DNA of 64,000 bases from Methanobrevibacter sp. (GTDB lineage: Archaea > Methanobacteriota > Methanobacteria > Methanobacteriales > Methanobacteriaceae), in the NCBI RefSeq assembly GCF_030539555.1, contig NZ_JAUNXX010000004.1, positions 1-64,000 of the forward strand, given 5' to 3'. The notes beneath the pieces were generated by a model that was not told the DNA's origin, ran no database searches, and saw only the letters and a program-made list of their open reading frames with translations. Position numbers and translations under genes: made by a program. The first letter of the stretch is position 1, and each line of letters opens with the position of its first letter. Positions 1-64,000 of this stretch are shown here, one piece after another.

Positions 1-437
1 GGTAACTATACAATTTTTTTCCGACTTCCTTTTTGTTAGTAAATTTTTAAAGATATAGTTACTTTCGAACTAAAATTTTTGATTACTTAACCTGTTATTA
101 TGGTTACTATACAATTTTTCATGATGTCCTTTAGCTAAGAATATCTTTCACTAAAAAGATTAGAATATTATCAATTGTTTTTATTTAATATTTGTTGAAT
201 ATTGCTCCACATATCATTCGATTTGAACTTGAATGAGTCGGATTTCTTCATCAAATTCTAAACTAAAATCCTCAGGTAATTTTTCAATAATTATAAATTT
301 TTTCATAATTCTCTTTGGGTATGAGGTATAGGAATATTGGTATCAGAAAGTAGCAGTACAATCTTACTCATGTGCAAATATATTTAAAGTATTTAAATAT
401 TGAATTACAAATTAAAAGTTAAATCAATTTTTCTCAT
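1..437. repeat. Intergenic region with CTATACAATTTTT repeats
   Basis: AT-rich DNA before the tRNA-Leu gene. The 18-base string GGTWACTATACAATTTTT occurs at 1-18 and at 102-119, and a third near copy lies at 964-981, on the far side of the tRNA. The copies at 1 and 964 also share a following segment containing TTCCTTTTTGT, so the repeat is about 45 bases long there. No long gene is present. A possible 30-codon frame on the minus strand is listed separately. The function of the repeat is unknown. Confidence 0.5.
214..306 (-). CDS. Possible small ORF, 30 aa, unknown
   Basis: A minus-strand frame of 30 codons starting MKKFIIIEKLPEDF and ending with TGA. It is rich in Glu, Ile and Leu and has no membrane segment or known motif. 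Upstream bases AAAGAGAATT give only a weak ribosome binding site. It could be a small protein or the surviving N-terminus of a degraded gene, because the surrounding DNA contains other remnants. I do not recognise it. Confidence 0.25.
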   Translation of the reverse strand: MKKFIIIEKLPEDFSLEFDEEIRLIQVQIE

Positions 438-519
438 AGGTGTGTGTCAGAGTGGTCAAATGAGATAGGTTCAGGGCCTATTGCTTAGTGCTTCGTGGGT
501 TCGAATCCCATCACACCTA
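438..519 (+). tRNA. tRNA-Leu (anticodon CAG)
   Basis: Class II tRNA with a long variable arm. The acceptor stem AGGTGTG pairs with CACACCT at the 3' end. The anticodon stem ATAGG/CCTAT encloses the seven-base loop TTCAGGG, giving anticodon CAG. The T arm contains TTCGAAT between GTGGG and CCCAT. The discriminator is A at 519 and CCA is not encoded. It stands alone, with repeats and a gene remnant on either side, a setting often produced by past integration at a tRNA gene. Confidence 0.93.
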
Positions 520-627
520 CTTGAAATATTTTCAAAATAATTAAATCCAGAAAAGTATTATCCCATTTTCATCAACATCCCGAATGTTGGCGCTGATTTT
601 ACATACTAACATTCAAGAAAAGATTAG

Positions 628-849
628 CGTGTTTTCACACAAAGTCACACTTCAAAAATATTTATTATTAATGACAATAAAGAAATATATGATATTCTTG
701 CTTCAAAATTAGCTAAATTAATCAACATCGACAAACCAACTTTCATATTCATTGATAAATCAAAAAACAAACTGGAAAAGATAAATAATTTCAATGAACT
801 ATTTTTAAATAATTTAAACAATATTCAAAAGCAACCTATTAAAACATAA
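628..849 (+). pseudogene. Gene remnant, C-terminal fragment
   Basis: An open frame of about 73 codons lies between a TAG at 625-627 and a TAA at 847-849. It has no convincing start codon or ribosome binding site. The translation is hydrophilic and Lys/Asn rich, with the core KEIYDILASKLAKLINIDKP. This looks like the tail of a larger protein, but I do not recognise the family. Together with the repeats on both sides of the tRNA it suggests leftovers of an element or an eroded gene. Confidence 0.4.
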
Positions 850-892
850 AAACATAAAAAATTTTCATGATTCTTATGTTTCTTATGTTTTT
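841..892. terminator. Imperfect hairpin after the remnant
   Basis: The segment AAAACATAAAAACATAA (841-857) is nearly the reverse complement of CTTATGTTTCTTATGTTTTT (873-892), with about 15 bases between. The hairpin is AT-only and sits directly after the stop codon of the remnant, so it may have been a terminator. Confidence 0.35.
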
Positions 893-963
893 CAAGAATT
901 TGGAAAATTTAAAATACACTTACTTCAAAAGTAAAATTCCTGATTACACAAATCCGATAAAAG

Positions 964-1027
964 GGTATCTATACAATTTTTCGCTGATTTCCTTTTTGTA
1001 AATAGAATTTCAAAAATTAAGAACATC
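964..1027. repeat. Third CTATACAATTTTT repeat copy
   Basis: GGTATCTATACAATTTTT at 964-981 is followed by a segment with TTTCCTTTTTGTAAAT. It matches the first bases of the window over about 45 bases with a few changes. It lies just beyond the stop codon of the glycosyltransferase gene. Having copies on both sides of the tRNA-Leu and the gene remnant makes it a candidate boundary of an eroded insertion. Confidence 0.45.
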
Positions 1028-2098
1028 CTATCGGTACTGTTTTCTCTGATTCCAGATTTTCCTTAAACTACTTAAACCGCCACAATTTTGGTCAAACGAG
1101 TCCATATTCGCAGTTAATTCAGCTACTTTAAGACTTGCTTTACAACCATTTTTAATTAAACGTTTGCCTTGAGGTTTTTTCATCCGGGAAACGGCATAAT
1201 TTATATCCTGTGCGGAAGCAACATTTATTCCTAAATCCTGAGCCAAATCATTACTTGCATGTTGGGTATGGAAACCCAAAATTTTTACCGCTGGAACTCC
1301 TAAAGCCCCGACTTCGATTGTCAATCCCATTCCTGCACAATAAATTACTCCCTGTGAAGCATTCATCAAACTAATCAAATCAACATAACCTTCAACAACA
1401 AAAATATTGTTTTTGGTGATATGGGGTGTTATAGTGGATGTTTCAAACCTGAATGGAATGACCAGTATTGTTTTATCTATTTTTTCCACTTCTTTAATTA
1501 TTTCGGGAATATCTGAAGCTCTTGTATCTCCGCCTAAAAAAAGAACATAAAAATCATCATGCCGATACTGTTCATATATTTTTTCAGCTTCCAATATTGG
1601 AACTCTCTTTACATATTCTGCCTGAGGATATCCTTTAATATTTACAGTATTTGTAATATCATACATCTCTTCTAACTGTTTTGCAGCTGTTTTATTCGGA
1701 ACGGTGATTAAATCCGCATAGGCTATCATTTCTATGGGGTTATAAATATCCTGTTCTATATGAAGTTTGGGCAGATTTAATTTTTTTGATGCTGCGATTC
1801 CTTTACGAACGTCTCCTGCATTCCCGCATGTTATCGTTAAATCAACAGGATGTTTTTTTAAGGCCTTATATGTGCGGACAGTATCTCTTAAAACCAGTCT
1901 TGCGATTGTAAAATTGCTTCTTTTCTTTGTTGTGTTCCTTCGCCCTTCACCTATTGAAAAAATTTCATTACTATAGGGACTCAATAATTCCATTGCCCCG
2001 TCACTATGGGTTAAAGATAAAATATCTGCATTGACTTTTTCAATTATAGGAATTAAGGCTTTTGCCGGAGCGGTTTCTGCTACAACAGCGATATTCAT
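1028..2098 (-). CDS. GT-B type glycosyltransferase-like protein
   Basis: A 356-aa soluble protein with the two-Rossmann layout of GT-B enzymes (MurG or UDP-GlcNAc 2-epimerase type). The N-terminal half starts with a beta strand (NIAVVAE) and the C-terminal half carries a nucleotide-sugar site around AGMGLTIEVGALGVPAVKI. A role in building surface glycan is inferred from the fold and from the polymerase immediately upstream. The start ATG overlaps the polymerase stop codon in an ATGA arrangement, so the two genes are translationally coupled. Donor and acceptor sugars cannot be read from the sequence. A WecB-like epimerase is a less likely alternative because the usual GTRPE motif is absent. 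Confidence 0.6.
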   Translation of the reverse strand: MNIAVVAETAPAKALIPIIEKVNADILSLTHSDGAMELLSPYSNEIFSIGEGRRNTTKKRSNFTIARLVLRDTVRTYKALKKHPVDLTITCGNAGDVRKGIAASKKLNLPKLHIEQDIYNPIEMIAYADLITVPNKTAAKQLEEMYDITNTVNIKGYPQAEYVKRVPILEAEKIYEQYRHDDFYVLFLGGDTRASDIPEIIKEVEKIDKTILVIPFRFETSTITPHITKNNIFVVEGYVDLISLMNASQGVIYCAGMGLTIEVGALGVPAVKILGFHTQHASNDLAQDLGINVASAQDINYAVSRMKKPQGKRLIKNGCKASLKVAELTANMDSFDQNCGGLSSLRKIWNQRKQYR

Positions 2099-3201
2099 TT
2101 ATTACTCACCTTTTTAATATTGACCAGATAAATCATTATAATTATTGAAATTAAATAGAATAAAAATACGACCAGATCAGTAGGTCCTGTTTCTATCCAT
2201 ATTATTAAATGAGCCATCAATATCGCATACAATGCAATGAAGATGCTCCTGACATTAATCTGTACTTTATAGATTAAATTAATTATGAATCCCAAGATTG
2301 TCATTTGCAATAGCATTGCATATACTCCAAAATCCAGCAATGCCGGTCCAAAAATTGTTGAAGTTGTTGAATGCGCATATCCTAATGTGGTTGAGCCGAC
2401 AATTACCCTTGGATCTGAAGATTTAAAAAATCCCATAAGGGTATTATATAATAACTGGCCGTGAGTGCTTCCCTGCATAAATGCTGCACGGTCTAGGACC
2501 TGTAAAGTGTATCCTGCCCTATAAAATAACAGTTCAATTGGAGTTGTTGTCCAGCTTTGCCATTCAATTGATTTAACCGCAATATATCCCACTACCATCA
2601 GCAATAGAAATATGGCAATTATGGATAATATCAGATATTTCCAGGCCAGATCCTTGGTATAATACAAGGTTATCAGCACGCTTATTACAATGGCTATTGC
2701 AGTTGTTCTATAACCGGTAGATACGAACAGCAGTAAACCCAATATAAAGAGCAGAAAATATTTTTTGTTATCGTATTTTGCCAGTAGGATATTAATCGAA
2801 GGTAAAAAGATTAAATAACTCAATAGCCATATCCTTGTTGCTGCACGGGCTTTAAGATAACCGCTAAATAAAGGAATTCCTCCCAAATAGATTAAATTCA
2901 CTATCTGAAGCAATATTCCAATTATTACCAGTGATAAAACTAAGCGCTCTGAGAAAATCTTATCTGTTTTTTCAGAATTTATATTGATTTCTTTATTCTT
3001 AAGGAAATAATTTGACAATATCATTCCTATGATATAAAATAGGATTCCTAAGAATATTATTCCAATGGTGTATAAATCAACACCAATTAACTTATTTAAA
3101 TGATAATTAAAGGCTATTCCTGAAGATATTAAATAAACAATGACCAATAGAACAAATACCATTGGTGAAAAAATATCATATTTTTTATAATCCATAATCA
3201 T
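2095..3201 (-). CDS. Oligosaccharide repeat-unit polymerase family membrane protein
   Basis: A 368-aa protein that is almost wholly hydrophobic, with roughly 10-12 predicted membrane segments and a polar loop in the middle (around WQSWTTTPIELLFYRAG). This topology is typical of Wzy-like polymerases, which join glycan repeat units on the outer face of the membrane. It is the first gene of a two-gene minus-strand unit with the glycosyltransferase. A Wzx-like flippase is transcribed divergently 80 bases away, which supports the role. Two starts are possible: ATG at 3201 or ATG at 3195. Confidence 0.65.
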   Translation of the reverse strand: MIMDYKKYDIFSPMVFVLLVIVYLISSGIAFNYHLNKLIGVDLYTIGIIFLGILFYIIGMILSNYFLKNKEININSEKTDKIFSERLVLSLVIIGILLQIVNLIYLGGIPLFSGYLKARAATRIWLLSYLIFLPSINILLAKYDNKKYFLLFILGLLLFVSTGYRTTAIAIVISVLITLYYTKDLAWKYLILSIIAIFLLLMVVGYIAVKSIEWQSWTTTPIELLFYRAGYTLQVLDRAAFMQGSTHGQLLYNTLMGFFKSSDPRVIVGSTTLGYAHSTTSTIFGPALLDFGVYAMLLQMTILGFIINLIYKVQINVRSIFIALYAILMAHLIIWIETGPTDLVVFLFYLISIIIMIYLVNIKKVSNK

Positions 3202-3312
3202 CTACCATAAAATAGTTAATTAGCCTCAAATAAATAGTAAATATATAATTATATTTTTATAAAGTTATATAAACATTTTATTTTGATGAATATATTCAAT
3301 CAAGTGAGGAAC

Positions 3313-4863
3313 ATGTCTAATAAGGTACTTAGGAATAGTTTCATTTTAGTAGTGGGCAACTTACTTTTTAGAGTGGGCGGCTACATTAACAGACTATTAA
3401 TGAGTAGAATGCTCGGACCGGAAGGATACGGTTTATATGGATTAACTTTACCGTTTCAGGGAATATTCCAAATTTTATCTGCCGGAGGATTGCCTCCTGC
3501 AATATCAAAATATGTTGCAGAATATAATGCAAAAGATGAAAAAGCTCTGACCCGGCAGGTTATTTATACTGCAACCAAGTTCATGGTTTTAATGGCAATA
3601 TTGTTAAGCATTATCCTATTATTTTCATCAGATTTTATTGCAAACGTAATATTTCACAAACCGATGGTCGTATGGCCATTAAGAGCCGTTAGTCTAATAA
3701 CTCCTTTTAGTGTAATTGTAGGGGCTATGAGAGGTGCATTTCAGGGAGTTTATAAAAATGAATATACTGTATATAACAGGATGGCCGAACAGTTAGCAAC
3801 AATTGTTTTTGCTGTTGTATTTGTCTATTGCGGATTATATGCTATGGGAGCAGTATTGGGAGGAGCATTCGGTTTTATTGTTTCGGCTGTAACTGCAGTA
3901 TTGTTATATAAAAAATTCATCAGTCCGATGTTCTATTCTGAAGATTCATTGGATTTAAGTCTTAAAGAGGAATTAAAATTATTGTGGATGTTAATCTGTT
4001 TTGCGGTGCCTGTAGCTATTACTGCATTATCTGAAATGGCAATTTATGATGTTGGCACATTGGTTATAGGTGTTTTAATGTTGTCTACCGATGTTGGGTT
4101 TTATAATGCCGCAGATCCTATTTCAAGAATTCCCTTAGTTATTTCACTATCAATTTCAACAGTATTGCTTCCCGCAACAGCGGAAGCTTATGTTTTAAAA
4201 AATCAAAAATTATTGCAGGAATATGTTGTGGACTGTTTGAGATATTGCATTCTTACAGTCATTCCAATGTGTGTAATGATAAGCATGTTCAGCATGCCTA
4301 TTATTCAGTTACTGTTTGGAAATGTTTATACTCCGGGTTCAGGAGTTTTAAGCATATTGGTAATAGGAATGTCTTTTTATAGCATATACATGATTAGTAG
4401 CAGCATACTTCAGGGCACTGGAAATCCCAGATTGCCGATGTATATACTGCTTGGGGGCACTGTAATAAATATTGTGTTGAATGCAGTTTTTGTTAAACTG
4501 ATGGGTATTGTAGGTGCTGCCATAGCTACAACAATAACTACATGTATATTGATGATTATTATAATGCTATTTGTAATCAGGACCACCAAAATATCAATTC
4601 CATGGAAAAATATATTGCTAGTGTTAATTTGCAATTTAATTTTAATGGCAGTTTGTTATTTAATTCCTAAAACATTAATTGGTTTGATTATAGGAATTGT
4701 AATTGGCAGTGCCATCTATTGCGTATCATTAATAAGGTTAAAAGTTTTAACAAAACGTGATATAACCTTTTTTAGCCAGTATATTAACAAAATACCTGTA
4801 CTAAAAAAATATACTCCTAAAATAGTTAAATATATTGAAAAAAAGAACTACTATGCAAAATAG
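3313..4863 (+). CDS. Wzx/SpoVB-type polysaccharide flippase
   Basis: A multi-pass membrane protein of the MOP superfamily (Wzx, SpoVB, MurJ). It has the typical N-terminus in which a first helix is followed by a conserved polar segment (NRLLMSRMLGPEGYGLYGL) and about 12-14 helices. It should move lipid-linked glycans across the membrane. The frame opens at a TTG at 3283. A TATA box (GTTATATAAA, 3264-3273) would place the transcript start near 3295, so I choose ATG at 3313, preceded by GTGAGG. Length (516 aa) fits the family. It is divergent from the polymerase and glycosyltransferase genes and probably works with them. Confidence 0.8.
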   Translation: MSNKVLRNSFILVVGNLLFRVGGYINRLLMSRMLGPEGYGLYGLTLPFQGIFQILSAGGLPPAISKYVAEYNAKDEKALTRQVIYTATKFMVLMAILLSIILLFSSDFIANVIFHKPMVVWPLRAVSLITPFSVIVGAMRGAFQGVYKNEYTVYNRMAEQLATIVFAVVFVYCGLYAMGAVLGGAFGFIVSAVTAVLLYKKFISPMFYSEDSLDLSLKEELKLLWMLICFAVPVAITALSEMAIYDVGTLVIGVLMLSTDVGFYNAADPISRIPLVISLSISTVLLPATAEAYVLKNQKLLQEYVVDCLRYCILTVIPMCVMISMFSMPIIQLLFGNVYTPGSGVLSILVIGMSFYSIYMISSSILQGTGNPRLPMYILLGGTVINIVLNAVFVKLMGIVGAAIATTITTCILMIIIMLFVIRTTKISIPWKNILLVLICNLILMAVCYLIPKTLIGLIIGIVIGSAIYCVSLIRLKVLTKRDITFFSQYINKIPVLKKYTPKIVKYIEKKNYYAK

Positions 4864-4909
4864 AAAAGTGATAAATCTGAATCACATGTTCGTATGCGTA
4901 TTTTCAGAT

Positions 4910-5203
4910 TCATAGTTCGAAATTAAAGCTTACGGTTGTAAATTTCATGCCGCTATCGCGGATTTTTTTAGATTTTATGTTGACGTCTCCGTATTTCTTT
5001 AAGAAAGTATTGATCTCTCTTGAAACAGAATTGTAATTTTTCCTGTCATAAACCCTGTAGTTTCCCATGAATTTAACAGTTTCATTTTTATTTAGGACAT
5101 TTACTTTATCCATTCTGTATGATTCGTTATTTTTCTCTAAAACGGAGTTTACTTTGGTCACTATTTCCTCTTTAATTTTCTCTTTTTCCTCTACTGTAAT
5201 CAT
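4910..5203 (-). CDS. Hypothetical protein, 97 aa
   Basis: A small charged protein without signal peptide or membrane helix. It opens with a long predicted helix (VEEKEKIKEEIVTKVNSVLE) followed by alternating strands. A strong ribosome binding site (GGGGGAG) precedes the ATG, which supports it as a real gene. It is convergent with the flippase gene; about 45 bases separate the stop codons and hold only a weak inverted repeat. I do not recognise a family. Confidence 0.6.
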   Translation of the reverse strand: MITVEEKEKIKEEIVTKVNSVLEKNNESYRMDKVNVLNKNETVKFMGNYRVYDRKNYNSVSREINTFLKKYGDVNIKSKKIRDSGMKFTTVSFNFEL

Positions 5204-5517
5204 GATTTCTCCCCCATTATTTTAAAATTATTTTTAACATTGTGTTCCAATAGTTTTTAAAGCCACTGGATGTTTTCAAAATCATTAATCGAATAATTCC
5301 TCCTTCGCACATTCTTTAGGAATAGGATTATTCTGCAACTGCTTTTGAGACTTTATGGGAATTATGGCTTAAATTATTTTGTCTTAAAAAAATTTAAAAC
5401 AAAACTTTCCATTGCCTAGTTATTATTATTATCGCCATCCTGTTATTTAAATCATATCTCAGCATGTGATGAGCAAGGCTCCTAAGTTATAAATAGCTAT
5501 AAAAAGAATATATTAAC
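5204..5517. other. Intergenic region with an imperfect stem-loop
   Basis: About 310 bases without a gene. GAATAATTCCT near 5294 and AGGATTATTC near 5325-5334 can pair with one bulge to form a stem-loop of about 42 bases. Whether it is transcribed is unknown. A TATA box (TTATAAATAG) near 5484-5493 serves the next gene. Confidence 0.3.
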
Positions 5518-5943
5518 ATGAATTTCATGAATGATGATGCAAGCATAAAACAGTTTCAAATGATTAAATTCATTAATGAAAATTGCGATGATGACCATGT
5601 GATGTCAAAAATTACGGTTGTGCTTCGTCGGGATAAGATTGAAGCTCCCTATTACATGATTACTAAAATCCGAATGTCTTCCTGCATTGACAGACCGGAA
5701 AAGGGACTTATTCATGCAATGGATGTATTCAACCATACAAGAAGGCATAATTTAACCGAGGATACATTCAATGAAATCAAATCATTAATCATTGCCGACG
5801 GTTATGAATCAAGTCTGGTGAAAATCTCTGAGGATGACAAACAGCTGAAGATGGTTTTAATGTCCAGAAATGATGATGAAATCGCTGATCTCTTTAAAAA
5901 ATATGGAAAACTCTTTGATAAAATAGATAATTTGACAGACTAG
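5518..5943 (+). CDS. Hypothetical protein, 141 aa
   Basis: A soluble acidic protein with mixed helices and strands and no recognised domain. It contains a conserved-looking core (YYMITKIRMSSCIDRP) and an acidic C-terminal helix. A TATA box at about 5484-5493 places the transcript start near 5513, so the message has almost no leader; either ATG at 5518 or ATG at 5527 could be used. Codon usage looks normal for the window. Confidence 0.65.
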   Translation: MNFMNDDASIKQFQMIKFINENCDDDHVMSKITVVLRRDKIEAPYYMITKIRMSSCIDRPEKGLIHAMDVFNHTRRHNLTEDTFNEIKSLIIADGYESSLVKISEDDKQLKMVLMSRNDDEIADLFKKYGKLFDKIDNLTD

Positions 5944-5967
5944 TGTTTGGGTTTTGAGTTATTGGTC

Positions 5968-6090
5968 ATGTTGAATATGAAAGCCAAAAATACAATTTTG
6001 CATCCGATCGAATTATTTTCCATGACTCTAGTCCTGGGAGTTGAAATAGGACTTGCCGCAATAATATTTCATTGCGCTCTCGCACCTTAA
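5968..6090 (+). CDS. Possible small membrane protein, 40 aa
   Basis: A 40-codon frame with one hydrophobic segment (SMTLVLGVEIGLAAIIF) and a basic N-terminus (MLNMKAKN). It lies in an otherwise empty gap between the hypothetical gene and the UDP-sugar dehydrogenase gene. ATG at 5977 is an alternative start. There is no clear ribosome binding site. Confidence 0.3.
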   Translation: MLNMKAKNTILHPIELFSMTLVLGVEIGLAAIIFHCALAP

Positions 6091-6228
6091 GATAATGGTA
6101 GTTTTCGCATTGTCCTGATATGTGGAATAATTTCTCTGAAATGAAAAAAGGGCATTGAAAATTACATTCAACACTTGATAAAAAAAGAAAATTTGAGGTG
6201 TTTTAATTAAATTGTTAAAACACTCTTT

Positions 6229-7452
6229 TCAGTCTCTTCTAAATAAATCTCTTGTGTATACCTTATCTGTAACATCGCCGAGGATATGTGAATCAAAGCG
6301 GTTTGCAATAATCACATCACTTTCGCTCTTGAAACGGTCAATGTCATTCACCACTTCGGATTTAAAGAATTCGCTTCCATCATCCAATGTTGGCTCATAG
6401 ATGATTATTGGAATTCCTTCAGCTTTAATGCGTTTCATGACGCCCTGTATTGCTGATGCTCGGAAATTGTCACTGTTACTTTTCATTGTGAGTCTGTAAA
6501 CACCGACAGTCTTAGGATTCCTTGAAATGATTTGGTCAGCAATGAACTCCTTGCGCACGGAATTGGAATGAACCACTGCCTCTATCATGGTCTGCGGAAC
6601 GTCCTTATAATTTGCAAGCAGCTGTTTTGTATCTTTAGGTAAACAGTATCCTCCGTATCCGAATGAAGGGTTGTTGTAATGTCCTCCGATACGAGGATCC
6701 ATGCATACTCCGTCTATTATCATCTGTGTATCAAGGCCTTTGGTCTGGGCATAGGTATCAAGCTCATTGAAGTAACTCACTCTTACGGCAAGGTAAGTGT
6801 TTGCAAAAAGCTTAATTGCCTCGGATTCAGTTAAATGCGCTAAAAGCACTGGAATGTCCTGTTCAGGAGAACCTGCTCGTTTTTCCTCTTCTCTTGCACC
6901 TTCCAGAAGAAGGTCTGCAAACATCTGCCCTTCTTCTTTTTGATTATCATCACATCCAACAACTATGCGGCTTGGATGGAGATTGTCGTAAAGCGCTTTG
7001 GACTCACGAAGGAATTCCGGACTGAATATTATGTTTTTTATTCCATATTTTTCTCTCACGGATTCTGTATAGCCAACAGGTATTGTTGATTTGATAACCA
7101 TGAGAACGTCCGGATTGACCTTAAGGGTCCATTCTATAGCGTCCTCAACGGCAGAGGTATCAAAGAAATGGTTCACGTCATCATAATTTGTTGGTGTGGC
7201 TATGATAACAAGTTCGGCATTCTTGTATGCGGATTCCTTGTCGGTAGTTGTATTAAGATTAAGTTTTCTTTCTCCTTCACGTGCTTCTTTAAAAAATCTT
7301 TCAATCTCATCGTCCTGTATTGGACTGATAAACTGATTTAGTTTTTCTGCTTTTGATTCTGTAGTTGTGATTGCTGTAACATCATGTTTTTGAGCAAGTA
7401 GAACGGCAAGTGAAAGCCCTACATATCCCACACCTGCAACTGTAATTTTCAT
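6229..7452 (-). CDS. UDP-glucose/UDP-sugar 6-dehydrogenase
   Basis: A 407-aa NAD-dependent dehydrogenase that oxidises the C6 hydroxyl of a UDP-sugar to the uronic acid in two steps, feeding surface glycan synthesis. The N-terminal Rossmann site [10 protein letters not shown] lies at about residues 7-16. The central helix carries the family motif [15 protein letters not shown], and the catalytic cysteine is C270 in [10 protein letters not shown]. The frame stays open another 67 codons upstream, but ATG at 7452 is preceded by GGAG and begins with the Rossmann strand, so I choose it. Substrate (glucose, GlcNAc or ManNAc form) is not certain. Confidence 0.85.
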
Positions 7453-7721
7453 GTTAAGTTTTCTCCTATTTATCAATTTTTTTTTATCTTGATTGTGCAA
7501 AAGTACATCATTTCTTTGAGGTTGAATTGCACAAACGGCAGCACTGTCACTTTTGAAAATGCTCTTTTCAATTCTTAATATATGTATCATCTGATTTAAA
7601 TAGTATATGCTATGATTGAAATTCAATGCCATACATTGTTTTGAAATCTTCAAAAATCAGAATTTTCACCCGGAGATGTGAAAAGTAAAGTTGATATCCA
7701 TGATTCAATATATGTTTAAGC

Positions 7722-7895
7722 ATGGCAGGTAAATTGAATGTTTATGGCATCGTCGAAATTGTTTGCGGAATCGTCATTCTTGTTGGATCTCATTTTCTCA
7801 GTGGAAGCGGAATGATGGGACCTTTCACAGCAGTACTGGCATTGCTAATCATTGTCGACGGAATACTTAGAAACAAGCATTTATTCAATAATTGA
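7722..7895 (+). CDS. Small membrane protein, 57 aa
   Basis: A 57-aa frame with two hydrophobic segments, VYGIVEIVCGIVILVG and PFTAVLALLIIVDGIL, separated by a Gly/Ser-rich turn. This is the pattern of a small two-helix membrane protein. There is no clear ribosome binding site. It is encoded opposite a spurious minus-strand frame. I do not recognise a family. Confidence 0.5.
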   Translation: MAGKLNVYGIVEIVCGIVILVGSHFLSGSGMMGPFTAVLALLIIVDGILRNKHLFNN

Positions 7896-8175
7896 AGATA
7901 TTGTGTAAAACATTGGATAAAGATGCGTTTGTATGGGAAATATCATATTTTGTTGTTCGTTGTTGAGGGTTTGATTCTTATAAGCGGATCCATATATAAT
8001 ATTCGCAAAATCGATAAAAGTAACTGTCAATGACAGATTTACCCAAGCATGGCATTTTTCGAAGGTCATGTTTTTTGATGTTATATCGGTTAGTGAAAGC
8101 TATTTCTTTCGGATAGACTATTTAAAATATGGATTATATAATATTGAATTAAGCATTAAAAAGGTTTTGAACATT

Positions 8176-8997
8176 ATGAACATTTTAATAACTAACGATG
8201 ATGGTGTTTTTGCACCGGGGATACTGGCTGCAAAACAGGCAATTGAGGATTTGGGAAATGTTGTTGTTGTGGCTCCCGATAAGAACAACAGCAGTATAGG
8301 GCGTCGTTTGTCATTATTTAATCATCTGGAAATTAATCGCTACAAACTTGATGATGGAAGCTTGGCCTATTCTCTTTCAGGCACTCCTGCAGATTCTGTA
8401 GTCGTTGGTGCAGACTACCTTATGGACGAAAAACCGGATTTGATTATAGCAGGGATAAATCAGGGCATAAATATAAGCTGTGATGTCACTTCTTCAGGCA
8501 CTGTCTGTGCAGCTCTGGAGGCGGCCAGTTTGGGAATTCCTGCAATAGCTGCTTCGTTATTTGTAGACCCTAAAACTTCCTACAAACAGGATGAAAATGG
8601 GGAGTGGTATGTGGACTATGATTTTACATTGGCAAAAAAGGTTTTGCGCAATCTCGTTTTAAAAATAATCGATGAAGGATTTCCTGAGGGCGTTGACTTA
8701 TTTAACCTGAATGTGCCTTCAAATTATGAATGTGAAGACGTTAAAATCACTCGCCTGTCCCATAAAATGCTTGATAAGAAAGTCATTGACAATACTGATG
8801 AGGAAAAAAAAGACATATTCAACTATCCTCTCGATGAAAGTCAGGACAGGGATGATTTAATCATGATAGTCTCTGATTTGGTTAGGGATTATGAGGTTGG
8901 AAGCGACGGATATGCGTTGACTGTGGAAAAAAGACCAAGTTTAACCCCACTTAATGTAAATATGACTTATACGGAATTGAATGACTGGAAAATATAG
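8176..8997 (+). CDS. surE: 5'/3'-nucleotidase SurE
   Basis: A 273-aa metal-dependent survival-protein phosphatase acting on nucleoside monophosphates. The N-terminal MNILITNDDG carries the metal-binding Asp pair (D8, D9). The NSSIGR segment and the SGTPADSV loop complete the family site, and SSGTVCAALEA is the conserved helix. The frame is open further upstream, but the SurE homology begins at ATG 8176, and a TATA box (TTATATAATA, about 8133-8142) would start the transcript near 8165. The C-terminal part is standard for archaeal SurE. Confidence 0.9.
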   Translation: MNILITNDDGVFAPGILAAKQAIEDLGNVVVVAPDKNNSSIGRRLSLFNHLEINRYKLDDGSLAYSLSGTPADSVVVGADYLMDEKPDLIIAGINQGINISCDVTSSGTVCAALEAASLGIPAIAASLFVDPKTSYKQDENGEWYVDYDFTLAKKVLRNLVLKIIDEGFPEGVDLFNLNVPSNYECEDVKITRLSHKMLDKKVIDNTDEEKKDIFNYPLDESQDRDDLIMIVSDLVRDYEVGSDGYALTVEKRPSLTPLNVNMTYTELNDWKI

Positions 8998-9051
8998 TCG
9001 ATGAAAGAATTTCAGGCATCTGATTTTCAAACCGCATGCATGAATCTGCAA

Positions 9052-10080
9052 TCAGTAATACTCGTCATCATCGTCTTCTTCACTGGAAGTTCTATCTATT
9101 TTTTTAATTGAGCGTATGACTTTATTGATTTCGTCTATTCCTTCTCCTTCAATGGCCGAAATAAATATTGAATTGTCGGCATTGTCAATGTATTCATTAA
9201 GATATTCCCTATCTTCAATCAGATCCATTTTATTAAAGAGGTAGTAAACGGGAATTTCAGAAAATATTTTCTCAATCTGCTTTAACAGGTTATACTGGTT
9301 GTCAAGGTGGAAACCGCAGGTTTCGGATGCATCAAAAATAAACAATATCGCATCGGCCAGATGTTCAAGCGCCACAATCGCATTCATCTCAATATCATTC
9401 ATCTCTAAAACGGGCCTGTCCAATAATCCAGGTGTATCAATAATCTGTATGCTTCTCCAATGCATTTCAGTATGTCCGATTTGTATTCCCTTAGTTGTGA
9501 ACGGATAATTTGCAACTTGAGGATCGGCACCGGTAATCTGTTTTAGGAGAGTTGATTTGCCCACATTGGGAAAACCGGCTATTACGATTGTAGTTGCATC
9601 AAAATCAATTGTAGGCATATTTCTCAGGTTCTGTTTTGCAAAATCCAAAAAATCCAAATCCTTTTTGATTTTATTTACAACAGATGAAATTCTTCCGTAA
9701 GCCTGTTTTTGAATTGCAGTTGCTCTTTCAGAAGGGTTTTTCCTGATTTTTGCACCATATTCTTTTTCAAGTTGGGTTATGATTCCGTAAGCCCAGTTAA
9801 GTGCACCAAGAGATTGTTTCATATCATCAACCCCTACGGTAATGTCAATATAATCCTGATAAAATGGATGAAGTTCTTCAATTTCAGGAACCGCATCGAT
9901 AATTGATTTTAGTTTATCTTTAATAACCTGACAGGAAGTGACTACTCTTCTCTCTTCAATTCTTTTACCTTTCAAATGTTTTGGTATTTTCTGACTTCTG
10001 ATTAGGTCTGCCTGTTTTTTACCTCTGCTGAATCCCTTGTCTAACAATTCTTCGGGAGTAGGTATTGTTGGTATCATCAT
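9052..10080 (-). CDS. Nog1-family GTPase
   Basis: A 342-aa archaeal Nog1 homologue of the Obg/TRAFAC GTPases, linked in eukaryotes to large-subunit ribosome assembly. An N-terminal helical NOG1 domain (about 1-155) precedes the G domain: P-loop GFPNVGKST (169-177), DTPG (215-218) and NKMD (283-286). The C-terminus ends in an acidic run, SSEEDDDDEYY. Two adjacent ATG codons exist at 10080 and 10077, preceded by GTGAT. It is transcribed alone and is convergent with surE. Confidence 0.88.
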   Translation of the reverse strand: MMIPTIPTPEELLDKGFSRGKKQADLIRSQKIPKHLKGKRIEERRVVTSCQVIKDKLKSIIDAVPEIEELHPFYQDYIDITVGVDDMKQSLGALNWAYGIITQLEKEYGAKIRKNPSERATAIQKQAYGRISSVVNKIKKDLDFLDFAKQNLRNMPTIDFDATTIVIAGFPNVGKSTLLKQITGADPQVANYPFTTKGIQIGHTEMHWRSIQIIDTPGLLDRPVLEMNDIEMNAIVALEHLADAILFIFDASETCGFHLDNQYNLLKQIEKIFSEIPVYYLFNKMDLIEDREYLNEYIDNADNSIFISAIEGEGIDEINKVIRSIKKIDRTSSEEDDDDEYY

Positions 10081-10519
10081 TATATCACTCTAAATATCAG
10101 TTGCTTATATGCTTTCTCTCTCAACCTTTCTATACTATAGTTTAGATTTGGCAGGTTAATTAAATTTGTGGATAAGGTTGTGATATTTTAGTTGGTATAT
10201 TATTTGTTTTATATAATAATTAATATGAAATGTTTACTATGGGAATTACTGATTATATTAAAACTAGATATAGAATAATCATGTAGGGCAGTACAATACA
10301 GGTGCAGTTATTTGGCTGGAGATAGAAGTCAAACTAATGTTTTGATGTGGATTGTGGTATACCACATGATAATTTCCTTTGGATGAATTTTCATCTCTAT
10401 GCCAATGTTTTAAACATAAATTATAAAAAAATAAGAGTAATAGTTTAAATAATTAAACATAAGGAAAATAAATGATGCTTAAATTATTTTTACAACTAAT
10501 GAAATAGGAGTTTATTTTA
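10081..10519. promoter_or_regulatory. Intergenic region with a 14-bp perfect palindrome
   Basis: About 440 bases lie between the divergent Nog1 and flavin oxidoreductase genes. TGTGGTATACCACA at 10353-10366 is a perfect palindrome, a plausible operator for the downstream gene although it is about 150 bases from its start. An 18-codon frame from near 10232 is too weak to call. The rest shows no gene. Confidence 0.4.
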
Positions 10520-11551
10520 ATGAAAAAAATATTTGAACCTGTTGAATTGAATAACCTGACTGTCCGCAACCGTCTGATACGCTCTGCCACTTGGGAAGGA
10601 ATCGCAAATTCAGATGGCAGCTTGATGGAGGAAGCCTACGACATCTATTGCGAGCTGGCAAAGGGCGGTATTGGTGCAATCATCACAGGCTTTACAAGTG
10701 TTGTTCCACACGATCACAATTCGGACGGTACGATGAGGCTGTGTGATGATACGTTGATTGACCAATATCGTGAGTTGGTAGAAATAATCCACACTGAGGG
10801 CTGCCCTGTCATCACTGAGATTGCTCTTGGGGATTATCATCGGGAAAAGAACGGCAGGCACATGCAGGTGGAGCCGGATGATATGTATGTGGAGGAAATA
10901 CAGATGGTAATCAGCCAGTTTGTCGATGCAGCTGTACGTGCAGAAGAGGCAGGCTTTGATGGTATCCAAATTCATGCCGCTCACTTCTTTTTCCTGAGCC
11001 GTTTCATATCTCCTGCAGCTAATCACAGGACAGATAAGTACGGCGGATCAACAGAAAATCGATGCAGGATTCTAGTTGAGATTATAGAGGGCATCCGTAA
11101 GGCTGCCCCGACACTTCATATCACAATAAAAATCAACTCCAGCGATTTCACTTTTGGAGGTGTGGATGAAAAGGAGTGCATTGCTATCTGTAAGATACTG
11201 GATTGCTCTGGAATTGACTCCATTGAGGTCAGCGGCAACGGCACTTCTGTTGCAGCAATCAGGGCACATGTCAATGAAGGATATTTCGTATCCGCTGCCA
11301 TTAAGATTGCAGATTCAGTGTCATGCCCTGTATCTGTTGTCGGTGGATTGCGTAGCAAGGATACAATGGAATACATTATAAATAAGACAAATATAAGTAT
11401 GATTTCACTATCACGGCCGCTCCTGCGAGAACCTGACCTTCCCAATAAGATGAAAAATGATTCTACTGTGATTTCAAAATGCATATCCTGCAATCGTTGT
11501 TACTCCTCACATTTACATAAATGCATCTTGCGGGAGATGGATTTGCCATGA
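10520..11551 (+). CDS. Old yellow enzyme-type NADH:flavin oxidoreductase
   Basis: A 343-aa FMN-dependent TIM-barrel enzyme. It starts with the OYE pattern (FEPVELNNLTVRNRLIRSAT), carries the IQIHAAHFF strand with the active-site His, and has the phosphate-binding VGGLRS strand. The C-terminus holds clustered cysteines (CISCNRCYSSHLHKC), resembling the Fe-S region of the dienoyl-CoA reductase branch. The second flavin domain of that branch is absent. Base composition looks clearly more GC rich than its neighbours and the best-known relatives are in anaerobic bacteria, so transfer is likely. The substrate is unknown. ATG at 10520 follows GGAG. Confidence 0.8.
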   Translation: MKKIFEPVELNNLTVRNRLIRSATWEGIANSDGSLMEEAYDIYCELAKGGIGAIITGFTSVVPHDHNSDGTMRLCDDTLIDQYRELVEIIHTEGCPVITEIALGDYHREKNGRHMQVEPDDMYVEEIQMVISQFVDAAVRAEEAGFDGIQIHAAHFFFLSRFISPAANHRTDKYGGSTENRCRILVEIIEGIRKAAPTLHITIKINSSDFTFGGVDEKECIAICKILDCSGIDSIEVSGNGTSVAAIRAHVNEGYFVSAAIKIADSVSCPVSVVGGLRSKDTMEYIINKTNISMISLSRPLLREPDLPNKMKNDSTVISKCISCNRCYSSHLHKCILREMDLP

Positions 11552-11643
11552 TAGTTGGGTGAATGTTTTGAATGAATATTTGGTTGTAAATATATTCTCA
11601 AGTAGCTCTTTATTCATACTTAAGACTTTTATAAGTTGATATT

Positions 11644-11681
11644 TTGAACTACCTCGAGCTGTGGAGCTCGAGGTAGTTCAA
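11644..11681. repeat. Solitary IS605/TnpB-type end hairpin
   Basis: A perfect inverted repeat with 17-base arms (starting TTGAACTACC at 11644-11660 and ending at 11681) around the loop GTGG. Thirty bases of its minus strand are identical to the 3' end of the TnpB element at 31.45 kb. No transposase gene is next to it. It is probably a stranded element end. Sitting between two convergent genes, it may also serve as a two-way terminator. Confidence 0.7.
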
Positions 11682-11686
11682 TAGTA

Positions 11687-12121
11687 TTAAGCATTTTCAG
11701 GACTAAAACCAAATACTTTAAATGCTAACTTGAAAGCAAGAGGTCTTACAATGAAATTAATTAAACAATAAGCTACAAACCAACGAATTGGCCACATTAA
11801 TAAAAATTGGTCAATTGGCAAATTTGTTGTCACACCAAAAATTAGAGGTATGATAAAACTCATTTGCAAACTAATAAAAAAGGGCACTGGATTCCAAATT
11901 CCTGTTTTTTGTCCTGGTTGGAAGTTAAACACTTTAACGGCCAGTTTAAACCCTAACGGATTGCAAATAAAGTTAGCAAAAAAATATGCTACTGGCCATC
12001 TGATTGGCCATAATGCTACACATAACCAAAGAGGCATTCCAGTAGGCACAGCAAAGATTAAAGCCATTACTAGACTCATTATTAAACTTATAAAGAATGC
12101 TACCGGGTTCCAAATTTTCAT
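11687..12121 (-). CDS. DUF2798-like membrane protein with internal duplication
   Basis: A 144-aa membrane protein built from two copies of a 70-residue unit. Each unit starts IWNPVxFFISLxMS, has a loop, then a second helix with WPIRWxVAY and ends in PLxFKLAxKVFxF. Four membrane helices are predicted. The repeated IWNP and WPIRW motifs make the duplication plain. The function is unknown; the DUF2798 assignment is by pattern only. The gene ends close to the solitary hairpin at 11.65 kb. Confidence 0.6.
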   Translation of the reverse strand: MKIWNPVAFFISLIMSLVMALIFAVPTGMPLWLCVALWPIRWPVAYFFANFICNPLGFKLAVKVFNFQPGQKTGIWNPVPFFISLQMSFIIPLIFGVTTNLPIDQFLLMWPIRWFVAYCLINFIVRPLAFKLAFKVFGFSPENA

Positions 12122-12306
12122 ATTAGATTTTTATATTTTTCCAGGGTATTAATATTTTTTGGCACATTTAAAAATGGAAAATAGGACAAAATTATTAAGG
12201 AAAAACAACTTTTAAAATTGCAAATGTTAATGTTAATGTTGAATCCAGTTGGGATATCATCGTAAATGCCCTCATAAAAAATTCATCTTAAACATAAGTT
12301 AATTAA

Positions 12307-12456
12307 GTAAAAGAAGAAAAAATAATATGTCGAGTATGTCCAAGAAATTTGATTCAAGTTAGAGAATATTCATTAGTCTTTAACGATGACGACTGTAAAG
12401 ATTGCGATACATGCATTAATTCATATCCAAATGATGCTTTAAAAAAAGAGGAATGA
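12307..12456 (+). pseudogene. Decayed 2[4Fe-4S] ferredoxin
   Basis: A 49-codon frame runs into TGA four bases before the geranylgeranyl reductase gene. It reads CRVCPRNLI then DDDCKDCDTCINSYPNDAL, plainly the end of a two-cluster ferredoxin. Three defects are visible: no start codon exists in frame after the upstream TAA, the first cluster motif is shortened, and the last cysteine of the second cluster is Tyr (CxxCxxCxxxY-P). The intact gene would have been translationally linked to the reductase. Confidence 0.65.
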
Positions 12457-12460
12457 TTAT

Positions 12461-13642
12461 ATGATTGAAACTGATGTAATAGTAGTAGGTTCCGGACCTG
12501 CAGGTTCAAGTGCTGCAAAACACGCTGCATTAGGTGGCGCAAAAGTTATTTTAATGGATAAAAAATCTGAAATAGGTTCGCCAAAAAGATGTGCTGAAGA
12601 GGTACCGGTTGCAGGTCTTGAAAATTTGGGAATCGAACTTTCTCCTCGTTGGATTGCCAAAAGAATTGATGGTATGAGAATTCTAACACCCGACGGAACA
12701 GACATATGGTTAACAAAAGATGAAGTAAATCTTTCTGAAGCAGATTGTGTCCTTGAAAGAAAAGTATTCGATAAACACATGGCTATGGATGCTGCAAGAG
12801 CAGGTGCCGAAATCAGAATTAAAACTTTAGTAACCGGTATCGAAAAAATTGAAAACGGTTTTATTGTCAAAACAGAATCCATGGGTAAAAAAGAGGATTT
12901 CAAATGTAAAATACTGATTGCAGCTGATGGTCCTGAAGGACATGTCGCAAGATGGGCAGGTCTTCAACCGGCTGCAAAAGCAAAAGAAATGGGATCATGT
13001 GTACAATACGAAATGTGTAATGTTGAATTCGAAAAACTAGGTTTCAGTGAATTTCATTTTGGATCATGTGCTCCTGGAGGATTCGCATGGGTTTTCCCTA
13101 AAGGAGATGACATTGCAAATGTTGGTTTAGGGATTCTTCCTCACAAAGCAGAAAAAACAGCTAAAGAATACTTGGATGATTTCATCGCCAAGTCTCCATA
13201 CTTAAAAAATGCTCAGGCTGTCGAATTAAATGTTGGAGGAGATCCGGCTGGAGGAATGACCAAAAAACTTTATGATGACAATATTATGGTTGTCGGAGCT
13301 GCGGCAGGTCAGGTAAACCCATTAACCGGTGAAGGAATTATTCCTGGCATGATTGGTGGGATGTATGCCGGTCAGGTAGCGGCTCAGGCTATTAAAGAGG
13401 ATTGCTCTAAAAAATTCTTAAAATTATATGATAAAATGGTTCGTGAAGAACTTGACTATGAAAATAAAGGATATAAAGAAGTGCAGGATTATATATATTC
13501 CCTGTCTGATGAAGAATTAAATGAGATTGGTCATGCACTTCATGAAGAAAGCTTTGATGAGATTTCCGCTAATGAAGTACTTGAAAAAATAATTAAAATA
13601 TCCCCAAAAGCTTCACTCAAATTAGGAAAATTAGTACAGTGA
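12461..13642 (+). CDS. Geranylgeranyl reductase family protein
   Basis: A 393-aa FAD protein that should saturate the double bonds of archaeal isoprenoid chains in digeranylgeranylglycerophospholipids. The dinucleotide site GSGPAG is at residues 10-15, the substrate loop motif KRCAEEVP is at about 47-54, and the second FAD site is VVGAAAGQVNPLTGEGI. Length fits the family. It starts at ATG 12461, directly after the decayed ferredoxin. Archaeal enzymes of this family are known to use a ferredoxin as electron donor, so the donor must now come from elsewhere. Confidence 0.88.
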   Translation: MIETDVIVVGSGPAGSSAAKHAALGGAKVILMDKKSEIGSPKRCAEEVPVAGLENLGIELSPRWIAKRIDGMRILTPDGTDIWLTKDEVNLSEADCVLERKVFDKHMAMDAARAGAEIRIKTLVTGIEKIENGFIVKTESMGKKEDFKCKILIAADGPEGHVARWAGLQPAAKAKEMGSCVQYEMCNVEFEKLGFSEFHFGSCAPGGFAWVFPKGDDIANVGLGILPHKAEKTAKEYLDDFIAKSPYLKNAQAVELNVGGDPAGGMTKKLYDDNIMVVGAAAGQVNPLTGEGIIPGMIGGMYAGQVAAQAIKEDCSKKFLKLYDKMVREELDYENKGYKEVQDYIYSLSDEELNEIGHALHEESFDEISANEVLEKIIKISPKASLKLGKLVQ

Positions 13643-13886
13643 AAAAGCATTGCAATCATGGATTTTTTCAAATGGCTGGTATAAATATGAATCTGTTTAT
13701 ATCATCCATATTTAAAGTTTTGCAATATATATTTCAAATCTAATTTTCCAGATTATTGTTTTAAAATCACATATGAAGGGGATATAGATAATTTAGACTA
13801 TTGAATACTCTATTGATTTTATGAATTGTTAAGCTAGAACAAATTATAAGTAATTGATATTTCCGATGGTATCGTCATTTGTAGCG

Positions 13887-14444
13887 CTATTTAAAAATTT
13901 GTCCTTGGAACTTATAGACGTCACAGCTTTCATCCATCCAGCTGTCAGCACTAATTCCTGCTTTCATACATGTATGTTCTAAAAAGTCTTCTATTGTAAA
14001 AGCATTTTCTGTTGCAACTTGTGGAAGTAAAAGACCTCTTGAATATCCTTTTTGAATAATCAGTCCGTCTCGGCCAATTTCAATTTCTTCAAAATACTGG
14101 TCAGGATGTGCCACATGGATTATTTCAGGTTTTGTAAGCACTGTAACTTCAAAATTAAGTATTTGAAATTCATCCTTTGTCACCGCACTGAATCTAGGGT
14201 CGTTAAATGCAGCGGCAATTGCCACTTCGATTGTTGCATTTATTGCAGGTTCTATCGGTTCGGCATATCCTATACATCCTCTCAAATCATTATTTTTATT
14301 TAATGTTACGAAAACTCCTAATTTTTCATCCAATTCAATAGGGTAATCTTCAGGAAGTTCTAATTTTTCTTTTGTTTCTATATAATGTTCTATTGCTTTT
14401 TTAGCTATTTCCACTAAGTATTGTCCAGCTCTATCGCTTATCAT
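13887..14444 (-). CDS. AMMECR1 domain protein
   Basis: A 185-aa soluble protein of the AMMECR1 family. It contains the hallmark LRGCIGY motif (about residues 55-61), the strand with PRFSAVTKDE and the QVATENAF segment. The biochemical role is not established. Its ATG overlaps the TldD stop codon by one base (TAATG), so it is translationally coupled to the metalloprotease. This pairing suggests a shared pathway. Confidence 0.88.
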   Translation of the reverse strand: MISDRAGQYLVEIAKKAIEHYIETKEKLELPEDYPIELDEKLGVFVTLNKNNDLRGCIGYAEPIEPAINATIEVAIAAAFNDPRFSAVTKDEFQILNFEVTVLTKPEIIHVAHPDQYFEEIEIGRDGLIIQKGYSRGLLLPQVATENAFTIEDFLEHTCMKAGISADSWMDESCDVYKFQGQIFK

Positions 14445-15814
14445 TATCCCATTCCTCCAACTAGTGCATTTAAAATTCTTGTGTGTGGTCCGCCATCTCC
14501 TACAGGTGCGGTTTGTCCGTCTTTTCCACAGAATCCCACGCTTAACTTAAAGTCATCTCCAATGGCATCAATATTTTTCAGAGTCTCCAGAATATTTCCG
14601 GAAAGTGACACGTCTCTTAGGGGTGTTGCAATTTCACCGTTTTTGATTAAATAACCTTCAGCGGCATTGAATTGGAAAATGCCTTTACCGGTATCTACCT
14701 GGCCTCCTCTTGAACCTTTAAGGTAAATTCCATCAGGAATATCCTCGATTAATTCATCAAAGGTATTTTCTCCTGGTTGCAGGTAGGTATTGCTCATTCT
14801 CACAATCGGTTGGTCGGATATTATTGATCTTGCATTTCCGGAGGATTTCATTCCTAATTTTGATGCGGTTTCTCTTGAATTTAAAAGTGAAATTAATTTT
14901 CCATCCTTAACTAACTGGTTGGGTTTTGTCCTGACTCCTTCAACGTCATACGGGTAGTATCCAAATCCGTCCTTTCGGCTTGCATCATCAAAGATGTTTA
15001 CTATATCTGATGCAATCATATCTCCCATCTTGTCTTTCAGGATGGAATCGTTTTGCAGAATCAGGTCTCCTTCAACGGCATGGCCCAATGCTTCATGAAT
15101 TAGAACGCCGGTCAGTTCAGGGTCTGCAATTACAGGGAATTTTCCGGATGGTGCTGCTTCGGCATCAAGCAGCCTTACTGCCTTTTGGCCAATTTTTCTG
15201 CCGAACTCTTCAATGTCTGTATCTTCAATCACTTCAAATCCTTTAACTCCGCCAATGCTGCCATGTCCGAATTGTATGATTGCACCGTCAGTTGCGGATG
15301 CATTCAGGGCCATTCTAACTTTACTTGTGATTGTTTGGATTTGGCTGCCTTCGCTGTTCATGAATATCTCATTTATTTCGCCATCGGAATAGCTTACTGT
15401 GGTACTGTTGACTTTGTCAATGGATGCGGCATCGCTTGCATCTTTCATAATCTCTTTTTTCTCTTCGATTGAAATATCTTTAAATGGTATTTTAACGTCT
15501 ACTTTAACTTTATCTTTAATGATTTCAGCTTCACTTAACTCCACATCCCCTGTAAGTGAATTGGATAATTGAATAGCGGTATCTGTAATGTCATTTAATT
15601 TAGATAAATCTGTGGTGTATGCAAATCCCCAGGCTCCATTTTTTAACACTCTTATTCTTGCTCCTAAGCTCATTCCAGTGTTAATTTCATCTACATCGCC
15701 GTCTTTCATTAGTATGGAAGTGTTGTCACTCATTCCAGCTCTAATGTCGATGTAATCAACTTGGGGGATTGTTTGTGAAATAATTTTTTCAAATAAATCG
15801 ATATATTCTTCCAT
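14444..15814 (-). CDS. tldD: TldD/PmbA family metalloprotease
   Basis: A 456-aa protein of the TldD family, peptidases that degrade unfolded or modified peptides in a TldD/TldE heterodimer. The zinc site HEALGH is present with downstream Glu ([11 protein letters not shown]), marking it as the catalytic TldD type. The frame opens at ATG 15826, but GAGGG lies between it and ATG 15814, which makes the latter the better start. A TldE partner is not in this window. AMMECR1 follows with a one-base overlap. Confidence 0.87.
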
Positions 15815-15936
15815 CTTATCCCTCATGAATATTAATCTAATATTTATTTATGGTTACCTAGATAATAAAAGTTATTTATATGATAAGAATAAACATAACA
15901 ATTGACATATTAAAATTAAAGAAATTCGGTGATTAG

Positions 15937-17151
15937 ATGGTTGTTATTGTTGGAACGGGAGCTGGTGGAGCCATAATTGCTCGTGAATTGGCAAAAAAGG
16001 ATATTCCAGTTACTATTATTGAAAAAGGACCTTATATAAAATCAAAAGATGCATTTAATTATTATGATTCCTATAATGATTCTGTAGATTTATTGACAGC
16101 TACATGCATTGGGGGCGCTACAATAGTGTCCATGTCCAATATGGTAAGGGCACTTGATGAGGAATTGCATGAGTTCGGCATAGATTTGACGGAGTATTAT
16201 GAATATGTTGAAGATTTAATCAATGTGCATCAACTTGACGATTCGCATATTGGCAGAGGAACACAATTGTTTTTGGATGCAGGCCATGAACTGGGATTGA
16301 ACACCCTTAAGATGCCCAAGGCTATTCGTGAAAAAGATTGCATCCAATGCGGAAAATGTGCATTCGGATGCCCGGCAGATGCAAAATGGTCTGGAAAAGA
16401 CTTTGTTGATGAAGCAGTCGAAGCTGGTGCAACATTAATAACTGATGCTGAAGTTACAGATGTCATACTTGAAGATGGTGTTGCCTGTGGTGTTGTTTAT
16501 TTCAAGGATGATGAAAGGCATTCGATTTTTTCAGATACTGTAGTCCTCTCTGCCGGAGCCATTGGATCTGCACTGATTTTAAGAAATCTAGGCATTGATG
16601 CCGGCCGTGAGATATTCTTTGACCCGTTTGTCACTGTTGGAGGATATCTAAAAGACATCAATTTCAACACCGAAGTGCAGATGGCTGGCCTGGTTGTCGG
16701 AAAAAACTTTGTTTTGTCTCCTCACTTCTCATCATTCATTAAATGCAATATTGATGATGAAACTGTCGAGGATAAGGATATCTTAAGTATCATGGTAAAG
16801 ACTTCTGATGAATGCAAAGGGTATGTTGACGATGATGGAGATGTTGTAAAAATAAACACCATTCAGGATATAAGATGCCTGGCGGAAGGAGTAGCTGCAG
16901 CAGGTTTTATATTAGAAAAAGCGGGAGTCGACCCAAAAACTATCGGTTCAACAGTTTATAGGGGAGCACATCCCGGCGGAACCGCACCTATAGGAAAAAT
17001 AGTCGATTCCAATCAGGAAACAGAAATAAAAGGTTTGTTTGTCAGTGATGCAAGCGTATTGCCAATATCTCCTGGAAAACCTCCAATATTGACAATCCTG
17101 GCGTTATCCAAAAGATTGGCGGATTATTTAATATCCGGTATGGAAGATTAA
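15937..17151 (+). CDS. GMC-family FAD oxidoreductase with Cys cluster
   Basis: A 404-aa flavoprotein. The N-terminal dinucleotide site is VGTGAGGAIIARELA (residues 5-19). Four cysteines (135, 138, 141, 145) form CxxCxxCxxxCP, the pattern often found in the GMC_oxred_N region and possibly an Fe-S site. The C-terminal GMC segment is GAHPGGTAPIG with ISPGKPPILTIL. It presumably oxidises an alcohol or similar group; the substrate is unknown. ATG at 15937 follows GGTGAT. It stands alone and is convergent with pyrI. Confidence 0.8.
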   Translation: MVVIVGTGAGGAIIARELAKKDIPVTIIEKGPYIKSKDAFNYYDSYNDSVDLLTATCIGGATIVSMSNMVRALDEELHEFGIDLTEYYEYVEDLINVHQLDDSHIGRGTQLFLDAGHELGLNTLKMPKAIREKDCIQCGKCAFGCPADAKWSGKDFVDEAVEAGATLITDAEVTDVILEDGVACGVVYFKDDERHSIFSDTVVLSAGAIGSALILRNLGIDAGREIFFDPFVTVGGYLKDINFNTEVQMAGLVVGKNFVLSPHFSSFIKCNIDDETVEDKDILSIMVKTSDECKGYVDDDGDVVKINTIQDIRCLAEGVAAAGFILEKAGVDPKTIGSTVYRGAHPGGTAPIGKIVDSNQETEIKGLFVSDASVLPISPGKPPILTILALSKRLADYLISGMED

Positions 17152-17206
17152 TTAAAATCATGAAAAAAGCTATTATTATTCTTTCAAAAAAAAATAGATA
17201 AGAAGA

Positions 17207-17686
17207 TTATTCGAACTGTTTGTCGATATCTTCTGTTTTTATTAATTTTTCACAGTAATGGCATCTGACAACTGGGGGATATTTATTAATTACATTAAAA
17301 ATTGGGGTAATCGGTTCGTTTTTATAGTTGGTTATACATTTCGGATTTGTACATTTGATGATTGATGTGATTTTGTCCGGAAGTATAATCTTATCTTTTT
17401 TAACTGTTTCAAAATTCCTAATGATGTTTATTGTAGCTTTAGGAGCAATTAAAGCAACTTGATTAAGTTCCTTGTGATCCAATTCCCTATTTTCAATTTT
17501 TAAAATGTCTTTTCTGCCAATCTGTTTGGAGGAGACATTCATTGCTATTGTAACATTTTGTGTTTCATTGTCCGGAAGACCTAATATTTTAAGAATGTGC
17601 AATGCTTTATTGGCGCTGATATGATCTATTACAGTACCATTTTCAATAGCCTTGATTTTCAATTCGGATTTTTTGTCTCTTTTCAA
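17207..17686 (-). CDS. pyrI: Aspartate carbamoyltransferase regulatory subunit
   Basis: A 159-aa regulatory chain of aspartate carbamoyltransferase. It binds allosteric nucleotides with its N-terminal domain (about 1-105) and zinc with its C-terminal domain through four cysteines (CTNPKC and CHYC), which bridge it to the catalytic chain. The catalytic gene pyrB is not in the window. The start is TTG at 17686, supported by GGTAGAT six to eight bases upstream and by homology starting there. It is the last gene of the hisA-ribL-argC-flavodoxin-pyrI run. Confidence 0.92.
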
Positions 17687-17692
17687 TTTAAT

Positions 17693-18187
17693 CTACCTTT
17701 TATACATTTTTAAATCTTTCGTTTCGATTATTGCTTCAGTATCATTAACAATCTTTTCGGGACTTTTATTCTTTGTTGAAATTGCAAAACTTTCAATAAC
17801 TCTGGCTCCACGCATTTTAACTTTCTCTTCAAGTCTTGCAAGGTTGGTTTCACCACGATTGCCGTCCATGGTGGCAAATAAAACAACATCTTTCCCTTTA
17901 AAGTTGCATCTGTCGATAATTGTTATTATTGCAGGGGTAGGATTTCCCGCCCATGTCGGAGAGCCTACATAAATTGTGTCAAAATCGCTCAGGTCTATTT
18001 TTGCAGGGTGAATATCAGTTTTTGTTTCTCTAAATGCATTGATGGATGACAATAATCTATTTTTAAAACCGTCACGATTTTTCAAATCATGAATTTTAAC
18101 TAAACTTGCATTCAAATTTTCAGCCAGTGTTTTTGCAACCAATTCGGTTGTTCCTCCATTTGAATAATAAATTATTAATGTCGCCAT
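17693..18187 (-). CDS. Flavodoxin family protein
   Basis: A 164-aa FMN protein. The phosphate-binding loop follows the first strand (YYSNGGTTELVA), and the isoalloxazine-side loops are GSPTWAGNPTP and ATMDGNRGE. It is a single-domain electron carrier or NAD(P)H-quinone-type flavodoxin. It lies between argC and pyrI with short gaps, within one transcription unit, although no partner enzyme is obvious there. Confidence 0.85.
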   Translation of the reverse strand: MATLIIYYSNGGTTELVAKTLAENLNASLVKIHDLKNRDGFKNRLLSSINAFRETKTDIHPAKIDLSDFDTIYVGSPTWAGNPTPAIITIIDRCNFKGKDVVLFATMDGNRGETNLARLEEKVKMRGARVIESFAISTKNKSPEKIVNDTEAIIETKDLKMYKR

Positions 18188-18202
18188 ATTCGTATCCCCT
18201 AT

Positions 18203-19225
18203 TTAAGGATGAAGGCCAAAGTGTGTCAGTCCCGCCTGTTCGTCAATGCCTAGGATTATGTTCATGTTTTGTATGGCTTGACCGGATGCACCTTTAACAA
18301 GGTTATCAATAGCGGATAGCATTACAATTCTTCCGGTTTCATCTATTTCAAATCCGCCAATATGAACAAAGTTGGATCCTCTAACAGAACTTAAATGAGG
18401 CACTTCCCCATCATCCATAAGTTTGATGAAGTATTCTTCACCATATTCCTTTTCATATAATTTTCTTAATTCGTCTGGAGTGATATCATTATTTTCATCA
18501 TTTAAAAAGCTATGGCTTGTAGTTTGGATACCTCTAATGACAGGCACAAGGTGCGGTGTGAATGATACTTTAACGCCTTCAAAGCCTTTTAATTCTTGTT
18601 GAATTTCAGACATGTGTCTATGTGAAGATATTTTATATGGATTTACATTATCTGCAATATTCGGATAATGTGTGGTTGCAGACGGGTTAACTCCCGCTCC
18701 ACTAACTCCAGTTTTTGAATCGATGATAATTCTTTCAACCAATTCATTTTTAACTAATGGATATGATGACAGGATTGCACCTGTCGGGAAACATCCCGGA
18801 TTTGCAACGAGATTTGCTTTTTTGATTTCATCTCTGTATAACTCGGGAAGTCCGAACACGCCTTTGTTTTCACTGTCGGTATGCTCCATTCCATACCATT
18901 TTTCATAAACTGCAGTGTCTCGGTACCTGTAATCTCCGCTCAAATCAACAACTTTCGCTCCGGTTTCTAGGATTTTCGGAACAATTTTCATTGATGCACC
19001 ATGGGGAGTTGCGGTAAATACGACATCTGCATCTAGTTCGTCGGGGTTTTTGTTTTTAAAAACAAGTCCTGAATCTCTTATGTGCGGGTGGATTTTATGT
19101 GCAGGAGTTCCATCGTATTGTCTTGAAGTAATGTCTGTAATTTCCACTTCAGGATGGTTCAAAAGCATTCTTAATAGTTCTCCACCTGTATATCCGCTTG
19201 CTCCTATAATTGCCACTTTAAACAT
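18203..19225 (-). CDS. argC: N-acetyl-gamma-glutamyl-phosphate reductase
   Basis: A 340-aa NADPH-dependent enzyme of arginine synthesis that reduces N-acetylglutamyl phosphate to the semialdehyde. The Rossmann site is [12 protein letters not shown] (8-19), and the catalytic cysteine is C145 in NPGCFPTG. Length is standard. ATG at 19225 follows GGAGAT. It sits downstream of ribL with a 14-base gap in the same minus-strand unit. Confidence 0.94.
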
Positions 19226-19239
19226 TCTATAATCTCCTT

Positions 19240-19704
19240 TTAATCTTCACAGTTATCTAAAATTTTTCCTTCAAAATCGGTATTCTTGATTTTTTTAATA
19301 ATCTTGCAGCTGCTGTCAAGTTCATCTTTGTGGTAAACTTTAACACGCTGCACGCGTGCTTTAAGGCCTCTCTTGTCAATTTCTGCCTGTAGTTTTTCAA
19401 CGTTATGGGTTTGGTCAGGGCCTATGGCTATAATGTCCGGGTCAATATCTTTCACAATTTTAAAGATATCTCCTTCTTCATTACCAAGATAAGCTTCATC
19501 TACGGGCTTTAACATTTTAACCAATTCCAAACGCTGGTTTTCACCAATGATGGGGACTCTTTTTCTTTTCTCGACTGTTGAGTCACGAGCCACTACAACA
19601 TAAAGTTTGGATTTGTATCCTCCAAGGTTCTTTGCTTCTTCAAGATAAACTCCATGTCCTGGATGGAGCAAATCAAATGCACCGCTTGCCATTACTTTTT
19701 TCAT
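19240..19704 (-). CDS. ribL: FAD synthase RibL (FMN adenylyltransferase)
   Basis: A 154-aa archaeal cytidylyltransferase-fold protein. It carries the nucleotidyl-transfer motif HPGH (14-17) after GAFDLL and the distal segment [15 protein letters not shown]. Family knowledge from the Methanocaldococcus RibL assigns FMN adenylation to FAD. The C-terminal cysteine-containing tail (SSCKII, DNCED) is present. ATG follows GAGGTAAT, with a four-base gap to hisA. Confidence 0.85.
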
Positions 19705-19708
19705 TCAA

Positions 19709-20446
19709 TTACCTCTTCTGGTATTTTAAAGCTTCAGTCAAATCAATTTTATTAGTATAAAGTGCAGAACCGATCACGATTCCTTCCACTCCGCTTTCAT
19801 TCAATTTCTTAATGTCATCTATTGTTGTTATTCCTCCGGAATAAACTATTGGAATATCAACGGATTTCTTTAAATCTTCAACAGGTTGTGTGTAAAAACC
19901 ACCTAAAAGACCTTCAACATCAACATTGGTGAATAATATGCTTCCGGCACCATGTTCCTTAAACTCTTGAGAAAGCTCAACGGGGGATTTGTCAATCTTT
20001 TCCTGCCATCCTTTTATCACGACTTTATTGTCTTTGCTGTCAAGTGAAATCATAATTCTCTCAGAACCGTATTCATCTGAAAGTTCGGTTATTGTTTCGG
20101 GGTGCTGAATTCCCATAGTTCCAATAATTATTCTTTCAATATCCAAATTCAGAAGCTTTTTAGCATAATCAATATCTCTGATTCCACCACCAAGTTGGAT
20201 TGGGATGGAAACTTCTTTTAGGATTTTTTTGATTACTTCAAAACTGCTTTCACCGTCAATTGTTCCGGATAGATCAATAACGTGGATGTTTTTAGCTCCC
20301 AAATCTTGCCAATGGCTAGCAACGAGTTCCGGATTTTCTATTTTTACCATTTCACTTCCAGGTTTGCCTTGAACAAGTTGTACACATTTTCCATCTTTGA
20401 TGTCAACTGCAGGCATGATTAGCATTTCATCTTTTTTAAATGACAT
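19709..20446 (-). CDS. hisA: Phosphoribosylformimino-AICAR ribotide isomerase
   Basis: A 245-aa TIM barrel of histidine synthesis. The N-terminal catalytic Asp is in PAVDIKDGKCVQL (D15) and the second half shows the duplicated phosphate site (YSGGITTIDDIK, EGIVIGSALYTNKI). It is the first gene of a five-gene minus-strand run. Its upstream region is shared with the divergent ABC exporter, including the DtxR-like palindrome. The exact start is ATG 20446 or an inner ATG; homology begins about residue 8. Confidence 0.92.
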   Translation of the reverse strand: MSFKKDEMLIMPAVDIKDGKCVQLVQGKPGSEMVKIENPELVASHWQDLGAKNIHVIDLSGTIDGESSFEVIKKILKEVSIPIQLGGGIRDIDYAKKLLNLDIERIIIGTMGIQHPETITELSDEYGSERIMISLDSKDNKVVIKGWQEKIDKSPVELSQEFKEHGAGSILFTNVDVEGLLGGFYTQPVEDLKKSVDIPIVYSGGITTIDDIKKLNESGVEGIVIGSALYTNKIDLTEALKYQKR

Positions 20447-20519
20447 TTACGATTTTTCCTGTATTTTATTATAATATAATTATATGTTTTGAGATGTTTT
20501 ATAGGTTATTGTTAACATT

Positions 20520-20539
20520 AATTTAGGTATACCTAAATT
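20520..20539. promoter_or_regulatory. DtxR-like metal-repressor palindrome
   Basis: AATTTAGGTATACCTAAATT is a perfect 20-base palindrome whose core TTAGGTATACCTAA resembles boxes of DtxR/IdeR/MntR metal-dependent repressors. It abuts the likely TATA element of the exporter operon (TTTATATAG, about 20537-20545), so binding would block transcription. The gene for the repressor is not in the window. It may also affect hisA on the other strand. Confidence 0.65.
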
Positions 20540-20591
20540 TATATAGTATTTCAAACAAAGTTATATATAATTAATTAAAGAAGGAATATTG

Positions 20592-21296
20592 ATGAGTACA
20601 ATTATAGAATTTAAGAATGTGAACAAGGAATATAAATCTGGAGGTCACATCCTAAAAGCTATGGATAATGTTAACTTTACAATTGATGAAGGAGAGTTTG
20701 TTGTAATCCTCGGACCATCTGGAGCCGGAAAATCAACACTCTTGAACTTGTTGGGAGGATTGGATTCACTAACTTCCGGTCAGATAATTGTAAATGGACA
20801 AAACGTTGAAAGCTTCAATGACAATCGGCTTACAGAATACAGGGCTAAAAATGTTGGTTTCATTTTCCAGTTTTACAATCTAATTCCAAATTTAACCGCT
20901 CTGGAAAACGTTGAACTGATGAAGGATATTGTGGATGTGAACATTAACGGTCTTGAAGTTCTTGATTCAGTCGGGCTTAAGGACCATGCAAACCAATTTC
21001 CAGCACAGCTTTCCGGTGGTGAACAGCAGAGAGTATCAATTGCAAGAGCTGTAGCTAAACAGCCTACAATGCTTTTATGTGATGAGCCGACAGGAGCATT
21101 AGATTCTAAAACAGGTGTGTTAATCTTGAACTTGCTTCAGGATATGAGCAACAATAAAAACACCACAGTCGTGATTGTAACTCACAATGCAATACTGGCG
21201 GAGGCCGCCGATAAGGTTATCAGAATCAAAAACGGCCAGATAGAAAGTATTGTTGTTAATGAAAATCCGCAAAAGGTCACTGATTTGGAATGGTGA
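20592..21296 (+). CDS. ABC transporter ATP-binding protein (LolD/MacB type)
   Basis: A 234-aa ATPase. Walker A is GPSGAGKST (about 42-50), the signature is LSGGEQQR, Walker B is [11 protein letters not shown], and the switch His is in VTHNA. This type pairs with FtsX-like permeases that export or extract lipoproteins, peptides or drugs rather than import. The frame opens at TTG 20589; ATG at 20592 is preferred after GAAGGAA. The permease gene follows after three bases. Confidence 0.9.
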
Positions 21297-21299
21297 GCT

Positions 21300-23570
21300 A
21301 TGCTTTTCAAAAAGATGTTGAGAGACATCCGGAAGCATAAAACCCAATTTTTATCTATTTTTTTAATGGCATTTTTAGGAGTTTTTGTCTTTTCGGGTGT
21401 CGGCGGAGAATCAGTAGGCCTTGAAGTTAATATAGATAACTTTTATGAGGACACTAACCTGGCGGACGGTTGGATTTATTCAGCCAATATAAGTGACTTG
21501 TTTTTATATCAGGTTGACTGTTTGGGTGCAACCACACAAATGGAAAGGCAGCTGGTGGTCGATTCGGTGGCGGACTTTGATAATGATCCGGACATTACCT
21601 TGCACTTTGTGGAAAACAATACGATATCCAAGTTTTATCTGCTTGAAGGTGAAAAATTGGATGTCAATGACAGTGAAGGCGTATGGCTGGATAAAAGTTT
21701 TGCAGATGCTAAAGGTCTGAAAGTTGGGGACAACATTTCCTTTGAGTTTCAAGGATATGAAATAGAAAAGGAAATTAAAGGATTGGGATATTCTCCGGAA
21801 TATGTTTATCATGCATCCACTTCATCTGTCATTCCTGATTTCAACAAAATAGGCTTCGCATACCTGTCTTATAAAGCATTTCCAATGGATAATGTGTCTT
21901 ATAACGTTTTGAATGTTAAATTTGATGGAACACCTGAAAACTATGAAGATTTATTGTCATATCATATGGACGGGTATTACAGCTCATTTATTCCGATGTC
22001 AGAACATTCAAGTGTCAGTCAGTTTTCAGAAGAAATGGACCAGCACAGAATGATGGGCGATATTTTCCCGGTTGTATTCATTTTGATTGCAATGTTGATT
22101 CTTTTGACAACAATGACAAGGATAATTGCACACCAAAGAACTCAAATAGGTATCTTAAAAGCCAGCGGATTTAAAAACCGTTCCATAATATTTCATTATG
22201 TTTCCTATGGGTTCTTGCTGGTTTTGATAGGTTCAATTTTAGGTTTGATTGTTGGGCCGATGACATTGCCGCAGCTTTTCTATCCTTCAATGAGTGCAAC
22301 ATATAAAATGCCTTCATGGGATCCTGCATGGAGCATGAATTTTGTCTATGTGGCAGCATTGATGGTCATAATGGCATTGGCGGTTTCATATTATGCCGCA
22401 AAAAGCATTTCAGATGAAAAGCCTGCTGATACAATAAGGCCAAAAGTGCCTAAGCTTTCTTCATCAGGCTTTGTTGAAAGATTGGGTATGTGGAAACATT
22501 TGTCATTCAATGCACGGTGGAATTGGCGTGATGCCAAAAGAAACAAGTTCAGGGCACTAATGACAATCATTGGTGTCATCGGATGCAGTGCACTTCTGAT
22601 ATGTGCATTCGGAATGTATGATGGAATGAATGATTTAAAGGAATGGGAATATAATCAAATCAATCATTACGATTCAAAATTAGTGATAGAAGAAAATGCA
22701 ACAGATTCTCAAATAGATAGTGTTGCTGAAGATGTAAATGGTGATAAAATAATGGAAGGAGCTATTGAAATTGAATCTGACAACGCTAAAAAATTGGCTT
22801 CACTACTGGTGTTGAACAGCACTGATTTGATAACTCCAACTGATTATGACTGGAACAAAATAGAAATTGCAGATGATGAAGTGTCAATATCCCAGAAAAT
22901 GGCTGACATGTTGGGAGTTAAAGTTGGAGATACTGTAAAATGGCACATGATGGGTTCAGACAAATGGGTTAAAACAAAAATCGATAAAATCCATGCAGAC
23001 CCGATATCACAGGGATTCATAATGTCTGCCGATAAGCTAGAAGATCTGGATTTAAACTACACTCCAACAAGCATTGTCACAGCACAGCATATCAACCAAA
23101 GCTATGATGGGGTTAAAGCGGCAAATTCAATGAAGGATATGACTTCAAGTTGGGATGAGCTGACAGAATCAATGTGGCTTTTAATCTACATCTTAATATT
23201 CTTCGCATCTCTTTTGGCAGTGATAGTTCTTTATAATTTGGGTTTATTGTCATTTACAGAAATCGAAAGGGAGATTGCAACACTTAAGGTTTTAGGATTT
23301 AAAAGTGGCGCCCTTAGAAGATTGCTGTTAACACAGAACCTGTGGTTTACAGCTATAGGGTTTATATTGGGTCTTCCTGTCGGTTATGCTATTTTAGCAG
23401 TAATGTGGGAATCATCTGGAGATTCATTTTACATATTGCCTTCCATATCCCTTACAAATTTCATATTGACTGCACTGATAACCTTTGCATTGTCAATCAT
23501 TGTAAACTTGATGTTTTCAAGAAAAATCAAGGGATTGGATATGGTCGAATCACTTAAAAGCGGTGAGTAG
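21300..23570 (+). CDS. FtsX-like ABC permease, two-module
   Basis: A 756-aa permease with a helix near residues 17-38, a large outside domain (about 40-250), three helices (about 260-370) and an FtsX signature (RIIAHQRTQIGILKASGF). A second copy of this plan follows from about residue 430, with a matching FtsX stretch (IEREIATLKVLGF). This is the fused arrangement of MacB/LolCE-like exporters. It follows the ATPase gene after a GGTGAG site overlapping the ATPase stop, so the two form one unit under the DtxR-like box. A paralogue lies at 27.3 kb. Confidence 0.87.
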   Translation: MLFKKMLRDIRKHKTQFLSIFLMAFLGVFVFSGVGGESVGLEVNIDNFYEDTNLADGWIYSANISDLFLYQVDCLGATTQMERQLVVDSVADFDNDPDITLHFVENNTISKFYLLEGEKLDVNDSEGVWLDKSFADAKGLKVGDNISFEFQGYEIEKEIKGLGYSPEYVYHASTSSVIPDFNKIGFAYLSYKAFPMDNVSYNVLNVKFDGTPENYEDLLSYHMDGYYSSFIPMSEHSSVSQFSEEMDQHRMMGDIFPVVFILIAMLILLTTMTRIIAHQRTQIGILKASGFKNRSIIFHYVSYGFLLVLIGSILGLIVGPMTLPQLFYPSMSATYKMPSWDPAWSMNFVYVAALMVIMALAVSYYAAKSISDEKPADTIRPKVPKLSSSGFVERLGMWKHLSFNARWNWRDAKRNKFRALMTIIGVIGCSALLICAFGMYDGMNDLKEWEYNQINHYDSKLVIEENATDSQIDSVAEDVNGDKIMEGAIEIESDNAKKLASLLVLNSTDLITPTDYDWNKIEIADDEVSISQKMADMLGVKVGDTVKWHMMGSDKWVKTKIDKIHADPISQGFIMSADKLEDLDLNYTPTSIVTAQHINQSYDGVKAANSMKDMTSSWDELTESMWLLIYILIFFASLLAVIVLYNLGLLSFTEIEREIATLKVLGFKSGALRRLLLTQNLWFTAIGFILGLPVGYAILAVMWESSGDSFYILPSISLTNFILTALITFALSIIVNLMFSRKIKGLDMVESLKSGE

Positions 23571-23644
23571 GTTCTCCTATTCACACTCACTTAGTGACAA
23601 AATATTTAAAAGGGAGTATTTGAAACTCTTAATTAGGTGATTTG

Positions 23645-23866
23645 ATGATTGAAGTTACTGCCGAGTCAAAATATATGGATTTGTTGAATGAATTTCCACT
23701 TTTAAAAACAGACCTTGTTAAGAAAAACCATAAATTCAGGTTTTTGGTAACTCCTATGGGAAAAATTTCTCTATGGGAAGCTAATCTTGAAGAGGTAAGC
23801 GAACACGTTGAAATGAGTGTCGATGAAACAGTTTTGCTTTTCAGTGAACTGATTAGTTCCTATTAA
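23645..23866 (+). CDS. DUF1858-like small protein
   Basis: A 73-aa soluble protein matching the DUF1858 pattern by eye: a short strand, then a helix with MDLLNEFPLLKTDLVKKNHKF, then a Leu-rich second half. Such domains accompany hybrid-cluster or Fe-S repair proteins in other organisms, but the function here is unknown. The frame opens at TTG 23642; ATG 23645 is preferred after TTAGGTGAT. It lies between the permease and the dead adhesin gene. Confidence 0.55.
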   Translation: MIEVTAESKYMDLLNEFPLLKTDLVKKNHKFRFLVTPMGKISLWEANLEEVSEHVEMSVDETVLLFSELISSY

Positions 23867-23902
23867 CTTTTTTTTGAAGATTTTTCAATTAATTTTTAAA
23901 GT

Positions 23903-23948
23903 TTTGTTTACTTATTTTTTTTTTTTTTTTTTTAATGATGTAAACAAA
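23903..23948. repeat. 19-base T tract inside a 9-bp inverted repeat
   Basis: TTTGTTTAC (23903-23911) and GTAAACAAA (23940-23948) are exact reverse complements around a run of 19 thymines (23915-23933). The structure stands exactly where the adhesin pseudogene has lost its signal-peptide region, so it may mark a deletion or replication-slippage scar. Confidence 0.45.
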
Positions 23949-23958
23949 TTTTGTCTAA

Positions 23959-25340
23959 GAAGAAAACGACGATGAAAGTCAGGATTTATTGGCTAGTAGT
24001 GAAAACGATTCAGTGTTGAGTCAAGATGGATCAAGTGAAGTTCTATCCACATATGGTGTTACATATAAGGACTACTCCATTGACTTTGAGGATAGCTATA
24101 AGATTTCATCAACAACTGGCGGGAAAATAACTTATTATATTGACCCTTGCAAAGTCAATGGGTACTATGCATATAATTTTTATTTTGAAATATATCAAGA
24201 GGATAATGACGAGGATTTGCATTTCGTTAAAAATATAACCTATTTCTACAGCACTACAGACAGAACATCCCGATATTATGCTTACACATTCGCCAAAAAT
24301 TTCCTTCTTCCTGGAGAATATGTATTGGCAGCAATCAATGACTATGATGATAAGGTAATGGATGTGGCAACTTTAAAAGTTAGTGGAACTGAAGTAATCA
24401 CTCCTACAAGTGCTTACAGCGCATATTATAATTCCGGTAAAAAGATGACCGTCACAGTCAAGGACAAAGTCACAGGAAAGCTACTGAAATACGTTAAAAT
24501 TAATGCAGTATTTTCAAACGGTAAGAAGACCGTAACAAAAACATATTCCACCAACGCCAAAGGTAAGATTTCCTTCGTACCTCCTGTCGGCTTCGGAACA
24601 TGGACAGTCACTTTCTCATCAGGAATGAGTTATATTAAAGCATCATCCGTTAAAAAGAAAGTTGTTGTCAAAAAATCCAATGTTGCTATTAAAGCTTATG
24701 GCGTTAGAGGATATGAAGGTTTGAAAGTAACTCTTAAAGCTGTTGTAAAAAGTCAGGGCAAAAACGTTAAAGAAGGCACAGTCACATTCATACTCAACGG
24801 TAAATCTTACGTTGCCAAAGTTAAAAACGGTGTTGCAACTAAAAAGATTGCATTGCCTGCATCAAAAGTATACAGATATTATGCAATATTTAAAGGAAGC
24901 AACTTCAACAGTCCTAAAAAGACTTATGCAACTGCAGTATCACTAAAAAGATATGCTACTAAAATACTCGCTAGAAATGTAGCTGCTTATCGTTCCACAG
25001 CTTCCTATCCATGTATGTGGGTGTAAGAACCACCACTGGTGCGATAGTCAATACAGGAATATTGCAGATTAATGGTAATAATTATAAGCTCAATAAATAT
25101 GGATTGGTTAAAATCTCTTTGCCTATGGACATGACCTATGCGGGAATGAATGGATTCTATTCCACAATCTACTATAAAAAGGCAGCTTCTAAATTATACA
25201 CCATCAGATACATTCCTTCCACTATCCAATTCAAAGCCAGTGCTGCAAAAATAAAATATACAGAACTGTATAGATGTACTTCATGTGGAAAAACAACCTC
25301 TCATGCGCATTCTGACGGCAGAGTGTTTATAGTATCTTAA
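23959..25340 (+). pseudogene. Dead adhesin-like secreted protein
   Basis: A paralogue of the intact gene at 25540. It lacks the signal peptide: homology begins just after a TAA at 23956-23958 with EENDDESQDLLAS. It then follows the paralogue through the Ig-like repeats (VTVKDKVTGKLLKYVKI; GKNVKEGTVTFILNGKSY). A one-base change near 25010-25015 shifts the frame, after which the C-terminal part continues to 25340. The tail keeps CTSCGKTTSHAH. Both defects make a functional secreted product unlikely. Confidence 0.8.
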
Positions 25341-25352
25341 ATTATATTTATG

Positions 25353-25390
25353 TTAAGGGGATTGATTCCTCTTAATATCTTATTTTTTTT
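25353..25390 (+). terminator. Terminator hairpin after the dead adhesin gene
   Basis: TTAAGGGGA and TCCTCTTAA form a stem with one G-U pair, followed by a T-rich tract. Nearly the same hairpin follows the intact paralogue at 27091, showing that the duplication included the terminator. Confidence 0.55.
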
Positions 25391-25493
25391 AGTTTGAATT
25401 TTTGGTCAAATTTGCCGTAAGACATCTATTTTTTCCATTTTGGGTAATTTTTAACAAATTATTAATATCATTTAAAATAGATTAACTATCATT

Positions 25494-25508
25494 AGGTATG
25501 TTTTACCT
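25494..25508. promoter_or_regulatory. AGGTA-N5-TACCT inverted repeat near the start site
   Basis: The half-sites AGGTA (25494-25498) and TACCT (25504-25508) match those of the DtxR-like box at 20520, but are spaced by five bases. A TATA-like TTTAAAAT at about 25471-25478 would start the transcript near 25500, on the repeat. It may be a related metal-responsive site or a chance match. Confidence 0.35.
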
Positions 25509-25539
25509 ATCATTTAATTAGTTTTTAAAAGGGGAAAAT

Positions 25540-27078
25540 ATGTATGCGAAAAAAACAGTTTTGGTACTAATCCTATTATTGGTTAGTATCTGCACGATAT
25601 CATCCGTCAGCGCGGCCGACAACGTGACTGACGTTGTAGCAACTGATGCTGATGTGGATGATGTAGCGATTTCTCTTAGCGAAGAGGTAAGTGATGACGC
25701 TGAAAGTCAAGACGTATTGGCCAGCAATGATGATGATTCTTCGTTAGCTAAAGCAGAATCAAGTGATATCCTTTCAGTTATGAATGCTAATTCTAATTTG
25801 TATTCTGTAAATCTTGAAGATAGTTATGAAATTTCTGGAAAAAATGGTGGAAATGTAAGGTATTACTTAACTCCTTATACTGCCTATTCTCCAATTTATG
25901 GGTCATGGGCGGCATATAATTTCAAGTTTGTACTATATCCTGGAGGTACTTCCAAATCATCTCCTGTTAATTTGGGTACTGTTGCAAGTGATTCTGACAC
26001 TGCATCAGGATATCGTTACCTTAAGTTCAATGCAGGATCAATTGCTCCAGGTACATATGTTTTAAAAGCCATAAATACTTATGATAATGTGGTTATGGAT
26101 TCTGCGACTTTAAAAGTCAGTGGAAATGCAGAAATAACTGCTACAGATTATAATCAATATTACAATTCCGGTAAAAAAATGTTTGTTACAGTTAAGGATA
26201 AGGATACAGGCTCACCTGTCAAGTATGCTAAAATAAAAGTGGTCTTTTCCAAGGGGAAGGATACCGTAACAAAATATTATACAACCAATGATAAAGGTCA
26301 ATTTTCATTCATTCCTCCTGTTGGCATCGGAACATGGAGTGTTGTATATTCTTCAGATGTTAGCCATATAAAGGCCAGTGCAGTTACAAAAAAAGCAACC
26401 ATTAAAAAATCTGATGTAGTTGTTAAGGCTGTTCCTATCAAATATTATGAAGGATTGGCTGTAACTCTTAAAGTGACTGTAAAAAGCCAAGGCAAAAATG
26501 TCAAAGAGGGTACTGTAACATTTGCATTTAACGGTAAGACTTACAAGGTAGCTGTAAAAAACGGTGTGGCAACCAAAAAGGTCACATTGCCTAAATCTAA
26601 AATATTCAACTATTATGCGAAATTCACTGCTGGAAAGAACTTTGTCAGTCCTAAAAAGGCTTCTGCAAAAGTCATCTCCATGAAAAGATATGCAACCAAA
26701 TTGCTTCTTAAAAAAGTGAATGTCTATTATCGTAGTATTCAGGCTGCCAAAACACCGTTCTATGTATTTGTAAGAACTGCTGACGGTAAAGTTGTTCCTG
26801 GAGGTAAAGTTAAAATTATAGATTCAGTCAATGTTAATAGATATGGAATCGCTAAGTTTTACCTGCCTACCAACTTGGGTTATCTCGGAACCCAATTCAT
26901 GGTAGTCCACTACTTCAAGAAGGTTGCAACAAAAATATACACTGTCCAGTACATTCCGGCTTCCAAGGCATATAAACCAAGCACTACAAAAGTGCTGTTC
27001 AGAGAATTCTATAGATGTACACAGTGCGGAAGGACAACTTCTCACGAGCATTCAGGTACAACAATTATAGTATCTTAA
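25540..27078 (+). CDS. Adhesin-like secreted protein with CxxC/HxH tail
   Basis: A 512-aa surface protein. A signal peptide (about residues 1-25, ending SSVSAA) is followed by an acidic Asp/Ser-rich linker (26-80). Beta-rich modules come next, including two Ig-like repeats with the phrases VTVKDKDTGSPVKYAKI and GKNVKEGTVTFAFNGKTY. No C-terminal membrane anchor is visible. The last residues carry YRCTQCGRTTSHEH, a CxxC-x5-HxH arrangement that could bind a metal. Methanogen genomes of this group carry many such adhesin-like proteins. ATG follows AGGGG. The second permease gene follows. Confidence 0.75.
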   Translation: MYAKKTVLVLILLLVSICTISSVSAADNVTDVVATDADVDDVAISLSEEVSDDAESQDVLASNDDDSSLAKAESSDILSVMNANSNLYSVNLEDSYEISGKNGGNVRYYLTPYTAYSPIYGSWAAYNFKFVLYPGGTSKSSPVNLGTVASDSDTASGYRYLKFNAGSIAPGTYVLKAINTYDNVVMDSATLKVSGNAEITATDYNQYYNSGKKMFVTVKDKDTGSPVKYAKIKVVFSKGKDTVTKYYTTNDKGQFSFIPPVGIGTWSVVYSSDVSHIKASAVTKKATIKKSDVVVKAVPIKYYEGLAVTLKVTVKSQGKNVKEGTVTFAFNGKTYKVAVKNGVATKKVTLPKSKIFNYYAKFTAGKNFVSPKKASAKVISMKRYATKLLLKKVNVYYRSIQAAKTPFYVFVRTADGKVVPGGKVKIIDSVNVNRYGIAKFYLPTNLGYLGTQFMVVHYFKKVATKIYTVQYIPASKAYKPSTTKVLFREFYRCTQCGRTTSHEHSGTTIIVS

Positions 27079-27090
27079 AGTATGTTTCTG

Positions 27091-27130
27091 TTAAGGGGAT
27101 TGATTCCTCTTAATTTCTAATTTTTTTTAA
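27091..27130 (+). terminator. Terminator hairpin after the intact adhesin gene
   Basis: TTAAGGGGA pairs with TCCTCTTAA around a short loop and is followed by a run of eight or more T. It is the same structure as at 25353. Confidence 0.6.
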
Positions 27131-27296
27131 ATTCATATATATTTTAATTTTAAATATCATAGTTTTAACTAAACAGTCAATGTCAATGCGGTTCAACATT
27201 TAATATATGGCATTTTAAGCTCAACAAAGTCATTTTAATGAACTCTTTAATCATTTTGGTGTAACTTTTTATATTTCGTTTTTCTAATATTATAAT

Positions 27297-29555
27297 ATGT
27301 CACTGTCTAAAAAAATGCTGAGGGATATTAAAATCAACAGGACACAGTTCATTGCGATATTTCTAATGGCATTTTTAGGCATCTTTGCTTATTGCGGAAT
27401 ATACGGTGAGTATTACGGCCTTGTGCAAACTTCCAATGACTATTATGCCCAAACCAATATGGCTGATGGCTGGATTTACAATACTACTTTTGATGACCCA
27501 TCATTGGATAAAATAAATGAATTTTCAACACAAACAGATCGGCAGGCAGTTATTCAGTCAGTGGCGGATCTTGAAAACAAGCCCGATATCAGGCTGCACT
27601 TTGTTGAAAATGCAACGATATCGAAATTTTATGTTGAGGAGGGAAATGAATTTGACCCTTCGGATGCATCTGGAGTATGGATGGATAAACGTTTTGCAGA
27701 TGAGCGAAATTTAAACATTGGGGACAATATCACTTTCAAATTCAATGATTTGGAAATTACAAAAGAAATCAAAGGGATAGGATATTCTCCGGAATACATC
27801 TATGAATCATCCCCTAATTCATTGACTCCTGATTTTTCCCAAATCGGATTTGCTTATCTTTCACATGATGCATATCCTAATGACTTGGAATATGATACGT
27901 TACTTGTTAAATACAACTGCTCCGACAATGATTTTAAGGACAAGCTGGATGATTCAATTAGCTATTTGTCATTCACCAAAAAGGAAGACCAGATTAGTGT
28001 TGCCAAATTTTCCGATGAAATGGCACAGCACAAAATGATTGGGGACGTTTTCCCAATAGTGTTTATCTTAGTAACGTTTCTAACGCTCCTCACAACAATG
28101 ACAAGGATTGTGACACATCAAAGGACTCAAATTGGAATACTGAAGGCTGTAGGTTATAGGAATAAAACAATAATCCTGCATTATGTCTCTTATGGATTTT
28201 GGCCGGTTCTGGCTGGAGCCATATTGGGATTGATTACCGGACCTATGATAATTCCGCAGATGTTTTATCCGACAATGGCTGCTACCTACAGCATGCCAAG
28301 CTGGAATCCTGGATTTGACATGATTTTTATTTACGTGGCAGCATTGCTGGTTGTTTCATCTGTTTTTGTCACGTATCTGTCATGTAGAAGAATTTCAAAG
28401 GAAAATCCTGCAAACACTTTAAGACCAAAAGCCCCTAACACTTCTTCAAATACATTCATTGAAAAATCAGGACTTTGGAGACATTTAAGTTTTAATCTTC
28501 GATGGAACTGGCGTGATGCAAGAAGAAACAAGTTCCGCGCATTAATGGCAATAGTGGGTGTTATGGGGTGTGTCGCACTTTTGATTGCGGCATTCGGCAT
28601 GAATGATTGCATGGAGGATTTAAAAACATGGGAATATGATGATATCAGTCATTTTGAATCAAAGCTACTGCTTTCAAGTGAAGCTAATCCTCTGGAAGTG
28701 TATTATATTTTAAATTATACAAACGGCAGCTTTATCATGCAGCAGTCAATTGAAATTAAAGCTAATGACATGGAAGACACGGTAACGCTTTTGGTTTCAA
28801 ATAACACTGATCTGATTTCATATACTGATGATAATAAAAATCCGATTGAGATTGATGAAGGGGATGTCTCAATATCCGCTAAACTTGCTGAGAGGTTTAA
28901 TTTATCAATAGGAGACACGATTCGTTGGCATATTGTTGGAAGTGATGAATGGGTAAGTTCCAAAATAGGTCAAATCCATTCCGAACCGGTTTCACAAGGT
29001 TTGATTATGTCTCCGGATACATTGGAAGACCAGGGTCTAAATTTCACACCAACAAACATTATAACCCAAGACAAATTCTGTGAAAAATACGATTCCATCA
29101 AATCCGTTTCAACTATTGACGGCCTTAAAAAAAGCTGGGACCAAATAACAACATCCGTAATGATGATGGTTTATGTGGTGACATTTGTTGCCGTGGCACT
29201 GGCAATTCTGGTTTTATATAATCTGGGCATTTTATCATTCACAGAAATGGAGCGGGAAATCGCAACTCTAAAGGTCTTGGGATTTAAGACAAATGTCTTG
29301 AGGAAGTTACTCTTAACTCAAAACATAATCTTTACGGCTATTGGATTTATTTTAGGAATTCCACTTGGATTTTATTTCATGACATTGATGATGAATGCCG
29401 CAGGAGATTCCCTTTATTATATTCCAACTTTAACCTGGGGAAACATACTTCTGTCTGCTTTCATAACATTTACAATATCAATTGCGGTCAATTTATTGTT
29501 TTCAGATAAAATCAATGTTTTGAACATGGTTGAAGCTCTAAAAGATGTTGAATGA
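27297..29555 (+). CDS. FtsX-like ABC permease, paralogue
   Basis: A 752-aa permease with the same two-module plan as the one at 21.3 kb and clear sequence similarity over its whole length (LSKKMLRDIKINRTQFIAIFLMAFLG at the start, with RIVTHQRTQIGILKAVG and MEREIATLKVLGF at the two FtsX sites). No ATPase gene lies beside it, so it probably shares the ATPase at 20.6 kb or another. A TATA-like CTTTTTATATTTC at about 27264-27276 places the transcript start at the ATG, so the message may be leaderless. Confidence 0.85.
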   Translation: MSLSKKMLRDIKINRTQFIAIFLMAFLGIFAYCGIYGEYYGLVQTSNDYYAQTNMADGWIYNTTFDDPSLDKINEFSTQTDRQAVIQSVADLENKPDIRLHFVENATISKFYVEEGNEFDPSDASGVWMDKRFADERNLNIGDNITFKFNDLEITKEIKGIGYSPEYIYESSPNSLTPDFSQIGFAYLSHDAYPNDLEYDTLLVKYNCSDNDFKDKLDDSISYLSFTKKEDQISVAKFSDEMAQHKMIGDVFPIVFILVTFLTLLTTMTRIVTHQRTQIGILKAVGYRNKTIILHYVSYGFWPVLAGAILGLITGPMIIPQMFYPTMAATYSMPSWNPGFDMIFIYVAALLVVSSVFVTYLSCRRISKENPANTLRPKAPNTSSNTFIEKSGLWRHLSFNLRWNWRDARRNKFRALMAIVGVMGCVALLIAAFGMNDCMEDLKTWEYDDISHFESKLLLSSEANPLEVYYILNYTNGSFIMQQSIEIKANDMEDTVTLLVSNNTDLISYTDDNKNPIEIDEGDVSISAKLAERFNLSIGDTIRWHIVGSDEWVSSKIGQIHSEPVSQGLIMSPDTLEDQGLNFTPTNIITQDKFCEKYDSIKSVSTIDGLKKSWDQITTSVMMMVYVVTFVAVALAILVLYNLGILSFTEMEREIATLKVLGFKTNVLRKLLLTQNIIFTAIGFILGIPLGFYFMTLMMNAAGDSLYYIPTLTWGNILLSAFITFTISIAVNLLFSDKINVLNMVEALKDVE

Positions 29556-29630
29556 TTACGGAAGTGCTGTTGTTTCAATCAATCGAATATTAATATTTAA
29601 TATGATGTCAGATAATTAAATGGTGATGAT

Positions 29631-30108
29631 ATGATAAGGATTTCGTAGGTTATTTTTAAGGTTTGGTCATTTTCATAATTGGAATTCCATTTGTGATGTA
29701 TTTGGTCTCCGCAAGTCCAAATCTGGATGAAATTACTTTAATTCGATGGGTTATATTTAGCATATTGGCAGTTGTAGGAATCGGATTAAGTGTTGGGTCA
29801 ATCGTTTATATGAAAAGGTTGGTCAGGGCAATCCCTTTGATGCATTCAATCATGAAGTCGTACCGAGAACAACTTTTCTGATGACTCAAGGACCTTATGG
29901 AATATGCAGAAATCCGATGCTTCTAGGGGTTTTCATTTATCACGTTGGAGTGTTTGCGGCATTACTTTCAATAGGAGCATTAATTGTTTTCATGATTGAA
30001 GTTTTGATAATAAATGTCCAAGTTAAAAAAGAGGAGCAACGTCTCAAAAGAGATTTCGGAAAAGATTATGAGGATTATGTGAAAAATACTGATAGGTTTT
30101 TACCTTAA
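29631..30108 (+). pseudogene. Dead ICMT-like methyltransferase
   Basis: A small membrane methyltransferase of the isoprenylcysteine carboxyl methyltransferase type, broken in at least three places. A TAG follows five codons (MIRIS), a frame change lies near 29660 and another near 29823. The parts read FIIGIPFVMYLVSASP, then NHEVVPRTTFLMTQGPYGICRNPM and the typical end EEQRLKRDFGKDYEDY. A good GGTGAT site still precedes the ATG, so loss is recent. Confidence 0.75.
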
Positions 30109-30111
30109 TAA

Positions 30112-31476
30112 TGCAAGAATGCCTCGATTTCTTTAAGTCGAGGATGAATTGCACTGTATGGGGAGAGTATGATTACTTTTCATGTGCTCTCTTGCTGATT
30201 TTTTATATGTGTTGATTGGTTTATATAATAAGTGTATGATTGTAAATAAAGGTTTGGTGGTGAGGTTGTATCCTGGTGAGGACATGGTCAATGTTCTTAA
30301 TCAGAAATATTGGTAATGCTCGTTTCACCTGGAATCAACTCTTGGATGAGTACCAGAAGACATATAAATTGTTTAAACAAAATGGATATACTCGTTTAAA
30401 GTGCAATATGACTACCTTCAACACCATGTTAAATATGCTTAAAAAAAGCTATGACTTTCTCTATCGCAGTGAGTCTAGTAGTTTGCAGCAGGTTTATCGT
30501 GATTTATTGAATGCTTTTAAAAAGTTTTTCAATGAAGGTGCCGGTTATCCGTGTTTCAAATCTAAAAAACACCATAAACAATCATTCAGAATACAAAACA
30601 ATAATAATATCAAAATAAAAGACAACATGATTGTTCTGCCTAAAATCGGATCAATATATTATCGAACAAGTAAGGAATACAAGAGAATATTGAACAGCAA
30701 TGAAATCAAAATAAACAATGTCACAATAAAAAAAACAGAATGGTAAATATTATGCTGTATTCAATGTTGAAATGCCTGTAGAGTCTTTTGATAAAACATT
30801 CTTGAGCGTGGGAATTGACTTGGGATTAAAAACATTAGCAACTCTAAGCAACGAACTAAAGATAACCAATTTAGACCTAACTTACGAGAACAAAATGATA
30901 AAAAAATACCAAAAAACACTCTCAAGAAAAAAAATACAACAGTAACCGATACCAGAAAGTCCAAAAAACATATTGGAAATGGATAGACAAAAAAAATAAT
31001 AAAATAAAAGACTCATACCATAAACTAAGCCACTACATAGTAAAATTTTATGATATAATCTGCATGGAAGATTTAGATATCAAAGAAATGTTCCAAGACC
31101 AGAATCAAAGCAGCAAACTACAAAAAATAGGATTAAGATCATTAGTGGACAAAATACACTACAAAGCACAATGGTATGGTAAAGAATTCATTCAAATCAG
31201 CAGATGGTTTGCATCAAGCAAAAAATGCCACCAATGCGGATACTACAATAAAAATCTCAAAAGAGAAGAACGAGAATGGACATACCCCGAATGCGGAGCA
31301 CACCATGACAGGGACGTGAATGCATCAAAAAACATACTGTTGGAAGGTTTGAGAATATATCATGAAAATTTAGTGAACCTCAGGGACTGGGGGGATAGAA
31401 CGGTAATCCTAGAAGCATTAGCATCTACAGCCCGTGAAGTAAGAATCCTCGAGCTCCACAGCTCGAGGTAGTTCAA
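30112..31476 (+). mobile_element. IS605-type element with tnpB only
   Basis: The left end carries a small hairpin, CCTCGA (30122-30127) with TCGAGG (30138-30143). The right end is a hairpin around AGCTCCACAGCT at about 31448-31470, which overlaps the last codons of tnpB. No tnpA is present. The 3' part of such elements normally encodes the guide RNA. The element lies between two other dead genes. Its right end is repeated as a lone hairpin at 11.65 kb. Confidence 0.7.
30236..31471 (+). pseudogene. Broken tnpB (RNA-guided nuclease of IS605 type)
   Basis: The reading is spread over three frames, with breaks near 30302, 30746 and 30930. The pieces show the TnpB order: N-terminus MIVNKGLVVRLYP, then NIGNARFTWNQLL, RuvC-I GIDLGLKTLATLS, RuvC-II MEDLD, and RuvC-III HHDRDVNASKN. 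The zinc ribbon keeps CHQCG, but the second pair reads YPECG where CPECG is normal. It cannot make an active protein as it stands. Confidence 0.85.
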
Positions 31477-31493
31477 CAAAATTATGAGTGATT

Positions 31494-31758
31494 ATGGATA
31501 ACAAAAACGTAAAATTAATGAGAGGAGAGCCAGAAATAGCTATCAAAAAGTTAGTCATTCCCATAATAATCTCCATGCTTATAACAGCATCATATAATAT
31601 TATTGAGGATATGTTGAGTGTTGGTATGGGTAGGATACTATTGTATGCATAGGATTCATCAATCCGATTAATGATATTTGTTGAGTTTTTGATAGGAGTT
31701 TGGTAGGTCTTGCAGGTGGCTTAAACTTCTTGTCTGCAGGATATGCTGTTAAAAGTTA
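31494..31758 (+). pseudogene. N-terminal fragment of a MATE transporter
   Basis: The first frame (to TAG at 31650-31652) reads MDNKNVKLMRGEPEIAIKKL then VIPIIISMLITASYNIIED, matching the start of MATE-family exporters. Later scraps (GFINPI, GLAGGLNFLSAGYAV) continue the match in changed frames to about 31758, after which the gene is missing. It begins 18 bases after the TnpB element. An intact MATE gene lies at 37 kb. Confidence 0.7.
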
Positions 31759-31820
31759 ATCCATGTTTTCAGCGAAAATGATATTAAATTATAATGATAG
31801 AAATAGTAATGGTGATTTCC

Positions 31821-32285
31821 ATGGAAGATGTATATGACTGGAAAGGTTTAAATGGACAATTAGTCACATTTAAAAAAGAGGTGGGAGATGCCGAAAAAAT
31901 CACATTCATTGGATCTCCTAGCGTTTGCACTCCATTTGCAGAGTTTCTCTCTTATGTCGTTAGAGATAAGGAGACTCATTTCATACCTTTATTGGATATT
32001 GATGAATGCCATGAATTTGAGTCTAAACCATATGCTATGGTTTTAAAGGACGAAGTGTCTGATCCCCATGGCTCTGATGCTGTTGTATTGTTGGGTGGTC
32101 TGTCCATGCCAAAATACGACGTCGATACTGATGAGCTGAATGACTTAATTAAGGAAATTCTAAAGGAAGACGGGCAGATTATCGGAGTTTGTTTTATGGA
32201 CATGTTCACCAAAGCAGATTGGCTTGACAAGATCGATTTTGACTGCATAATCGACGGAACATTGATTGGTGTTGTTAAAAAATAA
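31821..32285 (+). CDS. DUF2124-like archaeal protein
   Basis: A 154-aa soluble protein with a Rossmann-like look: a strand with ITFIGSPSVCTPFAEFLSY, then VVLLGGLSMPKYDV and IIGVCFMD. The pattern fits the methanogen-enriched family DUF2124, assigned from memory and not checked. Function is unknown. The frame opens at 31794, but GGTGAT at 31811-31816 points to ATG 31821. The next gene follows after 21 bases and may be co-transcribed. Confidence 0.55.
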   Translation: MEDVYDWKGLNGQLVTFKKEVGDAEKITFIGSPSVCTPFAEFLSYVVRDKETHFIPLLDIDECHEFESKPYAMVLKDEVSDPHGSDAVVLLGGLSMPKYDVDTDELNDLIKEILKEDGQIIGVCFMDMFTKADWLDKIDFDCIIDGTLIGVVKK

Positions 32286-32306
32286 TTTCTTTAAAGGGGT
32301 TTTCAA

Positions 32307-32756
32307 ATGAAAAAAAAGACAGCTATTGCATTTGTAATTTTGCTTCTGGCTATTCTGTCGTTGGTTTCGGTTTATTCCACAGATGTCAATTCAACTGACG
32401 ACATAAATAAGACTAGTTTAAATGTGTCCTCTGAAGGTCCAAAGGATTTGGGGGCGATTATTCAGGACATTAAAACTCTTGATTGTTATAAAGGATATGA
32501 CAATGATACTTTGAAATGGATGGAATCATTAAGTTCAAGGTATGTTTTTCTTTCAAACGGTTCATTTGTTGTGATGAGTAAAGAAGATGCCTCTCAACTC
32601 GAGTCAATATATGTCACTGATGCATATATAGACGAGTTCATTGATTGTAAAATTATTGAAAACCGTTCTTTAGGAGATGTTAAGTACCCTAGAGATATTT
32701 TACTGGTCGAAGACGTAAAATACATGGGTCAGGAGATTCATTACCTTCAGGCGTAA
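32307..32756 (+). CDS. Hypothetical secreted protein, 149 aa
   Basis: A basic N-terminus and a hydrophobic stretch (AIAFVILLLAILSLVSVYS) form a signal peptide or a single membrane anchor. The remaining part is polar with several NxS/T sites (NSTDD, NKTS, NVSS, NGSF) and no recognised domain. ATG follows AAGGGG. It is 21 bases after the DUF2124-like gene. Confidence 0.6.
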   Translation: MKKKTAIAFVILLLAILSLVSVYSTDVNSTDDINKTSLNVSSEGPKDLGAIIQDIKTLDCYKGYDNDTLKWMESLSSRYVFLSNGSFVVMSKEDASQLESIYVTDAYIDEFIDCKIIENRSLGDVKYPRDILLVEDVKYMGQEIHYLQA

Positions 32757-32787
32757 TGGGTCTTAGTTTATTTTTTTGACAATTACA

Positions 32788-32842
32788 TATCACAATATCA
32801 TGATATGACAACATTTAAATACATAAACATATCATAATATGT
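32788..32842. promoter_or_regulatory. Two palindromic sites before the arsR-P1B operon
   Basis: CATATCA (about 32787-32793) and TGATATG (32801-32807) form an inverted repeat containing the perfect ATATCATGATAT (32795-32806). A second site, ACATATCATAATATGT, lies at 32827-32842. Both are of the AT-rich palindromic type bound by ArsR/SmtB repressors and lie just upstream of the regulator gene, which suggests self-control. Confidence 0.6.
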
Positions 32843-32866
32843 AAATATATAATATATGTGATGATA

Positions 32867-33241
32867 ATGAAAAAAGATAATCTTGAAAATAAAAATGATG
32901 ATGTATGTGAAGTATTCGATTCACATGAAGATGCAGTTGCCCGTGTAAAAGAGAGGATGCCTTCAGAAGATGAATACTCTGATTTATCAGAATTTTTTAA
33001 AATATTTGGAAATCCAACAAGATTAAAAATTATTTCACTGCTTTGTGTTGAAGATTTATGTGTATGCGATATCTGTGAAGCACTGGAATTAAACCAGACA
33101 ACAGTTTCAAATCAGTTAAGAATATTGCGTGCAAACAATATTGTCAAATACCAAAAAGAAGGAAAAATGGCAAGATATTCACTGACAGATTTACACATTG
33201 AAATGATTTACAAAGTAGGTCTAGAACATATATTAGAATAA
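32867..33241 (+). CDS. ArsR/SmtB-family metal-sensing repressor
   Basis: A 124-aa winged-helix regulator. The recognition region is NQTTVSNQLRILR, and the alpha-3 helix carries DLCVCDI, the CxC metal site of CadC/ArsR-type sensors; further cysteines lie in LLCVED and near the N-terminus (DDVCEVF). Upon metal binding it should leave its operator. The frame opens at GTG 32858, but GTGATGATA precedes ATG 32867. A P1B ATPase gene follows after 18 bases, the classical sensor-exporter pair. Confidence 0.88.
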   Translation: MKKDNLENKNDDVCEVFDSHEDAVARVKERMPSEDEYSDLSEFFKIFGNPTRLKIISLLCVEDLCVCDICEALELNQTTVSNQLRILRANNIVKYQKEGKMARYSLTDLHIEMIYKVGLEHILE

Positions 33242-33259
33242 TTTTTAATTGGTGATAAT

Positions 33260-35749
33260 ATGGTGGAAAATAGATGTTATGATTCAGATTGCGCTGATGA
33301 AAACTGCCGCAATCCAAAACATTACAATTACATCTGTTTTGACCCAAAATGTGAATATATTCACTGTGAAGATTCTAATCATTATAATAAACAGTTATTA
33401 AAAGATTTTCAAAAAAATACTGATTTAAGTGTATATGATCATAGAGAAGAGATTGATTATGATGAAGACGTAGATATAAGTCTTTGTGGTTGTCCTGATT
33501 GTGCAGATGACGACCACGACCATGAGCATCCTGATCACAATCATCATGGTCACGAGCATGAGCATAATCATGAGCATGAGCATGGACATGGGCATCATGA
33601 TCACGTTCATCATGGTCACGAGCATAATCATGAGCATGAGCATGGACATGGGCATCATGATCACGTTCATCATGGTCACGAGCATGAGCATAATCATGAG
33701 CATAGTCATGAAGAGGATACATGCACGGATGATGATTGCGGATGCCATGACCATGACCACGCAGATGATGTTGAATTCAGCCTTTGTGGTTGTCCTGATT
33801 GCGCAGATGACGATGACCATGGTCATGAACATAGCCACGGAGATGGCGAATTGCTTGCAGAAGGAAAACCTCTAATTTATAACAGACCTATTCAAATCAT
33901 TGTTGCAAGCGGTCTTTTATTCCTGTTTGGTCATATTTTGGAATTCTTATCATTTTCTCCAACAGTTGTTACTGTTGTGTATATGATTGGTGCTGTAATT
34001 GCAGGTTATGAAATTGCAATTCTGGCTTATAATTCGTTAGTCAAAAGACACACTGTCGGACCTGCAATGTTAATGTGCATTGCATGTGTCGCTTCTTTTA
34101 TTATAGGTCATCCTGAAGAGGGTGCAGCAGTAACATTCCTTTACTATATTGCAGAATTTTTAGAAGACTATGCCGAACATAGGGCGAAAAGATCAATCAA
34201 ATCGCTGGTTGAAATTGCCCCTGATACTGCAAGAGTTAAGGTGGAAGACAAAGAAGAAATCAGAAATGTTGATGAAGTAAACATAGGTGATATTGTCATC
34301 GTTAAACCTGGTGATAAGGTGCCGTTGGACGGTGAGGTCATTTTGGGTTCATCTTCAATCAATCAGGCTTCCATTACTGGTGAAAGTGTTCCTGTTTTAA
34401 AGAAAGTCGGTGACAGTGTCTTTTCAGGAACTGTTAATGAGGACGGATACTTGGAAATTAAAGTAACCACCGCAGCTAAGGATTCAGTCATCTCAAAGAT
34501 TGTAACTCTGGTTAAAAGGTCACAGCTCAACAGGTCTGAAACAGAATCTCTGGTTGAAAAAGTTGCTAAGTACTACACTCCAATCATGATGGTTGCAGCG
34601 GCTATCGTAGCATTCGTTCCACCATTGCTGTTTGGCCAAAACTTGACTGACTGGGTTTACAAGGCTCTTTCACTCTTGGTAATTTCATGTCCTTGCGCAT
34701 TCTTAATTTCAACTCCGGTCGGAATGGTTTCTGCGATTACTTCAGCTACCCGCAACGGTGTTATCATTAAAGGAAGTACCTATGTTGAAGAAATGCGTAA
34801 TGTAAAAGCAGTCATATTTGATAAAACTGGTACATTAACAGAAGGAAAACTTGAACTGAGTGATGTTGAAGTTCTCGATGATGCATACTCCAAAGAGGAT
34901 GTTGTTAAAATTGCAGCTTCTCTTGAATTCCAGTCTTCCCACCCGATTGCTCAGGCAGTTGTCAGTTATGCTGATGAAAACAGCATTGTTTTTGACAGTA
35001 TCGAAGAGTTTAAAAACGTTCCGGGTAAGGGAATTGTAGCAAGCATTAACGGTGAACAGTTCTACGCCGCAAACGAATCACTGATTGAAGGATCCGGCTT
35101 TGACATCTCACGAGAAGACATTAACAGATACTCTGCTGAAGGCAAGACCCTGATATTCGTTGGAAATGCAGAAAAGGTATTGGGTATAATTACTGTATCT
35201 GATAAGATAAGGGATAATGCATCTGAAGTTATTGCAGATTTAAAAGAGCAAGGGGTGCAGACCGTCATGCTTACCGGTGATAACAAAATTGCAGCCAAAA
35301 GCGTTGCATCACAAATCGGAATTGACTATGTTTATTCTAATTTAATGCCTGAAGATAAGTTGAACATCCTGGATACAATCAGAAACAAATTCGGTGATGT
35401 TGCAATGGTTGGTGATGGAATAAACGATGCTCCTGCTCTGGCACGTGCAAACATAGGTATTGCGATGGGAGCGGCAGGTTCAGATGTGGCTATTGAAACA
35501 GCAGACGTTGCGCTGATGCAGGATGACATATCAAAACTTCCGTATTTGTTTGCATTAAGCCGTAAAACAATGAGAATCATTAAGGAAAATATCTCTGTTG
35601 CGATTGCAGTAAAATTACTGTGTGTAGTGCTTGCGGTTTTAGGTATCATCACATTGATGATGTCTGTCGGTTTCGGTGATTTGGGGCTAACCCTTTTGGT
35701 TATATTGAACTCATTTAGAATTGGAATGGTGAAAGACCCACTATTCTAA
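33260..35749 (+). CDS. P1B-type heavy-metal ATPase with His-rich N-terminus
   Basis: An 829-aa metal-exporting ATPase, probably for Zn/Cd. The N-terminus (1-200) has Cys-rich segments (CYDSDC, twice LCGCPDCADD) around a long His/Glu/Asp-rich region (about 85-165). The pump core follows: TGES actuator motif, the CPC membrane site at C477-C479, the phosphorylation motif DKTGT at D521, the SSHP motif, and GDGINDAP. The His-rich part is encoded by imperfect 60-66 base tandem repeats. ATG follows GGTGAT. It is co-transcribed with the ArsR regulator. Confidence 0.93.
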   Translation: MVENRCYDSDCADENCRNPKHYNYICFDPKCEYIHCEDSNHYNKQLLKDFQKNTDLSVYDHREEIDYDEDVDISLCGCPDCADDDHDHEHPDHNHHGHEHEHNHEHEHGHGHHDHVHHGHEHNHEHEHGHGHHDHVHHGHEHEHNHEHSHEEDTCTDDDCGCHDHDHADDVEFSLCGCPDCADDDDHGHEHSHGDGELLAEGKPLIYNRPIQIIVASGLLFLFGHILEFLSFSPTVVTVVYMIGAVIAGYEIAILAYNSLVKRHTVGPAMLMCIACVASFIIGHPEEGAAVTFLYYIAEFLEDYAEHRAKRSIKSLVEIAPDTARVKVEDKEEIRNVDEVNIGDIVIVKPGDKVPLDGEVILGSSSINQASITGESVPVLKKVGDSVFSGTVNEDGYLEIKVTTAAKDSVISKIVTLVKRSQLNRSETESLVEKVAKYYTPIMMVAAAIVAFVPPLLFGQNLTDWVYKALSLLVISCPCAFLISTPVGMVSAITSATRNGVIIKGSTYVEEMRNVKAVIFDKTGTLTEGKLELSDVEVLDDAYSKEDVVKIAASLEFQSSHPIAQAVVSYADENSIVFDSIEEFKNVPGKGIVASINGEQFYAANESLIEGSGFDISREDINRYSAEGKTLIFVGNAEKVLGIITVSDKIRDNASEVIADLKEQGVQTVMLTGDNKIAAKSVASQIGIDYVYSNLMPEDKLNILDTIRNKFGDVAMVGDGINDAPALARANIGIAMGAAGSDVAIETADVALMQDDISKLPYLFALSRKTMRIIKENISVAIAVKLLCVVLAVLGIITLMMSVGFGDLGLTLLVILNSFRIGMVKDPLF
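33542..33703 (+). repeat. Tandem repeat encoding the His-rich region
   Basis: Units begin CATCATGGTCACGAGCAT: a 66-base unit (33542-33607), a 60-base unit (33608-33667) and a partial unit (33668-33703). The units are nearly identical apart from a six-base GAGCAT indel. All unit lengths are multiples of three, so gain or loss of a unit keeps the reading frame. Confidence 0.85.
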
Positions 35750-35932
35750 TCTCTCTTTTTTTTTAATTTTCAAACCTCTTTTTTTCAATATTTTTTTCAT
35801 AAAATTGATTTTAGTTTGTAATATTGCTTTCACATTGTAATATTATCTTTATTTATTACAAAAAGCTTATCATAATGAAAACTCAATGAATTAATAGATT
35901 ATTATTTGATAAATTTAAAAAGAGGTTTTTAA

Positions 35933-36943
35933 ATGGATAAAAATGAGATAACAAGGACTTTATTGTATGTTGGTGAAGAAGGTGAAGTGTCTATGGATGT
36001 TATCATAGACCATGAAAGAGAGACTATGTGGGCAACTCAGAAAACAATGGCTGAAGTGTTTAATGTAAAAGTTCCTGCAATAAGTAAACATTTGAAAAAT
36101 ATTTTTGAAGAGGGGGAATTAATTAAAAATTCAGTTGTTTCCAAAATGGAAATAACTGCATCAGATGGTAAAAAATATAATACAAATTTCTACAATCTCG
36201 ATGCAATTATCTCTGTAGGTTACAGAGTAAACTCCAAAAACGCAACACATTTCAGAATTTGGGCCACTGGTGTATTAAGGGAATTTATCATTAAAGGTTT
36301 TGTATTGGATGATGAGCTGTTGAAAAATGGTTCAAGATTTGGAAAAGACTATTTCCATGATTTGCTTGAAAGAATTCGTGAGATAAGAGTTTCTGAAAGG
36401 CGGTTCTATGAAAAACTAACGGATTTGTATGCAACTAGTCATGATTATAACAAAAATGCTGAAATTACTAGAGAATTCTATGCAAAAGTTCAAAACAAAC
36501 TTCATTATGCAATATCTGGAATGACTGCTCCTGAAATAATCAGAAATCGTGCAAGTAGTGATAAGGAGAATATGGGATTAACCTCCTGGAAGCATTCTCC
36601 TGAAGGTAAAATACAGTTGAGTGATACTAAAATTGCTAAAAATTATTTGACTGAAGAGGAATTGGCTGAACTCAACAAACTTGTAGAATTGTATCTCAAT
36701 TTTGCCGAACTTCAAGCAACACGGGAAATCCCTATGAGTATGAAAGATTGGGCAAATCAATTGGACAAATTCCTGGATTTTGTTGGTTATCAGATATTGG
36801 AGGGAAAAGGAGAAATTAGTCGCAAAGAAATCAATGATTTTGTCAAAGGGGAATTTGACAAGTTCAGACCAATCCAGGATAAATTATACAAGTCTGATTA
36901 TAATGAATTTGAAGAAAAAACTAGAAAGTTATTAAATAAGTAA
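35933..36943 (+). CDS. RhuM-family protein
   Basis: A 336-aa protein of the virulence RhuM type. The N-terminal half contains WATQKTMAEVFNVKVPAISKH, a helix-turn-helix-like segment, and FYNLDAIISVGYRVNSKNATHFRIWA, the family hallmark. The C-terminal half is helical. The biochemical role is not known; such genes are scattered in mobile and defence-rich regions. A good AGAGGT site precedes ATG 35933. No restriction or toxin partner is adjacent. Confidence 0.78.
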   Translation: MDKNEITRTLLYVGEEGEVSMDVIIDHERETMWATQKTMAEVFNVKVPAISKHLKNIFEEGELIKNSVVSKMEITASDGKKYNTNFYNLDAIISVGYRVNSKNATHFRIWATGVLREFIIKGFVLDDELLKNGSRFGKDYFHDLLERIREIRVSERRFYEKLTDLYATSHDYNKNAEITREFYAKVQNKLHYAISGMTAPEIIRNRASSDKENMGLTSWKHSPEGKIQLSDTKIAKNYLTEEELAELNKLVELYLNFAELQATREIPMSMKDWANQLDKFLDFVGYQILEGKGEISRKEINDFVKGEFDKFRPIQDKLYKSDYNEFEEKTRKLLNK

Positions 36944-36975
36944 TTTTATATTTGAATAGATTTTAATATTTACTT

Positions 36976-38340
36976 ATGCAAAGTAATGATAATTCAAATA
37001 GTGTAGACATAATGCTTGGAAATCCAAAAAAGGCATTGATAAGCATGTCTATACCTTTAATTATCTCATTACTCATTTCCAGCTTATACAATCTTATCGA
37101 TGCGGCTTGGGTGTCCGGTTTGGGAGCCGATGCACTTGCTGGTGTTGGGTTTTTCACACCAATATTTATGATTTTAATAGGTTTCGGCAACGGCCTTGGA
37201 GCAGGTTCTGCTTTTGCAATATCAAAATATATAGGCGAAAACAATAAACTGAAGGCGGATAATGCATCCATTCATTCTATTTTAATTGATATTATCGCAT
37301 CAGTTATAATAACTGTTTCTCTTTTTGTTTTGCTTGTTCCAATATTGAATGCAATGGGTGTAGATCAAACCATTTCTTATGCAACAGATTATGGAAATAT
37401 AGTTGTTTTGGGCTCAATATTCATAATCCTTTCAAATGCTCTTTATGGAATTTACAGAGGTGAAGGAGATTCGACCAGGCCGATGTATGCTATGATTGCA
37501 TCAGCTATTTTGAACATGGTTCTTGATCCTATTTTTATTTATACGTTAAATATGGGAGTTAAAGGAGCTGCCATTGCAACATTAATATCAGCAATTTCTG
37601 TAATTCTGATTTTGCTTTATTGGTTTTATATTAAAAATGACACTTACTTGAAGCCGGTTTTATCTAATTTCAAATATAAAAAGGAAATCGGGTTTGATAT
37701 TATTAAAGTTGGTCTTCCCGCAAGTATCCAGCTTTTAAACAATGCGTTTTTTGCAGCAGTCTTTTCTGCACTTCTTGCGTTTTTATCATCAACAGATTCT
37801 GTAGCTGTTTATTCGACAGGATGGAGGATTGTAATTATAGGAACAACTCCAATTTTAGCTATCGGAACAGCCCTAATCAGTGTCATTGCAGCAAATTACG
37901 GTGCCAAAAACTATAAAAACATTCAAATCGCCCACAGGCATGCAATGAAAATCTCAATAATATTTGCTTTTGCGGTTGCAATCCTGACCAATGTGTTTGC
38001 CGGAGATATCGCTTCAATATTCGCTTCCAGTGGAAGCAGTGTAAGGATAGCTTCTGAACTTACAAGTTTTTTGGCTTGGATTGTAATATATTATCCTACA
38101 ATGGCTGTTGGTGTAGCTTCAACTTATGTTTTCCAGGGTCTCGGTAAAGGAATAACTGCAATGTTTCAGACAATCATGAGGGAAACAGGATTTACAATAT
38201 TCTTTGCTGTATTACTAGGTGTTGTTTTGAATTATGGTGTATGGGGAGCATGGATGGGTATTGTTTTAGGTGAAATAATTTCAAATAATATTACTTTAAT
38301 CTGGGCTGATTGGGAGATTAAAAAGCTTTTGAAAAAATAG
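36976..38340 (+). CDS. MATE-family efflux transporter
   Basis: A 454-aa protein with about 12 membrane helices in two similar halves, typical of cation-coupled MATE exporters. The N-terminus (LIDAAWVSGLGADALAGVGF) shows the family pattern. A TATA box at about 36945-36953 puts the transcript start at the ATG, and no ribosome binding site is seen, so the message is probably leaderless. A short AATAAG/CTTATT hairpin after the stop separates it from the convergent ABC operon. Confidence 0.88.
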   Translation: MQSNDNSNSVDIMLGNPKKALISMSIPLIISLLISSLYNLIDAAWVSGLGADALAGVGFFTPIFMILIGFGNGLGAGSAFAISKYIGENNKLKADNASIHSILIDIIASVIITVSLFVLLVPILNAMGVDQTISYATDYGNIVVLGSIFIILSNALYGIYRGEGDSTRPMYAMIASAILNMVLDPIFIYTLNMGVKGAAIATLISAISVILILLYWFYIKNDTYLKPVLSNFKYKKEIGFDIIKVGLPASIQLLNNAFFAAVFSALLAFLSSTDSVAVYSTGWRIVIIGTTPILAIGTALISVIAANYGAKNYKNIQIAHRHAMKISIIFAFAVAILTNVFAGDIASIFASSGSSVRIASELTSFLAWIVIYYPTMAVGVASTYVFQGLGKGITAMFQTIMRETGFTIFFAVLLGVVLNYGVWGAWMGIVLGEIISNNITLIWADWEIKKLLKK

Positions 38341-38367
38341 AATGAATAATAAGAGATCGCTCCCTTA

Positions 38368-38985
38368 TTAATCAACTTTGTTTATGTCTTTTAGATAGAT
38401 TACATCGTCACATATTGTATTTACCAAATCCATGTCGTGACTTACAAGCAGAAATCCCATATTTCTTTCTTTAACTATCTTTAATACGGAATCCAGGATT
38501 TGTACTTGTGTTATTGCATCCAGCATTGTTGTCATTTCATCAGCAATTAGGAATTTTGTCATAGGATTTAGTGACCTCAAAACGGAGAATCTTTGCAGTT
38601 CTCCTCCAGAAAGTTCCTGCGGAAATCTGGTAAGCCAAGATTTCTGAATACCGAAGTCCTCAAGAAGGTCATCTGGAACTTCCCATGATTCGCCTAATAC
38701 ACTGTCCATTTTCCACTTTGGATTCATAACTTTTTCAGGATGTTGGTAAATTAACTGTACTGGGCAAAACCCTTTTTTTGGGAGTTCTTCACCGTTTAAA
38801 GTAACTCTACCATCAAATTTTTGAACATGGCCTGAAAGAATTTTACACAATGTTGACTTCCCGCTTCCACTATCTCCAACTAAACCGGTTACTTTATTAT
38901 TGTCCAGATATATGTCTATATCTTTTAATATGTAGTTTTTAGCTGAAGGGTATTTAAATGAAATATTCGAACCAATAAGTTCCAT
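38368..38985 (-). CDS. Nickel/peptide ABC transporter ATPase 2 (operon A)
   Basis: A 205-aa ATPase of the DppF/NikE type, shorter than usual because the C-terminal oligopeptide domain is missing. Walker A is GDSGSGKST (37-45), the signature LSGGELQRF is intact, and Walker B is FLIADEMTTMLD. The frame opens at 39003, but the ATG at 38985 comes one base after the partner's stop codon and follows AAGGTG. It is the last gene of operon A and convergent with MATE. A close paralogue lies at 43715-44329. Confidence 0.88.
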   Translation of the reverse strand: MELIGSNISFKYPSAKNYILKDIDIYLDNNKVTGLVGDSGSGKSTLCKILSGHVQKFDGRVTLNGEELPKKGFCPVQLIYQHPEKVMNPKWKMDSVLGESWEVPDDLLEDFGIQKSWLTRFPQELSGGELQRFSVLRSLNPMTKFLIADEMTTMLDAITQVQILDSVLKIVKERNMGFLLVSHDMDLVNTICDDVIYLKDINKVD

Positions 38986-38986
38986 C

Positions 38987-39934
38987 TTATGCACCTTCCT
39001 CATATTTAAAACATCTGACTTTTTTATTTCCTATGCCGATAAGTTGAGGCCGTTCACTCTTACATCTGTCGAATGCCATTTCGCATCTGTCGTAGTATGG
39101 GCATCCGTTTGGTATTTCGCCGTGTAGTGGTTGGTGGCCTTTGGTCAGTTCGAATCCGTTTGCAGGCAGTGCTTTGTATAGTGCTTTGGTGTATGGGTGG
39201 AGCAGGTTTTCTCCATCTCCTGTGAAGTCTTCTTTCAGTGCTATTTCGATTACGTATCCTGAGTAGAATATTCCTATTCTGTCTGCTACTTCCAGTGCGG
39301 CGTGTATGTCGTGTGTGATTAGGAGTACTCCGATTCCGTCTTTTTTCATGTGTTTGAAGTGATTTAATGTTTCCTGTACTGTTTTTTCGTCCAGTCCTGG
39401 TGTTGGCTCATCTGCTACGACGAGTTTTGGATCAGACAGTAGTGCTGTTGAGACGAGTACTCTTCTTGCCATTCCTCTGGATAGCTGGAAGGGGTACATG
39501 CCATCCACTTCGGGACCTAAATTATAATGCTCAAAGATTTCCCTTTGCTGTTGCTTTTTTTGTTTTTTCTCTTCTTCACTTTCGGTGTGTCCGATTGCCT
39601 GGTCGGATATTTTCATCAGAGGATCAAGGAAGTTCACGGATTGGGGCACAAGTACTATGTCCTTTCCCCTTATCGCCTCTTTATCTGCTTGTGACAATTC
39701 CTTTCCTTTGTATTTTATTTTTCCGTTTAGGTTTGCGTTTTCAGGCAGTATTCCGAATATTGCATGTGCAAGAAGGCTTTTTCCAGATCCGCTTGAGCCC
39801 AGTACTGCCAGTATTTCTCCTTCGGATATATCTAAAGTTAAATCGGTGATAACTTTTAAATCTCTTTGATTTAAACCTTTAGTATATTGAATGAATGAAA
39901 TCGATACGTTTTCAACATCTAATAATTTCTCCAT
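38987..39934 (-). CDS. Nickel/peptide ABC transporter ATPase 1 (operon A), LSRG variant
   Basis: A 315-aa ATPase of the DppD/NikD type with Walker A GSSGSGKS, Walker B LVVADEPTPGLD and the C-terminal cysteine motif (CPYYDRCEMAFDRC) of this subfamily. The signature motif reads LSRGM, with Arg at position 153, where the near-identical paralogue in operon B has LSGGM. The change is one base (GGA to AGA). The signature glycines contact ATP, so activity may be reduced. ATG follows GGTGAT. Confidence 0.88.
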   Translation of the reverse strand: MEKLLDVENVSISFIQYTKGLNQRDLKVITDLTLDISEGEILAVLGSSGSGKSLLAHAIFGILPENANLNGKIKYKGKELSQADKEAIRGKDIVLVPQSVNFLDPLMKISDQAIGHTESEEEKKQKKQQQREIFEHYNLGPEVDGMYPFQLSRGMARRVLVSTALLSDPKLVVADEPTPGLDEKTVQETLNHFKHMKKDGIGVLLITHDIHAALEVADRIGIFYSGYVIEIALKEDFTGDGENLLHPYTKALYKALPANGFELTKGHQPLHGEIPNGCPYYDRCEMAFDRCKSERPQLIGIGNKKVRCFKYEEGA

Positions 39935-39942
39935 GTTATCAC

Positions 39943-40806
39943 CTATTCATTTGCACTTGTCGGATCAAGTATTTTCTTGATATTTTCTCCGGCAATATCA
40001 AATAACAATACAATTATCAGTAATGCCAAACCAGGGAATAATGCCAGCCACCAGTCACCTGTTGCAAGATATTTCATTGATTCTGATAAAATAATACCGA
40101 TTGCAGGCTCGTGTGGTGATAAACCGAATCCCAGGAATGTCACGCTTGCTTCGTGCATGATTGCATGAGGGAAAATTAAAATTGTTCCAACAATTATCTG
40201 AGTAATCACTAAAGGAATTATATGCTTTCTTGCAATCCAAATCTTTGATTTTCCAAATCTTTCGGATAATTTAACAAAATCGGATGTTTGGATTTGTTTG
40301 ATTTCCGCTCTTAAAACTCTTGCAAGTGATGTCCAGTGTGTTACTGCAACACCCATTGATACACCAAAAGCTCCACCACCCAAAGCAATGGAAATTAAAA
40401 TAATCAGCAGGATGTGGGGAATTGACAGGAATAAATCAATTAACCATGAAACTATGCCATCAAGGAACTTATTTGTACTTCCGATTAATGCCATGGCAAT
40501 AGCGATTAAACTACTTAAAATTGATGCTGCAGCACCAATCTGCACACTTAATCCCAATCCTTTCAACGTACGTGTAAACATGTCTCTGCCCATCCAGTCA
40601 GTACCGAATAAATGTTCGAAGGATGGGGGTTGATTCATTGCTTTAAAATTTGTGGTAATGCTTCCTGAATCAATCAGTAAACTTGAAATCACAATAACAA
40701 CCAATATAAACACGGTTATTCCGATGGTTAACAGAGTTTTAGTTCTTAAATTCATGTTTGCAATTGGATTATAAATACTGCCTTTTTCTGAGCTAACCAT
40801 CTTCAT
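39943..40806 (-). CDS. Nickel/peptide ABC transporter permease C (operon A)
   Basis: A 287-aa DppC/NikC-type permease. About six membrane helices are visible, with the N-terminal cytoplasmic lead, the family segment FGTDWMGRDMFTR and the coupling loop (EIKQIQTSDFVKLSERFGKS). It overlaps the upstream permease gene by 14 bases. ATG 40800 is an alternative start with better spacing from GGAGAG. Confidence 0.88.
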   Translation of the reverse strand: MKMVSSEKGSIYNPIANMNLRTKTLLTIGITVFILVVIVISSLLIDSGSITTNFKAMNQPPSFEHLFGTDWMGRDMFTRTLKGLGLSVQIGAAASILSSLIAIAMALIGSTNKFLDGIVSWLIDLFLSIPHILLIILISIALGGGAFGVSMGVAVTHWTSLARVLRAEIKQIQTSDFVKLSERFGKSKIWIARKHIIPLVITQIIVGTILIFPHAIMHEASVTFLGFGLSPHEPAIGIILSESMKYLATGDWWLALFPGLALLIIVLLFDIAGENIKKILDPTSANE

Positions 40807-41782
40807 TACTCTCCTTAATTCTTGGGTCTACGAAATTATAAATCAAATCAGCAATTAAATTACCACAGTATACAAATATTGCACTGAAAATTACAATTCC
40901 TAAGAGTAACGGCACATCACTTTTAAGACCTGCTGAAACCGCTGCCTGTCCTATTCCAGGATAAGTGAATATCTGTTCCACAAGTACTGTACCTCCGAAT
41001 AATTCTGAAAATCCTAAAAACTGTAATGTAATTGCTGGAAGTAAAACATTTCTTATCCCATGTCTTTTAATTAAATTCCAACCACTTTCACCTCTTGCTT
41101 TTGCAAATAAGAAATAATCACTGTTCATTTCTTCAATCAATTTATCACGGGTGTATAATGCAATTGATGCTACTCCAACAATACTTAATGTGACCATTGG
41201 AAGTATTAAACGATTTAACCAATCCCAGAAGGTAACGCTGTCACTTAATCTTCCAATTGGAACTCCTAAACCTGTCGGGAACCATCCAAGATATACACTG
41301 AATATCATTAAAATGATTAATGCAATCCAAAAGACCGGTGCTGATTGTAAGATGTAACAATAAACTTTAATTGCTTTGTCAACAATGGTGTCTTTTTTGA
41401 ATCCGGCTACAACTCCTAATAAAAATCCTAAAATTCCTGACAGTACCCATGAGGATAACATCAGTGCCAATGACGCCATAAATCTTTCTTTAATAACGTC
41501 GATTACAGGTATTCTGAATATAAGTGATGTTCCCAAATCACCTTTGGCGATGTTTCCTAACCAGTTGAGTATTTTTGTGGTTATCGGTTCATGGACACCC
41601 CAATATGCTTCTAATTTGGCTATCTGGTCTTGGGAAATAATAACATTGCTTATATATGTTTTTACAGGATTTATTGGAGACATGTCTATGAGTAAAAAGC
41701 TTAACAGGATGACAAAAATAAGCAAGATTGCAAATCTGACAATCTTTTTTCCTAAAAATTTCAATAATCTTTCATAGTTCAT
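40793..41782 (-). CDS. Nickel/peptide ABC transporter permease B (operon A)
   Basis: A 329-aa DppB/NikB-type permease with six helices. It carries the conserved segment GDLGTSLIFRIPVIDVI after the first helix and the EAA-like coupling loop (YFLFAKARGESGWNLIKRHG). It partners permease C, with the two genes overlapping. It starts 74 bases after the binding-protein gene of the same operon. Confidence 0.88.
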   Translation of the reverse strand: MNYERLLKFLGKKIVRFAILLIFVILLSFLLIDMSPINPVKTYISNVIISQDQIAKLEAYWGVHEPITTKILNWLGNIAKGDLGTSLIFRIPVIDVIKERFMASLALMLSSWVLSGILGFLLGVVAGFKKDTIVDKAIKVYCYILQSAPVFWIALIILMIFSVYLGWFPTGLGVPIGRLSDSVTFWDWLNRLILPMVTLSIVGVASIALYTRDKLIEEMNSDYFLFAKARGESGWNLIKRHGIRNVLLPAITLQFLGFSELFGGTVLVEQIFTYPGIGQAAVSAGLKSDVPLLLGIVIFSAIFVYCGNLIADLIYNFVDPRIKESNEDG

Positions 41783-41855
41783 CTATAAAACTCCTATAAA
41801 AAGGGAAAAAGAGGTGAGTTAAATTATATGAAATTTAACTCATTAGTTCAACTGT

Positions 41856-43475
41856 CTATTTTTCTATTGAGGAAACACGGGTCCAATCGTATATGTTACC
41901 GAATATATCTCCTCCGTGTGGTTGAATGAGTGCTGTATCCGTGGATATGTTTAAACTTTCGTCAACAAAGTATCCATATTTGATTTCTCCAGCCCATAAC
42001 CATGCAGCATCACCTTTAGGTGAAACACCTGTGCTTCCATCCCAAGAAGCAGCAGACCATTCAGCAAATGAGGAATTTCTGTCCATTCCCATAGCTTTGT
42101 CCATGTGAGCATCTACAACACTGTTGTTGTAGTGTCCTGGGTTTCCGATTCCGTCAGTGAAACTGCTGCTGTAATATTCACCTTTCATTGTTGAAGGGTC
42201 GGTTGAACCGTATCCCCATACAACAAGATCACTGTATTCATGTTTGTAAATTTCATCCCATTCTGCACCGGTTGCATTGATTTCTATTCCAAACTCTTTT
42301 GCTTGTTCACTAATCATTACAGCAATAGCTTGTCTTTCAGGTGCTGATGCGGAGTAGTATACATTAAGTGATGCTTTGGTACCGTTTTTCTCTACGATTC
42401 CATCGCCGTCAGTATCTTTCCATCCGGATGCATTTAAAAGTTCTTTAGCTTTTGTAATGTTACCGTCTTCGATTGCAGATTCGTTATTTGCCCATGGTAA
42501 TGAGTGAGATACTCCATCGTAGTTAGGATATCCGAATCCGTTTAATGCTCCTTCAGCAATAGCGGTTCTGTTAATACCATAGTTTAAAGCTTGTCTTACT
42601 GCTTTGTCTGCGGTTACATTGTTACCTACAGGTGCGTCATCTTTCATTTCACCTGTGTTGTTGGTCATTGGGAAGGAAATACCTCTTACGTCAATGGTGT
42701 CTAGTAATTCCATTGTGTATCCGTCAACAGTTTCATTTGCGTATGCTAATGGTACTGCTGCAACATCCACTTCTTTGTTTTTAGCAGCATTGAATGCAGC
42801 TTCATTTTGTGCAAATAATATGGTTAATTTATTGAATTCAGGTTGTTTTCCATAGTAATCTGGGTTTTTCTCTAAGATTACTTGTTGGCCTTTGTCCCAT
42901 TGTACGAATTTGTATGGTCCAGATCCGATTGGGTTGGATCCATAAGTTTCGTTGTTGTATGAATCAGATGGCACAATACCTAAGTATGCTAATTTATCAA
43001 CAAATGATGAATCGGATTGGTTTAATTCAAATTTGACTGTAGTCTTATCTACTGCAGTAGCTTTAATGAAATTGCTGAAATCCAATTCGCTTGTTCCATT
43101 GTTTTTAGCTTCGTTATATGTGAATGCAACGTCTTCAGCGTCTAAAGTGGTGTTATCTGTAAATTTAACTCCATCTCTGATTTTTACAGTATATTCTGTA
43201 AAGTTGCTGTTTGCTGTCCAATTTGTTGCCAAATCGTTTCTATAATTCATGTCGGGGGTCATTTTCAATAATGTTGATTGAATTAATGGTTCTGCTAAGT
43301 AGTTCCACCCGAGTATAGGATCGAAACCTGATTCAGGTTCTCCTCCATGACTGTAAGCGGCAACTACAAGTTCGTCGTCAGCTCTTTCAGGACTGGATTG
43401 TCCCATAAAGATTGCTCCGCCTATAATTGCGATTATTATTACGGCGATAATTCCAATAATGTATTTTTGATCCAT
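41856..43475 (-). CDS. Nickel/peptide ABC transporter binding protein (operon A)
   Basis: A 539-aa SBP_bac_5-type binding protein anchored by one N-terminal helix (YIIGIIAVIIIAIIGGAIFM). It shows the family phrases DGVKFTDNTTLDAEDVAFTYNEA and NPIGSGPYKFVQWDKGQQVILEKNPDYYG. A DTDGDGIVE segment resembles a calcium-binding loop. Ligand is uncertain: nickel chelate or peptide. ATG follows GGAG. The promoter region contains three copies of the AAGTATTACTT palindrome. Confidence 0.88.
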   Translation of the reverse strand: MDQKYIIGIIAVIIIAIIGGAIFMGQSSPERADDELVVAAYSHGGEPESGFDPILGWNYLAEPLIQSTLLKMTPDMNYRNDLATNWTANSNFTEYTVKIRDGVKFTDNTTLDAEDVAFTYNEAKNNGTSELDFSNFIKATAVDKTTVKFELNQSDSSFVDKLAYLGIVPSDSYNNETYGSNPIGSGPYKFVQWDKGQQVILEKNPDYYGKQPEFNKLTILFAQNEAAFNAAKNKEVDVAAVPLAYANETVDGYTMELLDTIDVRGISFPMTNNTGEMKDDAPVGNNVTADKAVRQALNYGINRTAIAEGALNGFGYPNYDGVSHSLPWANNESAIEDGNITKAKELLNASGWKDTDGDGIVEKNGTKASLNVYYSASAPERQAIAVMISEQAKEFGIEINATGAEWDEIYKHEYSDLVVWGYGSTDPSTMKGEYYSSSFTDGIGNPGHYNNSVVDAHMDKAMGMDRNSSFAEWSAASWDGSTGVSPKGDAAWLWAGEIKYGYFVDESLNISTDTALIQPHGGDIFGNIYDWTRVSSIEK

Positions 43476-43527
43476 TATGTTTTCTCCATAATTTTAAAAT
43501 TTTAATTGTTATTATAAGTTTATAAAA

Positions 43528-43638
43528 AAGTATTATTTTAATTAATAACAATTGATTAAATATTATTATTTAAGTATATTTAAATATTTCTAAATTAAGT
43601 ATTACTTTAATTAGAATTTTATAAAAAAAGTATTAATT
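43528..43638. promoter_or_regulatory. AAGTATTACTT operator cluster, operon A promoter
   Basis: The odd-length palindrome AAGTA-T-TACTT occurs exactly at 43597-43607, with variants AAGTATTATTT at 43528-43538 and AAGTATTAATT at 43628-43638. The last two are 31 bases apart, start to start. All lie in the 240-base gap upstream of the binding-protein gene, the first one beside a TATA-like TTTTATAAAC on the minus strand. Confidence 0.6.
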
Positions 43639-43714
43639 ATTACAAATTTTTGGATAATTTATATACGTTGTATTATTTTTAGGTGAGGTAGTTTAAAATT
43701 AGGGATATTAATGA

Positions 43715-44329
43715 TTAGGCACCATTAATATCTTTTAAATATATTCTGTCGTCACAGATTGTATCAACTAAATCCATATCGTGACTTACAAGCAGAAATC
43801 CCATGTTTCTTTTTTTAACTATCTTCAAAACGGAATCCAGGATTTGTGCTTGTGTTATTGCATCAAGCATTGTTGTCATTTCATCTGCAATCAGGAATTT
43901 TGTATTCGGATTCAGTGATCTTACAACTGAAAATCTTTGCAGTTCTCCACCGGATAATTCTTGGGGAAATCGTGTTAACCATGATTTTTGAATTCCGAAT
44001 TCGGATAATGCCTCATCACTAACGTCCCATGATTCTTCTAAAACTTGTTTCATTTTCCATTTTGGATTCATAACTTTTTCGGGATGTTGATAAATCAGTT
44101 GAACAGGCTTAAATCCATTTTTAGGAAGAGGATGCTCATCTAATGTAACGCTACCTTCGTATTTAGTCACGTATCCTGATAAAATTTTACATAATGTTGA
44201 CTTTCCGCTACCGCTGTCTCCAATCAGTCCAATGATTTTCTTATTGTCTAATTCAAGGTTAATGTCTTTTAATAAGTAATTTTTAGCAGATGGGTATTTA
44301 AATGAAATATTCTCAGCCTTAAGTTTCAT
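43715..44329 (-). CDS. Nickel/peptide ABC transporter ATPase 2 (set B)
   Basis: A 204-aa short DppF/NikE-type ATPase, close paralogue of that at 38368. Walker A is GDSGSGKST, the signature is LSGGELQRF, and Walker B is FLIADEMTTMLD. ATG at 44329 lies one base after the partner's stop. With the upstream ATPase it forms a two-gene unit transcribed away from the GNAT gene at 45.4 kb. The permeases and binding protein of set B are on the other strand at 47-50.5 kb. Confidence 0.88.
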   Translation of the reverse strand: MKLKAENISFKYPSAKNYLLKDINLELDNKKIIGLIGDSGSGKSTLCKILSGYVTKYEGSVTLDEHPLPKNGFKPVQLIYQHPEKVMNPKWKMKQVLEESWDVSDEALSEFGIQKSWLTRFPQELSGGELQRFSVVRSLNPNTKFLIADEMTTMLDAITQAQILDSVLKIVKKRNMGFLLVSHDMDLVDTICDDRIYLKDINGA

Positions 44330-44330
44330 A

Positions 44331-45278
44331 TTATGCACCTTCCTCATATTTAAAGCATCTAATTTTTTTATCGCCTAAATCTATTAATTCTGGTCTTTCT
44401 TCCCTACATCTATCGAATCTCATTTCGCACCTGTCATAATAAGGACATCCTTTTTGTATTTCTCCGTGTAGTGGTTGGTGTCCTTTGATTATTTCGAATC
44501 CATTTGCGGGCAGTGCCTTGTATAGTGCTTTGGTGTATGGGTGGAGCAGGTTTTCTCCCTCACCACTGAAATCTTCTGTTTTGGCAATTTCGATTACGTA
44601 TCCTGAGTAGAATATTCCGATTCTGTCTGCTACTTCCAGTGCGGCGTGTATGTCGTGTGTGATTAGGAGTACTCCGATTCCGTCTTCTTTCATGTGTTTA
44701 AAGTGGTTTAATGTTTCTTGTACTGTTTTTTCGTCGAGTCCTGGTGTTGGTTCGTCTGCTACGACGAGTTTTGGGTCGGATAGTAGTGCTGTTGATACGA
44801 GTACTCTTCTTGCCATTCCTCCTGATAGCTGGAATGGATACATGTTGTCGACATCGGGACCAAGATTGTAGTGTTCAAAGATTTCTCTTTGCTTTAGTTT
44901 CTTTTGTTTTTTCTCTTCGTCTGTTTCTGTGTGTCCGATTGCCTGGTCGGATATTTTCATTAGGGGGTCAAGGAAGTTTACTGATTGTGGTACGAGTACT
45001 ATGTCTTTTCCTCTGATTTCTTCTTTGTCTTTTTGTGTGAGTTCTTTTCCTTTGTATTTTATTTTTCCGTTTAGGTTTGCATTTTCTGGAAGTATTCCGA
45101 ATATTGCATGTGCTAGAAGGCTTTTTCCAGATCCACTTGAACCCAAAACTGCCAATATCTCTCCTTCGGATATGTCCAATGTCAAATCGGTGATGACTTT
45201 TAAATCTCTTTGATTTAGTCCTTTTGTGTATTGTATGAATGAAATTGAAACATTTTCAACATCTAATAATTTTTCCAT
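44331..45278 (-). CDS. Nickel/peptide ABC transporter ATPase 1 (set B)
   Basis: A 315-aa DppD/NikD-type ATPase, nearly identical to the one at 38987 over most of its length, but with the normal signature LSGGM. Walker A is GSSGSGKS, Walker B LVVADEPTPGLD, and the C-terminal cysteine motif is CPYYDRCEMRFDRC. The frame opens at 45299, but AAAGGTGATTTA precedes ATG 45278. The paired palindromes at 45373 and 45405 lie between it and the divergent GNAT gene. Confidence 0.9.
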   Translation of the reverse strand: MEKLLDVENVSISFIQYTKGLNQRDLKVITDLTLDISEGEILAVLGSSGSGKSLLAHAIFGILPENANLNGKIKYKGKELTQKDKEEIRGKDIVLVPQSVNFLDPLMKISDQAIGHTETDEEKKQKKLKQREIFEHYNLGPDVDNMYPFQLSGGMARRVLVSTALLSDPKLVVADEPTPGLDEKTVQETLNHFKHMKEDGIGVLLITHDIHAALEVADRIGIFYSGYVIEIAKTEDFSGEGENLLHPYTKALYKALPANGFEIIKGHQPLHGEIQKGCPYYDRCEMRFDRCREERPELIDLGDKKIRCFKYEEGA

Positions 45279-45372
45279 TAAATCACCTTTATCTTTCAAA
45301 GATTTTCAAATGATAAATTTTATATACTAATTTGTACTTTATCAATATTAAAGTTATTCAAAATTTATAAAA

Positions 45373-45415
45373 AAGTATTACTTTTTACATAATAATGTTA
45401 TTAAATGTAATACTT
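45373..45415. promoter_or_regulatory. Paired AAGTATTACTT operators, divergent promoter
   Basis: AAGTATTACTT at 45373-45383 and ATGTAATACTT at 45405-45415 are 32 bases apart start to start, about three helical turns. They lie in the gap between the ATPase unit (minus) and GNAT 1 (plus), so a single regulator could control both. The second site ends five bases before the first possible GNAT start codon. Confidence 0.65.
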
Positions 45416-45432
45416 TTTTTATGGGGTTAAAA

Positions 45433-45996
45433 ATGAAGGTTATTATTAGGAAATTGGTTGATGATTCTAAGCAAATTCAAGATGTCCAAAAATTTTTATT
45501 TAAAATGATTAAACTTGAATTTGGTTATGATTATGTTCCAGAATGGCATCAGGACATAATAAAAATGGATGAATATTATATTAATCCTAACAGAAATAAT
45601 TTTTTTATAGCCTATAGTGAAGAAACTGGTGAAATATTGGCAACAATTGGTATTCGTGCTTATGATAAAGATTTTTTAGAATTTATGCATTTATACTCAA
45701 AAGATACTACCTCCAGTATTTGGAGATTGTTTGTTGATAGAAGATGTCGCCGTTGTGGCTTGGCCTCCAAAATGTTTAGTATTGCCGAGAATTTTGCAAA
45801 TAACATGGGCTATGACGATATTTACTTGCATACTCATAAAACATTGCCTGGGGCTATTCAATTTTGGAAAAAGATGGGCTTTGTTGTTGCTTTAGATGCA
45901 GATGATGAACTTGAAACTGTTCATATGGATAAAAAAATAGTCGGATTGGATATTAACCCTTTAGCTAATGATTTTTCTTATGCTGTAAAATTATGA
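45433..45996 (+). CDS. GNAT acetyltransferase 1
   Basis: A 187-aa GNAT-fold N-acetyltransferase. The acetyl-CoA loop is RRCRRCGLASKM, preceded by the strand SSIWRLFVD. A conserved N-terminal segment (EYYINPNRNNFFIAY) is shared with GNAT 2 at 50.6 kb. An added C-terminal tail of about 17 residues overlaps the end of the convergent QueG-like gene by six bases. The frame opens at 45421; ATG 45433 follows GGGG. The substrate is unknown; linkage to the transporter suggests the transported compound or a chelator. Confidence 0.8.
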   Translation: MKVIIRKLVDDSKQIQDVQKFLFKMIKLEFGYDYVPEWHQDIIKMDEYYINPNRNNFFIAYSEETGEILATIGIRAYDKDFLEFMHLYSKDTTSSIWRLFVDRRCRRCGLASKMFSIAENFANNMGYDDIYLHTHKTLPGAIQFWKKMGFVVALDADDELETVHMDKKIVGLDINPLANDFSYAVKL

Positions 45997-46683
45997 TTTT
46001 TTGATATATCTCTGTGTGTGTGGGCAAGCAAAGATGCATTTTCCACATACGGTATCTGGTTTTCCCAAGTTTTCCTCACTTACTTTCAGTGCATATTTTT
46101 CACATTTTTTATCATCGTAAAATTCGTTTCTCTTAAGTTTATAATTCCAGTTTAATCCGCTTACCGCTCCTCCGGGGCAAGCATTCATACATTCCATGCA
46201 TTTTCCACATTTGGACTTAAGTATAGGTATTCCAATATCTAATGGTGCATCTGTTAGGACTGAGGACAGTCTAAGTGCTGATCCGTAATTTTTTGTTGTA
46301 AATAATGCAGATTTTCCAATCCATCCTAGTCCGGATCGTGTAGCTATTGTTTTGTGTGGCAGTTTGAATGAATTAAATTCTCCAAAATCAGTTCCCAATC
46401 TTTTTTTTGTTTGAGCATATGCATTATATCCTTTATCTATTAAAAATTCCTCACATTTCATTCCAAGATAATCTAATCTTGAATTTAAGCTAATCAATTC
46501 TTTAAGATATTCGGGAGTTGGTGCGTTTTCCATGTTTCTTATGATTTCTTTCGGGTAAGTTATGTAAAAGACCACTCCTGTGTTTAGTGGGGGTTTTGGT
46601 GTAAAGTTTGTGATGTCTGCATAACCTACTTCGCAGGCACCATTTTTTATTAAAAATTTTTTTAATTCAATAGACAGAGCCAT
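45991..46683 (-). CDS. QueG-like double [4Fe-4S] protein
   Basis: A 230-aa protein related to the Fe-S and adjoining part of epoxyqueuosine reductase. Two cluster motifs are present, CGKCMECMNACPGGAVSG and CGKCIFACPHTQRY, with another Cys (KCEKY) between them. The N-terminal half holds ATRSGLGWIGKSALF, the QueG-type cofactor segment. It is shorter than QueG, which has about 300-380 residues. A copy of the AAGTATTACTT palindrome (46723) lies in its promoter, so it belongs to the transporter group. The function is unknown. Confidence 0.75.
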   Translation of the reverse strand: MALSIELKKFLIKNGACEVGYADITNFTPKPPLNTGVVFYITYPKEIIRNMENAPTPEYLKELISLNSRLDYLGMKCEEFLIDKGYNAYAQTKKRLGTDFGEFNSFKLPHKTIATRSGLGWIGKSALFTTKNYGSALRLSSVLTDAPLDIGIPILKSKCGKCMECMNACPGGAVSGLNWNYKLKRNEFYDDKKCEKYALKVSEENLGKPDTVCGKCIFACPHTQRYIKKS

Positions 46684-47022
46684 GGGCGGATATTTGCAGA
46701 TTATATTATTTAAATTTAAAGTTAGTATTACTTTTCATATAATTTTTATTTTTTCAGGGATTATTTTGTACTTAGTTTTTATTTATTAATGTATAAATCC
46801 GATATGTGATGTTTTTTTAACTGTTCAGTTTTATTTCTTTTTATTAAAAAAATTTTATAATTAAATTGAAGTTTAAAAGTAATAAATATGTTTTTATACT
46901 TGGAGGTGTATATTATATATAATATTAAAATATGTAAAAAATGTATTACTAATTAAATATTTTTTTGATTAAAAGTAATACTTTTGTTTTAATATTATTT
47001 TAATTGTGTTATGGTGAAAATT
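46684..47022. promoter_or_regulatory. Divergent regulatory region with four palindrome copies
   Basis: This gap separates the QueG-like gene (minus) from binding protein B (plus). Palindrome copies lie at 46723-46733 (TAGTATTACTT), 46877-46887 (weak, AAGTAATAAAT), 46941-46951 (ATGTATTACTA) and 46973-46983 (AAGTAATACTT). The last two are 32 bases apart. TATATTATATATAATATT (about 46909-46926) is the likely TATA region of the plus-strand operon, which puts its start site on the 46941 copy. A GGAGGTG string at 46902 has no start codon after it. Confidence 0.6.
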
Positions 47023-48645
47023 ATGGATAAAAAAACAATGATGATTATAGGTGCGGTTGCAGCGATCCTTGTTATTGTTGTCGCAGCTTTTGCTTTAATG
47101 GGCGGATCTTCTGATGATGACCCAACTCATTTGACTGTGGCGGCACACAGTAATTTAAAAGAACCGGAATCTGGTTTTAATCCAATTACTGGGTGGGGAT
47201 GTGGACACCAAAACTATAATCCTTTAGTACAAAGTTGTTTATTTAAAACAGATAAAAATGGAAGTATCGTTCCTGATTTAGCTACTGATTATTCAATTAG
47301 TAGTGACGGTAAAACATGGACAGTAAATGTGAGAGATGACGTTAAATTCTCAGACAATTCAACATTCGATGCTGAAGATGTAGCATTCACATTTAACACA
47401 GGAAAAGATACAGAATCCGAAATAGATTTAACAAATATTGAAAATGTAACCGCTAAAAACAGCACTTGTGTTGAATTTAACTTAGTTGAACCAAGATCAA
47501 CATTTATTTATGACTTAAGATATGTTGGTATTTTGCCTTCTGATTCCTATGACAACAATACTTACGGTGAAAACCCAATTGGAACAGGACCATATGTATT
47601 GGATCACTGGGATAAAGGTCAACAAGCTATCTTCAAAGTAAATGACAACTATTATGGTGATAAACCATACTTTACTCAAATTACCTTATTATTCCCTGAA
47701 GAATCTACTTGGTTAGAACTCGCTAAATCTGGTCAAGTTGATGTTGTGCCTGTTGCAACTTCTGCATTAAACCAAACTGTAGACGGATACCAATTCTATC
47801 AAGTATCTGCTGGAAGAGCACAAGGTATATCATTCCCTTACCTCAATGACACTGGTCTTACAAGTCCGGCTGGTTCCAAAATAGGTAATAATGTAACTGC
47901 AGATCATGCAATTAGGGAAGCATTGAATGTAGGTGTTAACCGTCAAAAAATGTGTGACGATATATTCTCCGGACATGCAACTCCAGAATATACTAGTGTA
48001 GATACAAGAGACTATGCAAACCCTGATGCCAAAGTAAATGATTCAAATGTTGATGAAGCAAAGAAAATCTTGAACGATGGCGGATGGAACGACACTGATG
48101 GTGATGGAATCGTTGAAAAAGATGGTTTAAAAGCATCATTTGATTTATATTATCCACCTGATTATCTTGACAGACAATCTTTAGCAACTGTATTTGCTGA
48201 ACAAGCAAAAGAAATTGGAATTGAAGTAAATCTTAAAGGTGCTGACTGGGATACAATCTATGCAAACATGTATAGTTCCCCTGCAGTAATGCAACAAACT
48301 TCTCCAGACCCATATAAATCTATCTATCAACAATACTACAGTAAAGAACCAGATGATTTCTATATGAACCCAGGTTTGTATAACAATTCTGCTTCTGACG
48401 CTTTAATGAAACAAGCTATGCATACTACTGATTTAACCCAAGCTAATACTCTATGGGCTCAATCTGCACTCGTTAACGGTGGAGGTTGGGGTCCTGCCGG
48501 TGATGCTCCATTTGTATGGCTTGTTAACTATGACTATAACTACTTCATTAAAGATGGTATTGATATAGGTGAACAACCAGACGGTTTAGGAAATGATGTT
48601 TTAATAAATGTGGTTGATTGGACTAGAACCAATTCAACAGCATAA
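47023..48645 (+). CDS. Nickel/peptide ABC transporter binding protein (set B)
   Basis: A 540-aa SBP_bac_5-type protein with an N-terminal anchor helix (MMIIGAVAAILVIVVAAFAL). It shares with the operon A protein the phrases DDVKFSDNSTFDAEDVAFTF, NPIGTGPYVLDHWDKGQQ and the DTDGDGIVEKDG loop, but the rest has diverged, so the ligands may differ. The frame opens at 47011; GGTGA precedes ATG 47023. It heads the operon binding protein-permease B-permease C-GNAT 2. Confidence 0.88.
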   Translation: MDKKTMMIIGAVAAILVIVVAAFALMGGSSDDDPTHLTVAAHSNLKEPESGFNPITGWGCGHQNYNPLVQSCLFKTDKNGSIVPDLATDYSISSDGKTWTVNVRDDVKFSDNSTFDAEDVAFTFNTGKDTESEIDLTNIENVTAKNSTCVEFNLVEPRSTFIYDLRYVGILPSDSYDNNTYGENPIGTGPYVLDHWDKGQQAIFKVNDNYYGDKPYFTQITLLFPEESTWLELAKSGQVDVVPVATSALNQTVDGYQFYQVSAGRAQGISFPYLNDTGLTSPAGSKIGNNVTADHAIREALNVGVNRQKMCDDIFSGHATPEYTSVDTRDYANPDAKVNDSNVDEAKKILNDGGWNDTDGDGIVEKDGLKASFDLYYPPDYLDRQSLATVFAEQAKEIGIEVNLKGADWDTIYANMYSSPAVMQQTSPDPYKSIYQQYYSKEPDDFYMNPGLYNNSASDALMKQAMHTTDLTQANTLWAQSALVNGGGWGPAGDAPFVWLVNYDYNYFIKDGIDIGEQPDGLGNDVLINVVDWTRTNSTA

Positions 48646-48697
48646 ACATCTTTTTCCTTTTTTATTTTTTTAAAATTTTTCAAGGGGGTTTATTTCA

Positions 48698-49687
48698 TTG
48701 AATAAACAAAAATTAGCAAAATATTTTGGTTTTAAATTAGTACGTTTCATAATTTTGATTATTGCAGTTGCAATTTTTAGTTTTGTGTTATTAGATTTAT
48801 CCCCTATTGACCCAGTTAATGCTTATTTAAAAGGTGCTGCGGTATCTGAAGCACAAAGGCAAATTTTAGAACAGTATTTTGGTACTAATGTTCCTTTGCC
48901 AACAAAAATATATCATTGGATTTTAAATTTGATTCAAGGAAATCTTGGAACTTCATTAATATATCGTGCCCCTGTCGTTGATGTTATTTACCAAAAGTTC
49001 TCTGCTTCTGTAGTTTTAATGGCATTGTCATGGATATTCAGTGGAGTCATTGGTTTTGCATTGGGAATACTTGCAGGTAAAAATAAGGGATCATGGATTG
49101 ATAAAGTAGTTAAAGTTTATTGTTATGCAATTCAATCTGCTCCATCTTTTTGGGTTGGAATGCTTATTTTAATGGTATTTTCAGTTTATTTAGGATGGTT
49201 CCCAATTGGATTTGGTGTGCCTATTGGTGTTAAAAGTACTGATGCAACATTTATGGAGTGGGCGACAAGACTTGTTCTTCCTACATTGACACTGAGTTTA
49301 GTTGGTCTGGCTCCGATTGCAATGTATACCCGTAATGAATTAGTGCAAGTTTTATCATCAGATTATGTATTGTTCGCAAAATCCCGTGGTGAAAAAGGTT
49401 GGGATTTAGTTAAAAATCATGGAATAAGAAATATTTTACTTCCTGCAGTCACATTACAATTTTTATCATTTTCGGAATTGTTTGGTGGTGCAGTCATGGT
49501 AGAACAAGTGTTTTCTTATCCTGGTATAGGGCAGACGGCTGTTGCTGCAGGTCTTCAAAATGATGTTCCATTATTTTTAGGAATTGTGGTAATTAGTGCA
49601 ATTTTCGTATTTGTCGGTAACCTGCTTGCGGATATCTCTTATTATCTGATTGATCCAAGAATCAAGGAGAGTGAGTTCAATGATTAG
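48698..49687 (+). CDS. Nickel/peptide ABC transporter permease B (set B)
   Basis: A 329-aa DppB/NikB-type permease with six helices, the segment GNLGTSLIYRAPVVDVI and the coupling loop YVLFAKSRGEKGWDLVKNHG. It resembles the operon A permease throughout. The start is TTG at 48698, placed after AAGGGGG, and no in-frame ATG fits better. The next permease gene starts inside its last codons. Confidence 0.88.
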   Translation: MNKQKLAKYFGFKLVRFIILIIAVAIFSFVLLDLSPIDPVNAYLKGAAVSEAQRQILEQYFGTNVPLPTKIYHWILNLIQGNLGTSLIYRAPVVDVIYQKFSASVVLMALSWIFSGVIGFALGILAGKNKGSWIDKVVKVYCYAIQSAPSFWVGMLILMVFSVYLGWFPIGFGVPIGVKSTDATFMEWATRLVLPTLTLSLVGLAPIAMYTRNELVQVLSSDYVLFAKSRGEKGWDLVKNHGIRNILLPAVTLQFLSFSELFGGAVMVEQVFSYPGIGQTAVAAGLQNDVPLFLGIVVISAIFVFVGNLLADISYYLIDPRIKESEFND

Positions 49688-50534
49688 AAAAAAAACTGAT
49701 GATAAAAAGCAGTGGTTTTTATACTCGGCCAATCTTAGGACAAAAACTTTAGTAATCATTGTTCTTTCCTCTTTGGTTATAATAAGCATTTTTGTAAGCG
49801 GTTATTTCATAAGAGACATTCCATCAAGCTTTGTTAATGCTAATCAGATGCCTTCCTTAGAACATCTTTTCGGAACAGATTGGATGGGGAGAGACATGTT
49901 TCAGAGAACCATTGCAGGACTTGGATTAAGTTTAATGGTAGGTTTTATTGCATCTGCTGTAAGTACATGTATTTCCATTATTTTCGGACTATTTTCAAGT
50001 TTCAATAAGTTTGCTGATGAATTTGTTGCGGGTATTATTGATTTATTCGGTTCAATTCCTCATATCCTTTTAATTATTATAGTATCCATTATGTTTGGTG
50101 GTGGAGTATATGGTGTTATTATGGGTGTTGGTTTAACTCATTGGACGCCTCTTGCGAGGGTTTTAAGGTCTGAGGTAAAGGAAATCAGGACTAAGGAATA
50201 TATTCATTTAGCTCATAATCTAGGTAAATCTAAGATGTGGATTGCTCTTAAACATATTTTGCCTTTAATTGTATCTCAAATTATTGTGGGAGTAATATTG
50301 ATGTTTCCTCATGCCATCATGCACGAAGCAGCGATAACATTTTTAGGATTCGGTTTGCCTCCTCACGAACCGGCTATTGGAGTGATTTTATCAGAGTCAA
50401 TGCACTATTTATCTTCAGGATATTGGTGGTTAGCATTCTATCCGGGTATATCATTATTGATAGTTGTATTGCTGTTCGATTTAATCGGCGAAAATGTTGA
50501 AAAATTACTCAATCCCGAAACAGCTCAAGAATAA
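49680..50534 (+). CDS. Nickel/peptide ABC transporter permease C (set B)
   Basis: A 284-aa DppC/NikC-type permease with six helices, FGTDWMGRDMFQR near the N-terminus and the coupling loop EVKEIRTKEYIHLAHNLGKS. ATG 49680 overlaps the permease B gene by eight bases and follows GGAGAGTGAG, so I prefer it to the longer frame from 49650. The ATPases of this transporter are probably the divergent pair at 43.7-45.3 kb. Confidence 0.88.
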   Translation: MIRKKTDDKKQWFLYSANLRTKTLVIIVLSSLVIISIFVSGYFIRDIPSSFVNANQMPSLEHLFGTDWMGRDMFQRTIAGLGLSLMVGFIASAVSTCISIIFGLFSSFNKFADEFVAGIIDLFGSIPHILLIIIVSIMFGGGVYGVIMGVGLTHWTPLARVLRSEVKEIRTKEYIHLAHNLGKSKMWIALKHILPLIVSQIIVGVILMFPHAIMHEAAITFLGFGLPPHEPAIGVILSESMHYLSSGYWWLAFYPGISLLIVVLLFDLIGENVEKLLNPETAQE

Positions 50535-50584
50535 GATAAATTATCTTATTTTTTTCATTTTTTTTTTAAGATTGGAGGTATAAT

Positions 50585-51088
50585 ATGAACATTCAAATTA
50601 GGGAAATTAAAAATAATTATAATGAAATCTGTGCGGTTAAATCTTTCTTATATGACCAAATTAGAAAAGAGTATGGTATAGGTCCTACTCCGGAATTCCA
50701 TTATGATATTGAGGGAATAGAAGAGTATTACATTTCTCCTAAACGAAATAATTTTTATGTCACATTTTGCGGTGAAAAAATTGTAGCAACTGCAGCCGTT
50801 AGAGCTTATGATAAGGATTATGAGTTTTTTAGAGATTCATATTCTCAGGAAAACACTGCGAGTATCTGGAGACTAATGGTGGACAAGGATTACAGGAGAC
50901 ATGGTCTTGCACGTAGGTTAGTTTATGAAATGGAAGAATTTGCTAAAAAAGAAGGATATGAAAAAATGTATTTGCATACTCATAGGTATCTTGATGCGGC
51001 GCTTCCTTTTTGGAAATCCCTTGGATATGAAGTAACTGTCGAAGAAGATGATTATGATGAAACAAGCCATATGATAAAAAAGTTATGA
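50585..51088 (+). CDS. GNAT acetyltransferase 2
   Basis: A 167-aa GNAT-fold acetyltransferase, paralogue of GNAT 1. The acetyl-CoA loop is YRRHGLARRL, with TASIWRLMVD before it and MYLHTHRYLDAALPFWKSLGY after it. ATG follows a strong GGAGGT site. It is the last gene of the set B transporter operon. Since both copies of the transporter have a GNAT beside or near them, acetylation is likely part of the same pathway; the substrate is unknown. Confidence 0.82.
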   Translation: MNIQIREIKNNYNEICAVKSFLYDQIRKEYGIGPTPEFHYDIEGIEEYYISPKRNNFYVTFCGEKIVATAAVRAYDKDYEFFRDSYSQENTASIWRLMVDKDYRRHGLARRLVYEMEEFAKKEGYEKMYLHTHRYLDAALPFWKSLGYEVTVEEDDYDETSHMIKKL

Positions 51089-51132
51089 GTTTTTCCTAAA
51101 ACTTATTTTATATTATAATCAATATTTAATTG

Positions 51133-51996
51133 ATGAAGCGAACTGCACTAAAAATCGGATATATCGGAACTAATTTTCATGGATTTCAAAGACAGCCCAA
51201 TTTGAGGACTGTTGAAGAGGAATTAATTTATCATCTGCGCAAACTGGACTACATTGATGATCTGAAGAAATCCCGATTCAGAATTGCCGGCAGAACTGAT
51301 GCGGGTGTCCACAGTTTGGGAAATGTAATCAGTTTCCAGTCAGAAAAGGAAGTCCGTGTAAACGAAATCAATAATTCCCTGCCTGATGATATTCAGATTT
51401 TGGCATCAGCACCGGTGAGATATGCGTTCAAACCAAGATATGCTCAAATGAGACAATATCGTTACATGCTTTTTCAGGACTTGGACATTTACAAATTAAA
51501 TGAGTGTGCTGAAATCTTTAAGGGAACCCATAACTTTACAAATTTCACCAAACGTTTCCAAAAGACAACAACCCGCACAATCGATGACATTAAAATCACG
51601 AAAGTTGATCTGGATGATTATCACAAAAGAGAATTCCCTAATCTTCATGAGACTCTATCTCCTATCTTCATTGACATTTATGGTGAATCATTCTTGTGGA
51701 ATATGGTAAGAAAAATGATGAGGGTCTTTGTTGATGTTGCCCGAGGAAAGATGGATTTGGACGAGGTTGAAAGATTGTTGAATCCGGAAGAAGGCGAACC
51801 GAGAGCATATATTAAGGTTATGGAACCGGAATATCTGATTTTGATGGACATACAGTATGACGGAATAAAATTCACATATGATGATTATGCCTGCGAGAGA
51901 TTCAAGAGGGATTTGGTTGATTCTCTGAGTGATTTACAAAAAAAATATGCCATTCGTGAATCAATGATAAAAAGTTTAAATGATGTACGTATATAA
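51133..51996 (+). CDS. truA: tRNA pseudouridine synthase A
   Basis: A 287-aa enzyme making pseudouridine at positions 38-40 of tRNA anticodon arms. The catalytic Asp is D56 in GRTDAGVHS. The N-terminus (ALKIGYIGTNFHGFQRQP) and the FLWNMVRKMMRVF segment are typical. The frame opens at TTG 51130; ATG 51133 is the normal start. It is somewhat longer than bacterial TruA at its C-terminus. A small membrane-protein gene follows after 22 bases. Confidence 0.93.
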   Translation: MKRTALKIGYIGTNFHGFQRQPNLRTVEEELIYHLRKLDYIDDLKKSRFRIAGRTDAGVHSLGNVISFQSEKEVRVNEINNSLPDDIQILASAPVRYAFKPRYAQMRQYRYMLFQDLDIYKLNECAEIFKGTHNFTNFTKRFQKTTTRTIDDIKITKVDLDDYHKREFPNLHETLSPIFIDIYGESFLWNMVRKMMRVFVDVARGKMDLDEVERLLNPEEGEPRAYIKVMEPEYLILMDIQYDGIKFTYDDYACERFKRDLVDSLSDLQKKYAIRESMIKSLNDVRI

Positions 51997-52018
51997 TATA
52001 TTAATAGAGGGGTAAGTA

Positions 52019-52390
52019 ATGGGTAAAGTATACAATATTTTTGACAAGTTTTCCATTATCAGTATAATTATAGGTCTGGCTTTGGGAGTTTATCTTGCAG
52101 TTAACCATAATGATACAAATCTATGGATAGAATCAATTCCGTTTATTTTATTATTCTCTTTAATCATGACAATAATACCAATTGCTTCTTCAATAAAGGA
52201 TTATGTTAAAGAAGGTGAAAAGTTTCCAGTTACAGACCTTATTGAAGCGTTTTTACTCAATATTGCTATTATAACTATTTGTATGGCATTTGGTGTTGTT
52301 TTTGGTTCGTTCTTTATTGGTAATGTGATTTATGATAATGGAAAATTGCCTGACATAGTTGATATGCTTTTATACGGCAGGCAAGTTTAA
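52019..52390 (+). CDS. Hypothetical membrane protein, 123 aa
   Basis: A small protein with three predicted membrane helices (about residues 10-28, 38-55 and 80-105). It has no recognised motif. A good GAGGGG site precedes the ATG and the gene follows truA closely, so it is probably co-transcribed. Confidence 0.65.
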   Translation: MGKVYNIFDKFSIISIIIGLALGVYLAVNHNDTNLWIESIPFILLFSLIMTIIPIASSIKDYVKEGEKFPVTDLIEAFLLNIAIITICMAFGVVFGSFFIGNVIYDNGKLPDIVDMLLYGRQV

Positions 52391-52461
52391 AAATGTTTTT
52401 TAAACTATTATTTTAATTTTTTCATGATATTTCAAATAAATAGATGATGTGAGTGATGTTT

Positions 52462-53784
52462 ATGAAGATTGCGACTATTTTGGGTACACGGCCGGAAATT
52501 ATTAAGATGGCTCCAATTATTGATGAGATTTCTAGTAGGAGTATTGATCAGGTTGTTTTGCATACAGGTCAGCATTATGATAAGGAAATGTCTGATAATT
52601 TCTTTAGGGATTTGGAGATTCCTGCTCCGGATTATAATATTCATGTGGGTTCAGGTAGTCATGCCAAGCAGACAGGTTTGATGATGCAGGGTATTGAAGA
52701 TGTTTTGTTGGATGAAAACCCTGATATTGTGTTGGTTCAGGGTGATACCAATGCTGTTTTGGCTGGTGCGTTGGTTGCGGCTAAGTTGCATATTGCTGTG
52801 GGTCATGTCGAGGCAGGTCTCAGGTCATTTGACATGACAATGCCTGAGGAGATTAACCGTAGAGTTGCTGATGTCTGTTCAGCAATGTATTTCATTCCGA
52901 CTGAAGAGTCAGCTTTAAATCTTTTGGCTGAAGGTTATTCTAGAAAGAATTTGATTATTACTGGTAATACTGTTGTCGATGCTTGCTTCAGGCATTTGGA
53001 GATTGCTAAAAAGAGAGGTTTTGAAGAAGAATCCTTGGCTGATTTGAATATTGAGGATATGAATAATATTTTAACCTTAACAATGCATAGAGCTGAAAAT
53101 GTTGATGATAAAAGGAGGGTGGCAAGTATTATCGAGGCTTTAAAAGAGCTGACTGATATGAACATTATTTTCCCGATTCATCCAAGAACCAAGAATACTC
53201 TGCAGAATTTCGGTCTGTTTGATGAGTTGAATAATATGGACCATATTCATATTGTGAAACCTATAGGTTATCTTGATTTCTTATTGCTGAGCTCAAAGTC
53301 CACATTGATTTTAACAGATTCCGGAGGTCTTCAGGAAGAGGCGATAACACTTAATGTGCCTGCACTGACTTTAAGATACAATACTGAAAGACCGGAAACA
53401 GTAACTGCTGGGGGAAATATTCTTGTGGGATCTGACAGGGATGTGATTTTAGAAAATGCAAATAAAATCTTGAATGATGATGAATTTGCAGACAGGATGA
53501 AAAATGCTGAAAATCCATATGGTCAAGGGAATGCAGCGAAATTAACTGTCGATGCAATAGAAGACTATTATAACAGGGGACTGCTTAATATTGAAGCTCC
53601 GGACGACATCATGACATCATTTACAAGAAAAATGGTGCTTGTTGATGAGGACATCACTGTTAAGGACTTTGAAGACAGGGAAAATGCGCTGATACACATG
53701 CTGTTCGATGGGCAGAAAATGCGTTTTCCAAAAGATGACTTAAAAATAAAAGGTATGATGATTACTTATGATGCAAGAGAATAA
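52462..53784 (+). CDS. wecB: UDP-GlcNAc 2-epimerase
   Basis: A 440-aa GT-B-fold epimerase that converts UDP-GlcNAc to UDP-ManNAc for surface glycans. The N-terminus is [17 protein letters not shown], with the motif [13 protein letters not shown], the active-site segment [13 protein letters not shown] and [10 protein letters not shown], and the C-terminal DSGGLQEEA. The extra C-terminal 60-70 residues exceed the usual 370-aa length. The frame opens at GTG 52453; ATG 52462 starts the conserved strand. It overlaps mfnD by 17 bases. Confidence 0.9.
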
Positions 53785-54859
53785 CGATTCAATTTTGGTA
53801 TTCGAATACTTCACTGCTTCCGGTGAAAAGGATAAATGCATAATTTCTGAAGCAGAAGCAATGATATTCGCACTTCTAGATGACTTGTCAGATTTGAAAA
53901 TTGATTTGGTAATCAACGAATCCTATGGGGATGTCGTTAAGGATTATGAAAATGTCAACCCTATTTTAATAGATGTTGATGTCATCGACTGGTTGGCCGA
54001 TAATGCCTCAGATTTCACTAAAGCCATTTTCATCGCAGCGGAAAACAACAACAATCTGTTCAATATCGCAAAAATCCTTGAGGAAAATAATGTAAAAGCA
54101 TATAATTCTTCCTCTGATGCATGCTTTAAATCTTCAGACAAATCAGAATCATACGAAGCGCTTTCAAACATAGTTCCGCAGCCGAGAACATTCCGCTTTA
54201 AAATAGATCCTAAGGGGTACTGGAAAAGAGCAATCGAAAATCTCCATGAAAAATGGCAGGCTGAAGACCCATTAACTCCATTAAAACTTATTATCAAACC
54301 TCTTATGGGAGTGGACTGTGAGGATATAGTTGTAATTGAAAAGATTGAAGATTTGACTCTTGATTTGGACAGGATATTTAAACCTGGTTCCAGAGTAATT
54401 GTTCAGGAGTTCATTGAAGGAACAGACGTTAGCGTTAGCCTAATATCCGATGGTAAAAAAGCAATTCCGCTAAGTTTGAATGAACAGTTTGTTGAGCTGA
54501 AAGATGATAAGGGAACTTATGTTGGCGGAAAACTGCCATTTGAAAGCAAATACAAAAATGAAGCATTTGAAATAGCTACAAAAGCAGTTGAAGCCATCGA
54601 TGGTCTAAAAGGTTTTGTTGGAGTTGATTTGATAATTAACGCCGATGAAAAAGACATTTATTCAGTATATCTTTTAGAGATAAATTCAAGGTTCACAACA
54701 CCTTATGTCGGATTAAAAGAAATTGCCAACTTTAACATAGGCAAATCAATCATTGATTTAATTGATGGAAAGATAAGCATTAATGACTTGGACCTCTCTT
54801 TGGATGGTGAAGTTGAATTTAAAAAATCCGGCGACAATTTAGTAATTAGGAGAGTATGA
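53768..54859 (+). CDS. mfnD: Tyramine-L-glutamate ligase (ATP-grasp)
   Basis: A 363-aa ATP-grasp enzyme. Family knowledge from Methanocaldococcus MfnD assigns ligation of tyramine and glutamate in methanofuran synthesis. The ATP-grasp core shows [19 protein letters not shown], the [17 protein letters not shown] strand and the metal site EINSRFTTP. It lies directly before mfnF, with one base between, and overlaps wecB, so the three genes form one unit. Confidence 0.88.
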
Positions 54860-54860
54860 T

Positions 54861-55883
54861 ATGAAAGTGGCAGGTTTTGATATAGGTGGAGCAAACACAG
54901 ATTTGGCAGTAATTGACTTTGAAAATGGTGAGATTAAAAATATTGAAGTTGATTTTGCTTATCTTCCAATGTGGAGCAACAATGATGATTTATCAAGAGT
55001 ATTGGTGGAACTAATTGAAAATATATGCCCGCTCTCGCAGATTGATGCCGTTGGAATTTCAATGACTGCAGAACTTGTTGACGCCTATGACACTAAAAAG
55101 GATGGAGTTTTGGATGTAGTCAGAAAATGCGAGGAAACTTTTGATTGTCCGATAGCTTATGTCGGCATCGAGGGTATGATGGGCAAAGAGGAAATAGAAA
55201 AAACTCCACTCAAAGCAGCTGCAGCTAACTGGATTGCAACAGCTCAAATAGCTACTTTAATTTCTGACAACTGCATATTTATCGATACTGGAAGCACTAC
55301 AACAGATATTATTCCGATTAAAGACGGTAAAGAATGCGCAATAGGAAAATCTGATTTTGATAGATCCGCTACAGGCGAGCTGGTATACACAGGCACTTTA
55401 AGAACAAACCTTGCAAGCTTTTTAGATAAAGTGGAGTTGAATGGAAAGGAATACCGTGTAGCCAGTGAGCTATTTGCACAAACTGCTGATGTTTATATGG
55501 TGCTGGATTTAATAACTGAAGAGGACTATGTTTGCGATACTTTTGATGGTGAGTCAAAATCAAAACTGGATTGCGCTAAAAGAATTGCCCGTGTGGTCTG
55601 TGCCGATTTGGAAATGCTGTCAATGGATGAAATCGTTGAAATGTCCAAATTTATTCACGCAAAACAAATAGAACAAATCGCCGACGGCCTAAAACAGGTT
55701 CATGAAACTCAAAACCTGGATTTGATTGTTGTAACAGGACTTGGTAAAGATATCCTGGATAAAAAAGCAGCTGAACTTTTGGGTTTGAATGTTAAATCAA
55801 TGGGAGATATTCTAACTGATGAGGAATGTGTGGTTGCACCGGCTGTTGGAACAGCAGTCATGATGAACAAGTATTTGAATTAA
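54861..55883 (+). CDS. mfnF: Methanofuran biosynthesis protein MfnF
   Basis: A 340-aa protein of the ASKHA/hydantoinase-like fold with FDIGGANTDLAVID (phosphate loop 1) and FIDTGSTTTDIIPI (phosphate loop 2). Family knowledge assigns MfnF the joining of glutamyl-tyramine with the aminomethylfuran unit. Its position after mfnD supports this. ATG follows AGGAGAG one base after the mfnD stop codon. Confidence 0.88.
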   Translation: MKVAGFDIGGANTDLAVIDFENGEIKNIEVDFAYLPMWSNNDDLSRVLVELIENICPLSQIDAVGISMTAELVDAYDTKKDGVLDVVRKCEETFDCPIAYVGIEGMMGKEEIEKTPLKAAAANWIATAQIATLISDNCIFIDTGSTTTDIIPIKDGKECAIGKSDFDRSATGELVYTGTLRTNLASFLDKVELNGKEYRVASELFAQTADVYMVLDLITEEDYVCDTFDGESKSKLDCAKRIARVVCADLEMLSMDEIVEMSKFIHAKQIEQIADGLKQVHETQNLDLIVVTGLGKDILDKKAAELLGLNVKSMGDILTDEECVVAPAVGTAVMMNKYLN

Positions 55884-55949
55884 GATTCAAAGAGCAATTA
55901 ATACAAAAAACAGTTTTCATTGGGTTGATTTTGAATTCATGAATTTAAA

Positions 55950-56513
55950 CTAATACCATACATCTTTTAAGCCGAATAGATATGCACAGGTATTTGTTAT
56001 CAAATGGATAACCAATGTCAACACAACAGCTATTATAATGAATGTGAAATCAAGTTTCACTATAAATGAGACTAAAATTAAAGCAACAATTAAAAAATCT
56101 AACTGATCAAGAATTGGTGCAGGTTTTCCTCTGCCAATTCCAAGTCTTCTTTTTAAAAAACTTCCAAGTGCATCCCCTAAAAGAGCACCGAAACCAAGTA
56201 AAAATCCAATCAGGATTCCTGAGTATAAATCACTGGCCATGGGTGTTATAATGTATGGACCAAATGTCTGGATTATTTGCGGAGCGAAATATCCTTGAAC
56301 TGCACCTGTTAAGGTTCCGATAACGGTTCCGGCGATTAAACCTCTCCAAGTCACTCCATCTCCAATCCAACGATTTCCGGAACTGTCTGATTTTCCGAAG
56401 TCCACCGGGGTGCCTCCACCAAACAATAGTCCGCTGCCATTTGAAAAATACGCAGGGAGGATGAAATAGAGAGTTGTAACACATGCAATTAAAAACATTT
56501 GAAAATCCATCAT
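55950..56513 (-). CDS. carS: CDP-archaeol synthase
   Basis: A 187-aa membrane enzyme that activates digeranylgeranylglyceryl phosphate with CTP. Five hydrophobic segments are visible. The conserved cytoplasmic loops carry PVDFGK, RWIGDGVTWRG and GDALGSFLKRRLGIGRGKPAPILDQ (shown in parts), all family hallmarks. It is convergent with mfnF and divergent from the tetraether synthase gene, another lipid enzyme. The start may be either of two adjacent ATG codons. Confidence 0.92.
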   Translation of the reverse strand: MMDFQMFLIACVTTLYFILPAYFSNGSGLLFGGGTPVDFGKSDSSGNRWIGDGVTWRGLIAGTVIGTLTGAVQGYFAPQIIQTFGPYIITPMASDLYSGILIGFLLGFGALLGDALGSFLKRRLGIGRGKPAPILDQLDFLIVALILVSFIVKLDFTFIIIAVVLTLVIHLITNTCAYLFGLKDVWY

Positions 56514-56670
56514 AATTTAATCTCGAGTCATGTTTATTTTAAGAATATTATGTTATATATAAGAATTTTCTAGTATATATTAATTAAGTTTAAATATTAA
56601 ATTATTTTAAATATATAATATTATTGTAAGTTTATACTAATGATACAGAATTGTTAGTAAGGTGATTGAT

Positions 56671-58167
56671 TTGATAATTAAAACTACAAAAAGTTTATGT
56701 CCGGAGTGTGGCAAACCACTTGAAGCGGAGGTTTATGATGAGGACGGTAAAATTTTCATCAAAAAAACTTGTGACGACCATGGTGAATTTGTAAACACTT
56801 ACTGGAGTGATGAAGATTTATACAACAGGGTGGAAAAGTTTACTCCTTCAATAACCTCTATTGAAAACCCTTCAGTTGAAGATACTGCATCATGCCCAAG
56901 TAATTGCGGGTTATGTTCAAAACATGAGACTTCCACAGTATTAGGATTGATTGATGTAACCAATAGGTGTAACTTAAAATGTCCGGTTTGCTTTGCCAAT
57001 GCGGCTGCTGCAGGATACTTATATGAACCTACTATGGAAGAAATAAGGCAAATGCTTAGAAATTTAAGAAACTTAAAACCTCATCCATGTCCTGCTATTC
57101 AATATGCGGGCGGTGAACCTACTGTCAGAAAAGACATCATTGATTTAATCAAGATGGCAAAAGAGGAAGGTTTCACTCACGTTCAAATAGCAACTAATGG
57201 TATTAGATTAGCTAAAAGAGAAAATTTGGCTAGTGATTTAAAGAAAGCCGGTTTGAACACTGTTTATCTTTCTTTTGAAGGTGTAACTCCAGAACCTTAT
57301 ATTCAAAATAAGGGAAGGGATTTGCTTCCTGATAAACTTCAGGCTATTGAAAACTGTAGAAAAGCAGGTTTAGGAGTTGTTCTAGTTCCTACATTGGTTA
57401 AAGGTGTTAATGACCAGCAAGTCGGTGAGATAATCAAATTTGCTTTTGACAATAACGATATCATATATGGTGTTAACTTCCAGCCGGTTTCATTTTCAGG
57501 AAGAACACCATCAGAACATGTTGAAGAGCAAAGGATTACTATTCCTGATTTTGTCAACATCATTGAAAGCGAAACTGATGGTCAAGTTCCAACAGATGCA
57601 TTTTATCCGCCTTCATTCGTTGAACCAATTGCAGAGTTCATTTCCCTATTGGATGGTGAGGAATCAGCTAAGGTGACCTTAAACTGTCATGAACATTGTG
57701 GAATCGCTACTTATGTATTCAGAGAAAAAACCGAAGGTGATGGAAAGGATAAATTAATCCCAATCACTGATTTCATTGATGTTGAAGACTTATGCAGCAA
57801 ATTAGATGAATACAATGAAAAACTTAAAAGCGGTAAATTTGGGTCCCGTAAGAGAGTTCTCGCCGGTTTAACTGGAAATCTTGCTAAAATGATTCATACA
57901 AGCAGATCTCCTAAAAATTTGGACATTGCAAAAGTGTTATATAATGTATTTGCTAAAGGGGATTATGACGCATTGGGTGACTTTTCCAAAGATGCAATGC
58001 TTATTTCTTGTATGCACTTTATGGATCCTTTCAACTTTGATGAAGATAGGGTTAAAAAATGTGTTATTCACTATGCAACACCTGACGGTAGAATCATTCC
58101 GTTCTGTACTATGAATTCCATGTATCGTGAAGGTGTTGAAAAAGAATTCTCAAAACCATTAAAATAA
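56671..58167 (+). CDS. tes: Tetraether lipid synthase (radical SAM)
   Basis: A 498-aa radical SAM enzyme homologous to Methanocaldococcus MJ0619, which couples archaeol chains to form tetraether lipids. The SAM cluster motif is CNLKCPVC (CxxxCxxC, residues about 100-107). Extra cysteine groups (CPECG near the N-terminus, CPSNCGLC, CHEHCG, and CVIHY with FC near the end) indicate further Fe-S clusters. The frame opens at GTG 56662, but AAGGTGAT lies exactly there and serves TTG 56671. It is divergent from carS. Confidence 0.87.
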   Translation: MIIKTTKSLCPECGKPLEAEVYDEDGKIFIKKTCDDHGEFVNTYWSDEDLYNRVEKFTPSITSIENPSVEDTASCPSNCGLCSKHETSTVLGLIDVTNRCNLKCPVCFANAAAAGYLYEPTMEEIRQMLRNLRNLKPHPCPAIQYAGGEPTVRKDIIDLIKMAKEEGFTHVQIATNGIRLAKRENLASDLKKAGLNTVYLSFEGVTPEPYIQNKGRDLLPDKLQAIENCRKAGLGVVLVPTLVKGVNDQQVGEIIKFAFDNNDIIYGVNFQPVSFSGRTPSEHVEEQRITIPDFVNIIESETDGQVPTDAFYPPSFVEPIAEFISLLDGEESAKVTLNCHEHCGIATYVFREKTEGDGKDKLIPITDFIDVEDLCSKLDEYNEKLKSGKFGSRKRVLAGLTGNLAKMIHTSRSPKNLDIAKVLYNVFAKGDYDALGDFSKDAMLISCMHFMDPFNFDEDRVKKCVIHYATPDGRIIPFCTMNSMYREGVEKEFSKPLK

Positions 58168-58277
58168 ACTAGCATATCAAATCACCTAAAAACTTATTTT
58201 TGTATTTGGGGTTTTCCCTGAATACTTCGATATTTTTTATTTACATTATTTTCTTATTGATTATTATAGTGATATAA

Positions 58278-58763
58278 ATGGATATTATTAAAGGAAAAAC
58301 ATGGACTTTTGGGGAAAATATTGATACTGATGTAATTATTCCCGGAAGGTATTTAAGAACATTCAATCCTCAGGATTTGGCGGATCATGTACTAGAAGGT
58401 GAACGTCCGGATTTTACAAAAAATGTTAAAAAAGGAGATATTATTGTAGCGGATGAAAACTTTGGATGTGGTTCATCAAGGGAACAGGCTCCAGTCGCCA
58501 TTAAAACTGCGGGTGTCGATGCAATCGTTGCCAAATCTTTTGCAAGGATTTTTTACAGAAATGCAATTAATATTGGGTTGCCAGTTATCGTTTCAGATAT
58601 TGAAGCAGAAGATGGTGACATTTTAATTATTGATTTGTCTAAAGGGGAATTGATAAACCAAACAACAGGTGAATCAGCCACCTTTGAACCATTCAAAGAA
58701 TTTATGTTAAATATTTTGGAAGACGGTGGATTAGTTAACCATTATTTAAATGATAATGAATAA
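58278..58763 (+). CDS. hacB: Homoaconitase small subunit (HacB)
   Basis: A 161-aa small subunit of the LeuD/HacB family. The substrate-loop motif is YLRT (25-28), which in methanogens marks homoaconitase of coenzyme B synthesis rather than isopropylmalate isomerase. The segment [14 protein letters not shown] is the other family hallmark. The large subunit gene is not in the window. It is followed after 23 bases by the zinc-finger gene. Confidence 0.85.
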
Positions 58764-58786
58764 TTTTTAGTTATAGAGGTATTAAA

Positions 58787-59413
58787 ATGGATTGTCCGAT
58801 TTGCGGTAGTGATGATATAGAAATTTTAAACTCGAAGCAGAAATCATCAAAGAAAAAGTTAATGGAAGAGTATTTATTGAAATGTGAAGATTGTGGACAT
58901 GTTTTTAAAGATGTGATTTCTCTAAAAAAACCTAAACCTTACAGATTAATCATATCTGAACATGATAAATCTCACAAGACAACTATTGAATTATCTCCAA
59001 GTGATGAGCTAAAAGTTGGAGATGTTTTGCTGTCTGATTTGGGTCAGGTTGAAGTAACCAGCATTGAAGTTAATGATAAAAGAGTAAATAACTCTAAAAT
59101 TGAAGATATAAATACTATTTGGGCATCTTCAGTTGAGATTCCCGCCCGTATTGGTTTTTCAGTGGATTTGCATGGTAATGTGGATTCATATAAACTTGAT
59201 TTGGACAGGGATTTTGAAATCGCTCCGGGGGATGTAGTTAAAATTGAAAATCACATTGTCAAGGTGCATGTTGTTAAAACTCAGGAAAGAAAACTCACTT
59301 CAGGTTTTGCAAAAGCAGGGGTAATTAAAAGGGTTTACTCAAAACCTGTCAAATTCAACAATTTTGACTATGATTTGACTAAAGACATTGTTAAAAAAAC
59401 TATTCGAGATTAA
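58787..59413 (+). CDS. HVO_0476-family zinc-finger protein
   Basis: A 208-aa archaeal protein. An N-terminal zinc ribbon (CPICG and CEDCG, residues 3-40) is followed by a strand-rich domain (LKVGDVLLSDLGQVEVTSIEV). The family is widespread in archaea but its function is unknown. ATG follows AGAGGT. The methylthiotransferase gene begins three bases after the stop, so the two are co-transcribed. Confidence 0.78.
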   Translation: MDCPICGSDDIEILNSKQKSSKKKLMEEYLLKCEDCGHVFKDVISLKKPKPYRLIISEHDKSHKTTIELSPSDELKVGDVLLSDLGQVEVTSIEVNDKRVNNSKIEDINTIWASSVEIPARIGFSVDLHGNVDSYKLDLDRDFEIAPGDVVKIENHIVKVHVVKTQERKLTSGFAKAGVIKRVYSKPVKFNNFDYDLTKDIVKKTIRD

Positions 59414-59415
59414 CC

Positions 59416-60696
59416 ATGAAAGTTTATATTGACTCTTACGGATGCACATTCAATAAAGCGGATGCACAGATTATGGCGGGTGTGCTTTTAGAAAATAAAA
59501 TAGATATTACCGATTCTATTGATGAAGCTGATGTTATTATTGTAAATACCTGTTATGTTAAATTGCCTACTGAAAATAAAGTTGTATACAGGATTCAGAA
59601 GCTTCAAAAGGAGTTTCCAGATAAAAAAATTATTGTCAGTGGGTGTATGGTTGAAATTGATCCTGAAAAATTAGAAAAAATTGGGCCGAACTGTTCCTGG
59701 ATAGGTCCTCATCAATTAAATAAGTCCGCTGATGTTGTTAATGGAACATATTGCGGTGAAGTTATTCGGGAAACTGGTTTTACAAAGGAAAGTAAAGTGG
59801 GTGTTCCAAAACTCGCAGATGATGGTTATATTCATATAATTCAGATATGTGAAGGCTGTTTGGGTGCATGTACATTTTGCTGCACTCGTTTTGCCCGAGG
59901 TCCATTAAATAGTTATCCTATTGCAGATATTGTTGCAGAAGCAAAGGATGCAATTGAAAATGGGGCATGTGAAATTCAGCTTACCGCTCAAGACACTGCG
60001 GCTTTTGGCCGGGACAGCGGTGAAAAACTATCTGATTTAATTGAAGAAGTGGCCAATTTAGAAGGAGATTTTCGTGTTCGTGTTGGAATGATGCACCCTA
60101 AAAACATTCTGAATGATGTTGATGACATAATTTGTGCAATGAAACATCCGAAGGTATATAATTTCATTCATTTGCCTATACAATCTGGCAGTGATAAGGT
60201 CCTATCTGAAATGAGGCGGGGTCACACTTTACATCAGTACATGGACATAGTCTCAAAATTCAAAAATGAAATTCATGATTTAACCTTGGCGGTGGATATC
60301 ATTGTCGGTTATCCTAGTGAAACTGATGAAGATTTTAATCAAACAGTCGAATTTCTTAAAAATGTAAAGCCGAATCTAATTCATTTGTCAAAATATCAGC
60401 ATCGTAAAGGTGCAATTTCATCTTCTCTTAAGGAGATTCCGCCGGAGGTAATGAAGAAACGTTCTAAATTTTTATCTGAAATTAAATCAGAAATCACTGA
60501 AGAGGAGAACAAAGAATTGGTTGGATCTCATCAGAAAGTATTGGTTGTGGAAAAAGGCTCTAAAGGAGGTTTCATTGCAAAAACTGATTCTTATATTCCA
60601 GTTATTGTTGATGATGTTGAGTTAGGAAGTTTTGTTGATGTAAAAATAACCGAAGCAACTGCCACTTACCTTAAAAGCCAATTGATTAATGAATAA
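59416..60696 (+). CDS. tRNA t6A37 methylthiotransferase (archaeal MtaB type)
   Basis: A 426-aa radical SAM methylthiotransferase that adds a methylthio group to t6A37 in tRNA. The N-terminal UPF0004 domain has its cluster cysteines in YGCTFNKADA, VNTCYV and SGCMVE. The SAM motif is CLGACTFC, and the C-terminal TRAM domain is HQKVLVVEKGSKGGFIAKT. It resembles the archaeal and eukaryotic CDKAL1 branch. Confidence 0.9.
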   Translation: MKVYIDSYGCTFNKADAQIMAGVLLENKIDITDSIDEADVIIVNTCYVKLPTENKVVYRIQKLQKEFPDKKIIVSGCMVEIDPEKLEKIGPNCSWIGPHQLNKSADVVNGTYCGEVIRETGFTKESKVGVPKLADDGYIHIIQICEGCLGACTFCCTRFARGPLNSYPIADIVAEAKDAIENGACEIQLTAQDTAAFGRDSGEKLSDLIEEVANLEGDFRVRVGMMHPKNILNDVDDIICAMKHPKVYNFIHLPIQSGSDKVLSEMRRGHTLHQYMDIVSKFKNEIHDLTLAVDIIVGYPSETDEDFNQTVEFLKNVKPNLIHLSKYQHRKGAISSSLKEIPPEVMKKRSKFLSEIKSEITEEENKELVGSHQKVLVVEKGSKGGFIAKTDSYIPVIVDDVELGSFVDVKITEATATYLKSQLINE

Positions 60697-60895
60697 ATTT
60701 TTTATTTTAAATTTTTCTTATTTTTATATTTTTACCTAAGTTTTATCCTTTAATTATAATCAATATCAATATTTTTTTCTAGTTTTCAAAAGCATTTTAG
60801 GATAAGGTTACTACTATAATATGGGGGTAGAATATGGAGTTTTACCGATACCTTTATATACTATTGCGTACTATCATTTAATTGGAGGTGTAATA

Positions 60896-61096
60896 ATGAG
60901 TGAATTACCAATCGCACCAGTCGGTCGTATCTTAAAAAATGCTGGCGCTCAAAGAATTAGTGACGATGCAAAAATTGCATTAGCTGAAGCATTAGAAGAA
61001 AAAGGTGACGAAATCGCACAAAAAGCTGTTAATTTCGCACGCCATGCTGGTAGAAAAACTGTAAAAGCTGAAGATATCAAATTAGCAATCAAATAG
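60896..61096 (+). CDS. Archaeal histone (HMf type)
   Basis: A 66-aa single histone fold that wraps DNA as dimers and higher assemblies. The sequence follows the HMf pattern: [14 protein letters not shown], then [15 protein letters not shown] and [17 protein letters not shown]. The frame is open 25 codons further upstream, but a TATA box (TTTATATA, 60853-60860) and a strong GGAGGT site fix ATG 60896. Highly biased codons suggest strong expression. Confidence 0.95.
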
Positions 61097-61144
61097 ATTT
61101 ACTAATTGGTTATTTTCAAAAAAAGCTTTATATAATAAAATCTA

Positions 61145-61173
61145 TTGGCCATTTCTCTTGGTCAATTTTTTTT
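61145..61173 (+). terminator. Terminator after the histone gene
   Basis: TTGGCC (61145-61150) pairs with GGTCAA (61160-61165) and is followed by eight T. It lies about 50 bases after the histone stop codon. A TATA box, TTTATATAT at 61228-61236, follows for the tRNA pair. Confidence 0.6.
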
Positions 61174-61266
61174 ATTTTTAAAATACTTTTATTTTTACAA
61201 CTTGTCCTATATTCTTTTTCGGTAAACTTTATATATTACTTAAGACAAATTACTGTATGTTGTATA

Positions 61267-61338
61267 GGACCGGTGGTCTAGGGGTATGATTCCTCTTTGA
61301 CGTGGAGGAGATCACGAGTTCGAATCTCGTTCGGTCCA
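61267..61338 (+). tRNA. tRNA-Val (anticodon GAC)
   Basis: A 72-base cloverleaf. The acceptor stem GGACCGG pairs with the 3' end before the A discriminator at 61338. The anticodon stem CCTCT/GGAGG encloses TTGACGT, giving anticodon GAC. The T arm has GTTCGAATC. A TATA box at 61228-61236 fits a start near 61258. The tRNA-Phe gene follows after three bases, so both are cut from one transcript. Confidence 0.95.
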
Positions 61339-61341
61339 TAT

Positions 61342-61414
61342 GCCATGGTAGTTCAGATGGGAGAACGCTAGACTGAAGATCTAGATGTCGCTGGTTCAAG
61401 TCCGGCCCATGGCA
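61342..61414 (+). tRNA. tRNA-Phe (anticodon GAA)
   Basis: A 73-base cloverleaf with acceptor GCCATGG pairing with the 3' CCATGGC. The anticodon stem CTAGA/TCTAG encloses CTGAAGA, giving anticodon GAA. The T loop reads GTTCAAGTC. It is transcribed together with tRNA-Val. Confidence 0.95.
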
Positions 61415-61519
61415 TTACTTTTTATTGCTATTTTTTTATTAATTTCTGCTTTTTTTAGTGATATTGCTCTTTGTAAAGTGGTGTTTATTAAAATTTAAAA
61501 AAAGAAAGGATTAATTACC

Positions 61520-62248
61520 TTATTTTTTTGTTAAGGTAATTGGTTTTGGTTTCACTTGGGTATTTTCACGTAATTCTTTGTATCTTTTTACAATTTCGTA
61601 TCCGTAATTACTTGCAATTTTATCTGCACCCGCAGTTAAAACCTGGTTGGCTATTTTATAGCTGTCCACTCCACCGTAAATTTCGATTTTGATTTTTGGA
61701 GCGTATTTTTGGATAATGTTAATGTCATTTACAATTTCATAAATGTGGCATGGGGTTACAAATCCTGTTGCGGTTTTAATAAAGTCCGCTCCTGCCTTTT
61801 GGGCAACTTGTACAATGGCTGATTTTTCAGCATCGTCAAGGGCTTTGACTTCAATGTTGACTTTTAATATTTTATCGCCCATGACTTTCTTGATTTCTTC
61901 AATTTCTTTTCCGATTAAGTCATATTTTTTATCTTTCAAATAGCTTAAGTTAATTACAACTTCAAGCTCATCCACGCCTTTATCAATTAAAGCGGTTGTT
62001 TCGGCTATTTTTGTTTCAGTATCTTCAAAGCCTAATGGAAATCCAACAACACTGCCTACCTTAATGTCGGTATCGGATAAAACTTCTTTAGCCAACGGAA
62101 TATATGTCGGTGATACGACAACAGAGTTAAATGTTGATTCTTTGGCCTTTTCTAGAAATTCTTTCATTTCCTCTTCGGTTATGATGTTGTTTAAATTGAC
62201 GTAATTGATGTAACTTGCCAATTCTCTTGAATTTTTTATATTGTACAT
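61520..62248 (-). CDS. deoC: DeoC-family aldolase, deoxyribose-phosphate aldolase-like
   Basis: A 242-aa TIM barrel of the DeoC family. The Schiff-base lysine is present in GADFIKTATGF. Two residues of the E. coli proton relay appear changed: the Asp in DEVDVV reads Glu here (DELEVV), and the second lysine, in FKPAGG, aligns with Glu (IEIYGG). The chemistry may therefore differ from that of deoxyribose-5-phosphate aldolase. ATG follows GTGGTAAT. It is transcribed alone, convergent with the tRNA pair. Confidence 0.82.
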   Translation of the reverse strand: MYNIKNSRELASYINYVNLNNIITEEEMKEFLEKAKESTFNSVVVSPTYIPLAKEVLSDTDIKVGSVVGFPLGFEDTETKIAETTALIDKGVDELEVVINLSYLKDKKYDLIGKEIEEIKKVMGDKILKVNIEVKALDDAEKSAIVQVAQKAGADFIKTATGFVTPCHIYEIVNDINIIQKYAPKIKIEIYGGVDSYKIANQVLTAGADKIASNYGYEIVKRYKELRENTQVKPKPITLTKK

Positions 62249-62304
62249 ATTACCACTCTCTTATAATTAGTTAGTATTTACACGAATGAACTATTTAAAT
62301 ATTT

Positions 62305-63969
62305 TCATATCAATTTTTTTATCATGTAAGGTCCGACCTTTTCATATCCGAATTTTCGATAATAATTTCTGGATCCGATTCCACTGATTATTGCAACTTC
62401 CTCTTTTCCATTGTCTATCGACAAGTCTTCAGCTTCTTTTAGAAGTCTTTCACCGAATCCTGTGTGTTGGCCTATTTTTGGATTTTTATCTCCAATCTTT
62501 ATCATGTTTCCATAGACGTGCAGTTCACGAACGAGTGCAGTTTTATCGGTGATTTCTTTTCTAAAGTGATTTTTGGATGGAAATCTTAACCTAAGAAATC
62601 CGGCAATGCTTTCCTCATTATGGTCCTCTATAGATAAAAAGTTTTCTTCACCTTCACATGCGGTGTAGGTTTCCTTGAAAAGTTCAAAATCATCCAAACT
62701 GTACTCCTGGTTTGTCTTTTTATGGCCAATTTCACGGCATCTGATGCATTGGCAGTTGATATGCTTTTCTTCCAGTTTATTGTAGACAAGTTCTCCAAGG
62801 TTGGATTTCCTAACGCCAGCTTCAATAAGTGTTGAAGGAATGTCTCTTTGTATTCTCATTGTTCTAACCCATTTTGGAAGTATTTTTTTGATTTTGACAA
62901 TCAGTTCAACAGCTTCCTCGTCTGTGTAGGGTGCATATCCTCCATTTTTCCACAGGTCATATAATTCACTGCCTTCAGTAACCAGGCAGGGATATATTTT
63001 AAGCATATCCGGTTTGAAGTTATCATCACTGAACAGCTGTTTAAACATTTTCAAATCCTGATTTTCACTTACAAATAATCCCGGCATCATATGCATTGCA
63101 ACTTTTATCGCAGAATCTCTTAAAAGCTGATTTGCTTCAATCACATCTGCAATGCTATGGCCCCTTTTAATTTTCAGATACAAATCATCGGATAATGTCT
63201 GAACGCCCAGTTCAACTCTTGTTACTCCAAAATCCAACATCCTGTTGATATGTTCCTTTTTACAGTAATCTGGTCGTGTTTCAAAGGTCATCCCAACGCA
63301 TCTGACTTTGGAATTTTCATTTGCTTTTTGAACATCACTAATTAAAACGTAATCATTTGGAGGATAGGTTTTCAAAATCCCCTTTTCAAAAGACCTGATT
63401 TCATCATAATCAAGGTTATATTCATAATTTGTAGGCTTGTTTTCAAGAATCAATCCAAAATCTGTCATGGCCTTTAGGCATTGGGATGTAAACCATTCCT
63501 GATAACATAAATCTCTTGAGGGGAATGTTCCTCCCATTATAATCAATTCCACTTTGTCAATTGGATGGCCTATTTTTTTAAGCTGCTTCAGCCTATTAAA
63601 ACATTGGACATATGGATGGAATTCATACATTCTACCTCTGAGTGCAGCGGGCTCCTCACCGGTGTAGCTTGGAGGTGCTATGTCACTTTCAGGACAGTAA
63701 AAGCATCTTCCATGGGGACATTTGTGGGGATGGCACATCACGGCCACTATTGCAACGCCGGACATTGTTCTTGTGGGTTTCTTCTTAAGGATTCCGGAAA
63801 CGATTTCCTTTTCTTCAGGCTTTGCATATTCTAAAATGTCAGCATTACTCATAAATCGTGATAGTTTCAAATCTCTGCAAAGTTGTCTTTTTTCAACTTC
63901 CAGATCACGTCGAGTAGATATTTTTCCATTAAGAATATCGTTGATTATTGTCCTGCATGCTTTTTCCAT
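62305..63969 (-). CDS. elp3: Elp3, tRNA U34 carboxymethyl-transfer enzyme
   Basis: A 554-aa Elongator catalytic subunit type protein that modifies wobble uridine of tRNA. The radical SAM part carries the cysteine motif [17 protein letters not shown] (about residues 80-96), and the C-terminal GNAT domain has [14 protein letters not shown] as the acetyl-CoA loop. A zinc site ([11 protein letters not shown]) lies between. ATG follows GGTGTA and the full length is present, ending 31 bases before the window edge. Confidence 0.93.
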
Positions 63970-64000
63970 TTTTTACACCAATAGTTTTAAATTAATAGTT

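Follow-up and report, generated by a model that had tools for sequence, protein, structure and literature searches.

What would two paralogous acetyltransferases be doing beside a duplicated Opp/Nik-type importer in a methanogen? Methanogens have a high nickel requirement, for coenzyme F430 and for [NiFe]-hydrogenases. A 2011 genome review nevertheless called the nickel importer of Methanothermobacter unidentified (PMC3087415). The locus considered here lies in a 64,000-nt stretch of Methanobrevibacter sp. DNA (the whole of which is meant by “the window”), and we hold, with moderate confidence, that it is a nickel-starvation cluster, in which a YntA-type importer brings in a nickel-chelate and the acetyltransferases (GNATs) N-acetylate the chelator inside the cell. 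The locus is strongly tied to nickel and to a chelator; beyond this, we infer that the importer carries the chelate, that the GNATs acetylate the chelator, that this releases the nickel and that NikR is the regulator.

The two enzymes, GNAT1 (45433–45996, + strand; PF00583, Acetyltransf_1, 54.7 bits against a cut-off of 20.7) and its paralog GNAT2 (50585–51088, + strand; PF00583, 66.9 bits against 20.7), are 44% identical, and no further member of their family was found in the 2.08-Mb genome. Profile scores place both in the GNAT superfamily, with acetyl-CoA-dependent transfer predicted. The AlphaFold model of GNAT1 (pLDDT 89) has a GNAT fold. The comparison of GNAT structures and pockets proposed in the preliminary description was run as a fold search with GNAT1, which returned 744 matches at E ≤ 0.001 and gave no substrate signal, those among the matches listed being generic GNATs, all of them acetyltransferases and of mixed substrates.

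The importer is present twice. Importer A consists of five minus-strand genes (38368–43475), namely the substrate-binding protein SBP_A (41856–43475; PF00496, 246 bits; 44% identical to SBP_B) and two permeases plus two ATPases (38368–41782; ORFs 38368–39003, 38987–39934, 39943–40806 and 40793–41782), taken as copies of the B set by order and sequence. Importer B is split: on the plus strand, SBP_B (47011–48645), a NikB/OppB-like permease 1 (48698–49687; PF00528, best NCBIfam model of Opp2B/NikB type, under cut-off) and a NikC/OppC-like permease 2 (49650–50534; PF00528, best NCBIfam model of Opp2C/NikC type, under cut-off) lead into GNAT2, which closes the run, with gaps of 50–52 bp or an overlap. 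Both ATPases lie on the minus strand (43715–45299)—ATPase 1 at 44331–45299 (ABC_tran plus oligo_HPY) and the NikD/NikE-like ATPase 2 at 43715–44347 (ABC_tran)—and diverge from GNAT1 across about 120–130 bp that hold an exact palindrome. GNAT1 and a 4Fe-4S double-cluster protein (FeS, 45991–46683, − strand; PF13484, 40.4 bits) stand between the two halves. The latter resembles just the ferredoxin half of QueG and of reductive dehalogenases and scores under the cut-offs of their models (TIGR00276, 55.8 against 200; TIGR02486, 50.5 against 160); its structure prediction, from 21 closely related rows, reached a pLDDT of 49. A MATE efflux gene (36976–38340, + strand; TIGR00797, 214.9 bits) is a recurrent neighbour, also in the loci of relatives, and its product is, speculatively, a chelator exporter. 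By eye, the ORF next to this MATE gene (35933–36943) looks RhuM-like; a similar pair is present in one relative (L182).

The metal is suggested by the binding protein. The closest solved relative of SBP_B is YntA of Yersinia pestis (structures 3ry3 and 4ofl; E 7e-90 and 1.7e-89, with almost full-length alignment), followed at a distance by E. coli NikA (E 6e-36) and 5yh5 (E 2e-28), which we take to be S. aureus CntA. Judged by sequence, SBP_B is far nearer to nickel-binding YntA than to NikA, peptide binders or any other solved structure. It is not classed as NikA, since it misses the cut-off of the equivalog model (TIGR02294, 174.7 bits against 393), and the CntA model is likewise not reached (NF047575, 136.6 bits against 800). 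The accompanying two permeases and two ATPases are as in NikABCDE/YntABCDE importers, and nickel uptake is predicted.

Neighbourhoods in relatives indicate what the GNATs go with. The order of two reversed ATPases, forward GNAT1, reversed FeS and forward SBP was seen in 30 sampled loci across Methanobrevibacter, so that the arrangement is not chance, and the GNAT pair, duplicated Opp/Nik-type importer and double-cluster Fe-S gene recognised in the preliminary description are confirmed. The Methanobrevibacter block usually continues with permease, permease, GNAT2 and TruA; in a sister genus (L100, L103, L104 and L111) GNAT2 sits between permeases and ATPases, all in one direction. The preliminary description would have been undermined had the GNATs stood beside unrelated genes in most relatives. 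Instead, importer genes or a nicotianamine synthase (NAS) gene lie within 3 kb of 88 out of 98 GNAT1-type genes (importer genes, 69/98; NAS, 35/98; neither partner, 10/98), where neighbours are long ORFs called mechanically and labelled by BLAST against the window proteins, so that single labels may err. The GNAT1 family adjoins NAS, the importer or both throughout Methanobacteriales.

The NAS link emerged from clustering the unlabelled neighbours, in which a protein of ~270 residues lay near GNAT in 23 loci. This protein is the archaeal thermonicotianamine synthase (3fpe, E 1.7e-84) and the commonest non-transporter neighbour of GNAT in relatives. Its Glu81 and Tyr107, named as catalytic residues of NAS (PMC10491745), are invariant in 44 full-length copies. 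In one genome (G148) the NAS beside GNAT is identical to the 3fpe sequence over the aligned span; on the strength of that match, the very NAS of M. thermautotrophicus that was crystallised (MtNAS) has this GNAT family as its divergent neighbour. Gene orders vary: two loci (L070 and L204) read SBP–permease–permease–ATPase–ATPase–GNAT–NAS in one direction, and in another (L116) a reversed GNAT precedes NAS, SBP, two permeases and two ATPases, all forward. A midpoint-rooted tree built from 137 GNATs gathers the GNAT2 sequences into a single clade (100/100). GNATs adjacent to NAS are closest to this clade (97/79), and such adjacency turns up repeatedly over much of the tree, although a midpoint root does not fix which gene context of GNAT is oldest. 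In two loci, a 685-residue protein resembling a metal P-type ATPase directly follows NAS and has the operator described below at its 5' side (L069:6454-8511 and L206:1822-3879).

Of 151 genomes, 101 have a NAS that scores above the family cut-off. Across all 151, GNAT co-occurs with NAS (p = 5e-11) and with SBP (p = 2.5e-11) by Fisher tests that ignore phylogeny and therefore overstate the evidence, kin genomes not being independent and several being incomplete; for this reason the varied gene orders are the better argument. All but one of the GNAT genomes (111/112) hold NAS or a YntA-like SBP, with 16 having NAS without SBP and 19 having SBP without a recognisable NAS. GNAT thus follows the chelator, whether made or imported; that it accompanies only the importer in some genomes, only NAS in others and both elsewhere agrees with an enzyme acting on a chelator of any source.

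The window's own genome has NAS only as a shortened frame on another contig (C131; ~127 NAS residues, then a short unrelated tail), placed, by ORF sizes and order, like the intact NAS of two relatives (L132 and L134). The earlier remark that no chelator synthesis gene is seen consequently holds for the window and fails for the system, given this remnant and the intact NAS in many relatives' clusters. NAS is broken elsewhere too: by a 401-residue ORF inside it in G046 (L060:5560-7800), by shortening of the frame in G043 and by division into two overlapping frames in G143 and G150. The lesions differ among relatives (L060:5560-7800, L120:3757-4535 and L212:8417-9219).

A shared operator connects these genes. 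At ≤1 mismatch, AAAGTAWTACTTT has five sites in the 64 kb, all in the gaps of the cluster, against 0.48 expected. The operator, GTAWTAC-N25-GTAWTAC, is a bipartite palindrome, with an exact copy (GTATTAC-N25-GTAATAC) between ATPase B1 and GNAT1 (45375–45413), another exact copy between FeS and SBP_B (46943–46981) and a copy with one mismatch and an N24 spacer 5' of SBP_A (43599–43636). Among GTAWTAC half-sites, 126 of 222 pairs are exactly 32 bp apart. The paired operator precedes most genes of GNAT1 (81/93), SBP_B (40/49), SBP_A (30/37), FmdE-like proteins (9/10) and, in relatives, FeS (36/46), as well as 22/52 NAS genes, 3/38 MATE genes and 14/894 unlabelled genes, some of these 14 looking nickel- or metal-related. 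Five control palindromes gave 0 at SBP_A, SBP_B, GNAT1, NAS and FeS genes. The operator also lies 5' of cbiM and between hmd and hmdC, and in other genomes 5' of genes for metal P-type ATPase and CobN-like proteins; in M. marburgensis, nickel limitation induces hmd (PMC3087415). Operator evidence is restricted to sites with ≤1 mismatch because a relaxed genome search allowing two showed no excess over the reversed control.

Several further sites stand apart. An exact operator at C30:19602, where a short ORF begins in a toxin-antitoxin-looking region, was set aside as chance. Another exact copy (G000:C41:126699-126737; L155:9700-9738) lies in a ~580-bp gap that holds no recognised gene and adjoins an apparent ortholog, by eye, of the ~91-residue protein neighbouring GNAT in Methanothermobacter; the gap may be what is left of an ancient GNAT/NAS site. 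Proteins that look secreted and belong to no known family, one of them beside a CobN-like gene, also have the operator 5' (L236:4386-7379, L244:4241-8662 and, with two mismatches, L222:97-1437) and are candidates for surface nickel-handling. Unpaired half-sites occur near mcr and nikR; being weaker than the double site, they are given no weight as proof. The window's genome encodes one NikR (238.5 bits against a cut-off of 111), with just one imperfect half-site 5' of its gene, and this protein is the obvious candidate regulator of the operator genes.

We suggest the following mechanism. The YntA-type ABC importer would bring in nickel as a complex with a small amino-acid chelator, likely of nicotianamine type (thermonicotianamine, i.e., glutamate plus two aminocarboxypropyl units), although a nickel-histidine complex is an alternative candidate. 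The chelator would be made by NAS in many relatives and may come from outside in the window's genome, because its NAS is shortened. In the cell, the GNATs would N-acetylate the chelator at a free primary amine. The amine is a strong ligand for nickel and the resulting amide a weak one; hence the most likely outcome would be that the metal is set free and that the emptied chelator does not capture it again. Thermonicotianamine as described (PMC10491745) should carry a terminal primary amine, which would be the acetylation site. A counter-point to release is that GNAT adjoins NAS in Methanothermobacter, which is without a YntA-like SBP; there release alone would not account for the enzyme, unless it controls an internal chelator pool.

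The main rival to release is capping during synthesis, by which GNAT would be a tailoring enzyme in the place that the opine dehydrogenase CntM fills in bacteria: it would cap the NAS product at its terminal primary amine and so yield a mature secreted metallophore, with MATE as exporter and the importer recovering the nickel complex. In its favour, NAS adjoins GNAT in much of the GNAT tree, MATE recurs nearby and the opine dehydrogenase family (PF10100) was found in 0/151 genomes, albeit in a search without a positive control, as control genomes gave no match either. Yet 19 genomes have GNAT and importer without a recognisable NAS, the window's genome keeps both GNATs intact while its NAS is shortened, and the operator is found at MATE in just 3/38 cases; we regard capping as unlikely, if still a serious competitor.

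Acetylation of a protein (NikR, an importer subunit or a nickel enzyme) or of some other general target, with only regulation shared with the nickel genes, is improbable: HP0935 and archaeal Ard1, both protein acetyltransferases, are among the nearest folds, but matches to generic GNAT folds say little about the substrate, and with 111 of 112 GNAT genomes holding NAS or SBP the family tracks chelator genes, which argues against a general target. We give equally little credence to zinc or cobalt as the metal, which would leave the chelator logic unchanged; P-type metal ATPase and CbiM genes carry the operator, and a NikR beside ZnuABC in Methanothermobacter was suggested to be zinc-responsive (PMC3087415), but the YntA-like SBP and the presence of hmd among the operator genes point to nickel. 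A system that imports a toxic peptide or an antibiotic-like compound and detoxifies it, acetylating for self-protection, is very improbable. The importer does belong to the Opp/Nik superfamily and the GNATs weakly match aminoglycoside- and toxin-resistance models, but those scores are far under cut-off. Neither a precursor peptide nor a resistance gene was recognised, the binding protein resembles YntA, and the neighbours and operator-sharing genes are nickel genes. The preliminary description had left open a metallophore or a peptide modification system: the metallophore half is now supported well past what the sequence alone could show, by the YntA-type importer, the NAS beside GNAT in relatives and the operator at a nickel-limitation gene, and the peptide or antibiotic half has no supporting neighbour and just generic GNAT matches. 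That the GNATs acetylate the chelator is the reading we prefer.

Extended to the whole order, acetylation would control a nickel metallophore cycle in which a nicotianamine-type chelator, own or foreign, is imported with nickel by a YntA-type system and N-acetylation frees the metal, lineages whose NAS is lost, this one among them, living by scavenging the chelator; we put this forward only tentatively. In the literature searched we found no tested physiological role for archaeal thermonicotianamine. In this cluster NAS, a YntA-type importer, an acetyltransferase and a candidate nickel operator come together as a single system open to testing. It yields a prediction of which species of the rumen and gut synthesise the chelator and which import it without making it.

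Each part has a known counterpart. Like Yersinia YntABCDE, the importer has a family-5 binding protein, two permeases and two ATPases; here, however, it is archaeal, duplicated and joined to GNAT and an Fe-S protein, and to NAS in relatives. E. coli NikR binds GTATGA-N16-TCATAC. The present operator shares with NikR regulons its positions before cbiM, SBP, NAS and hmd and a single NikR in the genome, but it differs from the E. coli site in the 32-bp distance between its half-sites and in the palindromic form of each of them, and NikR binding here is predicted. With the MtNAS cluster (3fpe) the system shares the NAS family, the catalytic Glu81 and Tyr107 and a divergent GNAT neighbour, whereas Methanothermobacter is without a YntA-like SBP and has FmdE-like and CobN-like surface proteins in the NAS cluster instead. 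The staphylopine and pseudopaline (Cnt) systems likewise combine a NAS-family chelator synthase with an Opp/Nik-type importer, and some relatives of the window's genome have both in one series; the differences are that the window's genome has lost its intact NAS, that SBP_B misses the CntA model cut-off, and that GNAT, rather than an opine dehydrogenase (as far as a PF10100 search without a positive control can tell), stands beside NAS.
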